From the NCBI GenBank assembly GCA_029256085.1, contig JAQSYP010000012.1, positions 1-52,039 of the forward strand: 52,039 nucleotides of DNA, given 5' to 3'. The notes under the pieces are model-generated. The model had not been told where the DNA came from and searched no databases. It was given only the letters and a program-made list of their open reading frames with translations. A program made the translations under genes and the position numbers. The stretch's first letter is position 1. Each line of letters starts with the position of its first letter. Shown here piece after piece: positions 1 through 52,039 of the stretch. Source of the DNA: Caryophanales bacterium (lineage in GTDB: Bacteria; Bacillota; Bacilli; CAJFEE01).

Positions 1-9
1 CTCCATAAA
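1..9 (-). rRNA. 16S rRNA, first bases only (5' end)
   Basis: Read on the minus strand, the extreme left edge ends in TTTATGGAG directly after a typical Bacillus pre-16S leader (AATGAGCT...AAACTTTT). In Bacillus this leader runs straight into the conserved AGAGTTTGATCC start of 16S. Only about nine bases of the mature RNA can lie inside the window, and the rest is beyond the edge. The exact mature 5' end is inferred from the B. subtilis pattern. Confidence 0.7.
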
Positions 10-99
10 AAGTTTGTAGCTCATTATTTTAAAACATAAATTGACGCTTGGTTTTGTTGGTTGTTCAGTTTTCAAAGAGCACTATGTCGCAATGGCGAC
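10..99 (-). other. rRNA operon leader with boxA-like antiterminator and small hairpin
   Basis: This is the transcribed leader between the rRNA promoter and 16S. It opens with a perfect five-pair hairpin (GTCGC, loop CATT, GCGAC at 86-99). A boxA-like element TGCTCTTTGAAAAC (68-81) follows, then CTGAAC and AAGCGTCAATTT, which are characteristic of Bacillus pre-16S leaders. BoxA recruits the Nus factors that make rRNA transcription resistant to termination. The identity rests on sequence resemblance only. Confidence 0.75.
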
Positions 100-105
100 C
101 TTCTT

Positions 106-134
106 AATTTACCATTTTCACCACAAGAAGTCAA
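106..134 (-). promoter_or_regulatory. rRNA operon sigma-A promoter
   Basis: On the minus strand there is a -35 element TTGACT (129-134), a 17-nt spacer and a -10 element TAAATT (106-111), placing the transcript start near position 99. An AT-rich, UP-element-like stretch lies just upstream (AAAACTTTTAAAATAAA). It drives the rRNA operon that continues off the left edge. Only one promoter is clear, whereas Bacillus rRNA operons often have two in tandem; no equally good second copy is seen. Confidence 0.75.
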
Positions 135-242
135 CACTTTATTTTAAAAGTTTTTAACATCAAAACGTTGTTATCTTTTGGTGACTTTTCCTATTATAAG
201 CAGATAATTAATATAATGCAATAGTTTTTACTTAGAAAATAA

Positions 243-274
243 CCCCTTAGTTCCAACTCTTAGGAATTAAGGGG
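243..274 (-). terminator. Rho-independent terminator of lysS
   Basis: A 12-bp stem with one mismatch (CCCCTTAGTTCC paired with GGAATTAAGGGG) and a short loop lies just after the lysS stop codon. A U-rich run (TTATTTTCT) follows on the minus strand. It separates lysS from the downstream rRNA promoter. Confidence 0.85.
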
Positions 275-287
275 CTAAGTGTAGTTA

Positions 288-1784
<1,497 letters not shown>

Positions 1785-1836
1785 CTATTTATTATAAATA
1801 TTAATTAAAATCAAACTATTAGATATGTATATAAAA

Positions 1837-1857
1837 ATGCCAGTTCGTAACTGGCAT
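1837..1857 (-). terminator. Terminator at the end of the folate operon (after dusB)
   Basis: A perfect nine-pair hairpin (ATGCCAGTT / AACTGGCAT) with a 3-nt loop is followed on the minus strand by TTTTTATATA. It lies between dusB and lysS. The pab-fol operon therefore probably ends here rather than always reading into lysS. Confidence 0.85.
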
Positions 1858-1885
1858 TAGTCTAACATTAAATATATATTATAAT

Positions 1886-2872
1886 TTAAACTGTTTCAAC
1901 CTTATATACACCTTTGATGTAATTATCGAGAAGTGTTTTTAATTCTTCTTCAGTATTACATTCATTTATTAAGTTTCTTACACGTGCGTTACCTTTCATG
2001 CCTTTTAAGTACCATGCAGCGTGCTTTCTCATTTCTTTAACCGCAATTAACTCACCTTTTATTTTTACAAGTCTATCCAAATGTAAAAGACATACATCAA
2101 TCTTCTCTTTATCAGTTGGCTGAGGAGACAGCTCACCTGTTTCAAGGTATTTTACTGTTTGATATATCATCCAAGGGTTTCCGAGTGCAGCCCTACCAAT
2201 CATAACGCCATCGACACCAGTTTCATCTAACATCCGTTTTGCCTCATATGGAGAAATTACATCACCATTGCCAATAACAGGAATATTAACTGCTTCTTTA
2301 ACTTGTCTTATATAATCCCAATTAGCTTTACCTTCATACATTTGCACTCTAGTTCTTCCATGTACAGCAACCGCTTTAGCCCCAGCACTTTCAACAGCCT
2401 TAGCATTTTCCAAAACAAAAATACGGTCTTCATCCCATCCTAACCGCATTTTTACAGTAACTGGTTTTTCAACTTCTTTTACAACAGCACTTACAACTTC
2501 ATATATTTTATTCGTATCAAGAAGCCATTTTGCTCCAGCATCACTTTTGGTTATCTTAGGAACAGGACAACCCATATTTATATCAATTATATCAGCATTC
2601 GAATTCTTATCTACGAACTTCGCTGCTTCAACTAAAGAGTCCACCTCTCCACCAAAAATTTGAAGACTTAATGGCTTTTCCCTTTCATCTATATAAAGCA
2701 TGTCTAAAGTTTTCTGGTTGTTATATAAAAGCGCCTTATCGCTTACCATTTCTGCACAAACCAATCCAGCGCCAAATTCTTTGATTAATAGTCGGAATGC
2801 CGAATTACATACACCCGCCATCGGTGCTAGCACTACAGGATTCTTAATATTAACGTCTCCGATGTTAAACAT
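1886..2872 (-). CDS. dusB: tRNA-dihydrouridine synthase (DusB type)
   Basis: FMN- and NADPH-dependent enzyme that reduces uridines in the tRNA D-loop. The TIM-barrel fold shows the family signatures: APMAGVCNSAFR near the N-terminus, the catalytic cysteine C102 in INMGCPVPKI, and the FMN-phosphate-binding GNGDV and MIGRAALGNPW segments in the second half. Length (328 residues) is normal. Its ATG overlaps the yazB stop by one base (TAATG), indicating translational coupling at the end of the folate operon. It corresponds to B. subtilis yacF. DusB-type assignment is by operon position and similarity. Confidence 0.93.
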   Translation of the reverse strand: MFNIGDVNIKNPVVLAPMAGVCNSAFRLLIKEFGAGLVCAEMVSDKALLYNNQKTLDMLYIDEREKPLSLQIFGGEVDSLVEAAKFVDKNSNADIIDINMGCPVPKITKSDAGAKWLLDTNKIYEVVSAVVKEVEKPVTVKMRLGWDEDRIFVLENAKAVESAGAKAVAVHGRTRVQMYEGKANWDYIRQVKEAVNIPVIGNGDVISPYEAKRMLDETGVDGVMIGRAALGNPWMIYQTVKYLETGELSPQPTDKEKIDVCLLHLDRLVKIKGELIAVKEMRKHAAWYLKGMKGNARVRNLINECNTEEELKTLLDNYIKGVYKVETV

Positions 2873-3102
2873 TAGACCTCTCCTTCCAATTGTGTATCCT
2901 CTCTTGGCACTAATTCTTCCCTTGATATATTTAGTAAATTAATTATGTTATCCAAAATATTATCATTTGGCATCTTATTTCCACGCTCTATCTCACCTAG
3001 CAATGTAACTGAAACCCCAAGTTCTTTCGCAAATGAATCCTGGGTATATCCTTTTAACTTTCGAAAAGCTCTAATACGCCTTCCCCATCTTTCAGCTTCC
3101 AT
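2872..3102 (-). CDS. yazB: Small Xre-type helix-turn-helix protein YazB
   Basis: A 76-residue protein with a Cro/CI-type DNA-binding domain filling most of its length (IRAFRKLKGYTQDSFAKEL through SVTLLGEIERGNKMP, about residues 10-46). The target is unknown. A good ribosome binding site (AGGGG, eight bases before ATG) supports the start, even though the gene overlaps the end of folK by 49 bases. The same gene sits between folK and dusB in B. subtilis, and its conservation there suggests a role tied to this operon. No experimental function is known to me. Confidence 0.88.
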   Translation of the reverse strand: MEAERWGRRIRAFRKLKGYTQDSFAKELGVSVTLLGEIERGNKMPNDNILDNIINLLNISREELVPREDTQLEGEV

Positions 3103-3572
3103 ATTTTTACCCCTTCATCTCTCAATAAACTATTCTCAAAATTTATTATACTAAGTTGATTATCCTCTAAAGAGCTCTTAATTTCGTATAGTGGTATTAG
3201 TACAAATGCTCTTTCATTGATTCTAGGGTGTGGTATTGTAAGAACGTCTGAGTTTTCGTATTCGTTATTATAAAGCAACATATCAAGATCAATTGTTCGA
3301 GGACCCCACCTGACTAATCTCTCTCTTTCTAATTCTATCTCTATTCTTTGGGTCAACTCTAATAATTTATAAGGATTCAAACTTGTTTTAACAATTAATA
3401 TCATATTTAGAAAATTATCTTGTTCTTCGTATCCAATCGGATCAGTCTCATAAATTGATGAAAAGTCTTCTATAGTAATATTACTATCTAAAATACTTTG
3501 TACAGCATTCTTTAAGTAAAGAAGTCTAGGTTCAATGTTTGTCCCGAGGCTAATCACTACCTTATTACTCAC
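3054..3572 (-). CDS. folK: 6-hydroxymethyl-7,8-dihydropterin pyrophosphokinase
   Basis: Transfers pyrophosphate from ATP to 6-hydroxymethyl-dihydropterin, the step that activates the pterin for dihydropteroate synthase. The 172-residue protein starts VVISLGTN and carries the HPPK signature RWGPRTIDLDMLLY (from residue 88) plus PHPRINERAFVLIPL. It starts inside the folB stop codon (4-nt ATGA overlap) and ends inside yazB, so the genes are tightly coupled. Confidence 0.96.
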   Translation of the reverse strand: MSNKVVISLGTNIEPRLLYLKNAVQSILDSNITIEDFSSIYETDPIGYEEQDNFLNMILIVKTSLNPYKLLELTQRIEIELERERLVRWGPRTIDLDMLLYNNEYENSDVLTIPHPRINERAFVLIPLYEIKSSLEDNQLSIINFENSLLRDEGVKIWKLKDGEGVLELFES

Positions 3573-3931
3573 TTTTTTGACCTCTTGATTACTATTCCAA
3601 CATTGTCATAATATCCTTGAATCGGTGGATTTGGTTTTACAATTTTTACTTTACATGATTTCGCAATTATAAATGTATCTAAAATTGTATTAGCAATATT
3701 TTCTGCAACATTCTCAAGTAATTTACTTGCCCTTTGTTCTGCATATTCTTTACATATGTCATATACTTCAGCATAGTTAATTGTGTGTTCAAGCTCATCC
3801 GTTTCCCCAGCTTGTCTTAAATCAGCTTTTATTTCTACATCCACAATGAATTTTTGGCCTAGTTTATTTTCCTCAGGTAGACAACCATGGTATCCATAAA
3901 ACTCAAGCCCGTTTAGTAAGATCTTATCCAT
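3569..3931 (-). CDS. folB: Dihydroneopterin aldolase
   Basis: Cleaves 7,8-dihydroneopterin to 6-hydroxymethyl-dihydropterin and glycolaldehyde in folate synthesis. The 120-residue product is the usual size and has the family pattern FYGYHGCLPEENKLGQKFIVD (from residue 12), TINYAEVYD and the C-terminal KPNPPIQG with its catalytic-region lysine. It overlaps folP by 8 nt and folK by 4 nt in the operon. Confidence 0.96.
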   Translation of the reverse strand: MDKILLNGLEFYGYHGCLPEENKLGQKFIVDVEIKADLRQAGETDELEHTINYAEVYDICKEYAEQRASKLLENVAENIANTILDTFIIAKSCKVKIVKPNPPIQGYYDNVGIVIKRSKK

Positions 3932-4781
3932 TTACAAACCCTCTTTTTCCTGTTAGGACGTCCATTACTTTAGCAGCTCTACTAACTTCTTTAACATCAT
4001 GAACCCGCATAATTTCGATATTATTTAATATACCATAGCATACAGTAGAAATCGTACCTTCTGTTCTTTGATTTACTGGTAAGTCTAAAATTAAACCTAT
4101 AAAAGATTTTCTAGAAGTTCCTAGAAGTACAGGGAATCCTAATTTTTTTATTTCACTAATATTTTGTAATAAGGTTATATTTTGTTGCGGTGTTTTTGCA
4201 AAACCAATACCTGGATCAAGTATTATGTTTTCTTCTTTTACGCCGTTACACTTTGCAATACTTATACTCTCTTTTAAGTCAGCTACAACATCCTCTATGA
4301 AATTACTGTAATTATTATTTTCTCTATTATGCATTAATACGATAGGCACATTATAGTTAGCAGCAACTTTTGCTATATCTGGCTCATACTTAGCTCCCCA
4401 GACATCATTTATAATACTAGCACCAGATTCACATGCAAGCTCTGCCACTTTTGCTTTATATGTATCAATAGATATTGGCACATTAATATCTTTACTAATG
4501 TGTTTAATTATCGGTATAACTCTATTGATTTCTTCCTCAGCACTTAGCATCTTAGAACCCGGTCTAGTTGATTCGCCACCAATATCAATAATCTGTGCCC
4601 CATCTTCTATTAGCAATTTAGCTTTTTTAAGTGCATCCTCGCTATTTGTATAAAGACCTCCGTCTGAAAATGAATCAGGGGTAACATTTAAAATTCCCAT
4701 AATTATCGTACCATTGTCTAAACTTAATCTATATTTACCTGCATTAATAAATCTATTTACTGATGAAGTTAAGCTAACCAT
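3924..4781 (-). CDS. folP: Dihydropteroate synthase
   Basis: Condenses p-aminobenzoate with dihydropterin pyrophosphate; this is the target of sulfonamides (called sul in B. subtilis). The 285-residue TIM barrel contains both signatures, ILNVTPDSFSDGG (residues 30-42) and GGESTRPGS (about 68-76), and later LDPGIGFAKT and LLGTSRKSF. Its ATG overlaps the pabC stop by one base (TAATG). The gene lies directly after the three pab genes, so substrate supply and use are co-transcribed. Confidence 0.97.
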   Translation of the reverse strand: MVSLTSSVNRFINAGKYRLSLDNGTIIMGILNVTPDSFSDGGLYTNSEDALKKAKLLIEDGAQIIDIGGESTRPGSKMLSAEEEINRVIPIIKHISKDINVPISIDTYKAKVAELACESGASIINDVWGAKYEPDIAKVAANYNVPIVLMHNRENNNYSNFIEDVVADLKESISIAKCNGVKEENIILDPGIGFAKTPQQNITLLQNISEIKKLGFPVLLGTSRKSFIGLILDLPVNQRTEGTISTVCYGILNNIEIMRVHDVKEVSRAAKVMDVLTGKRGFVNG

Positions 4782-5623
4782 TACATTTCCGCCTTAAGTA
4801 GAAGATTTTTACTATATAAATTTCTAATCTTATTTGTTAATTCCCCATTTACTCCTAAAAAATCCATCTCATTGACCTTAGCAACAGGCACTACACCTTG
4901 AATTGAGTTGCATAGAAAAACTTCATCACATTTTTTAATAAAATTTATATCAAAAGTTCCTGTTATAACCTTAATATTATTTCTACTACATAATTCAATA
5001 ATATAGTTCCTCGTAATTCCTTCAAGAATGCCAGTTTTACTTGACGGAGTATACAATGCATTTTCTCTAACAAGAAATATGTTAGAAACTAAACCTTCTG
5101 CAATAAATCCGTCTTTAGTTAAAAATACGCCTTCAGTATTTATATAATCATCTAGTTCATATCTGCCTAAGATACTATTAAGATAATGATGACTCTTTAA
5201 CCGGACTTCACCTTCAGGAGTATTACGAATAGTATTTAAAATTACACAGTGCTTTTCTAATGGCATTTGTGGGAGCTCTTTTATAAAAAGAAAACTATTA
5301 GGATTATCATAGTGTTTATTCGGTAGTCCTAGTGGCGCGACACCAGCGGAAATATTCAAACGAAAGTATCCGTCTTTAAGATTATTCGCCTCTAGTAGTT
5401 CTTTAACCCAGTGTGTGATCTTATCTAAAGTTAATGTGTTCCTAATTCTAAGAATACTTAAAGACTTACTTAATCTTCCGAAATGTTCATTTAACAATAA
5501 TACTTCACCATTGCTTGTCCTAAAAGTCTCGAAGACACCTACTCCATATAAAAAGCCATGATCAAATGGGGAAATACTCGCTTCATCCGACCTAATTAAA
5601 TTCCCATTTTGAATTATAATCAT
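4781..5623 (-). CDS. pabC: 4-amino-4-deoxychorismate lyase
   Basis: PLP enzyme of fold type IV that releases pyruvate from aminodeoxychorismate to give p-aminobenzoate. The 280-residue product has the family N-terminus (DHGFLYGVGVFETFR, residues 21-35), the PLP-binding lysine K143 in RLKSHHYLNS, and the EGLVSNIF segment that binds the cofactor. Position between pabA and folP favours the lyase over branched-chain or D-amino-acid aminotransferases, which share the fold. Confidence 0.94.
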   Translation of the reverse strand: MIIIQNGNLIRSDEASISPFDHGFLYGVGVFETFRTSNGEVLLLNEHFGRLSKSLSILRIRNTLTLDKITHWVKELLEANNLKDGYFRLNISAGVAPLGLPNKHYDNPNSFLFIKELPQMPLEKHCVILNTIRNTPEGEVRLKSHHYLNSILGRYELDDYINTEGVFLTKDGFIAEGLVSNIFLVRENALYTPSSKTGILEGITRNYIIELCSRNNIKVITGTFDINFIKKCDEVFLCNSIQGVVPVAKVNEMDFLGVNGELTNKIRNLYSKNLLLKAEM

Positions 5624-5637
5624 AGATACCTCTTAGC

Positions 5638-6207
5638 TTACTTATATTGTTGAACAAAATTTGCAAGTAATTGTTTTCCATGAACGGTTAGTATAGATTC
5701 TGGATGGAATTGCAGTCCCTCGATTGGATATTCCTTGTGTCTAACTCCCATAACTATATCATTATCTGTCCACGAGCTAATTTCTAAGCAGTCTGGAATA
5801 CTTTCTTTCTTTACAATTAATGAGTGGTACCTTGTCGCGACAAATGGGTTTGGTATATTTTTATATATTGTTTTGTTATCGTGTATCATTTTTGCAGTCT
5901 TCCCATGTACTGGGTAATTGGCTCTTATAACATCCCCACCGAAGGCTTGTGCAATTGCTTGATGACCTAAACAAACTCCCAAAATCGGAATTTTCCCCTT
6001 AAAGTATTTAATAGCTTCTAGACTTATTCCTGCCTCATTTGGAGTGCAAGGTCCTGGTGAAATTATTAAATATTTCGGATCTAGTTGCTCAATTTCTTGA
6101 ATTGTAACTTCGTTATTTCTTTTAACAACTAACGTTTCTCCTAACTCTCCTAAATACTGCACGAGATTATATGTAAATGAGTCATAATTATCAATCATTA
6201 AGATCAT
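5638..6207 (-). CDS. pabA: Glutamine amidotransferase subunit for p-aminobenzoate (and probably anthranilate) synthesis
   Basis: Class I amidotransferase that supplies ammonia to PabB; in B. subtilis the same protein (TrpG) also serves anthranilate synthase. The 189 residues contain the catalytic cysteine C79 (GVCLGHQ) and the His/Glu pair in QFHPES (H168, E170). A GTG three codons upstream also fits the frame. AGGTG six bases before the ATG, and the conserved start MILMIDNYDSFTYN, support the start used here. No series of GAG/UAG triplets (TRAP site) is visible before the start, unlike B. subtilis trpG. Confidence 0.95.
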   Translation of the reverse strand: MILMIDNYDSFTYNLVQYLGELGETLVVKRNNEVTIQEIEQLDPKYLIISPGPCTPNEAGISLEAIKYFKGKIPILGVCLGHQAIAQAFGGDVIRANYPVHGKTAKMIHDNKTIYKNIPNPFVATRYHSLIVKKESIPDCLEISSWTDNDIVMGVRHKEYPIEGLQFHPESILTVHGKQLLANFVQQYK

Positions 6208-6227
6208 ATTTTTCACCTGAAGAGTCC

Positions 6228-7643
6228 CTAGATTTTTTCTGTTTCTGCTTTAGCTGTCCATAATGCTGTGGCTTTTTTTAAAGATTCTTTATACTCATGT
6301 TTCGGACTTGAATCAATAACAACGCCAGCCCCTGCTTGTACATACGCTATTCCATCCTTAGCTAATAGTGTTCTAATAACTATGTTTAACTCCATATTTT
6401 CGTTAAAGCCTATCCAACCGATTGAACCTGTATATATTCCTCTTCTAATTGGCTCAAGTTCTTCAATTATTTCCATTGTTCTAACTTTTGGTGCACCAGT
6501 TATCGTTCCACCAGGAAACATCGCTTTTACGATATCTATATTATCCATGTTTTCTTCAAGAACACCTTGTACATTTGAAACTATATGCATAACATGAGAA
6601 TACTTTTCAATTACCATCAATTCGTTAACTTCTACTGTACCATATTTACTTACTTTTCCGAGGTCATTACGTTCTAAGTCAACTAGCATAATGTGTTCAG
6701 CACATTCTTTTTCACTCATTAGAAGCTCATTTATTAATCGATCTTCATCTTCTTTTGATACTCCACGGGACCTAGTACCAGCAATGGGTCTAGTATTTAG
6801 CTTCTTTCCAAATCTATTTGCTAAAAGCTCAGGAGATCCTGATGAAATTTGAAAATCTTTGCAGTCCATATAAGCCATATATGGTGAAGGGTTGATTTGT
6901 CTTAGAGTAGTATAAATGTCTAGAGGGTCACTTTTTAACATTTGTGATTGTCTAGTTGAAAGGTTTACTTGAAATACGTCTCCAGCAGCTATATATTCTC
7001 GTATTTTTTCAACAGCAATTCCAAAATCATTCTCATTAAAAGAATACTCCATACTATCGCTAAAATTGTCTTTCAATTGATATTCTTGTTTCATTTCTTC
7101 AGTGCTTTTCAACCACAAATCTTTATAATTTTGCAATTTTTGATCTATCTCAAAATTAGATTCGTTTGTTTGATTAGTTATTATCCATAGCGCTAATTCC
7201 TTGTGATCATAAACAAATACATCGTTATACACATAAAATAAAAGTTCAGGTAAATCTAAATCATCAACTGCTGCTGATGGAATATTTTCAATATATCGCA
7301 TACAATCATACGAGAAAAAGCCGATTAAGCCACCACTAAAATATGGAAGGTTCTCATCAACAATAGATCTATAATCTATAAGTACTTCTCTGAGTTTATC
7401 TAAAATATTACCCTGATATTCTTTTACTGATGTATTTGATGTAACTTTAAGAATAGAATTTTTACCTTCAATAATAGCTTCTGGATCTAATCCTACTATT
7501 GAATACCTACCATCTCTCGCACTATCAAGAATACAATGGTTGACTTTATCTTTAGATAAATATTTATATTGATCAAAAAATGATTTTTCATATGTGATTT
7601 TAATTCCAACGGGTTTTCTTTTAATCTCAGGTTCTAATTTCAA
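6228..7643 (-). CDS. pabB: Aminodeoxychorismate synthase component I
   Basis: Chorismate-utilising enzyme that forms 4-amino-4-deoxychorismate with PabA. The 471-residue protein has the TrpE-type N-terminal domain and the chorismate-binding domain. Key segments are DVFQVNLSTRQ, IAGTRSRGVSKEDED, LLMSEKECAEHIMLVDLERNDLG and FPGGTITGAPKVR. It begins with TTG; AGGAG nine bases upstream supports this and no in-frame ATG is nearby. It is the first gene of the folate operon, 11-20 bases ahead of pabA. The alternative assignment, anthranilate synthase TrpE, is disfavoured by the pabC/folP neighbours. Confidence 0.94.
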   Translation of the reverse strand: MKLEPEIKRKPVGIKITYEKSFFDQYKYLSKDKVNHCILDSARDGRYSIVGLDPEAIIEGKNSILKVTSNTSVKEYQGNILDKLREVLIDYRSIVDENLPYFSGGLIGFFSYDCMRYIENIPSAAVDDLDLPELLFYVYNDVFVYDHKELALWIITNQTNESNFEIDQKLQNYKDLWLKSTEEMKQEYQLKDNFSDSMEYSFNENDFGIAVEKIREYIAAGDVFQVNLSTRQSQMLKSDPLDIYTTLRQINPSPYMAYMDCKDFQISSGSPELLANRFGKKLNTRPIAGTRSRGVSKEDEDRLINELLMSEKECAEHIMLVDLERNDLGKVSKYGTVEVNELMVIEKYSHVMHIVSNVQGVLEENMDNIDIVKAMFPGGTITGAPKVRTMEIIEELEPIRRGIYTGSIGWIGFNENMELNIVIRTLLAKDGIAYVQAGAGVVIDSSPKHEYKESLKKATALWTAKAETEKI

Positions 7644-7677
7644 ATATGATTCACTCCTCTTAATACATATGCCTATT

Positions 7678-7705
7678 TTATTATATTTGTTTAGCTATAA
7701 GTCAA
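7678..7705 (-). promoter_or_regulatory. Candidate sigma-A promoter of the pab-fol operon
   Basis: Minus strand: TTGACT (7700-7705), 16-nt spacer, TAATAA (7678-7683), about 35 bases before the pabB start. An overlapping TATAAT exists but would leave a spacer of only 14. Confidence 0.55.
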
Positions 7706-7779
7706 GTTTTAACTTTTATTTTAATGAACTTTATATTTCATTATATAAACTTTACTTTTTATAACGATTTTAATAAAAA

Positions 7780-7803
7780 AAACTTTGCATTGCCAAGTCC
7801 TTA
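7780..7803 (-). terminator. Terminator-like hairpin upstream of pabB
   Basis: On the minus strand, ACTTGGC-AAT-GCAAAGT forms a short imperfect stem followed by TTTTTTTTATT. It lies between the intergenic repeats and the pabB promoter. It would shield the folate operon from transcription reading in from cysK. The same ACTTGGC/GCCAAGT type of hairpin recurs elsewhere in the window. Confidence 0.5.
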
Positions 7804-7822
7804 AAAAAGAAAATATTACTTT

Positions 7823-7954
7823 ATTACACGAAGCTGGAAACTGCGAGACTCCAGCGGGAACAGCACGAGCCGAAAATCCATTTTTGCTAGTGAAACTAGC
7901 AAAAATTAGTTGAGGCCGTGCCCGCGGAAAGCGAGTAGTTTCTGCGAGTGTAAT
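7823..7954. repeat. Long-hairpin intergenic repeat, family A, copy 1 (with an internal perfect hairpin)
   Basis: This non-coding element is bounded by perfect 7-bp inverted ends (ATTACAC / GTGTAAT). It carries family marks GCGAGACTCC on the left and GCGGAAAGCGAGTAG on the right. The arms are partly complementary (GAAACT/AGTTTC, GCGGG/CCCGC, GCACG/CGTGC). Its centre is replaced by a perfect 10-bp hairpin (TTTTTGCTAG, loop TGAAA, CTAGCAAAAA at 7881-7905). It is more GC-rich than its surroundings and has no open frame of interest. Repeats of this kind are common in Bacillaceae intergenic regions; function is unknown to me. Confidence 0.8.
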
Positions 7955-7992
7955 TATTAGAAGTTTATACTTTCCTTATATATAAAGAAAAG

Positions 7993-8092
7993 TCGGCGAT
8001 TGCCGAACCTTAAGGGCGACGGCAGAGCCGTAGTTGCACTTATGCGTTAGGAAAGTATGAACTAGTCAGAAGTTTATACTTTCCTAATAGCC
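7993..8092 (-). repeat. 100-bp three-hairpin repeat, family B, copy 1
   Basis: This copy differs by eye at about nine of 100 positions from the copy at 21058-21157, and both lie immediately downstream of a gene terminator (here cysK, there yabR). Read on the minus strand it holds three stems. The first is GGAAAGTATAAACT paired with AGTTCATACTTTCC (one G-U), the second is ACGGCTCTGCCGT, and the third is CGGCAATCGCCG. A partial extra copy of the first arm (AGTTTATACTTTCC) lies just beyond it, near 7961-7975. No coding potential. Confidence 0.85.
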
Positions 8093-8123
8093 AAAAAAAA
8101 GACTTAATTTTATATTAAGCCTT
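8093..8123 (-). terminator. Terminator of cysK
   Basis: Minus strand: AAGGCTTAAT, loop ATAAA, ATTAAGTCTT (10 pairs including one G-U), then a run of T. It lies 13 bases after the cysK stop. Confidence 0.88.
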
Positions 8124-8136
8124 TTCTTAAAAATTT

Positions 8137-9057
8137 TTATTCAAATTGAAATAGTGGTGTACTTAGGTATCTTTCTCCATTAGATGGAATCACTGTTAAA
8201 ACTTTTTTGCCAGCGCCTAATCTCTTTGCAACTTGTAATGCTGCACAGACTGCTGCCCCTGAAGAAATACCTACTAAGATACCTTCATTGACTCCCATTT
8301 TTCTAGCATATTCAAAAGCCTCATCGTTACTAACTTTAATTACTTCATCATATATATTTTCATTTAATATGGAAGGTACAAATCCTGCTCCAATTCCCTG
8401 AATTTTATGTGGACCTGGATTTCCTCCTGATAATACTGGTGAATCCACAGGTTCAACTGCGATAATTTTGATCTCAGGATAATTACCCTTTAATACTTCA
8501 CCTGCACCTGTAATTGTTCCACCAGTACCAACACCAGCAACAAATGCATCTAATTGTTCGCCCATTTGTTTTACTATTTCAGGCCCAGTTGTTCTTCTGT
8601 GAATTTCTGGGTTAGATAAATTATTAAATTGCTGAGGCATGAAGTAACCTTTTTCTTTGGCGATTTCGTCCGCACGTTTTATCGCCCCCTTCATTCCCTC
8701 AGTCCCAGGAGTTAGAACTAATTCTGCCCCATATGCCCTTAATAAGTTTCTCCGTTCAACACTCATAGTTTCTGGCATAACTAATACTGCTTTATATCCT
8801 TTAGCGGCACATACCATCGCTAAGCCAATCCCTGTATTTCCACTTGTTGGCTCTACAATAGTATCTCCCGGCTTAATAATGCCTCTTTGTTCTGCATCTT
8901 CAATCATAGCAATAGCAATTCTATCTTTAACACTGCTTCCAGGGTTCATAAACTCTAACTTTACATAAACTTCAGCACTACCATCTTCGACTAACCTATT
9001 TAATTTTACAATTGGTGTTTCCCCAATCAATTCATGCACATAATTTGCCTTTTTCAT
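8137..9057 (-). CDS. cysK: Cysteine synthase A (O-acetylserine sulfhydrylase)
   Basis: PLP enzyme that makes L-cysteine from O-acetylserine and sulfide. The 306 residues contain the PLP lysine K44 (PGSSVKDR), the substrate loop TSGNTG (71-76), the phosphate-binding GTGGTITG loop and the C-terminal [18 protein letters not shown] three codons upstream extends the frame, but GGAG eight bases before this ATG and the start of B. subtilis CysK favour the shorter form. It is monocistronic, with its own promoter and terminator. In B. subtilis CysK also acts with the regulator CymR. Confidence 0.96.
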
Positions 9058-9102
9058 AAAACCCACTCCAATCCCTAGTTATTTTATTGGTTTTATAAGA
9101 TA

Positions 9103-9132
9103 ATTTTATGATGTTTATTTAGTTTTTGTCAA
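9103..9132 (-). promoter_or_regulatory. Sigma-A promoter of cysK
   Basis: Minus strand: perfect -35 TTGACA (9127-9132), 18-nt spacer, -10 TAAAAT (9103-9108). Downstream, the 5' leader contains a CCAAT...ATTGG inverted repeat (near 9067-9092) that overlaps the ribosome binding site region. I see no convincing CymR box. Confidence 0.75.
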
Positions 9133-9145
9133 TTAATTTTACTTT

Positions 9146-10033
9146 CTAAATATCTAATTCTGATTTGACTTTAAGTTCATCCCAAAAAGATTCAACAGGC
9201 AATTCAATATTAATTTGTTGTAGCGCTAACTGGCGTCTAATATCATTTTTCACTTCAGAAAAATCATATTTAATTGCCTCTAAAGAATTTGAAAACATTA
9301 TAACAGCATACCCATTATCTATCTTAATCGGGTTTGAATATTCACCTATATTAAGTGAATCAATCAAAGCAGCATAACTGCTATTAACTGTATCTTTATT
9401 TACATAACCAATTTTGCCACCATTAGCTACAGTTTTACTATCAATTGAGAACTCTCGTGCTAATGAAGAAAAATCTACACCTAGCTTTAAGTTCTCGACA
9501 ATTTGATTAGCTTCGTCTTCAGTTTCAACTACTATATGGTTAGCTTCGTACATTTTTGGAATATTATATAAGTCAATATTATTATTGTAATACTCAAGTA
9601 GTTTATCTTCTGCAATATTAACGTCTTTTGTAATAATTTTTTCGTATAACAAATTCGTTGTAAGTTCTTCTTTTAACAGTTCTTCTTCACCTAATAATGA
9701 TTGAAAGTTTTCGCCAGTAGACAACCTAATAATGTTTAGTTCTCTTTCAACCTCTTCTTTAGTTACTGAAATATTATATTGTTCCGCAAGTTTTTTAATT
9801 ACTTTTTTATTAATAATCTCTCTAAGCGCAATCTTGCCGTACTTACCTTCCATGTATTCAAGCCATTCATCTTTAAGTACTTTGTCTTGATCAATCGTTG
9901 CAACTATATCTTCTTTTTTTTCTAAAGTATAGTTACCTTCCTTTTTTTGCTTTTTTAAAATTATATTTAAAGACAAGATATTTGTTAAAAGGAGAGCACC
10001 GATCAATCCCCATAATAATGCAGTTTTTTTCAT
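9146..10033 (-). CDS. yacD: Membrane-anchored peptidyl-prolyl cis-trans isomerase, parvulin type (YacD)
   Basis: Predicted extracytoplasmic foldase. Residues 1-28 form a charged start plus a hydrophobic segment (ALLWGLIGALLLTNILSLNII) acting as anchor or signal. A SurA/PrsA-type N-terminal region follows, and then a parvulin domain around residues 160-255 (EANHIVVETEDEANQIV, FSSLAREFSID, GGKIGYV, NGYAVIMF). No lipobox cysteine is present, so unlike PrsA it is not a lipoprotein. It is the third gene after coaX and hslO. Substrate is unknown. Confidence 0.85.
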   Translation of the reverse strand: MKKTALLWGLIGALLLTNILSLNIILKKQKKEGNYTLEKKEDIVATIDQDKVLKDEWLEYMEGKYGKIALREIINKKVIKKLAEQYNISVTKEEVERELNIIRLSTGENFQSLLGEEELLKEELTTNLLYEKIITKDVNIAEDKLLEYYNNNIDLYNIPKMYEANHIVVETEDEANQIVENLKLGVDFSSLAREFSIDSKTVANGGKIGYVNKDTVNSSYAALIDSLNIGEYSNPIKIDNGYAVIMFSNSLEAIKYDFSEVKNDIRRQLALQQINIELPVESFWDELKVKSELDI

Positions 10034-10069
10034 TATACATCCCTCATTTAATTAAGGATCTAATTTATA

Positions 10070-10948
10070 TTAATTACTCTTAATATGCATATCTTCAAGT
10101 TCTTCCTTTGTAAAAATGTAAGTATCATTGCAAAAATGGCAGTGTACTTCGGCTTGTCCATCTTCTTCAATAATATCTTGGATTTCGGATTTTCCTAAAC
10201 CGATAATAGCATTCTCAAATCGTTCCTTAGAGCAAGTACATTTGAAACAAACACTGTGCTTGTCAATAATTTGAATGTTATCCTTGCCAAGTAATTCTTC
10301 TAATATTTCTTCAGGAGAATATCCTTCACGTATCATAGTTGAAACAGGCTTACACGTCTTTAGTGTGTTTTCAAGGTTCTCGACAATATATTCGTCAGCA
10401 TCTGGCAATAGTTGTAGTATGAATCCACCTGCTGCTAATATTGAATGATCCGGATTAACTAATACACCTACCCCAACAGAAGATGGAGTTTGCTCAGACA
10501 CTACAAAGTAATAAGTAAAATCTTCTCCTATTTCACCTGATACGATATGAACTTGCCCTGTAAAATGATCTCTTAGTCCAAGATCCTTTGTTACAGTTAG
10601 TGTTCCATCAGTACCGACAGCACCTTTAACATCTATTTTACCTACTTCATTTTTATCGAGCTGAACATTAGGGTTTGTTACATAACCTCTAACTTCTCCC
10701 CTACTATTACTATCAACTATTATCGGGCCAAGTGGACCACCACCATCAACCTTAACAGTTATTTTAACCTCGCCTTTTTGCATTGCACCCATCATAACAG
10801 CAGCTGTCATCGTTCTCCCTAAAGCAGCTGAAGCATTTACCCAAGTATCATGTCTTTTTTGAGCCTCTGAAACTAAATTTGTTGTCCTACATGCGTAAGC
10901 TCTAACTTTCCCATCGTATGCTAGTGCTTTAACTAAATAATCATGCAC
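10070..10948 (-). CDS. hslO: Redox-regulated chaperone Hsp33
   Basis: Cytoplasmic holdase activated when its zinc-binding cysteines are oxidised. The 292-residue protein carries the expected C-terminal redox switch, a CxC pair ([10 protein letters not shown]) and a CxxC pair (HCHFCND). The N-terminal region matches the family ([23 protein letters not shown]). The longest frame starts at a GTG that is itself part of the Shine-Dalgarno AGAGGTG; the GTG six bases after that site is the likely start. It follows coaX by 11 bases, as in B. subtilis. Confidence 0.94.
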
Positions 10949-10959
10949 AGTATTCACCT

Positions 10960-11733
10960 CTAGATTGTCTGATTTTTTTTATATATTAATGCCAAGCCTT
11001 TTAGTGTAAGAAACGAATCAACAGAGTCTATACAGTTAGTTTCCTTGGAAATAATTTTTGCGAGTCCCCCTGTTGCAATAACTTTTATGTAATCATCAGG
11101 GTGGTTCTTTTTTATACGATTAACTATTCCCTCTACTTGACCTACATATCCAAATATTATTCCAGATTGCATAGCTGTAATAGTGTTACTACCAACAACA
11201 TCTACCGGTGTGGTTAGTTCTATCCTAGGTAATTTAGATGCCCGTGAAATTAGAGCTTCGGTTGATATACCTATACCAGGTGCAATTGCACCTCCCAGAT
11301 ATTCTTTATTTTTATTAATGTAGCAATAAGTAGTTGCCGTACCAAAATCTACTATTATTAACGGAGTTCCATAGTAGTTAATGCCAGCAACCGCATTTAC
11401 TATCCGGTCTGCACCAACTTCTTTAGGGTTATCGGTTTTAATATTTAATCCTGTTTTAACACCAGGTCCGACTATCATAGGTTTTAAATTAAAATACTTT
11501 TTACACATTCTTTCCAGAGATGACATTATTGGAGGAACAACAGAGCTAATAATAATTCCTGTTATATCTGATACTTTAATATTTTTATGTAATAGGAGTC
11601 CTTCGATTGTTATTCCATATTCATCTTCAGTTTTATTTCTACTCGTTTCAATTCTCCAATGATGTAAAAGTACATCTCCTTCAAAAACACCTAGTACTGT
11701 GTTTGTATTACCGACATCTAGAACAAATAACAT
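10960..11733 (-). CDS. coaX: Type III pantothenate kinase
   Basis: Phosphorylates pantothenate, the first step of coenzyme A synthesis, using an acetate kinase/sugar kinase fold. The 257 residues show the phosphate-binding DVGNTNT (residues 6-12), [10 protein letters not shown] (central), [11 protein letters not shown] and GGAIAPGI motifs. GGTGG just before the ATG marks this start; a GTG three codons earlier is in frame. First gene of coaX-hslO-yacD. Confidence 0.95.
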
Positions 11734-11769
11734 AATTACCACCCATATTTATTATTCTTTAATATTTTT

Positions 11770-11798
11770 AATTTAGTCTATATAAGCTTTAATGTAAA
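11770..11798 (-). promoter_or_regulatory. Candidate sigma-A promoter of coaX-hslO-yacD
   Basis: Minus strand: TTTACA (11793-11798), exactly 17 nt, TAAATT (11770-11775). It lies directly after the ftsH terminator and about 35 bases before coaX. Confidence 0.6.
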
Positions 11799-11830
11799 CT
11801 TTGAATATCATTTATTGCTTAACGTAAGAA

Positions 11831-11853
11831 AAGATGTCTCTTAGAGACATCTT
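11831..11853 (-). terminator. Terminator of ftsH
   Basis: A perfect 10-bp stem (AAGATGTCTC / GAGACATCTT) with a TAA loop is followed by TTTTCTTA on the minus strand. Confidence 0.9.
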
Positions 11854-11859
11854 AAAATA

Positions 11860-13800
11860 TTATTCATTATCTTTATTTTCTGGATTAACTACATCATCCT
11901 TAGAATTAATAGTTACCTTAATCTCATTGTCTTCATGCTTTTGGCTTTTAATTCTTAACTCATGAAGCTCAGTTTCATTTGGAAGCCTTTTATTGTCGAT
12001 AAGGAATTTAATCTGATGAGAATCAAGTGTTTCGACTTCAAGCAATGTTTTAGCAAGAAGTTCAAGCTTATCATTATGCTCAGTTAAAATATCCTTACAT
12101 CTTTGATAAGATTCTTTAATTATACGTTGAATTTCAGTGTCAATATCATAAGCTATTTGGTCACTGTAGTTTTGTTCGTTATGTAGATCACGACCTAGGA
12201 AGACTTGACCTTGTTGCTGCCCAAACTGCATCGGTCCAAGTTTCTCACTCATACCGTATTCAGTAACCATTTTTCGAGCAATAGCAGTTGCTCTTTGGAA
12301 ATCATTATGAGCACCTGTACTAACTTCTTTGAAAGTAACTTCTTCTGCCACACGGCCACCTAATAGTCCAACTATTTTATCAAGTAGTTCTGGCTTAGTT
12401 AAGAAATAACGATCCTCTTTTGGTAGCATAACTGCGTATCCACCAGCCTGGCCTCTTGGTACTATTGTTACTTTGTGGACCATGTCAGCTTCACTTAAGA
12501 CAATACCTATAACGGCATGACCAGCCTCGTGATACGCAACGATTTTTCTTTCTTTTGCAGATATAACACGGCTTTTTTTAGCTGGACCAGCAATAACACG
12601 GTCAGTCGCTTCGTCAATATCATGCATTTCTATAAACTTCTTATTATGTCTTGCAGCTACTAGTGCAGCTTCATTTAATAAATTTTCTAGGTCAGCACCG
12701 GAAAAACCTGGTGTTCTCATTGCGATTGTTTTTAAATCAACAGTCGGTGCTAAAGGTTTATTTCTAGCGTGAACCTTAAGTACTGCTTCACGGCCTTTAA
12801 CGTCTGGGCGATCTACAGTAATTTGTCTATCGAAACGACCCGGACGTAGTAAAGCAGGGTCTAAAATATCTGGTCTATTAGTTGCTGCTACAATGATGAT
12901 TCCCTCATTTGCACCAAAACCATCCATCTCAACTAGTAATTGATTCAATGTCTGTTCTCTTTCATCGTGACCACCACCAAGTCCAGCACCACGTTGACGA
13001 CCAACGGCATCAATCTCATCTATAAATATTATACAAGGAGCATTCTTCTTAGCATTTTCAAATAAATCACGTACACGAGACGCACCTACACCAACAAACA
13101 TTTCAACAAAGTCAGAACCACTTATCGAGAAGAATGGTACGCCGGCTTCTCCTGCAACAGCTCTTGCTAATAATGTTTTACCAGTACCTGGAGGTCCTAC
13201 TAAAAGTATCCCCTTAGGAATTCTTGCTCCTAGCTCAGTGAATTTTCTAGGATCTTTTAGAAATTCTACAACCTCTACGAGCTCTTGTTTCTCTTCATCT
13301 GCACCTGCAACATCCTTGAATCTCACTTTTTTCTTTTCTTCATTGTATAATCTAGCCTTGCTTTTACCGAAGTTCATAACTCGGCTACCGCCACCTTGGG
13401 CTTGGTTTAATAAAAAGAAGAATAAAATAAATATAATTACGAACGGTATTACGGATGTAAAGAATGTGACCCATGCACTTGTTTCTTCTGCTTCTTTGAT
13501 ATCAACACCTGCATTTTCTGCAGCCTTGTTAAGCATATCATTAGTACGTTCACTATAAAGTGCTCTTGTTATAAAGATTTCATCTTTTGCTGCACCTTTC
13601 AACTTACCAGTTATTTCTAAAACCTGGTTGTTTGGTTGCACAGTTAATGTAGTTACTTTATCTTCTTTTAAGTATGTAATTAGCTTATCGTAAGTAATAT
13701 CCCTTTGCTGCCCACCTGGATTGTTAAAAAAGCTTAAGACCCCTATTACTATTAAAAATATTAGTAAATAAAAGATCGTATTTCGAAATATTCGACTCAT
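11860..13800 (-). CDS. ftsH: ATP-dependent zinc metalloprotease FtsH
   Basis: Membrane-bound AAA+ protease for quality control and regulated proteolysis; needed for sporulation in B. subtilis. The 646 residues comprise a first membrane segment (about 8-25), an external domain, and a second membrane segment (about 112-132). The AAA module follows, with Walker A GPPGTGKT (202-209), Walker [10 protein letters not shown] (256-264) and second-region GRFDR. The zinc protease site is HEAGH (424-428). The acidic/polar C-terminal tail (NPENKDNE) is typical. hprT lies 61 bases upstream. Confidence 0.98.
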
Positions 13801-13861
13801 TTTTTGCCTCCTCCCACAGTATGCACTACTTTATAAAATCACACTGCTTGATATGAATTTG

Positions 13862-14401
13862 TTATTTACTGTAAATCTCTGGCTTTAAAACTCCAATATA
13901 TGGAAGATTTCTGTATTTTTCAGCATAGTCAAGTCCATAACCTACAACGAATGCGTCAGGAACTTGGAACCCAAGATAGTCTGCTCCCAAATCAACTTTT
14001 CTACCTGATGGTTTATCTAAAAGCGTGACTATTTTCACGGACTTTGCTTTTCTGTATTTAAATAAATCAACCAAATAACTTAAAGTAAGACCAGTGTCAA
14101 TAATATCCTCTACTATAAGTATGTCTCTTCCCTCTACAGAAGTATTCAAATCTTTAATAATCTTTACTTCGCCACTTGATTTTGTTGAATTACCATAGCT
14201 TGAAACATCCATAAAGTCTATTTCAATATATGTATCAATTTTCTTGATTAAGTCAGACATAAAAGGTAACGCGCCTTTTAAGACACCTATTACTAAAGGG
14301 AACCTATCCTTATAATCACTTGTAATCTGCGCACCTAACTTATTAATCATTGTTTCGATTTCTTTTTCATCAATTAATATTCTTTCTATATCTTGCTTCA
14401 T
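13862..14401 (-). CDS. hprT: Hypoxanthine-guanine phosphoribosyltransferase
   Basis: Salvages hypoxanthine and guanine with PRPP. The 179-residue protein contains the PRPP-binding loop [14 protein letters not shown] (about residues 94-107), the flexible-loop SSYGNST and the base-binding [19 protein letters not shown]. It has GGAGG before its ATG. It sits between tilS and ftsH as in other Bacillus; in B. subtilis TilS and HprT together regulate ftsH. Confidence 0.97.
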
Positions 14402-14423
14402 ATATGTCCTCCTATGCTGGTAA

Positions 14424-15788
14424 CTAGATATATGTTAATGAATAAATTTTATCAAAGTTACTATTATTATTTTTGATTTTTCTAATTAATGGTATCCAAA
14501 TAATTTCATTATTTGAATTGAGAATTACAGGCCATAATCTTCTTTCTTCCACAGGAATTTTTTTGTCAATAAAAATTCTGCTGACTTTCTTGCTTCCAGT
14601 CCCATTCTCTAAGAATATCTTGTCTCCAGAAATGTGACTTCTAATGGTTAACGGATATTTATTAATGTCACCATAATATAAATATGTTTGTTTCTCGTCT
14701 ACTACATTATTACTATTCAACTTATTTATTATTAATCTTTTTCCATTCGGTAATTCATATGTACCTACATTATTACATGATATTATAAATTTTTGTCCCG
14801 AATATGTACTTTTACTATTAAAATAAAATTTTAAATAGTTGTATGACCTAACAACTAGAACATTCTTAGGTAAATGAAGCTCAAAATTTTTACTTTTGTT
14901 AATAATCATGTCTAATATATTATAAACATGAGTTTGTGAAAAGTCCTCATTAAATGAGTATAGATAGTTCAATATTAAGTTAATACCTCTTCTTTGTAAA
15001 GAAATAGGCAAATCTAATAAACCATTAATTTCCAATAAATATGTATTATTTTCGATCTTTAAAACTTTATTCAATTCTCTTATAGCTAGTTCATGTAGTA
15101 GTTTATCGTCCTGTGCCAGCTCCTCACCAAACTTAACAAACTGTTCATAAACTTGAGGGTTCTCTTTATAAAAGAAAGGCAAAATAGATTTTCTAAACCT
15201 ATTTCGAGTATATGTATCTTTTTCATTACTATTGTCTATTCTAGGCGTTAAATTATTTTTTTCACAATATGACGCTATCATTGCTTTATTAACATAAAGC
15301 AGCGGTCTTATTATTGAACCATTTCCAAAATTTCTAACATCTCGAATACCCGCAATTCCTTTTGCCGTACTTCCTCTAACTAAGCGCATTGTAATTGTTT
15401 CAATTTGGTCATCTCCATGATGAGCAAGAATCAATTTTTTAGACTTGTATTGGTCCATAACTTCTTTAAAAAAACTGTATCTACATTCTCGAGCTGCGAT
15501 TTGAGTTGATAGCCCTTTTTCTAAAGCATATTTACCTACCTCGATACTTCTTCCAACAAACTCAATGTTGTTTCTCATACAGAAATCTTTTACGAATTCT
15601 AAATCATCTTTTGATTCTTCTCCTCTTAGCATGTGGTCTACATGTGCCGCTACAATATTAAATTCATTATTGTATAAGAAATGGAGTAAAGCCAATGAAT
15701 CAGGTCCACCTGAAACGCCGACGATTAGAATTTCTGATTTATCAAAGTATTTTTTTTTATTTATTAGACTTAGTACCAACTGCTCCAA
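14424..15788 (-). CDS. tilS: tRNA(Ile)-lysidine synthetase
   Basis: Converts C34 of the CAU-anticodon tRNA-Ile to lysidine so that it reads AUA. The 454-residue protein has the ATP-pyrophosphatase loop SGGPDS (residues 26-31), the HHGDDQIET motif and the C-terminal TilS domain. It starts with TTG, supported by AAGGGG eight bases upstream. The C-terminal half is rich in Asn/Lys/Ile, as is usual in AT-rich genomes. Confidence 0.95.
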
Positions 15789-15837
15789 CGAAGAAACCCC
15801 TTAAAAGTATGATTGCAAATATTTGATAAATAATATT

Positions 15838-16860
15838 TTATAGTACTTGATTTAATAAGTACAGTATATACCCTAGAACAATTGAAACTACTAATAATAT
15901 AGTTTCTAGAGTTCTAAACACTTTATTTTTCTTCTTCTTAACTTTAATATTAGACTTAATATTAAGGCTACTACTTCTAGTAACATTTATCTTATCAAAA
16001 CTTTGGTTATTATTTTTTTGTTTACCGACCGTTTTTTGGTCAGTCTTTATACCATTATTTAATATATTAAGCCATTCTACCTTCATATCACTAGCGCTTT
16101 GATACTTTCCTGTAAGGGCGTTTATTAACACATTCTCAAACCCAATTAGGTTTCTATCTTCTTTAATCTTCTGCTTTAAAAGATTAAGTGAATAACCTTT
16201 TTTTCCGAACTTATTAGGATAATGGCAGTTAATAATAATCATTGCTACCGAAAATAAATCATATGAAATCTCTGCTTTTCTATTACCTAATTCCCAATAA
16301 CCTCTATCAAAAAACTCTGTAAACTCTTTAATTGATCTTCCAAACTGAGTGATACCACCTACATCTAAAAGTCTCACTTTTGGAGGAGAATCACAAATTA
16401 ATAAGTTATCTGGTTTTAAATCTCCAAACACATACCCTGCCTTATGTAGTAAATCAAGTTGTGATAATAATTGTGATATAAATAAATGCATCCATTCCTT
16501 CTCTCTTTTTTGTAAATAATCTAGGAATGGTAGTCCTATAATATATTCCATTGTATAAAAATAGATTGTTGTGTTAGTTTTCTTATCTAAAAAATCATCT
16601 ATATCCAACAAATAAGGCCCAAGCTTCAAACCTTGGACCTTCGATAGTTTTTTAAATACAGTTACTTCTGACGATATAGAAATGCTATTCTCACTCATCT
16701 TCAAAGCAACTTGGCCTTCTTTCGTTTTCGCTAGAAAGACAGTGCCAGTAGCTCCAGAACCAAGCACTTTAATAATTTGATAAGTTTTTTTGTTCCACTT
16801 TCCGATAATTGTAGAACCTATCCAATTAGTAGCCTGAATCCCTGTAGAATGAATCCTCAT
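15838..16860 (-). CDS. yabT: Ser/Thr protein kinase YabT, membrane-anchored
   Basis: Hanks-type kinase of about 270 residues followed by a basic linker and one C-terminal membrane helix (about 317-337), so the kinase domain faces the cytoplasm. The glycine loop is GSGATGTVFLAK, the catalytic loop is GDLKPDNLL, and the metal-binding motif is DVGG instead of DFG, as in B. subtilis YabT. There YabT is expressed in sporulation, binds DNA and phosphorylates RecA. The gene overlaps the end of yabS by 35 bases, with AAGGAG 11 bases before the ATG. No terminator is evident before tilS. Confidence 0.9.
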   Translation of the reverse strand: MRIHSTGIQATNWIGSTIIGKWNKKTYQIIKVLGSGATGTVFLAKTKEGQVALKMSENSISISSEVTVFKKLSKVQGLKLGPYLLDIDDFLDKKTNTTIYFYTMEYIIGLPFLDYLQKREKEWMHLFISQLLSQLDLLHKAGYVFGDLKPDNLLICDSPPKVRLLDVGGITQFGRSIKEFTEFFDRGYWELGNRKAEISYDLFSVAMIIINCHYPNKFGKKGYSLNLLKQKIKEDRNLIGFENVLINALTGKYQSASDMKVEWLNILNNGIKTDQKTVGKQKNNNQSFDKINVTRSSSLNIKSNIKVKKKKNKVFRTLETILLVVSIVLGYILYLLNQVL

Positions 16861-17566
16861 CGCTTATATAACTCCTTAATTCATTTCTTTTTTCCTTAAA
16901 CAATTTAACCGCTTCTTTTATTGCTGGACCTGTTGGTGTCATTCCTCCTAATGAAAGTTTAGGAAAGATACTTGATAGATTATTAAACTTAGCTGTCCAA
17001 TCTAAAATTTTCTCAGCGTCATTTCTAGTTCCTGGGAAAACAACAACAGCATATGAATTGTTACCAATTCTGGAATTTAGGCTAATAGATAAGTCAATTA
17101 GTGACTCTTTAACCGTTTGAATTTTGTCCTGCATACTACCACTAGCATCGACTAAGATTACCATTTCTAAGTCTACTTTTTCTGAGTAGTCGTCTACTAC
17201 CTCAACTACTTCCATTCTTTTATCTGGTGGTAATGACTCAATGCTGTTGCCTGGTCCTAATATATGTCTTAATTCCTTATTCATCATTCCGTGAAGTGTT
17301 TGCGTCATGGCTTTTCTAGTCACCATTTGAACTGTTTGAGCTAGTTGCTTAGTTATTACTATTTGACTAATTCCATTGCCTGCTCTAGCAATTTCCTCAA
17401 TCTCTCTCTTTGCCGAACTATCTAAGTCCTCATTTTGTAGAACCCCTATGACATTAACCGTTATACCTTCTTCGTTGGCCAGCGCTGCCATTGCAACTGG
17501 ATTTTCTCCTTGATTAGAACAACCATCAGTAATTAAAAGTATTTGCTTTAATGTACCGGTCTTCAT
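16826..17566 (-). CDS. yabS: von Willebrand factor A-domain protein YabS
   Basis: A 246-residue protein with a VWA-like fold. An N-terminal segment ILLITDGCSNQGENP resembles a VWA strand, and the clear MIDAS motif DASGSM (about residues 139-144) follows MVILV. A threonine that could complete the metal site is in GGMTPTGP. Function unknown; in B. subtilis it lies between spoIIE and yabT and is expressed with sporulation. AAGGGATG five bases before ATG supports the start. Confidence 0.88.
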   Translation of the reverse strand: MKTGTLKQILLITDGCSNQGENPVAMAALANEEGITVNVIGVLQNEDLDSSAKREIEEIARAGNGISQIVITKQLAQTVQMVTRKAMTQTLHGMMNKELRHILGPGNSIESLPPDKRMEVVEVVDDYSEKVDLEMVILVDASGSMQDKIQTVKESLIDLSISLNSRIGNNSYAVVVFPGTRNDAEKILDWTAKFNNLSSIFPKLSLGGMTPTGPAIKEAVKLFKEKRNELRSYISDEDSFYRDSGY

Positions 17567-17648
17567 ATAATCATCCCTTTTTTCATATTGACTATATTAA
17601 TACTCGGTTCATATTTAAAAAACAAAGTAATTAACATAATCTATTTTA

Positions 17649-17691
17649 TTAGTAAATTTAGTATCATGATTGTCCTAAATACTAATAAATA
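17649..17691. repeat. AT-rich inverted repeat between spoIIE and yabS
   Basis: TTAGTA-aa-TTTAG on one side pairs with CTAAA-TACTAA on the other around a loop containing ATCATGAT. No T-run follows on the minus strand, so it is at best a weak terminator for spoIIE or an mRNA structure. Confidence 0.4.
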
Positions 17692-17716
17692 TACTTAAAA
17701 AGAGATTGAAACTTTA

Positions 17717-20179
17717 CTAATTTGCTCTTTTCAATGGTGCTGGAATCGATGCCCATTTTGGCATATTGTGCTCAATTTTTGTTATTACAACTGTCATATC
17801 GTCATCTATACTACCTCTCGCTCTTATAACCTCTTCTAAGAGAACATCAGCAAATTCCTGTGGATCTTCAGTTTTAATTTCTCGTAACTTTCTCTTTATC
17901 CATATATCATAGTTTTCTATATTTCTAGGTCCCTCATAGATTCCGTCTGTTGCCATTATTAAAAGGTCCCCTGCCCTTAACTGTTCACTCACAACCTCTA
18001 CATCAAACTCAGGAATTACTCCCATAGGTAAATTATTTGCTTGTACTTTTATAATTTGGTCTCCTCGTTTTATAAAGCTTGGTGTAGAACCGATCTTTAG
18101 GAATTTAACACTTGCATCTTTCAAATCAAACATTGCCATATCTAGTGTCGAATATATTTCATCACTAGTTCTTAACGCCAAAATTGAATTAACGGACTTT
18201 ATTGCAACCTTTTCATCTATTCCTAATTGTAGTATTTGCTTTAATAATTGCAGTGTCTCCGTACTCTCATCGTGGGCCCGTAAGCCATTCCCCATACCAT
18301 CACTAATTGCAACTGCATATTTATTTTGCCCAAGCTCCATTAATGAATGGCTATCCCCTGATATTAACCCTCCATCTTTTGCAGCTCCAGCAAATCCTGT
18401 CAGTGCACTAAATTTCTGGGATGATCCAAATGAGAGCCTACAATAGCCACTCGGATATTTTGCACATACTTCGTGCTTTACAATTATATTTTCTTTTAGT
18501 ATATCAGTTAGTACCGGTGCAATTATCTTGTCTCCTTCGCTTAAATTATTACAGAATGGTACATTCATTTCTATGTCTATATTTCCTTGTTCTAATGAAT
18601 ATATATCCGTATGCGTTATCTCAATACCTAAAGTTTGGAGTGCATCTATTACCTGTTCCTCTAATAAATGATAATTCTCCCTTTCGCGTTGAATTTCATT
18701 GGCGAAATCTTTCATTACCTTTGATACACCTCTTAGTTGCTCTGCTACGATTTTTCTACTCTCTCTTATTTGATTTTTTAATTTTTGATTTGCTAAATAA
18801 TAAGTTATATATTGATCCATTACAGATTTTACTTTATCTGGCCTTTTACATCTTTTGTTCCAGTGTCTTTTTGAAAATGAGCTATCTAGATCCTCACCGA
18901 AAATAGCCTCATCCATTACTTCCTCCATAAACTCTCTAGTTTCTTGATATTTATCAATCCAACACACCTGCTTCCTAAAACATCCCTGGCATGTTTTCTC
19001 TGTAACTGAACTAAAGAAGTAATCTAATTCCCTTTGGGTTCCTTCTTTAGTAACAAGATGCTTAGAAAAACTCTCAGATAAAGTGCTAAATGCGTCTGAA
19101 AATTTTAGGATTCTATCAGATGTGACCTGCTTTATTTTATATAGATAGTTTTGCTGCTCATTTGCATATTCCTGTGTCCCAGGTATAAGTTTTGCAATTT
19201 CTGCAATAACTTTTGAGGGTGTAAGTAGCAATAATATACAAGCAAGCCCTGATTCTGCCGCTGTATAGATTAGAACTTTTTCCTCATTGCCATATAGTCC
19301 TAAAAGTAAAGTCCCTATAATTAAACCTGCACTAACACCAACCTTCTTCATATCCTTTAATAGTCCGCCTAGAAGTCCTGAAAAAGCTAGCAAACTCATC
19401 TGATATAAACTATCTGCATTTATTAAACTAAGTATTAATCCTAAAACAACTCCTACTGTTGAACCGACAGTTGCACCAGCTATATATGCAAAAAGAATTA
19501 CTATAAATCTCGACAATACATGATCGATCGCCACACCTTCTATGCTCCATCCGACAGTCCCTGTAAGAACAGATGCTAAAAGAATCGTGAAACTTACAAT
19601 CTCTTCGGTTTTTAATGCAACTCTTCTTTTTTTAGATGTGATTAAAGGAACGCTTTGATAGAAGATATTTAACAATACAAATGACAATCCACCCTCTATT
19701 AATGATATTGTCACATCATATACTGAAAAACTTTGTGCAAAAAAGTAGTTGGTAATAAGTCTAGCGATTGAAACTGATACCATTACTTGAAATGGTGTAA
19801 TTTTAGATGGATTTGAAAACGAGATTCTCGTTACTATAGAATTTAGAAGAAAGAATAGACCTACACCTAGAACAATAAAGAATGAATTTTCATACGAAAC
19901 AGTTAATGAACCAGCAATTAGAGCTAAGAACGAGTGCAAAGATAAGTCCCGCCTCATAATGAATACTGCAACAAAGAACGGTATTGCGAATGGAATCATT
20001 CCATGCAAAATATATGCCCTTCCTAATAGTGATCCTATAATTATTAGTAAAATCCCCCAATTATCAACTGCTTGTCCTAATTTATCATATGAATTCGACT
20101 TTCTTTGTGGTGATTTTATTTTCTGGGAAAAATTAACCGAAGGGAGACTGAGTGTATTGCTTCTGAATTTTGTATACAT
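17717..20179 (-). CDS. spoIIE: Stage II sporulation protein E (serine phosphatase)
   Basis: Dephosphorylates the anti-anti-sigma factor SpoIIAA, releasing sigma-F in the forespore, and interacts with FtsZ at the polar septum. The 820-residue product has a multi-pass N-terminal membrane region (about residues 33-330, around ten hydrophobic segments). A central cytoplasmic regulatory region contains a CxxC-like cluster (TCQGCFRKQVC). The C-terminal PP2C domain has metal-binding acidic residues in AVAISDGMGNG, ATDGIYEG and DDDMTVVI. AGGTGGT precedes the ATG by six bases. It is driven by a Spo0A-type promoter. Confidence 0.97.
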   Translation of the reverse strand: MYTKFRSNTLSLPSVNFSQKIKSPQRKSNSYDKLGQAVDNWGILLIIIGSLLGRAYILHGMIPFAIPFFVAVFIMRRDLSLHSFLALIAGSLTVSYENSFFIVLGVGLFFLLNSIVTRISFSNPSKITPFQVMVSVSIARLITNYFFAQSFSVYDVTISLIEGGLSFVLLNIFYQSVPLITSKKRRVALKTEEIVSFTILLASVLTGTVGWSIEGVAIDHVLSRFIVILFAYIAGATVGSTVGVVLGLILSLINADSLYQMSLLAFSGLLGGLLKDMKKVGVSAGLIIGTLLLGLYGNEEKVLIYTAAESGLACILLLLTPSKVIAEIAKLIPGTQEYANEQQNYLYKIKQVTSDRILKFSDAFSTLSESFSKHLVTKEGTQRELDYFFSSVTEKTCQGCFRKQVCWIDKYQETREFMEEVMDEAIFGEDLDSSFSKRHWNKRCKRPDKVKSVMDQYITYYLANQKLKNQIRESRKIVAEQLRGVSKVMKDFANEIQRERENYHLLEEQVIDALQTLGIEITHTDIYSLEQGNIDIEMNVPFCNNLSEGDKIIAPVLTDILKENIIVKHEVCAKYPSGYCRLSFGSSQKFSALTGFAGAAKDGGLISGDSHSLMELGQNKYAVAISDGMGNGLRAHDESTETLQLLKQILQLGIDEKVAIKSVNSILALRTSDEIYSTLDMAMFDLKDASVKFLKIGSTPSFIKRGDQIIKVQANNLPMGVIPEFDVEVVSEQLRAGDLLIMATDGIYEGPRNIENYDIWIKRKLREIKTEDPQEFADVLLEEVIRARGSIDDDMTVVITKIEHNMPKWASIPAPLKRAN

Positions 20180-20211
20180 TTTTACACCACCTAATTTATT
20201 TAAGTGATTGT

Positions 20212-20244
20212 ATTATAATTGTTATTTTATTTATATTTTGTCAA
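20212..20244 (-). promoter_or_regulatory. spoIIE promoter with 21-nt spacer and Spo0A-box-like sequence
   Basis: Minus strand: perfect TTGACA (20239-20244) and perfect TATAAT (20212-20217) separated by 21 nt. B. subtilis spoIIE has the same unusual spacing, which makes it depend on Spo0A~P. The -35 sits in TTTTGACAAAA, which matches the 0A box TTCGACA at six of seven positions. A weaker match (AGTCGAT) lies about 30 bases upstream. Confidence 0.85.
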
Positions 20245-20578
20245 AAGACATCAGCTATCTAAAAAACTAATCGACTTATTTCCATCTAATAATAAGTTTT
20301 ACAACAAACATTTATCATGTATTCTTATAAACTCTAGAATTTTTTAAGGTAAAAACTAGAAATTAGTATTAAGTTGTTTAACGAAAGTATGCATATGTCG
20401 AAAGAAATAATTATCTTGGCAAAACCAGAAGCGAGGATACGTATTACTGTATTACTGTTTCCAGTAGATTTTAAAAAATAAACTTGGCTTTGCGAAGTCT
20501 AGTTTGCGGATAAAAGCATCGGAACTTCGCATCTCGGTGCCTTCAGTAATTTGAATTTAAATTTCAGGTGAAAATACT
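20245..20578. other. Intergenic region upstream of spoIIE with no gene seen
   Basis: No open frame with a ribosome binding site was found on either strand. It contains a perfect 0A-box sequence TGTCGAA at 20396-20402, too far from the promoter to interpret. It also holds a terminator-like hairpin on the minus strand around 20476-20505 (ACTTCGC-AAA-GCCAAGT followed by TTTATTTTTT), related to hairpins elsewhere in the window. The rest is AT-rich and unassigned. Confidence 0.5.
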
Positions 20579-20702
20579 TTGATTTTTGCTCCAGGTGCTT
20601 GCTTTCCGGGGGCATTTGCCGAGCCTCCTCGAAGCACGCTCCTGCGGGGTCTCGCCTTAAATGCTAATTCCCCAGGAGTCAAGCACCTTCCGCTTCAATC
20701 AA
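20579..20702. repeat. Long-hairpin intergenic repeat, family A, copy 2 (inverted orientation)
   Basis: The ends pair as TTGATT...GGTGCTTG with CAAGCACC...AATCAA, and the inner arms as GGGG-GCATTT with AAATGC-CCCC. Read on the minus strand it has the family order AAGCGGAAGGTGC, GACTCCTGGGG, CGAGACCCCGCAGG, GAGGAGGCTCGG and CCGGAAAGC. That is the common Bacillaceae intergenic repeat pattern. Opposite in orientation to copies 1, 3 and 4. Non-coding. Confidence 0.85.
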
Positions 20703-20783
20703 CACAGATTTAGTAAAAAATCTATAACTCAAATATAAAGAATCAATTTAATCTTTCAGTAGCTTCGCTTTGCTCGTTTACTT

Positions 20784-20803
20784 CCTAGCCGGTGGTTTTA
20801 ACA
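20784..20803 (-). mobile_element. Possible IS200/IS605-type end fragment
   Basis: On the minus strand, AAAACCACCGGCTAGGAAG closely resembles the putative left-end sequence at 32345-32362 (GAAACCACCAGCTAGACC). The second half of the palindrome is lost. Only the short shared AAACCACCRGCTAG core supports this. Confidence 0.3.
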
Positions 20804-20863
20804 TAAAGAAACACACATGATTTATAAATCACAAACCATGATGAAAATGATTTACTTCTAGTT

Positions 20864-20989
20864 TATTGATGTTCAAGAATCTGTGAGACTCCTAGGGGAT
20901 AGCTGGCCAAGCAAGACCCCGCAACGAGTTTGCGAGTGAGGAGGCTTGCGGACAGCCCCAGGAAAGCGAGCAGATTCGGAACATCAATA
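20864..20989. repeat. Long-hairpin intergenic repeat, family A, copy 3
   Basis: It is bounded by a perfect 11-bp inverted repeat (TATTGATGTTC / GAACATCAATA), with a second perfect pair GAATCTG / CAGATTC just inside. Internal landmarks are GAGACTCCTAGGGG, AAGACCCCGC, GAGGAGGCTTGC and CCCCAGGAAAGCGAG, in the same order as the other copies. Forms one long imperfect hairpin. Non-coding. Confidence 0.85.
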
Positions 20990-21057
20990 ATATGTTTGAC
21001 GACTTTTTAAGTGTCCTCTATTTTTAGCCCAACATTTTTTTATTTTCACAGAAAAAC

Positions 21058-21157
21058 TCGGCGATTGCCGAGCTTTTAAAGCGACGGCAGAGCCGTAGTT
21101 GCACTTATGCGTTAGGAAAGTATGAACTACGCATAAGTTTATACTTTCCTAATAGCT
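21058..21157 (-). repeat. 100-bp three-hairpin repeat, family B, copy 2
   Basis: Same length and about 91% identical by eye to the copy at 7993-8092, starting directly after the yabR terminator. Minus-strand order: stem GGAAAGTATAAACT / AGTTCATACTTTCC, spacer AACGCATAAGTGCAACTA, hairpin CGGCTCTGCCG, hairpin CTCGGC-AATC-GCCGAG followed by TTTTT. The last hairpin is itself terminator-like. The loop in this copy (TATGCG) is complementary to CGCATA in the downstream spacer, allowing an alternative pairing. Confidence 0.85.
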
Positions 21158-21162
21158 AAAAA

Positions 21163-21186
21163 AATACGCCTATGATTAGGCGTATT
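21163..21186 (-). terminator. Terminator of yabR
   Basis: A perfect 10-bp stem (AATACGCCTA / TAGGCGTATT) with a 4-nt loop is followed on the minus strand by a run of T. Confidence 0.92.
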
Positions 21187-21203
21187 ATTTATTAAATATA
21201 ATA

Positions 21204-21626
21204 TTATCCTCTGCTAGCTCCACGGCCACCGCGTTTAGATTCAGTACTGCGTTTAAGAGTTGACAGACGATCCTCACTGTCCTTTAAAAATTTACTCATC
21301 TTTTGTTCAAACGATTCTTTAACTGGCTTGAAGTCCCTAGGTGCTTGATTTCTCGGCTTATTAAATTTAGAAGGTCTTGGAGCTTCCTCTACAACTTTAG
21401 CTTTCTTAATAGAAAGACCAATCTTTCCATCCTTCTCCACGCTTAAAACCTTAACCTCGACTTCATCCCCAACTTTTAAGTGATCGTTAATATCCTTAAC
21501 ATAGTTTTCGGCAACTTCACTAATATGAACTAGACCTGTTTGTCCTCCTGGCAGCTCTACAAAAGCCCCAAAATTTGTAATACCTGTAACTTTACCCTGT
21601 AACTTGCTGCCTACTTCGATTGACAT
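21204..21626 (-). CDS. yabR: S1-domain RNA-binding protein YabR
   Basis: A 140-residue protein with a single N-terminal S1 domain (about residues 1-72: GSKLQGKVTGITNFGAFVELPGGQTGLVHISEVAENYV...GDEVEVKVL, given here in part). It ends in a long basic tail (SKRGGRGASRG). Similar to B. subtilis YabR and to general stress protein 13 and polynucleotide phosphorylase S1 modules. It probably binds RNA or ribosomes; the precise role is unknown. It has its own strong promoter, but a GGAGG about 12 bases before the ATG is unusually distant. Confidence 0.88.
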   Translation of the reverse strand: MSIEVGSKLQGKVTGITNFGAFVELPGGQTGLVHISEVAENYVKDINDHLKVGDEVEVKVLSVEKDGKIGLSIKKAKVVEEAPRPSKFNKPRNQAPRDFKPVKESFEQKMSKFLKDSEDRLSTLKRSTESKRGGRGASRG

Positions 21627-21671
21627 AAAAAAATTGTTCCTCCTTAGAATATTTATATACAGATTTCCTTA

Positions 21672-21701
21672 ATTATATATAATATAAAAAAAATGTGTCA
21701 A
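21672..21701 (-). promoter_or_regulatory. Sigma-A promoter of yabR
   Basis: Minus strand: consensus TTGACA (21696-21701), 18-nt spacer, consensus TATAAT (21672-21677), with a T-rich spacer. It is located between divIC and yabR, so yabR can be transcribed apart from the yabP-yabQ-divIC genes. Confidence 0.75.
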
Positions 21702-21710
21702 TGATGTTAC

Positions 21711-22082
21711 TCATTCTTTAGGTGTAGAGAAGATTATTTCACCTTTACTAGACAAAAAGTAGTCCCTTCTAGCTATTTCTGCAATATAGTCTTCATCTTG
21801 TAGTTTCTCTACTTCTTGAATTAATATCTTTTTTTCTTTTTTTAGATTACTATAAGTAGCCTCAAGTTTAGCTTTTTCTTTATTTTTTTGTTCTAAGTCT
21901 TTTTGCTGTTCCAAGATAGTGGTTACAAGTGGTCCTGAACATAGAATAAGTGCAAAGAGCATAAAAAGAACTCGCCTTCTCCTAACTCTTCTTTTTCTCT
22001 TATTATAATCTTCCTGAGCTTCCATTTCTTGTTGATATAACTCCCTGTTCTGTTGAAAGCTTGATAATCTACGTCCCGGCAT
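21711..22082 (-). CDS. divIC: Cell-division protein DivIC (FtsB-like)
   Basis: Essential septum component that works with FtsL and DivIB. The 123-residue bitopic protein has a basic cytoplasmic N-terminus (KRKRRVRRRR, about 29-38), one membrane segment (about 39-56) and an extracellular coiled coil (about 59-96, Leu/Lys/Glu heptads). It ends in ARRDYFLSSKGEIIF, typical of DivIC. GAGGTG eight bases before ATG. A vegetative promoter is needed but was not identified; it may lie within yabQ. Confidence 0.93.
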   Translation of the reverse strand: MPGRRLSSFQQNRELYQQEMEAQEDYNKRKRRVRRRRVLFMLFALILCSGPLVTTILEQQKDLEQKNKEKAKLEATYSNLKKEKKILIQEVEKLQDEDYIAEIARRDYFLSSKGEIIFSTPKE

Positions 22083-22095
22083 TCTTTGATCACCT

Positions 22096-22719
22096 CTATC
22101 TCTTAAACCATTTTTTCACCTTCACAATAAAACTTAAAATCTTAGCCTTTACTTTTTTGTAGTAGCTTATAATAATTACTATTTTTCTAAGATGCTTTTT
22201 TAATTTCTCTGGGATTAGAGCCCATATCAACCTTAGTATAAATAAAATCACGACTTTTATAACTTTATATATTAGTAAGCAAACTTTAATAATTAAATTT
22301 CTTATTAAAAGATATACCTTGTTTGCAAACTTATACAATACCATTATAATCCATTTTATCGGACTGAGAATAAATTTTTGCGTAAAATTAATTAAAACCT
22401 TATATATTGATTGAATAATTCTTATAGTCTTCAATAAAAGTAAGACATAAATAGACTCTATTAAGCTTTTGTATATGGAAAATCCACAGGCAATAGCTAA
22501 GAATACGTAAAATCTTAATGCCCCTTCATTTATATAAAATAATACTAAAAAGAGAATTATACAATAGATTAACCAGAAAAATATATCGTTAATAAATTTA
22601 CTTATACTAGAACTAAACCTTCGACGCAAAAGAATTTTATAACTATCAAAGGAAATCCCTAAGAAAATTCCCATTAAAATCATGGAAATCATCGTAGCAA
22701 ACTGGGTTGTTAAACTCAT
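22096..22719 (-). CDS. yabQ: Spore cortex biosynthesis membrane protein YabQ
   Basis: A 207-residue integral membrane protein. The N-terminal third has hydrophobic helices (MISMILMGIFLGISFDSYK, then IFFWLIYCIILFLVLFYI, then FLAIACGF). The longer hydrophobic and basic C-terminal part ends KVKKWFKR. The gene order yabP-yabQ-divIC identifies it; B. subtilis YabQ is made in the mother cell and needed for the cortex. Starts inside the yabP stop (4-nt overlap). Confidence 0.88.
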   Translation of the reverse strand: MSLTTQFATMISMILMGIFLGISFDSYKILLRRRFSSSISKFINDIFFWLIYCIILFLVLFYINEGALRFYVFLAIACGFSIYKSLIESIYVLLLLKTIRIIQSIYKVLINFTQKFILSPIKWIIMVLYKFANKVYLLIRNLIIKVCLLIYKVIKVVILFILRLIWALIPEKLKKHLRKIVIIISYYKKVKAKILSFIVKVKKWFKR

Positions 22720-23021
22720 TTGAAAATCTTGCTAAAGAATCCTTTAGCTTTCTCCCCACTTATATTTTCATCTAAATAGGCGATTTCATTAATTTTACCC
22801 TTGATTGCAACAGTTCCTTTGGCCATGTCGAAGTTCTGCATACTTAAGTCTTCTCCACGTACGACCATGAATCCCATAATTGTTTCTAATAGGAATTCTT
22901 CATGATCAAAAGTTTCTACTTGCTTAATACCAGTTAATTCTAATACCTTTCTACTACGCATGAGAAGATTGTGTTCTTGAGATACTACCTTATTTGTTTG
23001 TGTTTCAAAATTATTGTTCAT
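22716..23021 (-). CDS. yabP: Sporulation protein YabP (YabP/YqfC family)
   Basis: A 101-residue cytoplasmic protein of the YabP/YqfC domain family. The pattern RSRKVLELTGIKQVETFDHEEF, then ETIMGFMVVRGEDLSMQNFD, then VAIKGKINEIAYLDE is typical. It is expressed in the mother cell in B. subtilis and acts with YabQ. Upstream lies CATAGATT, six of eight matches to a sigma-E -10 element, but no clear matching -35 was seen. The GGGAGAGG ribosome binding site is good. Confidence 0.9.
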   Translation of the reverse strand: MNNNFETQTNKVVSQEHNLLMRSRKVLELTGIKQVETFDHEEFLLETIMGFMVVRGEDLSMQNFDMAKGTVAIKGKINEIAYLDENISGEKAKGFFSKIFK

Positions 23022-23103
23022 TATTAATTCCTCTCCCGATTATTTTATTTAATATAATCTATGAGAGAAGGATTTTTTTAGAACAAGCTATTTAGTATAT
23101 CTA

Positions 23104-23400
23104 CTAAAATGTGAAAGGAGATTCCTCTGATTCAAATGGACTTGATTCCACCCTTTCTTCACTTATAATAGAATACATTTTATTTGCATCCTCTTTTCTA
23201 ACATTTTCTAACAATAATTCAACTTTAACTGTAATAACCTTTTGACCGAATCTTATCTCAAGGATATCTCCAACTTTTATATTAGTGCTAGCTTTTGCTG
23301 AAATATTATTAATTGAGATTCTACCTTTGTCTGCTACTTCTTTTGCTAGGGTTCTTCGTTTAATTATTCTTGAAACCTTCAGAAATTTATCTAATCTCAT
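23104..23400 (-). CDS. rqcP: RqcP, S4-domain ribosome quality-control factor (YabO)
   Basis: A 98-residue protein with an S4 RNA-binding domain at the N-terminus ([22 protein letters not shown] through [17 protein letters not shown], about 1-52). RqcP works with RqcH to add C-terminal alanine tails to nascent chains on obstructed 60S-like subunits. Also annotated as HslR-like Hsp15. The acidic C-terminal tail ([12 protein letters not shown]) is noteworthy. It is 10 bases downstream of yabN. Confidence 0.9.
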
Positions 23401-23410
23401 CTTACTCTCC

Positions 23411-24868
23411 CTATTTTATCGATTTCTTACTCATTTCCCACAATTCATTCAATTTATTTATTTCTACATCAGCCATATTTATACCTTGTTTTTGCAGATT
23501 AGAAAATATCCAATATATTCTGTCTTTAAATTTTGAATTTGTGATCTCCAAAGCTTCCTCTGGATTAATTTTATAGAATCTAGCTAAATTGACTATTGAG
23601 AAAATCAAATCTCCAAATTCCTTGATATGATCTCTATTTTTCAATTCATCTTTTGAAATCTCATTCTTGAATTCAGTAAGTTCTTCTTGAACTTTATCCC
23701 AAATTTGTTCAACGTTTTCAAAGTCTAGATTTAACTTAGCGGCATCTTTCTGTAATTCGTATGCTTTCATTAAGCTTGGAAGTGAGTTTGAAACGTTCCT
23801 AAATAACATTTCTTCTTTTTTCTCTTGTTTCTTTATTTCCTCCCAATTAGCTATTACTTCATTCTCGTTTTCAACTTTAACTTCTCCAAATACATGTGGA
23901 TGCCTTCTAATTAACTTTTCGTTTAGCAACTCAATGACATTATGTATATTAAAATAACCTTCCTCATCTGCAATTTCAGAATGAAGCATTATCTGGAGTA
24001 GTACATCACCAAGTTCTTCTTCGATTAGTGTTATGTCTTCTTTTTCAATTGCATCTAAGAGTTCGTAAGTTTCTTCAAGTAAATATTTCTTTAAAGAGTG
24101 ATGTGTTTGTTTTCGATCCCAAGGACACCCTTCAGGACTTCTAAGTTTTGTAATAATTTCCCTTAGCCTATTAAAAGTATTATTTAGCAAAGCCTCGTCC
24201 TGGACTGGAGGTACATAAACACTCATTAGATTACTAGTTTCAATGTTATGGTCTAGTTCTTCTAAAGCCACCTCATATATTTTTTCTTCTGAAGACCCAG
24301 CACTTATAACGACTTTAACGATATAGTCGTAAGGTAGTAACTCTAGTAATTCAATCTTTAAGTTAGAAGCTATAAATTTGTCGTAAACCTGGCAAAAAAT
24401 TAAATGATTTTTTAAATTAATCTCATTTTTGTTAAAGGATGTAGCATCTAAAAATTGAAATCCTTCTATTGGGTCTATTCTTAATGAGGAAAACATCGCA
24501 TCTAAAAAGCTCTGCCCACCTAGTATTTCTAAATCAAACTTATTACACCCCTCATAATCAATAAGCATTTTTACAGTCATCTCTGCTACTAATGGATGAC
24601 CTGGTACTGCGTATACTATATTTTTATTAATACTTTCAGAAATTAGGGTAATAACAATCTCGTCATACACGTCTGAAAATTCTTCGTGTTTTTCATATAT
24701 TTCATCAAAGCTCGTAAAAGTTATACCTTCTTTTACAAGTTCATTAATTACAGGGTGTTCCTTGGTTCTAAAGTATATGTTCTTTTCCTCTTTTAACATT
24801 TTATATATGCCAATTGGCATTTGATTCAGATCACTTGCACCTAGTCCAATAACTGTTATACGTCCCAT
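23411..24868 (-). CDS. yabN: Tetrapyrrole-methylase-like / MazG fusion protein YabN
   Basis: A 485-residue two-domain protein. The N-terminal part (1 to about 215) resembles SAM-dependent tetrapyrrole methylases ([30 protein letters not shown]). The C-terminal part (about 230-485) is a MazG nucleoside triphosphate pyrophosphohydrolase with [19 protein letters not shown] and the EExxD-like [14 protein letters not shown]. Such enzymes remove non-canonical NTPs or lower nucleotide levels. The methylase half has no assigned substrate. It directly follows yabM. Confidence 0.93.
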
Positions 24869-24876
24869 AGTTCACC

Positions 24877-26445
24877 TCATAGTCTCTTTTTTCCATTAAT
24901 TATTTCATAAAGCATTACACCTTTTGGAATTGTTTGTAATTCACCTTGGTTAAAGACTCCTAGTTTTACTAAAAAATATATGTATGACACAATTCCTATT
25001 CCAACACTACTTAAAGCAGTAATTGTTGACACTATTCTACTTTCATTTGTAAAAATATTAACTATTACTAGTTTTGTAATTAAAACGAAAATAATCATTA
25101 CTAGTAATGAAATAGCAAGCTTTACAATGAAATAAGGCTGTATTACAAATTTAAATTCTTTATTTAATATAATTAGATTTAATACACATATTAGAAATAA
25201 GCTTATTATAGTAGAAATAGCAGCCCCATTAACTCCATAATAATCAATTAATGTTATATTTAAAATTAGTTTTAATGAGAATCCATATCCACAATTTAAT
25301 GCTATACGTTTAATATAACCCAATCCTTGTAATATTCCCGAACTTGTTATGGCAATCGATGATAAAATTATCGAAAAACTTAAAATCCCTAATGTTTCTG
25401 TGCCTTTAGAATTTTCAAATAGCATTATATTTGTATCTTTAATTATAAGAAACAAACCAATTGATGCTGCTGCTCCAATAATAATATTAATTTTTAGTGA
25501 GGATCTAATTTTTTCAAGTATATAATTATTATTATTTTGTTTCTTTGCATCAGAAAGAAATGGGACTATTGAAAGTGCCAATGAACTAGCTATAATAGTT
25601 CCCACTTGAATTAGTGGTTGTCCTCTATCATATACGCCTTTAAGTGACATTGCATACATATTATCTGCTACTATTCTTAGTAGCCCATTTAGAACTGTAA
25701 ATGAATCAATCAATTGAAATATAATTAATAATAGTGAACTAATGCATATAAAAAAACCATCTTTTATAAAGTTTAATATTTCATATATTGAAACTTTGGA
25801 ATTATTGTAACTAGTTATCTTTGATTTTTTTAAAAAATAATGCACTAAGATTATGCATGAAGCTAAACCTGCGATAATTGAACCTATTACCGCTCCAGCC
25901 CCAACAAAATATGGATTAAACTCTAAATCTATAAATATAATTGCAATTACTAATATAAGGACTACCCTTAGACTTTGCTCTACTAGCTGGGACATGGCTG
26001 TTGGTGCCATATTTTGTTTTCCTTGAAAATACCCTCGACCAAGCGACAAAAAGGGTAAAAATAAAAAATATATGAATGATACTCGTATAGGTAATTGAAG
26101 ATTTGTATCACCCATATAGTTTGCTATCTGCCCAGAAAAAGCAACACCTAAAGTAAAGATACTAATTGATATTAATGATAATCCAATGAAGTAGTTTTTA
26201 ATATTTGGTTTGTCTTCTTCAGAGATAATTTTCGAAAGTATCACTGGGAATCCATATGTACAAAGTGCAACAGCTAACGCGTAAATTGGATATACTTGTT
26301 GCAGTACATAAAAACCTACATCACCAGCAATATTTTGATATGGAATCCTATATATTACACTAAGTCCTTTTAATATTAGTCCCGTCAATGTAATTATAAG
26401 TGTACCCTTAAGTAGCGTATTTCTATTATTTTCTAATCGATTCAT
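24877..26445 (-). CDS. yabM: MATE/MVF-type polysaccharide flippase-like membrane protein YabM
   Basis: A 522-residue protein with about 13-14 hydrophobic segments spread over its length, belonging to the SpoVB/MurJ-like branch of the MOP exporter superfamily (GTLIITLTGLILKGLSVIYRIPYQNIAG at the N-terminus, given here in part). Relatives include the lipid II flippase and SpoVB. Position between spoVT and yabN identifies it as YabM; its actual substrate is not known. The gene has its own candidate promoter. Confidence 0.88.
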   Translation of the reverse strand: MNRLENNRNTLLKGTLIITLTGLILKGLSVIYRIPYQNIAGDVGFYVLQQVYPIYALAVALCTYGFPVILSKIISEEDKPNIKNYFIGLSLISISIFTLGVAFSGQIANYMGDTNLQLPIRVSFIYFLFLPFLSLGRGYFQGKQNMAPTAMSQLVEQSLRVVLILVIAIIFIDLEFNPYFVGAGAVIGSIIAGLASCIILVHYFLKKSKITSYNNSKVSIYEILNFIKDGFFICISSLLLIIFQLIDSFTVLNGLLRIVADNMYAMSLKGVYDRGQPLIQVGTIIASSLALSIVPFLSDAKKQNNNNYILEKIRSSLKINIIIGAAASIGLFLIIKDTNIMLFENSKGTETLGILSFSIILSSIAITSSGILQGLGYIKRIALNCGYGFSLKLILNITLIDYYGVNGAAISTIISLFLICVLNLIILNKEFKFVIQPYFIVKLAISLLVMIIFVLITKLVIVNIFTNESRIVSTITALSSVGIGIVSYIYFLVKLGVFNQGELQTIPKGVMLYEIINGKKRL

Positions 26446-26481
26446 TGTTATCTCCTGAAGCCAAAAAAATGTATTATTATA

Positions 26482-26509
26482 ATTATACCAAATAAAAAAA
26501 ACTCAGCAA
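26482..26509 (-). promoter_or_regulatory. Candidate sigma-A promoter of yabM-yabN-rqcP
   Basis: Minus strand: TTGCTG (26504-26509), 16-nt T-rich spacer, TATAAT (26482-26487), about 35 bases before yabM. The -35 overlaps a terminator-like hairpin. Confidence 0.5.
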
Positions 26510-26518
26510 AAGCCAAGT
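26501..26518 (-). terminator. Second terminator-like hairpin between spoVT and yabM
   Basis: Minus strand: ACTTGGC, loop TTTT, GCTGAGT (seven pairs, two G-U) followed by eight T. It is one of several ACTTGGC-type hairpins in the window. Confidence 0.55.
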
Positions 26519-26532
26519 CTCTTTTAAAGATT

Positions 26533-26561
26533 AAAAAGGTAGCAATATATGCTACCTTTTT
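26533..26561 (-). terminator. Terminator of spoVT
   Basis: A perfect 12-bp stem (AAAAAGGTAGCA / TGCTACCTTTTT) with a 5-nt loop and T-runs on both sides. Confidence 0.92.
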
Positions 26562-26574
26562 AATAATAATTCTG

Positions 26575-27111
26575 CTATTGTTCCATCTGACGGGCGAAGA
26601 AGCTTGCTGCAGTCTCAACTGATTTTTTCTCAACTTCCCCTAACTTCTTTTCCTTCGATAATATAACAACAGCACCTATTGGATCTCCACCAGCAATAAC
26701 AGGACCAATTGTAAAAGAGTTTATGGATTCGTCAATTCCTTCAACTATAGAAGTTGTAGTTGGTTCTGTTTGTAGTGTAGATGTTCTTCCCTCCATAACC
26801 TTTTCTATGTAAGGACTAATGTTCTTGCTCATATATTCCTTTTTAGATATACCCGCAACTGCTATGAAAGAATCACGATCGCAAATAAGTATTGTGTGCC
26901 CTAAACTATCGTATAATGCATCAGCGTATTCTTTTGCAAAATCACTTAATTCACTTATAGGAGAATACTTCTTTAATATAACCTCGCCATCGCGGTCCAC
27001 GAAAATCTCGAGTGGATCTCCCTCTCTAATCCTTAAAGTTCTTCGAATTTCTTTAGGTATTACCACTCTTCCCAAATCGTCAATACGTCGAACAATTCCC
27101 GTAGCTTTCAT
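26575..27111 (-). CDS. spoVT: Stage V sporulation protein T, AbrB-type forespore regulator
   Basis: DNA-binding regulator of sigma-G-dependent genes in the forespore. The 178 residues have an N-terminal AbrB/SpoVT swapped-hairpin domain (MKATGIVRRIDDLGRVVIPK, then RTLRIREGDPLEIFVD, 1 to about 50) and a C-terminal GAF domain ending in SFFARQMEQ. A longer frame exists, but this start gives exactly the length and N-terminus of B. subtilis SpoVT; GTGAGG lies nine bases upstream. Flanked by terminators, so it is monocistronic. Confidence 0.97.
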   Translation of the reverse strand: MKATGIVRRIDDLGRVVIPKEIRRTLRIREGDPLEIFVDRDGEVILKKYSPISELSDFAKEYADALYDSLGHTILICDRDSFIAVAGISKKEYMSKNISPYIEKVMEGRTSTLQTEPTTTSIVEGIDESINSFTIGPVIAGGDPIGAVVILSKEKKLGEVEKKSVETAASFFARQMEQ

Positions 27112-27250
27112 CATATGTTGCCTCACTTTCATTCGCTGCTTAGAAAACGGAAACAATCACCAAAATTACCTTTTTTTTATGGAATCCACCAACTCTTGAC
27201 ATTATTATTTGACAACAAAATGGTAATATACACTTTTTAATAATAAAAAT

Positions 27251-30200
27251 TTATATTTTTGCGTTTTCAGTAGAAATCCTTAGATTTTCAATTATGGCTT
27301 GGATAATAATTTTTGTTGAATCTAACCATTTTTCTTGTGGGATTTTCTTAGTAAATAAATTAATTACTAAATTCTTTTCCTTATATCCAACATTAAAATT
27401 CGATCCAAAATCTTTTACACCTTGCGAATAAAAATTTCCTACGTCTACGTTACTTATGAAATCTTTATTAATTTCAACTGTAATTTGGTTATTTTTTTGC
27501 TTTATACTAATAACGCCAGCATTATATGCATAAACTTTGATTTCAGCTATTTGCAATAAGTCTGCTACTTGTTTCGGAAAGTCCCCAAATCTATCGACCA
27601 TTTCTTCTTGTACTTCATAAAGTTCCTCTAATTCTGTAATCGCTTGTATCTTTTTATACATATCAATCTTTTGCCTACTATCGGAGATATAACTGTCCGG
27701 TAAATAAGCATCGATTTCCATATCTATTTCTAAGGTGCGCCTATTCTTACTAGGCTCTACACCCTTTTGATCATCTATCGCATCTTTTAACATTTGTGAG
27801 AATAAGTCAAATCCAACAGAATCAATGAAACCATGCTGCTGTGCCCCTAATAAGTTACCCGTACCTCTAATGGACAAATCACGCATGGCGATTTTAAAGC
27901 CTGAACCAAGTTCGGTAAATTCTTTTATTGCTTGTAATCTTTTCTCGGAAACTTCATTTAGAACTTTGTCCTTTTTATAAGTAAAGTAAGCATATGCAAC
28001 TCTGTTTGACCTGCCTACTCTTCCTCTAAGTTGATACAATTGTGAAAGACCCATTCTATCGGCATTATTTACTATAAGTGTATTTGCGTTTGGAATATCG
28101 ATACCAGTTTCAATAATTGTTGTACTTACAAGAACATCATATTGTTTATCTAGGAAACCTAAAATTATTGATTCTAATTCGTTCTCCTTCATTTGTCCGT
28201 GAGCAAAGGCAACTCTCGCATCAGGAACTAGTGTTGAAATTTCTTCAGCCTTTAGATCGATATCTTCAACGAAATTATGTAAATAGAAAACTTGACCTTC
28301 TCTTGCCAACTCTCTTTCTATTGCCTCTTTAACGAACTCATTATTCGCCTCAAGCACATACGTTTGTACAGGGTATCTATTCTCAGGTGGTGTTTCTAAT
28401 ACTGATAGGTCTCTTACACCTAACATTGACATATGTAATGTACGTGGAATAGGTGTAGCTGATAATGTTAAAACGTCAATATTAGTCTTTAGTTGTTTAA
28501 TTTTTTCTTTATGTGTTACACCAAATCGTTGCTCCTCATCCACAATTAACAATCCTAAGTCTTTAAACCTGACATCTTTAGACAGTAGTCGGTGTGTTCC
28601 AACTACTATATCTATACTACCAACTTTTAACCCGTCCAATGTATCGTTAATATTCTTCTTACTAACAAATCTATTTAGTAATCCTATATTTATTGGGAAA
28701 TCGGAAAACCTCTCAAGTATGGTCTGATAGTGTTGCTGAGCAAGGATAGTTGTAGGGACTAATATTGCCACTTGTTTGCCATCAATAATTGCCTTAAACG
28801 CCGCTCTTAAGGCAACTTCTGTCTTTCCATATCCAACATCTCCACATAATAGTCTGTCCATTGGCCTTTCAGATTCCATATCAGATTTGATTTCAATGAC
28901 TGCTCTTAATTGATCATCTGTTTCTTGATATGGGAAGAGCGATTCAAACTCCCTTTGTTCTACAGAATCATATGAAAAGGCAAATCCTTTACTCTCCTGT
29001 CTTGCTGAATAAAGTTTGATTAGGTCATCTGCAATATCCTTAACTGACCTTTCTACTTTCGCTTTTACCTTTTTCCATTCTGACCCACCTAGCTTGTAGA
29101 CCTTTGGTTCTTTACCTTCAGATGGAACATATTTTTGAACTTGGTTTATTTGTTCTACTGGAACGTATAACGTGTCATTTCCTTTATAACTTAAGTGTAA
29201 ATAGTCTTTATGAACACCACTTATTTCTAAGGTTACAATTCCTAAATACTTTCCAATACCATGGTTAATATGAACAACATAGTCTCCAATTTTTAGCTCT
29301 GAATAGCTCTGAATTTTTTCAGCATTAGTTAGTTTTTGCCTACTAGCCTTTGGTTTCTCTCTCTTTAATTTAAACAGTTCACCTTCAGCTATAACTGCAG
29401 TCTTAGTAGCTGGAAGTTCAAAACCCTTTTGTAAATTTCCATGTACTATATTTAGAAATTCCTTTGATATTTCTGTCTTATCATAAATTATTTTAGAAGG
29501 AATATCATAATCATCAAATGTATTTTTAATCTTATCCTTACGTTCCTCACTATTAGCTAATACAAAAACACTGTATTTACTTTTTTTCCAACGATTTAAT
29601 TCATTTTTAAGTAGATGTAATTGTCCGTGAAAATCTTGCATTGTACGTGAAGTTATATTAACTATATTTTGTGGTGAAGTATGTGCTACATGTGATAAAA
29701 ATGTTGACATATATATTTTAGGATTTATTTTTTTAGCAATTATATCTGAAGTTTTTATTGAAAACTCAAGGTTATGTACTGCCTTACCGTATTCTAATAA
29801 GGATGATATAAATTCGGCTTCTTCTCTCTCTAATTTAAGAGATGTATCAACAACTCTAGCAACTTCATCAAAAACTATTAAAGACCCTTCTGGCAAATAG
29901 TCTATTAAACTATTTCTAGTGTCGTAATAGAGGGATATATATTTATATTGATTTTCTAAATTTAGACCATTTTCTAATTTTTCAATATCATATTCAATAT
30001 TCTCTAATAGTAATTGCCTTGTTTTTTCATCCTTAATAACAGCTAAACTATTCTTAAGGCTTGCCTTAAGTCTGTTTGTAGCTTCTTTAATATTCTCACT
30101 TGTTAGTATGATTTCTTTATTTGGACTAATTGTTATTTTGTCTATGCTATTTATCGATCTTTGATCTTCAGATGAGAAGAATCTAATCGAGTCTATTTCT

Positions 30201-30799
30201 GTATCAAAAAACTCTATGCGAATCGGATTACTTTCTGTTATTGGATATATATCCAGTAATCCCCCTCTAATACTAAATTCACCGGGTTTTGAAACTATTT
30301 CTGATCTTTCATACCCTAAATTAGAGAGAACAGTCGCACCATTAGTAATATCAAATTCATTGCCTACTTGAAACTCTAGCTGAGAGTCGACCCATAGGTT
30401 TTTTGGTGGTAGTAACCTCTTAGTTCCTGATATTGGAGCTATTATTACATTTGCCTCACCATTTATAATCTTATTTAATACTTCTATTCTCTGTGCTCGG
30501 AGCTCTGGGCTAGAAATACTAATTTCAGCTGATATTAATTCATCTGCTGGATAAAGCCATACCTTTTCTTCAGAAAGAATATCACTTAATTCTTCATAAA
30601 TTTTATTTGCTGATAGTAAGTTGTTAGTTACTACTAAAATAGTCTTTTTAGTTATTTCATTTACTGAAGATATAAAAATTGAACGAGCTGAGCCTGATAT
30701 TCCTGTAATTAATTGTTCATTCAGATTGTTATAAAGGCCGCTAGTTATAGATTTAAGTTCTTCACTTTCATTAAAACTATCAATTATAAATCTCAACAA
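27251..30799 (-). CDS. mfd: Transcription-repair coupling factor
   Basis: ATP-dependent translocase that removes RNA polymerase stalled at lesions and recruits UvrA. The 1182-residue protein has a UvrB-homology N-terminal region and an RNA polymerase-interacting domain (KIGDYVVHINHGIGKYLG, about 500). The helicase motor has Walker A GDVGYGKTEVA, DEEQRFG, LSATPIPRTLHM and QLRGRVGRSN. The C-terminal regulatory domain comes last. It starts at one of two adjacent TTG codons after AAAGGAGTG. The fin terminator precedes it, so its promoter lies in the short gap or is read-through. Confidence 0.97.
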   Translation of the reverse strand: MLRFIIDSFNESEELKSITSGLYNNLNEQLITGISGSARSIFISSVNEITKKTILVVTNNLLSANKIYEELSDILSEEKVWLYPADELISAEISISSPELRAQRIEVLNKIINGEANVIIAPISGTKRLLPPKNLWVDSQLEFQVGNEFDITNGATVLSNLGYERSEIVSKPGEFSIRGGLLDIYPITESNPIRIEFFDTEIDSIRFFSSEDQRSINSIDKITISPNKEIILTSENIKEATNRLKASLKNSLAVIKDEKTRQLLLENIEYDIEKLENGLNLENQYKYISLYYDTRNSLIDYLPEGSLIVFDEVARVVDTSLKLEREEAEFISSLLEYGKAVHNLEFSIKTSDIIAKKINPKIYMSTFLSHVAHTSPQNIVNITSRTMQDFHGQLHLLKNELNRWKKSKYSVFVLANSEERKDKIKNTFDDYDIPSKIIYDKTEISKEFLNIVHGNLQKGFELPATKTAVIAEGELFKLKREKPKASRQKLTNAEKIQSYSELKIGDYVVHINHGIGKYLGIVTLEISGVHKDYLHLSYKGNDTLYVPVEQINQVQKYVPSEGKEPKVYKLGGSEWKKVKAKVERSVKDIADDLIKLYSARQESKGFAFSYDSVEQREFESLFPYQETDDQLRAVIEIKSDMESERPMDRLLCGDVGYGKTEVALRAAFKAIIDGKQVAILVPTTILAQQHYQTILERFSDFPINIGLLNRFVSKKNINDTLDGLKVGSIDIVVGTHRLLSKDVRFKDLGLLIVDEEQRFGVTHKEKIKQLKTNIDVLTLSATPIPRTLHMSMLGVRDLSVLETPPENRYPVQTYVLEANNEFVKEAIERELAREGQVFYLHNFVEDIDLKAEEISTLVPDARVAFAHGQMKENELESIILGFLDKQYDVLVSTTIIETGIDIPNANTLIVNNADRMGLSQLYQLRGRVGRSNRVAYAYFTYKKDKVLNEVSEKRLQAIKEFTELGSGFKIAMRDLSIRGTGNLLGAQQHGFIDSVGFDLFSQMLKDAIDDQKGVEPSKNRRTLEIDMEIDAYLPDSYISDSRQKIDMYKKIQAITELEELYEVQEEMVDRFGDFPKQVADLLQIAEIKVYAYNAGVISIKQKNNQITVEINKDFISNVDVGNFYSQGVKDFGSNFNVGYKEKNLVINLFTKKIPQEKWLDSTKIIIQAIIENLRISTENAKI

Positions 30800-30833
30800 T
30801 TACACTCCTTTCCTAAATCGTAAATGCAAAAAG

Positions 30834-30853
30834 GCTTTGGGCAGTGCCAAAGC
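30834..30853 (-). terminator. Terminator of fin
   Basis: Minus strand: GCTTTGG, loop CACTGC, CCAAAGC, then CTTTTTG. It lies between fin and mfd and limits forespore transcription from the sigma-F promoter. Confidence 0.75.
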
Positions 30854-30860
30854 TTAATGC

Positions 30861-31088
30861 TTATTGAATGAATGTATCGTAGTCAAAATTTAGTGCGTAT
30901 CTAGTGACGTATTCCTCGCAGTTTTTACAAATACTATTTACGATAATATCGCCATTTGGTAAGTAATTAATCATCTCATCTTTTTCTTCTCTTGTTAAAT
31001 TATTAAATCCAAGTAAATTGGAATTAATATCTTTGTCCAATTCACCAATTTTAGATTTGCAATGACTGCAAAAGTAGTAGTATGTCAT
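30861..31088 (-). CDS. fin: Anti-sigma-F factor Fin (YabK)
   Basis: Inhibits sigma-F late in forespore development, helping the change to sigma-G. The 75-residue protein has two CxxC pairs, FCSHC near the N-terminus and CKNC near the C-terminus, that probably bind zinc. The family ending FDYDTFIQ corresponds to HEYHTFIQ in B. subtilis. GGAGG seven bases before this ATG sets the start; the longer frame upstream lacks a site. It carries its own sigma-F promoter and a terminator. Confidence 0.93.
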   Translation of the reverse strand: MTYYYFCSHCKSKIGELDKDINSNLLGFNNLTREEKDEMINYLPNGDIIVNSICKNCEEYVTRYALNFDYDTFIQ

Positions 31089-31118
31089 ATAACATCCTCC
31101 GTTAATTACTTTCAAGGA

Positions 31119-31148
31119 CATTTTATCCACCAACTACTTAATTTATAC
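31119..31148 (-). promoter_or_regulatory. Sigma-F promoter of fin
   Basis: Minus strand: -35 GTATA (31144-31148), 15-nt spacer, -10 GGATAAAATG (31119-31128). The -10 matches every fixed position of the sigma-F consensus GGNNANAWTR, and the -35 matches GYATA. It is placed 30 bases before the fin ATG. B. subtilis fin is known to be sigma-F dependent. Confidence 0.85.
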
Positions 31149-31153
31149 AATAT

Positions 31154-31717
31154 TTATTTACGATTAAAATTATTCATTACATCTTTAAAATTTTTATCGA
31201 TAGCTTCTATACACGCTTTAGCACAAAAATCGATCGTATCTTTTAGATCTGGTTCTTCTTCCTTACTGAAGTTTGTTAATACGTAATCCACAACTGTTCC
31301 ATATTTAGGCCTACCTATTCCAAATCTAAATCGTTTAAATTCCTGGGTACCTAAATGTTGTATTAACGATTTCATTCCGTTATGACCACCTGCACTACCT
31401 TTTTCTCTAATTCTTAATTGCCCAAGGTTAATGTCTAAGTCATCATATACAACAAAAATATCATTAATATCAATTTTAAAATAGTTAATAAAAGGACCAA
31501 CACATTCTCCTGATAAGTTCATATATGTAAGTGGTTTTAATAAAAATACCTTTTCACCGTTTAAAAAACCTTGTCCAAATATACCATTAAACTTAGTTTC
31601 AGTAATCTTTATGTCTAATTTATCAGCCAGTTCATCTATAACTAAAAAGCCAACGTTATGTTTTGTTTTCTCATACTTAGAGCCTGGATTACCAAGTCCA
31701 ACAAATAATTTAGTCAC
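31154..31717 (-). CDS. pth: Peptidyl-tRNA hydrolase
   Basis: Releases tRNA from prematurely dropped peptidyl-tRNA (spoVC in B. subtilis). The 187-residue protein contains FVGLGNPGSKYEKTKHNVGF (residues 5-24, with the catalytic histidine in HNVGF), PLTYMNLSG and the DDLDINLGQLRIREKGSAGGHNG region (given here in part). It starts with GTG after AAGGGGTG. Normally ctc lies between prs and pth; here the space is filled by repeats. Confidence 0.96.
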   Translation of the reverse strand: MTKLFVGLGNPGSKYEKTKHNVGFLVIDELADKLDIKITETKFNGIFGQGFLNGEKVFLLKPLTYMNLSGECVGPFINYFKIDINDIFVVYDDLDINLGQLRIREKGSAGGHNGMKSLIQHLGTQEFKRFRFGIGRPKYGTVVDYVLTNFSKEEEPDLKDTIDFCAKACIEAIDKNFKDVMNNFNRK

Positions 31718-31752
31718 TTAATCACCCCTTACCAGATGTAGTATTTATCAAA

Positions 31753-31787
31753 GTTTAACTTTAAATCTAAACGTTTAACTTTAAATC
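31753..31787. repeat. Tandem 15-bp direct repeat upstream of pth
   Basis: GTTTAACTTTAAATC occurs twice (31753-31767 and 31773-31787) at a 20-base period. It lies between the pth start and the IS200/IS605-like right end. It may overlap the pth promoter, but no convincing -35/-10 pair was found. Confidence 0.75.
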
Positions 31788-31791
31788 ATGA

Positions 31792-31925
31792 CCACCGGTC
31801 AAACCGGTGGATTGCTCAGCCCTATAAGGTCTTGGTACTAGCTGCATCTAAAAATACTTTGAAGATCTGCCAACTGCGTATTATCACAGGTGCCCCTAAA
31901 GGAGCTTTTATTTTTTGCCTTTTTG
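31792..31925 (-). mobile_element. Putative IS200/IS605-type right end with omega-RNA-like region, no tnpB
   Basis: On the minus strand the segment reads from GCTCC-TTTA-GGGGC, then CACCTGTGATAATACGC, CAGATCTTCAAAG and CCTTATAGGGCTGAGC. It ends in a perfect palindromic hairpin CCACCGGT-TTG-ACCGGTGG (31792-31810). A palindromic hairpin at the element end, preceded by a conserved structured stretch, is how IS200/IS605 right ends with omega RNA look. No tnpA or tnpB frame exists nearby. Family assignment is from resemblance and recall, not a search. Confidence 0.5.
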
Positions 31926-32140
31926 TACAATACCAACCCGTAAACGGGCAAATGAATTCTTTTATAATATATCCCGAAAAAAAGCATTACATTTCTTATT
32001 TCTTTCTTGGAAGTGGTTTATAACTTATTTTTTAAATATGTTTAAACATTGATATTTAAATGAGAAAACTTATGCAACTTTTGAAAACTACTCGACAACT
32101 GTTCTGTTTACCTTAAAAATAATTTATTAAGTTTTGTATT
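31926..32140. other. Intergenic region between pth and prs with no gene seen
   Basis: AT-rich sequence with a small hairpin GCCCGTTTACGGGT (minus strand, near 31937-31950). Frames are short and lack ribosome binding sites. B. subtilis has ctc (a ribosomal protein L25 family gene) here; no trace of it was recognised. Confidence 0.5.
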
Positions 32141-32301
32141 TTTGTTGTCTAGAGCGTAGGCGCTGGAAATGCATGCATTTCCCCTAGGGGAAAAGCACTC
32201 CAGGTGAGACACCGCAAGCGAGCAAAGCGAGTGCGGAGGCTCACGGGAAAACGCATGCGTTTTCCTCAGGAAAGCGAGCGCCGAAAGCGGAAATCAACAA
32301 A
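32141..32301. repeat. Long-hairpin intergenic repeat, family A, copy 4, with three nested perfect palindromes
   Basis: Outer arms pair TTTGTTG with CAACAAA and GGCGCT with AGCGCC; the core pairs GTGAG / CTCAC and CCGCA / TGCGG. The left arm contains palindromes GGAAATGCATGCATTTCC (32165-32182) and TTTCCCCTAGGGGAAA (32178-32193). The right arm contains GGAAAACGCATGCGTTTTCC (32246-32265). The palindromes sit at matching places in the two arms of the larger hairpin. Non-coding. Confidence 0.85.
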
Positions 32302-32310
32302 GTAAAACTA

Positions 32311-32328
32311 ATAGTTAAGTTTAACTAT
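32311..32328. repeat. Perfect inverted repeat ATAGTTAA / TTAACTAT
   Basis: An eight-base perfect inverted repeat with a 2-nt centre lies between the family A copy and the left-end-like fragment. The loop is too short for a normal RNA hairpin, so it may be a DNA palindrome or a remnant. Confidence 0.5.
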
Positions 32329-32342
32329 AAGTTTTTTAGAAT

Positions 32343-32366
32343 CCCCGGTCTAGCTGGTGGTTTCAC
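32343..32366 (-). mobile_element. Putative degenerate IS200/IS605-type left end
   Basis: Minus strand: GAAACCACCAGCTAGACCGGGG. The first half resembles a palindromic transposon end (CCACCAG...CTGGTGG in an intact form), but the second half has decayed. It lies about 550 bases from the intact right-end hairpin at 31792-31810, consistent with an eroded element that has lost its genes. Confidence 0.4.
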
Positions 32367-32377
32367 CTTACAAAAAA

Positions 32378-32397
32378 GCGTAGTCAGTTGACTACGC
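32378..32397 (-). terminator. Terminator of prs
   Basis: Minus strand: GCGTAGT, loop CAACTG, ACTACGC, then TTTTTTG. The pairing can extend to nine bases. Confidence 0.9.
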
Positions 32398-32406
32398 CCT
32401 ATTATT

Positions 32407-33360
32407 TTAATCAAATAAAGTGCTGACAGATTGGTCTTCGTAAACACGAATAATTGCTTCACCGATTAAAGATGCAATTGATAATTCAATTAGCTTATCG
32501 ATTTTCTTTTCTTCAGCGATGCTAATTGTATTGGTAACAACTAATTCTTTAATACTTGAGTTTTGTATTCTCTCCATTGCTGGACCAGACAATACTGCGT
32601 GTGTGCAACATGCATAAACTTCTTTAGCTCCATGTTCAACTAATGCATTAGCCGCAAGCGTAATTGTACCCGCAGTATCAATAATATCATCAATAAGGAT
32701 ACAAGTTTTACCGTCAATATTACCAATGATGTTCATAACCTCAGCAACATTTGGCTTCGGCCTACGCTTATCGATAATAGCGATTGGAGCTTTAAGTCTA
32801 TCTGCCATTTTTCTAGCTCTAGTTACTCCACCATGATCTGGAGATACAATAACTAGCTCGTCTAAGTTTTTGTTCGAGAAATAATCAGATAAAATTGGAA
32901 CCCCCATTAAATGGTCGATAGGTATATCGAAAAACCCTTGAATTTGTGGAGCGTGTAAGTCTAATGCAATGATTCTAGTAGCTCCAGCTGTTTCTAATAA
33001 GTTTGCTAATAACTTTGCAGTAATAGGTTCACGTGAACGTGCTTTACGGTCTTGTCTTGCATATCCATAGTAAGGTATAACTATGTTAATTGTTTTAGCA
33101 GACGCCCTTTTTAAAGCATCTATCATTATTAAAAGCTCCATAATATGTTCATTAACAGGGAAAGAAGTTGATTGAATAACAAATACCTCACAACCGCGGA
33201 TACTTTCTTCTATGTTAATTTGAATTTCACCATCACTAAAGCGTGCAACTGAGCTCTTACCTAGTTCTAAGCCCATTTCTTTAGCAATCTCTTCCGCTAA
33301 TGGTTTGTTTGAGTTCAGTGAGAACAACTTCAAGTTTGAATTTAGATACTTATTAGACAT
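32407..33360 (-). CDS. prs: Ribose-phosphate pyrophosphokinase
   Basis: Makes PRPP for nucleotide, histidine and tryptophan synthesis. The 317-residue protein has the conserved [41 protein letters not shown] (metal and ATP binding), [11 protein letters not shown] flexible segment and the PRPP loop [14 protein letters not shown]. It follows glmU by 12 bases, forming the usual glmU-prs pair, and is followed by a strong terminator because ctc is absent. Confidence 0.97.
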
Positions 33361-33372
33361 TATTTTCCTCCG

Positions 33373-34743
33373 TTAATTTCTATTTTTTCTATCCATAAAC
33401 TTTTCTTTATCAACTTGTTTTGCTCTTGCAATCGACAAAGCTTTATCTGGTACGTCTTTTGTTATAGTTGATCCAGCTGCAACAAATGCACCTTCACCTA
33501 CTATTACTGGTGCAATTAAATTTACGTTACACCCTACAAATGCATTGTCTTGTATCACTGTTTTATATTTGTTTTGTCCATCATAGTTGACAGTAATTGC
33601 CCCACACCCGACATTAACATCTTTTCCAATTTCACTATCGCCAATATAGCTTAAGTGTGAAACTTTGCTCTTCTTGCCAATCTCAGACTTCTTTATTTCA
33701 ACAAAATTTCCGATTCTTACATCGTCAGAAATTTTACTGTTTGGTCGAATATGAGAGAATGGTCCTATATTTACACCTTCACCGATTTTACTATCATGAA
33801 CAACCGACATTTTAATTGTTGTATTGTCATCAATGTCGCTATCTTTTATTTCTGTATTCGGTCCAATCGTGCAGTTACTGCCTATTTTTGTTTTTCCTTG
33901 AATTACAGTTCCAGGATATATTAGTGTGTCACTTCCGATGGATGCATCTGAAGAGATGTATGTTGAATTGGAGTCAATAAACGTTACACCATTTAACATG
34001 TGTTTATTGTTAATCCTTTTTCTCATTATTTCTTCTGCTTGAGCTAGTGCTACTCTATCATTGACCCCAATAGTCTCATTAAAATCACTTACTTGGTACG
34101 CAGACACTATATAGTCATTTTCTTTAAGTATCTCTATTACATCTGGAAGGTAGTATTCACCCTGAGCATTATTATTAGTTACATTTGATAAATAATTGAA
34201 TAATTGTTTATTATCAAAACAATATGTTCCAGTATTTATTTCATTAACTAATAATTCATCCGGAGATGCATCTTTATGCTCAACTATTCTCTCTACATTA
34301 CCATTTGAATCACGAATAATTCTTCCATATCCAGTAGGATTATCGGCAATCGCTGTAAGTATTGTTGCTTTAGCACCAACAGTCTCATGCTGTCCTATTA
34401 ACTTTTCTAAAGTCTCCTTAGTTAGAAGTGGAGTATCGCCACATACAACTAATGTAGTTCCTTCTAAATTAGCTAATATTTCTGAAGCTTGAATTACTGC
34501 GTGTGCAGTGCCTAGCTGTTTTTCCTGAATTGCAAACTCCGTGTTACCGTCAATATGTGATTTTACATAGTCTGCGCCATGGCCAATCACCGTCACTGTT
34601 TTAGATACACCTAGCTGAGAGATTTGATCAATAACATGCTGGACCATCGGTTTTCCACATACATTATGCAAAACCTTATATAGTTTTGACTTCATACGGG
34701 TACCCTGCCCAGCAGCAAGAATTACTGCAAATTTACTATTCAT
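33373..34743 (-). CDS. glmU: Bifunctional UDP-GlcNAc pyrophosphorylase / glucosamine-1-phosphate acetyltransferase
   Basis: Makes UDP-N-acetylglucosamine for cell wall synthesis. The N-terminal uridyltransferase domain has [12 protein letters not shown] (residues 9-20) and VCGDTPLL. The C-terminal acetyltransferase is a left-handed beta-helix with many hexapeptide repeats (for example [13 protein letters not shown] and [17 protein letters not shown]). Length 456 is normal. GAGGGAGG precedes the ATG. Confidence 0.97.
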
Positions 34744-34824
34744 ATATTGCCTCCCTCGCTAATATTACCTATTAAAATATATCCTAAAATCCTAAGGGAT
34801 TCAACATTAGCACATACGATTCTA

Positions 34825-34853
34825 ATTATACCCCTACTTGCTATTTTTTTGAA
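34825..34853 (-). promoter_or_regulatory. Candidate sigma-A promoter of glmU-prs
   Basis: Minus strand: TTCAAA (34848-34853), 17-nt spacer, TATAAT (34825-34830), about 80 bases before glmU and directly after the spoVG terminator. Confidence 0.5.
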
Positions 34854-34907
34854 CAAGAATCGACATTAAAACTTAAAAATTTACATTTTTTTTATTAGAA
34901 ACAAAGA

Positions 34908-34930
34908 AAAGAGCCCAAAAAAGGCTCTTT
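34908..34930 (-). terminator. Terminator of spoVG
   Basis: A perfect eight-pair stem (AAAGAGCC / GGCTCTTT) with a 7-nt loop. The T-run after it on the minus strand is interrupted (TTTCTTTG). Confidence 0.8.
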
Positions 34931-34941
34931 CTTATAATTTA

Positions 34942-35232
34942 TTAAGATATTCCAGCTTCTTCATACTCTACTTCTAATTCCCCTAAACGATGATATTCTG
35001 CCAACACCGAATCTTGAATTTTTGTACGAGTTGTAGAATTGATTGGATGTGCAATGTCACGAAACTCTCCATCTGGAGTACGCTTGCTTGGCATTGCTAC
35101 AAATAATCCATTATTCCCGTCAATAACACGAATATCATGTACAACAAACTCATGATCTAACGTAATTGAAGCTATTGCTCTCATACGTCCATCCGTATTA
35201 ACACGGCGTAGTCTTACATCTGTTACTTCCAT
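34942..35232 (-). CDS. spoVG: Regulatory protein SpoVG
   Basis: A 96-residue nucleic-acid-binding regulator, acting in asymmetric division and cortex formation in Bacillus. It matches the family from [20 protein letters not shown], with [22 protein letters not shown] (given here in part) and REIAHPI-like [10 protein letters not shown]. The longer frame adds ten residues, but AAAGGGGTG six bases before this ATG sets the start. It carries a textbook sigma-H promoter, as in B. subtilis where it is also repressed by AbrB. Confidence 0.97.
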
Positions 35233-35267
35233 CGTGTTCACCCCTTTACTCTCTGCATACAAAATAA

Positions 35268-35296
35268 TAATTCTACAAAAAACATATAAATCCTTC
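35268..35296 (-). promoter_or_regulatory. Sigma-H promoter of spoVG
   Basis: Minus strand: -35 GAAGGATTT (35288-35296) matches the sigma-H consensus RNAGGAWWW. After 11 nt the -10 GTAGAATTA (35268-35276) matches RNNGAATWW completely. A highly AT-rich block lies just upstream, as in B. subtilis, where it binds AbrB. Confidence 0.88.
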
Positions 35297-35333
35297 TTTT
35301 TTTTAAAAAAAATTATATTTTTTGAAAATTTTA

Positions 35334-35723
35334 TTATTTATCATTGTTATAAGCAATTATCTCGATTTCTATTAGGACGTCTTTTGGTAGTCTACTAACT
35401 TCTACACAAGATCTTGCGGGTTTATGCTCTTTGAAATAACTAGAGTAAATTTCATTAACTTCAGAAAAATCATTCATATTACTCAAAAAAACTGTTGTCT
35501 TAACCACATTTTCTAACTCTAAGTTCGCTTCCAATAAAATTGCATTTATATTATTAAAAACTTGATGTGTCTGCTTAGCGATTCCGCCTTCTACTAAACT
35601 TCCATTCTTATTTAAAGCAATTTGTCCTGAGCAAAATAGAAAATCACCAACTTGAACAGCCTGAGAATATGGACCAATCGCACTTGGAGCATTTGTAGTA
35701 TTTATTATTTTCATAACGCTCAC
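35334..35723 (-). CDS. ridA: RidA family enamine/imine deaminase (YabJ)
   Basis: Hydrolyses reactive enamines and imines from PLP enzymes; YabJ is required for PurR-mediated repression in B. subtilis. The 129-residue form has [15 protein letters not shown] at the N-terminus, FCSGQIALN, and the catalytic arginine region [18 protein letters not shown]. The start is uncertain. GTG directly follows the purR stop with AAGGAG only four bases before it; the ATG three codons later fits the family N-terminus but is 13 bases from the same site. Confidence 0.93.
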
Positions 35724-35724
35724 T

Positions 35725-36570
35725 CTACTCCTTAACTAAATCTTCAGATGCTTTATCGAAAGCATTTATGTAATTTCCCGAATCAATACTTATACATTTA
35801 TGCTTTATATCAACATTTTTTAATTTTAGTAATGAAATATATTCATTTATTAGTGTATCTTCTTTTTCCTCTGACTCAATGAAAACTCCAATACCTGCAA
35901 CGGTTGCCCCAAATTCTTCAAGAAGTGTAATCATTCCATTAATTGTACCGCCAGCTTTCATAAAATCATCAATAATTAATACTTTTGTTTTTGGTGCTAA
36001 TGCTCTTTTTGAAAGTACCATAGTCTGTATACGCTTAGTGGATCCAGATATATAATTAACATTCACAGTTGATCCCTCTGTTAATTCACTATCCCTTTTA
36101 ACAATTATAACTGGCTTATTTAGATTACTGGCAACTGCATAGGCAATAGGTATTCCTTTTGTGGCAACTGTCATTACACAATCAATTTCTTTTCCAATAA
36201 ATGCACTAGACATTATTCTTCCTATTGAGTTAACATACCTAGGGTCCCCCAATAAATCAGATATGTATAAATATCCACCTGGTAAAAGTCGTTCTGAGTT
36301 TTCTAATAGTTGCTTCATTTCATTAAGCAACTCTTTCGATTCATTAATATTAGCAATCGGTATGTATTTTACTCCACCCGAAGCTCCAGCTACTGTGACG
36401 AGTGTTCCGTAACTTTTTTCTTCAAGCGTTGTCTTAACTATAGTTAAGTCCTCACTAATTGACGATTTTGCTGAGTCATATTTTTCAGCAAAATAAGTAA
36501 GTGGTATTAGTTTCTGTGGATTCTGAAGTAAATAATACGTTAAATCAACTAATCTATGACTTCTTTTCAT
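35725..36570 (-). CDS. purR: Purine operon repressor PurR
   Basis: Repressor of purine genes, with PRPP as inducer. The 281-residue protein has an N-terminal winged helix (SHRLVDLTYYLLQNPQ, SISEDLTIVK). Its phosphoribosyltransferase-like domain has a PRPP loop VLIIDDFMKAGGTINGM that binds PRPP but is not catalytic. A GTG four codons earlier is too close to the GGGTGTGAG site; this ATG with seven-base spacing is preferred. Upstream of ridA in an apparent two-gene unit. Confidence 0.96.
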   Translation of the reverse strand: MKRSHRLVDLTYYLLQNPQKLIPLTYFAEKYDSAKSSISEDLTIVKTTLEEKSYGTLVTVAGASGGVKYIPIANINESKELLNEMKQLLENSERLLPGGYLYISDLLGDPRYVNSIGRIMSSAFIGKEIDCVMTVATKGIPIAYAVASNLNKPVIIVKRDSELTEGSTVNVNYISGSTKRIQTMVLSKRALAPKTKVLIIDDFMKAGGTINGMITLLEEFGATVAGIGVFIESEEKEDTLINEYISLLKLKNVDIKHKCISIDSGNYINAFDKASEDLVKE

Positions 36571-36632
36571 AAATAAACTCACACCCTTTAAACACGAACG
36601 TTTTATGGATAATATTACTTTATTATACGTAA

Positions 36633-37505
36633 TTAATCAAGTTCATTTCTCTCACCAAGTAATCTAACCGCGAAAACTTGATCACAGAATCCTTTTAAAC
36701 CATTATAAACTCTATGCATTCTTGAGTCGTGACTTACTAATCCAAAAACAGTTGGTCCACTTCCACTCATTAGAACGGCATCCGCACCAAATTTCTTCAT
36801 TTGTTCTTTAATCACTAAAACTTCAGGGTGAGCATTTAAAGTCACGGTTTCTAATACATTTCCTAAATTATTACAAACTCCTTCAAAATCCTCTTCTCTA
36901 ATTGCTTTGACAATCGCTGTTGTATTAGGATGTTCAATGTTATCTAGTACCAAGTTTTTATATACGTCTGCAGTTGATACACCAATAACTGGCTTAGCCA
37001 ACACAACCCAACAAGATGGTGGGGAAGGAATATGTTCAATTTTCTCGCCTCTACCTCGAGCAATTGCTGTTCCACCATATACACAAAATGAGACGTCTGA
37101 ACCTATACTTGCACCTAATTCGGCTAGTTCATCTAGAGTTAACCCTAAATTCCAGAGACGATTTAACCCTCTAAGTGTTGCTGCTGCATCGCTACTTCCT
37201 CCTGCCAGACCAGCTGCAACAGGAATTACCTTGTCAATCGTAATTCTAACGCCTTTTTTTATTCCAAATTTATCTTTTAGCAATCTTGCAGCTTGATATG
37301 CTAAATTCCTTTGGTCATCTGGTACGTACCTATTTCTAGAAGCAATACGAATATCGTCAACACTTAATTCTACAAGTTCAATTCTGTCTGCAAGATCAAC
37401 TGTTGTCATTACCATTTCAACCTCATGGTACCCATCATCTCTTTTATATAAAACATCAAGTGATAAGTTAATTTTTGCTGATGCCTTTTCTAGTACTCTG
37501 AACAT
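36633..37505 (-). CDS. ispE: 4-diphosphocytidyl-2-C-methyl-D-erythritol kinase
   Basis: GHMP kinase of the MEP isoprenoid pathway. The 290-residue protein has [23 protein letters not shown] (N-terminal signature, given here in part), the ATP-binding [17 protein letters not shown] and the C-terminal [18 protein letters not shown] precedes the ATG closely. Its own promoter follows the sspF terminator. Confidence 0.96.
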
Positions 37506-37539
37506 TTCATTTCCCCTCTTTAGTTAATATCCTTAATAA

Positions 37540-37567
37540 ATTTTATCATAATTAGCTATTATCACAA
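37540..37567 (-). promoter_or_regulatory. Candidate sigma-A promoter of ispE
   Basis: Minus strand: TTGTGA (37562-37567), 16-nt spacer, TAAAAT (37540-37545) preceded by TGA, which makes it an extended -10. It is about 35 bases before ispE. Confidence 0.6.
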
Positions 37568-37635
37568 TAATTAATAAATATAGTATTAATTTTAGGTAAT
37601 AATAATTTTTTTAAACTACAATTTAAAAAATAAAA

Positions 37636-37657
37636 GGCCGAGGAGATTTCCCCGACC
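37636..37657 (-). terminator. Terminator of sspF
   Basis: Minus strand: GGTCGGGGA, loop AATC, TCCTCGGCC (nine pairs with two G-U), then TTTTATTTTTT. Confidence 0.9.
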
Positions 37658-37667
37658 GTCGTAGCAT

Positions 37668-37850
37668 TTATCTTTTTTGATTGTTAACAAGTTGTTGCTC
37701 CGCAAGTTCAATAGCACGTCTTACCATGTTTCCAGCATCTTTAGTGCGAATTGCACCCCAGCCTTCATTCTTCACAGTATCATAAAATCCAAGCTCTTTA
37801 GCAAGCTCAAGTTTTAATTGTTCAGACATAATACCACGTTTTCTACTCAA
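37668..37850 (-). CDS. sspF: Small acid-soluble spore protein, alpha/beta type (SspF)
   Basis: A 60-residue DNA-binding spore protein that protects forespore DNA. The two family signatures are visible: the germination-protease region [14 protein letters not shown], and [25 protein letters not shown]. The start is a TTG nine bases after GGAG; it gives [11 protein letters not shown], which aligns residue for residue with MGRRRGVMSDE of B. subtilis SspF. GTG two codons earlier is an alternative. No clean sigma-G promoter was recognised. Confidence 0.93.
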
Positions 37851-37931
37851 CACAAGCAACTCCCTTCAGCTACGATACCTTAGTTGTTTGCATTAAGTAG
37901 TTAATATAGAACCTGAAATATTTGGTAATTT

Positions 37932-38186
37932 TTAAACTATGTTTGTAGTCTCATCAAAAAATGTTAGCTCTACAGTTTCGGTTAAGATATCAGCATAACT
38001 GAAGGAGAGTCTTTCTATCGAACTATGTACCTTGTCTAGCTCCACAATAAAAACAGAAGGATACGTCTCGGTTAATCTTCCTGATCTTTCTATGGTTTTT
38101 CTACGTCCTCCATTTGCTTTTAAGTGCAGCTTTCTACCTACGTTTTGGTCCAAATCTTTCTTTATTTCATCAAGTCTTTTTGCCAT
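37932..38186 (-). CDS. veg: Veg protein
   Basis: An 84-residue highly conserved small protein beginning [20 protein letters not shown] with [20 protein letters not shown] in the middle. In B. subtilis it is abundant in growing cells and stimulates biofilm matrix expression; mechanism is not settled. It has a predicted small beta-barrel (DUF1021). GAGGTG precedes the ATG. The known strong veg promoter of B. subtilis has no obvious equivalent here; only weak -10 candidates are seen between yabG and veg. Confidence 0.95.
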
Positions 38187-38285
38187 AAATGAGCACCTCG
38201 AGTTTGGATTTCCGTACTTTAAATCTTTACTACATATAGCATTTGCATTTTTTGAAAAATTATGTATAACTATGCAAAAATAAAA

Positions 38286-38305
38286 AGCCCCTTAACTCAG
38301 GGACT
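38286..38305 (-). terminator. Terminator of yabG
   Basis: Minus strand: AGTCCCT, loop GAGTTA, AGGGGCT (one G-U), then TTTTTATTTTT. The stem begins at the yabG stop codon. Confidence 0.88.
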
Positions 38306-39168
38306 TATTCTAAGCTTTGATACGGTAACCCAATTCTTAATAGACCTCTGCTCTCAATACCACCAATACCCTTTTCTCCGGTAATGGTATTTCTAACAAC
38401 ATCCCATACATTTATGCGGTCCATAAACGAGGTTAGACTAATCTTACTAACAACATATACTGGATCTAATGCATGGATATTCACACGACTAGGTGAGCTT
38501 GCAAAATTTGCTCCAGCTTTTATAATAGCTTCAAAATGAGACTGACATGCACCCGCAAAAATTACTAATTGATCAAGTTGGGGAACTTTATTCCTAGCAA
38601 TTTGAACCGCTTCAATGAAATACTTTGTATTTCTGTAAGACTTTAAGTCAACAACGCTTCCCTTTGAATTGGTATAAGCATCATGTCCAGTTAATACAAG
38701 TATATCAGGCTTTACATGATCTAACAATGAACCGATCTTTTCAGGGAATTCAGATTCCTTGCAATAATACCCCTGGACAGGAACACCAATCTTTTTATAC
38801 AAGTCCATACATTTCTTTAAATAGATAGGATCACCATCTAAATGAAGTATTCTCCCTGGAATTTGAAAATAATCAACTTTACTTTCATAACCACCTGAAG
38901 CATATATTTCTTGTTTTTGTCTAGTTAAGTAGTAGTCTTGTTGAAATAATCTGAATGATTTATCTTCTTTTTCTTTATATATTGAGTGTGATTCATTAAT
39001 TGTTCTTTCATCAGCTAACTCCAAATCATCAATAGGCGCATCTGCTATTAGTCGTAATTCTTCTCCACTAAGAATTACCTCAATTTCTTGTTTGATTTCA
39101 ATAACCCTAAATAATATATCACGATCGTATGATTTCCTATGGACTAAATCTCCAACTTTAATTTTCAT
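38305..39168 (-). CDS. yabG: Sporulation-specific protease YabG
   Basis: Mother-cell cysteine-type protease (peptidase family U57/C-type) that processes spore coat proteins such as SpoIVA, YeeK and SafA. The 287-residue protein begins MKIKVGDLVHRKSYDRDILF and has PGRILHLDGDP, DILVLTGHDAY and VIFAGACQSHFEAIIKAGANFASSPSR (given here in part), whose His and Cys are likely catalytic. GGGGGG precedes the ATG. A plausible sigma-K promoter lies upstream, in line with its late expression. Confidence 0.95.
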   Translation of the reverse strand: MKIKVGDLVHRKSYDRDILFRVIEIKQEIEVILSGEELRLIADAPIDDLELADERTINESHSIYKEKEDKSFRLFQQDYYLTRQKQEIYASGGYESKVDYFQIPGRILHLDGDPIYLKKCMDLYKKIGVPVQGYYCKESEFPEKIGSLLDHVKPDILVLTGHDAYTNSKGSVVDLKSYRNTKYFIEAVQIARNKVPQLDQLVIFAGACQSHFEAIIKAGANFASSPSRVNIHALDPVYVVSKISLTSFMDRINVWDVVRNTITGEKGIGGIESRGLLRIGLPYQSLE

Positions 39169-39214
39169 AGCTTCCCCCCCTATAAAGGAGTAGTAAAAGA
39201 ATTTCTACTCTCTT

Positions 39215-39244
39215 CAAGCTATGATAATAAAATACAAATTGTGC
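39215..39244 (-). promoter_or_regulatory. Candidate sigma-K promoter of yabG
   Basis: Minus strand: GCACA (39240-39244), 16-nt spacer, CATAGCTTG (39215-39223). It resembles the sigma-K pattern AC ... CATANNNTA, with the last two positions not matching. Confidence 0.4.
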
Positions 39245-39258
39245 AATTATCCTATAAC

Positions 39259-40140
<882 letters not shown>

Positions 40141-40144
40141 CTAT

Positions 40145-40693
40145 TTAAACCTCCTGATCAAGCTGGCTAACAGCGTTGTAAAGTATCTCTCGACTTATAT
40201 GAAAAATATTTAATCTTTTTAACAACTGCTTTCCGTTAGCATAACCTATTTTTAATTCTATTCCTAGAGCCTCTCTTTTCGCTTTGGACTCGTTAACTCC
40301 TACAAGTCCACAATCTATCAAATCATTTATTGTTATTTCATTATCAAATATAAATTTTTGTTCATGTGCAAAATTTAACGCATTTCTAATCGTTTCCACT
40401 GATGCATGTTCAACACCAATTTTACCTCTCTTATTTTTAGCTTCTTCTCTATTAATAAAGGCATGTTTTACGCCAGGAACCTTATCACTTATAATATTCC
40501 TAATTTTTTCACCTGGAAAATCAGGGTCTGTTAGAACTATTACTCCCCTTAACTGTTGTGCTAGCTTTATCTTGTTTAATATTTCTTCATTTATCGCTGA
40601 TCCGTTTGTCTCAATTGTATCTGCTTTGACAGCTCTATTAACAGCTACAGTATCGTCTCTTCCTTCTACTACTATAATCTCTTTTATAATCAC
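40145..40693 (-). CDS. rnmV: Ribonuclease M5
   Basis: Matures 5S rRNA. The 182-residue protein starts with the Toprim domain (IKEIIVVEGRDDTVAV with the metal-binding Glu, then VIVLTDPDFPGEKIR with the DxD), which provides the nuclease active site. The C-terminal part binds the 5S precursor, probably with ribosomal protein L18. Upstream of rsmA in a two-gene unit. Confidence 0.96.
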   Translation of the reverse strand: MIIKEIIVVEGRDDTVAVNRAVKADTIETNGSAINEEILNKIKLAQQLRGVIVLTDPDFPGEKIRNIISDKVPGVKHAFINREEAKNKRGKIGVEHASVETIRNALNFAHEQKFIFDNEITINDLIDCGLVGVNESKAKREALGIELKIGYANGKQLLKRLNIFHISREILYNAVSQLDQEV

Positions 40694-40753
40694 TTTTCCA
40701 ACCCTCTAATCCTAATATAAAATTATTATTTCCCTTTTTAATAAAAAATTAAA

Positions 40754-40778
40754 AAACAGAGGCATACTACCTCTGTTT
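40754..40778 (-). terminator. Terminator of yabE
   Basis: A perfect nine-pair stem (AAACAGAGG / CCTCTGTTT) with a 7-nt loop overlaps the yabE stop codon and is followed by TTTTTTAATTTTTT on the minus strand. Confidence 0.9.
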
Positions 40779-41940
40779 ATTTTAATATTCTTATTTTAAC
40801 AACTTTTCTGCCCCAGCGTAATGCCGCATTTTCTGTAGGCATTAATAAGTCTATTTTGTTACCCTTTATTGCACTGCCTGTATCAGCTGCAATTGCATAT
40901 CCATAACCTTCAACGTATACTTTAGTCCCCAACGGAATAACTCTAGGGTCAACAGCAATCAACTTTGCATTAGGATTACTTCTAATATTAATCCCAGTTG
41001 CAGTATTACCTGAGCATCCCTTACAGTAAGGAGAGTATGCTGAAGCCTCAACATAGAACTCACTTCCTACTGTAGTTCCACGTGAAGGGTTTTTAGTTCC
41101 TACAGCTATTACTTTATTAACTGGTTTAACAATAATTCTTTCTGAAACCAATTTTTTACTAACTATTTTCCCGTTTTCACGAACAACTTCATACTTTCTA
41201 CTTATCGTTCCATTCTTACCTTGTGATACAACTTTCTTTTTTCCCTTGGCAAGCTTTGCATCTTTTTTAGTAACTGTTTTAAACGGATAAACTTCTTCAA
41301 CTACATCGCTGACCTTTTCTACTTCGGTAATTTTCACAACAACATTTGAACCTAGGGTACTATCTAGATTAGGCTCTACTCTATCAAGAGAAGATAATTT
41401 GATCTGCTGTTCATTTAAAAAGTCAGCGACAGTATTCGAATTAGAAACAATTGCTTTAGTTTCGCCACCATAATTTAGAGTGACATTTGAAGCTCTGTCT
41501 ATCAATACATCAATATCTTCTTTAATTTTTGTATCTAAAGACGGATAAATAGCATCGTGCTTTGTATATTTGATTTCCTTTTCATTTAGAAAGTCTCTTA
41601 CAGAGATACTTGTAGTTTCAATCTTTGTTACTTTACCCTTATCAGTAAACGTTATCGTCTTAGGATTTGAAACTACAACTTTAGTTTCATCTTTTAATTT
41701 TGCGTTTCCCGAGGGATAGACTGCTGCCTTCTTTTCTTGTACTTGCATTTCATTTAACAGTTCATTAACTGTGTTGGCGTGTGTTCTTACGGTTTTGCTC
41801 TTCCCGTCGATTTCCAAAATTACTTCTGCCTTTGTTACTTCATAGGCACCAAGACCTAAGAAGGTTACAGCTGTGACAAGTGCAGTTGCCATTGTCTTCC
41901 TTGTAAGAAAAGGTAGAAGCATCTTTTTGGCGTTAATCAT
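40777..41940 (-). CDS. yabE: Exported RpfB-like cell wall protein YabE (DUF348, G5, 3D domains)
   Basis: Predicted secreted or anchored wall-remodelling protein, 387 residues. The N-terminal membrane/signal segment is about 18-35 (MATALVTAVTFLGLGAYEV). Three DUF348 repeats follow (TVNELLNEMQV, VRDFLNEKEIKY, VADFLNEQQIKL). Next is a G5 domain and then a C-terminal 3D domain (PRVIPLGTKVYVEGYGYA, ADTGSAIKGNKIDL) with the three conserved aspartates characteristic of MltA-like hydrolases. AAAGGAGG seven bases before the ATG decides this start; the longer frame overlaps tatD. Known in B. subtilis as a sigma-X/sigma-M-linked autolysin-like gene with an antisense RNA. Confidence 0.93.
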   Translation of the reverse strand: MINAKKMLLPFLTRKTMATALVTAVTFLGLGAYEVTKAEVILEIDGKSKTVRTHANTVNELLNEMQVQEKKAAVYPSGNAKLKDETKVVVSNPKTITFTDKGKVTKIETTSISVRDFLNEKEIKYTKHDAIYPSLDTKIKEDIDVLIDRASNVTLNYGGETKAIVSNSNTVADFLNEQQIKLSSLDRVEPNLDSTLGSNVVVKITEVEKVSDVVEEVYPFKTVTKKDAKLAKGKKKVVSQGKNGTISRKYEVVRENGKIVSKKLVSERIIVKPVNKVIAVGTKNPSRGTTVGSEFYVEASAYSPYCKGCSGNTATGINIRSNPNAKLIAVDPRVIPLGTKVYVEGYGYAIAADTGSAIKGNKIDLLMPTENAALRWGRKVVKIRILK

Positions 41941-41962
41941 TAGAACGCCTCCTTTTTTAATA

Positions 41963-42739
41963 TTAAAGAACCTTATTAATGTTAAGTAACTTAATCGCAT
42001 TACTAGTTGTGGCTTCTGCCACTTCTTCAAAAGTTATATTTTTAATATCGGCAATTTTTCGAACAATGTGTTTAATATAGCTAGGATCATTGCGTTTTCC
42101 TCTAAATGGGTGCGGTGTTAAGTAAGGACAGTCTGTTTCTACTAGTAATCTATCTAAAGGAATTTGTTCAACTACCTTTTGAAGATTTACAGCATTTTTA
42201 AATGTTACTGGGCCACCAATCGATAAATAGAAGCCTAGGTCCATACATATTTGCGCTGTTTCAATGCTTCCATTAAAACAATGCATTATTCCTCCAACTT
42301 GTTCAGCATTTTCCATTATTAAAGTGTCAAGTACATCCTTAGTTGCATCTCGATTATGTATAATAATTGGGAGTTTAACTTTTTTTGCGAGGTTAATCTG
42401 TTTTTTAAAAACCTCTAGTTGAACATCTTTAGGAGATTTATCCCAATAATAATCAAGACCTATTTCACCAATAGCGATTACTTTCGGATTATTTGTTAGT
42501 TCCTCTATCCAAACTAAGTGTTCATCCTTAAAATCAATCGCATCAACTGGGTGCCATCCAATACCTGCATAAATTCCTTCGTTATTCTCGGCAATCTCAA
42601 TTGCACTGCTTATTGTTTCCTTGTCAAATCCAACAACTAATATGTTCGTAACATTTTCGTTTTTAGATTTTTGAATAACGGATTCTAAATCTTCTTTGTA
42701 TTGGTGTGCATTCAAATGGGCATGTGTATCAAATATCAT
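41963..42739 (-). CDS. tatD: TatD family metal-dependent deoxyribonuclease
   Basis: Amidohydrolase-fold nuclease of 258 residues. It has metal-binding HAH at the N-terminus (FDTHAHLN), IGEIGLDYYWDKSP, PIIIHNRDA, GIMHCFNGS and VETDCPYLTPHPFRGKRND (given here as the family ending). AAGGAG seven bases before this ATG sets the start; the longer frame adds 19 residues without a site. Corresponds to yabD. The target is uncertain; family members act on 3' DNA ends. Confidence 0.95.
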   Translation of the reverse strand: MIFDTHAHLNAHQYKEDLESVIQKSKNENVTNILVVGFDKETISSAIEIAENNEGIYAGIGWHPVDAIDFKDEHLVWIEELTNNPKVIAIGEIGLDYYWDKSPKDVQLEVFKKQINLAKKVKLPIIIHNRDATKDVLDTLIMENAEQVGGIMHCFNGSIETAQICMDLGFYLSIGGPVTFKNAVNLQKVVEQIPLDRLLVETDCPYLTPHPFRGKRNDPSYIKHIVRKIADIKNITFEEVAEATTSNAIKLLNINKVL

Positions 42740-42879
42740 ACAAACTCTCCTTGTACTAAGTTTAGCATCTTTATATTTTGGTTCTGTGACAGGCATATAT
42801 CAGTTATATTACAAAACTCAAATATTTTGTCATATTAGAATCCTACTTTTTTGCAAAATTCGTGTGCAAAATACTTAAT

Positions 42880-42908
42880 TCTATATAAAAACTTAAAGTT
42901 TTATGCAA
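42880..42908 (-). promoter_or_regulatory. Candidate sigma-A promoter of tatD
   Basis: Minus strand: TTGCAT (42903-42908), 17 nt, TATAGA (42880-42885), immediately after the metG terminator. A second possible pair lies closer to the gene (ATGACA, 16 nt, TAATAT). Confidence 0.5.
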
Positions 42909-42914
42909 ATTCAT

Positions 42915-42945
42915 AAAAGTGTCCCACAAACAGCGGAACACTTTT
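42915..42945 (-). terminator. Terminator of metG
   Basis: An 11-pair stem (AAAAGTGTTCC / GGGACACTTTT, one G-U) with a 9-nt loop. The U-run comes mostly from the stem's own 3' end. Confidence 0.85.
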
Positions 42946-42953
42946 AAATTTGT

Positions 42954-44945
<1,992 letters not shown>

Positions 44946-45818
44946 TTAAAGACCATGATATTCTGAGTAAACTTCTCTTTTGGGTATATCCCTGTCCATT
45001 GCAACTTTCTTAATCGCGTCTTTATTGCTTAATTGTTCTTTATCTTGATAATGTTTTACATGCTCAATAACAGTTAGTACTTCCCACCAATAATCTTCGT
45101 GGGGTTCTTCACTTGTGTTTCCTTCAATTATAAGGCAAAATTCACCCTTAATACTTTCTTTTGCTAAATACTCTATTGCCTCTGAAATTGTTCCTCTTAT
45201 GTATTCCTCGTATATTTTTGTTAACTCTCTTGCCAATGTTACTCTCCTATTACCAAATATCTCACACATAAGGCTAAGAGTTTCTTTTAATCTATGTGGT
45301 GACTCGTATAAAATTATTGTTTGTTTTGCAGTTTTTAAAGACTCTAGTTCTATTCTTTTATCTTTTTTGTTTCTGCTCAAAAACCCAAAAAATATGAAGT
45401 TGTCAGTTGGTAGTCCTGATGCGCTAAGCGCAGTAATTGCTGCATTGCATCCAGGAAGTGAAACTACATGTATCTGTTCATTTACAGCATCTCTCACAAT
45501 TTCATAACCTGGGTCTGATATACCAGGTGTGCCAGCATCAGAAACGATTGCAATGTTCTTTCCTTCTAGTAGCATACTTATCAATTTATTTCCGCTAATA
45601 ATTTTATTGTGTTCATGATAGCTAGAAACGGGTGTATCTATATTAAAGTAATTACATAGCTTTCTAGTAACTCTTGTATCCTCAGCTGCAATTAAGTCTA
45701 CTTCTTGTAATATTTTAACTGCCCTGACAGTCATATCTTCTAAATTACCTATTGGAGTTGGTACTATATATAAAATTCCTGTGGTAGCTATTCCCTTAAA
45801 ACTAGATTGTGCCCACAT
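44946..45818 (-). CDS. rsmI: 16S rRNA 2'-O-ribose methyltransferase RsmI (C1402)
   Basis: SAM-dependent methylase with the tetrapyrrole-methylase fold, 290 residues. Signature segments are LYIVPTPIGNLEDMTVRA, AAEDTRVTRKLC, IVSDAGTPGISDPG, VVSLPGCNAAITALSASGLP and FFGFLSRN. Its start overlaps the end of yazA by 31 bases, but GGGGTGG before the ATG and the N-terminal extension seen in B. subtilis YabC fit this start. Confidence 0.95.
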   Translation of the reverse strand: MWAQSSFKGIATTGILYIVPTPIGNLEDMTVRAVKILQEVDLIAAEDTRVTRKLCNYFNIDTPVSSYHEHNKIISGNKLISMLLEGKNIAIVSDAGTPGISDPGYEIVRDAVNEQIHVVSLPGCNAAITALSASGLPTDNFIFFGFLSRNKKDKRIELESLKTAKQTIILYESPHRLKETLSLMCEIFGNRRVTLARELTKIYEEYIRGTISEAIEYLAKESIKGEFCLIIEGNTSEEPHEDYWWEVLTVIEHVKHYQDKEQLSNKDAIKKVAMDRDIPKREVYSEYHGL

Positions 45819-46075
45819 AGCTCCACCCCTCTTTCCTGCAAGTATAATAACTTTTTGTTTCGATTAAGTTTTTTAAAAGAAGCCTCTTTTTTTAAAGCTA
45901 AAGGTTTATCCTCAAACTCTTCGTAATATATTAGTTGAACAGGTTTTCTTGCCCTAGTATACTTAGCACCTTTTCCACTATTATGCTTTTTTATTCTTTC
46001 ATCTAAATTGTTTGTATAACCCGCGTATAAAGAATTGTCACAACATAGTAGAACATAGAAATAACTAGTTTCCAT
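45788..46075 (-). CDS. yazA: GIY-YIG nuclease superfamily protein YazA
   Basis: A 95-residue stand-alone GIY-YIG domain. [40 protein letters not shown] (given here in part) shows the GIY-YIG motif as YVL...YAG, the conserved arginine after NNLDER, and a Glu region in KKEASFKKL. Members may cut DNA, but the function of this small group is unknown. It overlaps trmN6 by 11 bases and rsmI by 31, so it is translationally coupled to tRNA and rRNA methyltransferases. Confidence 0.9.
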
Positions 46076-46808
46076 CGATAATTTCCCTTAATAAATCTGT
46101 ATACTCATTATTGTCTTTATAAACTATAATAGGATCTAATATTTTTAAATCGGGATTACCATATTTAATGCCCTCGATTAGTATTATATTGGCTTCCTTA
46201 CCTATCTTTGGGTATACGAATTGCAATCTTTTAGGTTCTACCTTATATTTTCTCATCATTGTTATTATATCTACTAGTCTGCCTGGTCTATGAACAAGGG
46301 ATACTTTTCCCCCTTCTTTAACTAAGTCACTACATACACTTATAACATCCTCTAGCGTACACAAAATTTCATGTCTAGCGATTGCTAAATGTTCATTTTC
46401 ATTAATCTCTTTAGTATTGGGTGTTATAAAATATGGAGGATTACAAGTAACTAAATCATACTTTCCTTTTCCTAAGGTTCTCGGCATATCTTTCAAATCA
46501 CCATGTATCATCTCAATTTGGTTATCAAGTTTGTTAAACATTATACTTCTTTTGGCCATGTCATAAAGGCGTTCTTGTATTTCAACCCCCAATATTGAAA
46601 CGGTTGTTTTTTTGCTAAGAAGTATAGGTATAATTCCATTACCTGAACATAAATCGATTATTTTTCCTTTATGAAAAGGTACATATGTAAAGTGTGCTAA
46701 CAATGCTGCGTCTAAAGAGAACGCGAAAACACTTGGACTTTGAATAATCTTTAATCCACTGCCTAATACATGATCTAGTCTTTCGTCGTATTTTAATTCT
46801 AGTTCCAT
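46065..46808 (-). CDS. trmN6: tRNA1(Val) adenine-37-N6-type methyltransferase (YabB)
   Basis: SAM-dependent N6-adenine methyltransferase of 247 residues. The SAM motif is [15 protein letters not shown] (about 49-63) and the catalytic NPPY is [10 protein letters not shown] (about 129-138). It is close to B. subtilis YabB. The substrate is assigned from E. coli TrmN6, so the exact tRNA target is inferred. First gene of the trmN6-yazA-rsmI-metG run. Confidence 0.9.
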
Positions 46809-46844
46809 AAAATTTACCTACCTAAATAATTGCTCTATCTTGAA

Positions 46845-46873
46845 ATAATATCATATGAATATATGTAAATAAA
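46845..46873 (-). promoter_or_regulatory. Candidate promoter of trmN6-yazA-rsmI-metG
   Basis: Minus strand: TTTATT (46868-46873), 17 nt, TATTAT (46845-46850) preceded by TGA, giving an extended -10. It directly follows the yabA terminator. Confidence 0.45.
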
Positions 46874-46896
46874 GATGGAGTCTATTTGCAGCAAAA

Positions 46897-46919
46897 AACC
46901 CCTCCTGCTGGGAGAGGTT
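46897..46919 (-). terminator. Terminator of the yaaO-yabA run
   Basis: Minus strand: AACCTCTCC, loop CAGCA, GGAGGGGTT (one G-U), then TTTTTTG. It touches the yabA stop codon. Confidence 0.9.
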
Positions 46920-47269
46920 TACTTTTTGTTTAAGAATGATAAGCAGAATAGGCAATCGCCTTCTTGCCTAACACTTCCATAGTGTAAGTTACATATATGG
47001 AAGCCCTCGTGATATAGACGCGCAAGATTATCATAACCTTCACCAATATCTTTTTGAGGTTGACTGTGCTTTTTTATTTCATTATTAACTTCTTGTTTGG
47101 GGTTTCCTAATTCAAACCTATCTCGTAAATGTTGATTTTCTAATCTAAGATAGTGATTTTCTTCTACGACTGAAGCAATATGTGCCTTTAGTTCATCAAG
47201 TTCATTTACTAGATTCTGAATCTTATCCTCAATACTTAGAACTGATTGAAATAGATTCTTTTTTTCCAT
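46919..47269 (-). CDS. yabA: Replication initiation control protein YabA
   Basis: Negative regulator of initiation that bridges DnaA and the sliding clamp DnaN. The 116-residue protein has an N-terminal coiled coil ([20 protein letters not shown] to about residue 55, Leu heptads). A variable linker and a C-terminal zinc-binding domain follow, HICNLHYGS...[10 protein letters not shown], with the His/Cys ligands visible. GAGGTGG before this ATG sets the start. It follows ricT by 10 bases. Confidence 0.96.
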
Positions 47270-47279
47270 TTTTACCACC

Positions 47280-48110
47280 TCAAGCTTCTGTGGTACCGAT
47301 TGAAAAAGCACCTTCTTTGAATATTTCATCAATATTATACTCAGCAACACGATCTTTTCCTATTATCTCTACTTTTATGTTTTTATCTAAAGCGTTAATC
47401 CCAACTACTTTGCCTCGTCCTAAAGGAGTTTCTACTATATCATCTAAGTCTGGTAAAATATTTTTTAGATGTTCATAATCATCATTCTCGTATTTTAAAC
47501 AACACATTAGTCGACCACAAATACCAGAGATTTTAGTAGGATTTAATGATAAGTTCTGATCCTTTGCCATTTTAATTGAAACAGGATCAAAGTCACCTAA
47601 AAAAGTAGAACAACAGAGCATCCTACCACATGGACCTATACCACCTAGCATCTTTGCTTCATCTCTAACGCCGATCTGTCTTAATTCTATTCTAGTTCTA
47701 AAAATTGAAGCTAAATCTTTAACAAGCTCACGGAAATCAATTCTTCCGTCTGCTGTAAAATAAAATATAATTTTATTTCTGTCAAAGGTATACTCTACAT
47801 CAATTAGCTTCATATCTAAATTATGGTCTTGTACCTTTTTCTGGCATAATTCGAAAGAGTCTTTGGCTTCAGTTCTATTTGCACGTATGATTGATTGATC
47901 CTCATCAGTTGCAACTCTTATAACTTTCTTAAGTGGCGCAACAACATCATTTTCGCTGACTTTCTTTTTACCAACAACCACTTTACCAAATTCCACGCCT
48001 CTAACTGTTTCAACAATAACGTATTCATCTTGTTTTATCTCAAGATCATTTGGATCGAAGTAATATATCTTACCCGCTTTTTTAAAGCGAACTCCTACAA
48101 CATCATACAA
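47280..48110 (-). CDS. ricT: Iron-sulfur protein RicT (YaaT), RNA-maturation and sporulation factor
   Basis: Member of the RicA-RicF-RicT complex that acts with RNase Y in mRNA processing and influences Spo0A activation and biofilm formation. The 276-residue PSP1-type protein has a cysteine-rich centre ([16 protein letters not shown] and [13 protein letters not shown]) whose cysteines bind an iron-sulfur cluster. It lies between holB and yabA, as in B. subtilis. Confidence 0.95.
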
Positions 48111-48113
48111 AAT

Positions 48114-49124
48114 TTATACCTCCAATAATTGAAGTATCATATTTTCAAGTTGCAACTGTATATTTGCATTCATGTTAATTTGATTTTTACAATTTAATAT
48201 TATATTTAAATAGATTATAATTCTTTCACTAGTAAAATTTAAAGCAAATTTTTCTAAACTGTCTATATAATCAATAAAAACAACTCTGCTATTTTCATTG
48301 TTTTTTATATAGAGCAAATCTTTTATCAATATATATAGTAATTCTGTACCCAAAATTATGTTTTCTCTATTTTTCAAATCAAAGGCTTGGGTCCAACCAG
48401 TTTGCAAGTATACTACCGCTTCTTCCCTGCCATTTATGAGCACTTCAAATAATTTTACCACCACTTGCCTTGCTTTAGCAAACGACTCGTCATTACAGTA
48501 CAGTAACGCCTCTTCTATATCGTTAGTTAATTGAACTGCAAGTCTTGCAATAGGCAAATTTATATCGTGTTGGTCTGTCAGAATTTTTATAATAGAGCTA
48601 TCTGATAAAGGTATAAACCCAACTGTCTGACATCTCGATAAAATCGTTGTTAGTATGGAACTTTTCTTCTCAGTTAACAGTATAGCTATTGTTCCTTTAT
48701 GTGGCTCCTCTAGAAATTTCAATAAAGTATTTGCAGCATCTACAGTCATTTTATCTGCTTGATTTATAATATAAACTTTCTTATTCGACTCTACACCAGT
48801 TTTATTAAATTCTGCTTTTAGCTGCTTTATCTGATCCTTTTTTATACTTTGACCATCAGGTTGGATAATATGGAAATCAGGATGATTACCTGTTTCTATT
48901 CTTTTACAGTTTGAGCATTTCTGACACGGGGTGTAATAATCAGATCGATTACTACAAAAATATGTTTTTGCAAATAAAGTTCCCAACTTTAATTTGCCAG
49001 TTCCTTTTCCGCCTTCGAAAAGATATGCATGAGCAATCCTGCCCTTACTTATACTATTAGTTAGTAAAGTTGTAGCATTAGGTTGAATACTATTAAATTG
49101 TTCCCAGTTAAAAAATGCGTCCAT
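48114..49124 (-). CDS. holB: DNA polymerase III delta-prime subunit
   Basis: Clamp-loader subunit, 336 residues. AYLFEGGKGTGKLKLG (about 33-48) is the P-loop region. The zinc knuckle has CSNRSDYYTPCQKCSNCKR with four cysteines (about 58-76). VYIINQADKMTVDAANTLLKFLEEP and LTTILSRCQTV (SRC motif) are typical of delta-prime (both given here in part). The C-terminal collar domain is Ile/Asn-rich. It overlaps nothing and follows yaaR by 11 bases. Confidence 0.94.
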   Translation of the reverse strand: MDAFFNWEQFNSIQPNATTLLTNSISKGRIAHAYLFEGGKGTGKLKLGTLFAKTYFCSNRSDYYTPCQKCSNCKRIETGNHPDFHIIQPDGQSIKKDQIKQLKAEFNKTGVESNKKVYIINQADKMTVDAANTLLKFLEEPHKGTIAILLTEKKSSILTTILSRCQTVGFIPLSDSSIIKILTDQHDINLPIARLAVQLTNDIEEALLYCNDESFAKARQVVVKLFEVLINGREEAVVYLQTGWTQAFDLKNRENIILGTELLYILIKDLLYIKNNENSRVVFIDYIDSLEKFALNFTSERIIIYLNIILNCKNQINMNANIQLQLENMILQLLEV

Positions 49125-49135
49125 ATTTTTCTACC

Positions 49136-49576
49136 TTAAGTGTATATATTTATCAAGAGTCCTTTAATTTCACCAATTTTTTCAAGTATATCTATAGAAT
49201 TCTTATGCTTGTCCAATACTGATTCGGTTAATTCAATAAGCTTCTCATCAATTAGTTCAACAGTACTCAATGTTCTAGAATAACCTTCTAAGCTCCATCC
49301 ACTTGACTGATTTAAATCTAACCCGTATTCAACTGCTTCTTGCATAAATCTTTTTACAAGTGATTTGAACCTGGATAGATCTTTAAAAGTCCGTGACCTT
49401 GAAACTCGAGTTCCTTGTTGCTCTATTTCAGAAATTAATCTAGTCAATTGCCCATGATGCAGCTTTTCTGTATGTTTTTGGATGAAAACACCAAAATTTT
49501 TGGCTGTATTATTTAATTGTTTTATATCCTGTTTGTTAGTTTCAATATTAGTACGTAAATTTTGGTTTATTTTCAA
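49136..49576 (-). CDS. yaaR: YaaR family protein (DUF327)
   Basis: A 146-residue, mostly helical acidic/basic protein (KINQNLRTNIETNKQDIKQL at the start, then VSRSRTFKDLSRFKSLVKRF, then SGWSLEGYSRTLSTVELIDE). This matches the YaaR/DUF327 family, whose molecular role is not established. Placed directly before holB. The usual partner gene yaaQ/darA, normally between tmk and yaaR, is not present; only about 100 bases separate them. Confidence 0.9.
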   Translation of the reverse strand: MKINQNLRTNIETNKQDIKQLNNTAKNFGVFIQKHTEKLHHGQLTRLISEIEQQGTRVSRSRTFKDLSRFKSLVKRFMQEAVEYGLDLNQSSGWSLEGYSRTLSTVELIDEKLIELTESVLDKHKNSIDILEKIGEIKGLLINIYT

Positions 49577-49676
49577 CTAGATCATCTCCAGAATACTCTT
49601 GTCCTTCTTTTATTCTACCAAAAATCTTAAATAAAATCATTGTGCAAATATTAGCTAAATAATGTTAATAGGAGCT

Positions 49677-50303
49677 TTAAAGCAATTCTTTATCAATAAT
49701 AAATCGGCACTGCTCAACTACTTTATCTATACTCATATTTGCATCTATTTTTTTAATTCTATTAGGATATTTATCTAAGAGTAAATTATATCCCTCAACT
49801 ACGCTCTTATGAAAAATTTCAGATTCTAAATCTAACCTGTTTTGTTCTCGTTTATTATCCTTATTTATTCTACTTAACCCGATTTTATAATCTATATCAA
49901 AATATATTGTTAAATTAGGCATACATCCACTAATTGCAAATTCATTAATCTTCAACACGTTATCAATACCTAGACCTCTTGCGTAACCTTGGTATGCTAA
50001 GGAGCTATCTATAAATCGATCACAAATAACTATTTTCCCTTGTTCTAGTGCAGGTATAACTTTCTCAACTAAATGCTGCCTTCTTGCTGCTGCATAGAGT
50101 AATGCCTCAGTCCTACCATCCATTGATGTGTTATTATTACATAAGATAATTTCTCGTATTTGTTCAGAAATTTCTATTCCGCCTGGTTCTCGAGTGAACA
50201 CAACCTGTTTACCTAAACTAATATATAAATCAACTAGTTTTTTAGCAGCTGTTGTCTTGCCCGCACCCTCTGCACCTTCTAGTGTTATAAAAAGACCGTT
50301 CAT
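49677..50303 (-). CDS. tmk: Thymidylate kinase
   Basis: Phosphorylates dTMP to dTDP. The 208-residue P-loop kinase has [20 protein letters not shown] with the Walker A region, FTREPGG (dTMP binding), and [19 protein letters not shown] (DR motif; LID nearby). AGGAG nine bases before this ATG is the ribosome binding site; a TTG directly behind AGGAG is too close. It follows yaaO by five bases. Confidence 0.96.
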
Positions 50304-50308
50304 AATTA

Positions 50309-51754
50309 TCAACTCCTAATGTTGTGTACTGCAATTTGTCCTTTTTTTAAAAATGAAGCATTTTGAAAATAATAATTATCTTTTATAAATTTCTTTAGTA
50401 AATTTATTTTTGGTTCCGTTAAACGTTCGCCCTTTATTATTATTGGGATGCCTGGAGGATAAGGAACTATGTCTTTTGCACATATCTTATTTTTGGCATC
50501 TGATATATTAATATATACAGTGTTATATTTAGATAACTCCTTATAGGTCATCTCTAGAGACGTAATTTTACTAGTATCTTTAAACAATGTATAGTCGATT
50601 TCGTTCTTCTTTTCTAACTTGAATTCTCTTACACTTTTATATAAGTCATCTATAAAGCATTTTTGGTTTCCTAATACCCCTATTGGATGGATAAGTAGAA
50701 CCCCGCTTTGATCAGCAAGCTCTGTATATATGCCATTTTTCTCAAGTGCCTTCTGAAGTTCGAACCCACTTAGTTTTGTATTACTATTAATTTTAATTTT
50801 TAGTATATCGTGTTCTACATTCGTGTCATCACTATAACAAACATCAAGCTGGGGAATATTAGAAATATCATTTTTCAACTTTTTAATTGATATTTCTACT
50901 TCTTTAAGCATCTCCTGATTATGGCTTTGCAAAAAAGACCTTGCATAATCTAACGATGCCATAATAGGGTAAGATGGGCTACTTGATTGGAGTGCACCTA
51001 GATGGTACTCCAGTTCATCTATTTCATTAAAGTCTTTACTTACGTGTAACCAAGAAGCCATTGTCATTGCTGGAAGAGTCTTATGTGCTGATTGAATAGT
51101 TATATGCGCACCTTGATGTACAACAGATTTTGGGAATGGTCCTCCCAATATATAATGAGCCCCATGTGCCTCATCACAAATTACAATTAATCCCATTTCT
51201 TTTGAATATCTAATAATTTTCTCATAGTTAGATGATAATCCATAATAGTTTGGACTTGTTAATATTAATGCCTTAGCATCTCCGTGATTACTAAGTGCAG
51301 TTTTTATAATCTCAAAATCTATATATGTAGATGTCTCGTAATTACAATCATAAACAGGTTCAATAAAAACCGGTCTAAGTTCCTTTAACCTAATAGCATT
51401 TATTATTGATTTATGGCAATTTCTTTGTACGAGAACCTTATCCCCATAATTACAAACTGAGAAGATTGCTGCTATATTGCCTATTGTTGACCCTCCGACT
51501 AAAAAATAACTTCGGTGTGATCCATATAGGTTACTTAATAAGTTCTGTGCTTCCTCTATACATCCGCTTGGATTATGTAGATCATCTAATCCAGTTAACT
51601 CTGTTTGATCAATTTCCATAACATTCTTGAATGGGCTATCATTATTTATTTTAAATAGGCTACCATTGCTATGTCCTGGTACATGAAACGAATACTTTTC
51701 ATTATTTTTATGCCTCATTAAACTTTCTATTATTGGTGTTTGATGATAGTTCAT
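50309..51754 (-). CDS. yaaO: Orn/Lys/Arg decarboxylase family protein YaaO
   Basis: Fold-type I PLP enzyme, 481 residues, resembling arginine/lysine/ornithine decarboxylases (SpeA-like). N-terminal [12 protein letters not shown] and [47 protein letters not shown] and the PLP lysine in [17 protein letters not shown] are family marks. The C-terminal domain has [15 protein letters not shown]. Substrate is not certain. GAGG seven bases before this ATG decides the start over the ATG four codons upstream. First gene of the yaaO-to-yabA run. Confidence 0.92.
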
Positions 51755-51785
51755 TGGCAACCTCATAAATATGTGTAATATATAA

Positions 51786-51794
51786 ATTATAGCA
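51786..51794 (-). promoter_or_regulatory. Extended -10 promoter of yaaO
   Basis: Minus strand: TGC-TATAAT, an extended -10 with a consensus hexamer; the region 17 bases upstream (ATCAAA) is a poor -35. The -10 lies within an inverted repeat TTATAGCA ... TGCTATAA (51787-51794 and 51813-51820). Confidence 0.6.
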
Positions 51795-51820
51795 GATTAA
51801 GATGCGTTTTGATGCTATAA
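51787..51820. repeat. Inverted repeat overlapping the yaaO promoter
   Basis: Two perfect 8-bp arms, TTATAGCA and TGCTATAA, are separated by 18 bases. One arm coincides with the -10 element and the other falls near the -35 position. This spacing would suit a dimeric repressor, but no regulator is known to me. Confidence 0.5.
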
Positions 51821-51826
51821 AAAAAA

Positions 51827-51850
51827 GACACTATCAATAAAGATAGTGTC
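51827..51850 (-). terminator. Terminator of the rRNA operon
   Basis: A perfect nine-pair stem (GACACTATC / GATAGTGTC) with a 6-nt loop is followed by eight T on the minus strand, directly after 5S rRNA. Confidence 0.95.
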
Positions 51851-51858
51851 CTTTTTGT

Positions 51859-51974
51859 GCCTGGCGGCGTCCTACTCTCACAGGGGGAAACCCCCAACTA
51901 CCATTGGCGCTAAAGAGCTTAACTTCCGTGTTCGGTATGAGAACGGGTGTGACCTCTTTGCCATCACCACCAGA
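51859..51974 (-). rRNA. rrf: 5S ribosomal RNA
   Basis: Minus strand: starts TCTGGTGGTGATGGCAAAGA, contains the universal ACCGAACACGGAAGTTAAGC segment and GTAGTTGGGGG, and ends GGACGCCGCCAGGC. The 5' and 3' ends pair (TCTGGTGG with CCGCCAGG) to form helix I. About 116 nt, the usual Bacillus length; nearly identical to B. subtilis 5S apart from a few substitutions. Confidence 0.98.
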
Positions 51975-52039
51975 CAATATGAAGGAAAATCCTTCAAAAC
52001 TAGATAATGAGCATTCGTAAAGTGTGTTAGATTTTGAAA
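51975..52039 (-). other. 23S-5S internal transcribed spacer (partial)
   Basis: The spacer upstream of 5S holds a small perfect hairpin TGAAGGA-TTT-TCCTTCA (near 51979-51995), next to the 5S 5' end, probably a processing site for RNase M5 or RNase III. No tRNA lies in this part, and 23S is outside the window. Confidence 0.75.

Follow-up and report, generated by a model that had tools for sequence, protein, structure and literature searches.

Very probable decayed non-autonomous IS200-type element between prs and pth in a Caryophanales bacterium, and a likely preference of its tnpA-only relatives for intrinsic terminators

The window analysed here in silico, a stretch of 52,039 nucleotides, makes up one complete contig of the draft genome (2.6 Mb, 17 contigs) of a Caryophanales bacterium. 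Between prs and pth, two genes of the same (minus) strand, lies a stretch that a sequence-only reading took for the orphan right end of an IS200/IS605 element, perhaps an omega RNA that had outlived its TnpB nuclease, perhaps a non-autonomous element served in trans. TnpB guide RNAs originate in the right end adjoining tnpB (PMC8612924). The question is whether this stretch is a guide RNA, part of a mobile element or something else. Elsewhere in the window, a 5S rRNA gene lies near the contig end (51859-51974, minus strand).

The perfect TTG-looped hairpin noticed earlier is present, with the stretch GGGGCACCTGTGATAATACGC...TATAGGGCTGAGC upstream of it, and this stretch, which had looked conserved, is conserved and not a product of chance, as both a plasmid search and a covariance model indicate. 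A blastn search of plasmids with positions 31785-31960 matched four records, three of them 3' of a tnpA gene of the IS200/IS605 family, namely a deltaproteobacterial plasmid (70% identity over 99% of the 176 nt, adjoining tnpA), an ISDha13-family element of Xenorhabdus and a Ruminococcus albus sequence. The fourth, a Proteus plasmid, has no annotated tnpA, yet its flank is similar to the 3' end of tnpA. The covariance model of the right end (R1), built from 33 relatives with the window excluded, matched the window over its full length (31784-31900, minus strand, 87.7 bits, E 5e-23) and found related right ends elsewhere in the same genome, at C14:81600-81716 (29 bits) and C4:247109-247227 (27 bits). 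The assignment to the IS200/IS605 family is therefore borne out, and the subterminal hairpin of the window is related to those of IS200 elements that carry tnpA only.

A second search added relatives from Staphylococcus (ISSep3), Fusobacterium, Streptococcus, Ligilactobacillus, Limosilactobacillus, Vescimonas and Monoglobus, with tnpA alone upstream in most of them. A scan for a fixed motif in genome contigs (at least 120 loci) and in viral contigs gave at least about 130 right ends; tnpA was found in most of those with enough upstream sequence, the remainder including short elements devoid of tnpA as well as gaps. The exact right-end pattern had no match in viral contigs, and searches of phages and E. 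coli gave none either. Two of the relatives' TnpA proteins match PF01797 and two match the NCBIfam model transpos_IS200. Between the tnpA stop codon and the right-end hairpin, tnpA-only IS200 elements (L070:3630-3769 and relatives) hold some 100 nt of conserved, structured sequence, to which Rfam assigned no family at gathering or relaxed thresholds. In the consensus fold of 33 relatives this module has two hairpins besides the terminal one; the first and third hairpins show two-sided changes that preserve pairs, whereas half of the middle one was fixed by the search pattern, so that its covariation is not assessable. The R1 alignment shows the module of the window to be partly decayed, with the first hairpin largely lost and a mismatch in the second, and its fold is no better than that of shuffled sequences (z -1.3). 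Left ends of three relatives (L012:2315-2424, L014:1913-2025 and L126:3956-4075) match the Rfam family STnc490 (RF01405), named for a Salmonella antisense RNA, below its cut-off. Six clostridial relatives without tnpA (L032, L049, L057, L082, L124 and L133) carry a CCACCTCCCTTTGCACAAGGGAGGC-type repeat upstream of the right end, a build similar to that of the window element and derived from a different repeat. A group II intron domain (group-II-D1D4-3, L126:665-836) occurs on the same contig as one element lacking tnpA.

The right end does not stand alone, and the term orphan does not hold: a left end, a tnpA remnant and other genomic copies accompany it. The whole element is oriented with its left end at 32371 and its right end at 31785; these exact ends are set by analogy with the empty sites of relatives, as no empty site of the window copy was found. 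The remnant encodes KEFICPFTG..., where relatives have KEYIDPFTG..., and among the genomic copies this surviving tail is seen only in that of the window. The left end, with its subterminal hairpin, is weak when taken alone against a left-end model built from other species (R2) and strong through its homologues, since left ends of the same genome reach 68 bits with that model (E 9e-12; 68 bits at C4:~527-528k and 64 at C16:167k) and the window left end agrees with the family consensus at 78% of positions across 98 nt (E 7e-15). The GC-rich dispersed repeat inside the element ends like GTTGATT...AATCAAC, and most of its genomic matches lie outside the IS200 relics and have no IS200 ends. It is probably a mobile repeat in its own right.

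Table 1. Features of the element, its flanks and its genomic copies (positions in the window unless a contig handle is given).
Feature	Position	Strand	Basis or remark
pth, aminoacyl-tRNA hydrolase	31154..31717	-	downstream neighbour of element
Right flank, most of GATTTAAAGTTAAAC direct repeat	31750..31784	-	host DNA upstream of pth, not guide
Whole decayed IS200-ended non-autonomous element, 587 bp	31785..32371	-	R1, R2, junctions common to other copies
TGAT, presumed right-end cleavage site	31785..31788	-	aligned with TGAT/GATT at relatives' right ends; empty-site comparison
Right-end subterminal hairpin CCACCGGT-TTG-ACCGGTGG	31792..31810	-	perfect 8-bp stem, loop TTG
Non-coding module, tnpA stop to right-end hairpin	31811..31907	-	R1 alignment, consensus fold of 33 relatives
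tnpA 3'-end remnant, 58 bp, frame-shifted	31908..31965	-	base-by-base alignment with relatives; stop TAA 31910-31908
Internal AT-rich segment	32040..32130	-	common to other genomic copies, 78% identity, E 4e-12
GC-rich dispersed repeat TGTTGATT...CAACA	32143..32299	-	41 genomic matches; same junctions in several copies
Left end	32300..32371	-	R2 match 32293-32377, 23 bits, E 0.05 alone
Left-end subterminal hairpin, decayed, AACCACCAGCTAGACCGGGGATT	32340..32362	-	R2 match
Intrinsic terminator GCGTAGTCA-AC-TGACTACGC + T6, downstream of prs	32372..32397	-	presumed host target, outside element
prs, ribose-phosphate pyrophosphokinase	32407..33360	-	upstream neighbour of element
Relic copies	C13 (window), C14:81k, C5:19k, C16:167k, C4:247k, C14:74k, C4:438k
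Further relic copies	C4:~527-528k, C4:452k, C4:370k, C4:311k, C16:37k

The same left end occurs at about 12 places in the genome, and several of these also agree in the junctions that flank the GC-rich repeat on either side, which is what spread of the composite element as one unit would give. None of the copies is intact and only three retain a recognisable right end, so the case for such joint spread comes mainly from the left ends and the inner junctions. No relic copies were detected in the one family relative examined. The earlier remark that neither a transposase nor a tnpB frame is present holds for the whole genome: neither Y1 transposase (PF01797) nor TnpB (PF07282) was matched, with the proviso that a TnpA gene could lie in a gap of the 17-contig draft. 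With only a tnpA tail in the element and no PF01797 match in the genome, the element is a derivative of IS200 and not an autonomous one.

The idea of an orphan omega RNA holds that TnpB formerly used 31792-31925 as a guide-bearing RNA, which was either retained in cis or served in trans. The stretch is indeed an IS200/IS605 right end, guide RNAs derive from such ends (PMC8612924), and the module of the relatives, about 100 nt long and structured, has covarying pairs. This reading is nevertheless highly improbable, as the module follows tnpA and not tnpB in the relatives, and TnpB was found near none of about 140 right-end loci (L010-L150, many on short contigs, which partly limits this absence) nor in the host genome. 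With 11 TnpB queries and a sample of TnpA loci not selected for the right end, TnpB was detected at 23 of 27 loci without an R1 match and at none of three with one, so that module and TnpB do not co-occur (Fisher p 0.009). Conversely, R1 matched none of 30 TnpB loci, a few of them short or weak TnpB matches, all from genomes that carry this right end; no TnpB match was obtained in nine of 19 genomes with the module. In the window copy, moreover, the first hairpin is largely lost and the second contains a mismatch. The GTTTAACTTTAAATC repeat by the right end, proposed as the guide, consists of two copies 20 nt apart, and the 20-mer in the guide position has no second match within the window at up to three mismatches.

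A host function could also have preserved the stretch, as a co-opted regulatory RNA or a 5' leader of pth. In its favour, the right-end hairpin has remained perfect and pth, on the same strand, starts about 68 nt downstream of the module, but the module is decaying and folds no better than shuffled sequences, other copies adjoin unrelated genes, and a promoter scan stayed at chance level; such a role is very unlikely. A long intergenic region with a fortuitous palindrome and some unrelated repeats might be suspected in an AT-rich host where hairpins are numerous, but the R1 match, the tnpA tail and the junctions common to other copies refute it and leave its probability negligible.

The element is very probably a decayed, non-autonomous element with ends of the IS200 group (ISDha13/ISSep3-like, tnpA-only), resembling the PATEs, that was once mobilised in trans and is now stranded. 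It shares with the IS200 group the end hairpins, the 3' module, the C-terminal motif of tnpA, the position behind a terminator and the absence of tnpB, and differs from it in having no working transposase and an inserted GC-rich repeat. PATEs of Haloquadratum (PMC3119063) and Halanaerobium (PMC7290912) have palindromes of IS605 type at their ends, are too short to encode a transposase, occur in several copies and spread in trans, and those of Haloquadratum have also been invaded by small mobile repeats (PMC3119063). The window element resembles them in its near-terminal IS200/IS605-like palindromes and its lack of a transposase gene, whereas its ends are of the tnpA-only IS200 type and not of the IS605/IS1341 type, all its copies are decayed and its sites are linked to terminators. 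The omega RNA (reRNA) of ISDra2 (PMC8612924) also occupies the right end of an element from the IS200/IS605 family; in contrast, the window module follows tnpA, has no TnpB nearby and is unlike the ends of the 30 TnpB loci.

The sites of the copies follow a pattern. By visual inspection of folds, 11 of the 12 copies have their left end in contact, or almost so, with the T-run of an intrinsic terminator (p about 2e-10 versus 10.6%), and the hairpin differs at each copy, showing that the hairpins belong to the host. Among relatives, a terminator stood directly upstream in 27 of 32 by automatic call (p 4e-21 against 10.6%), or in 23 of 32 on a cautious count, since at least three of the hairpins, those of L019, L028 and L040, may by eye be parts of left ends that extend further, and another is weak. 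Terminators were present at 5% of random places, behind 11% of stop codons and at 10.6% of intergenic runs of at least five T, and at six of 25 TnpA loci without this right end by a cruder measure. Elements of the clade directly behind terminators were noted in the window (32372-32397) and at L012, L014, L015, L042, L063, L093, L111, L017/L281 and L013/L282.

Empty sites were found for two relatives. In L. salivarius a clear terminator was already present before insertion of the 765-bp element, and in an IncC plasmid a short terminator-like hairpin preceded the element of 727 bp; no empty site of S. epidermidis was among the matches listed. Both insertions occurred without target duplication beside a short motif, and the bases that the ends have in common (ATT; TGAT) are consistent with cleavage of the right end at a site such as TGAT. 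In classical IS200 the left end itself contains a terminator (PMC2515195), a possibility that the differing flanks and the empty sites exclude for this clade. Selection for harmless sites could contribute to the terminator bias, but the T-run control and the exact abutment argue for a choice of target. On balance, it seems rather likely that this widespread tnpA-only clade (ISDha13/ISSep3-like, from Firmicutes to Fusobacteria and Proteobacteria) targets intrinsic terminators and, as part of the same proposal, that the non-autonomous copies of the host genome obey the same rule. What is recognised is probably the hairpin with its T-run in single-stranded DNA. Group IIC introns likewise insert just behind terminator stem-loops (PMC7923331), a likeness confined to target preference, as these are retroelements with a ribozyme and a reverse transcriptase and their machinery is unrelated. 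A literature search of incomplete coverage found no earlier report of terminator targeting by this IS200 clade, which is possibly new.

The course of events was probably as follows. An IS200 element would have lost most of its tnpA, leaving the 58-bp tail, and the derivative would have gained the GC-rich repeat. A Y1 transposase supplied in trans, acting on the end hairpins, would then have copied it to about 12 places, nearly always directly behind an intrinsic terminator, that of prs in the case of the window; the empty prs-pth site would read as the prs terminator T-run joined to approximately TTAAAGTTAAACG. With the transposase now gone, the copies would be stranded. Both ends, the tnpA tail, the repeat, the copies, their sites and the absence of TnpA and TnpB are direct observations, from which we infer movement by TnpA, the order of events and present immobility. 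Of the sequence-only proposal of a non-autonomous element served in trans, the lack of autonomy stands, with IS200-type ends and about 12 copies, and the service in trans is a probable reconstruction.

These results remove one candidate orphan guide RNA and provide a general check, namely that a right end of the IS200/IS605 family should be read as an omega RNA only if tnpB occurs in its clade. If terminator targeting is true, a large clade of transposase-only IS200 elements has a structural target rule and not merely a tetranucleotide. Such an address behind genes, where insertion is harmless, would help to explain why elements of this kind survive while doing little damage.
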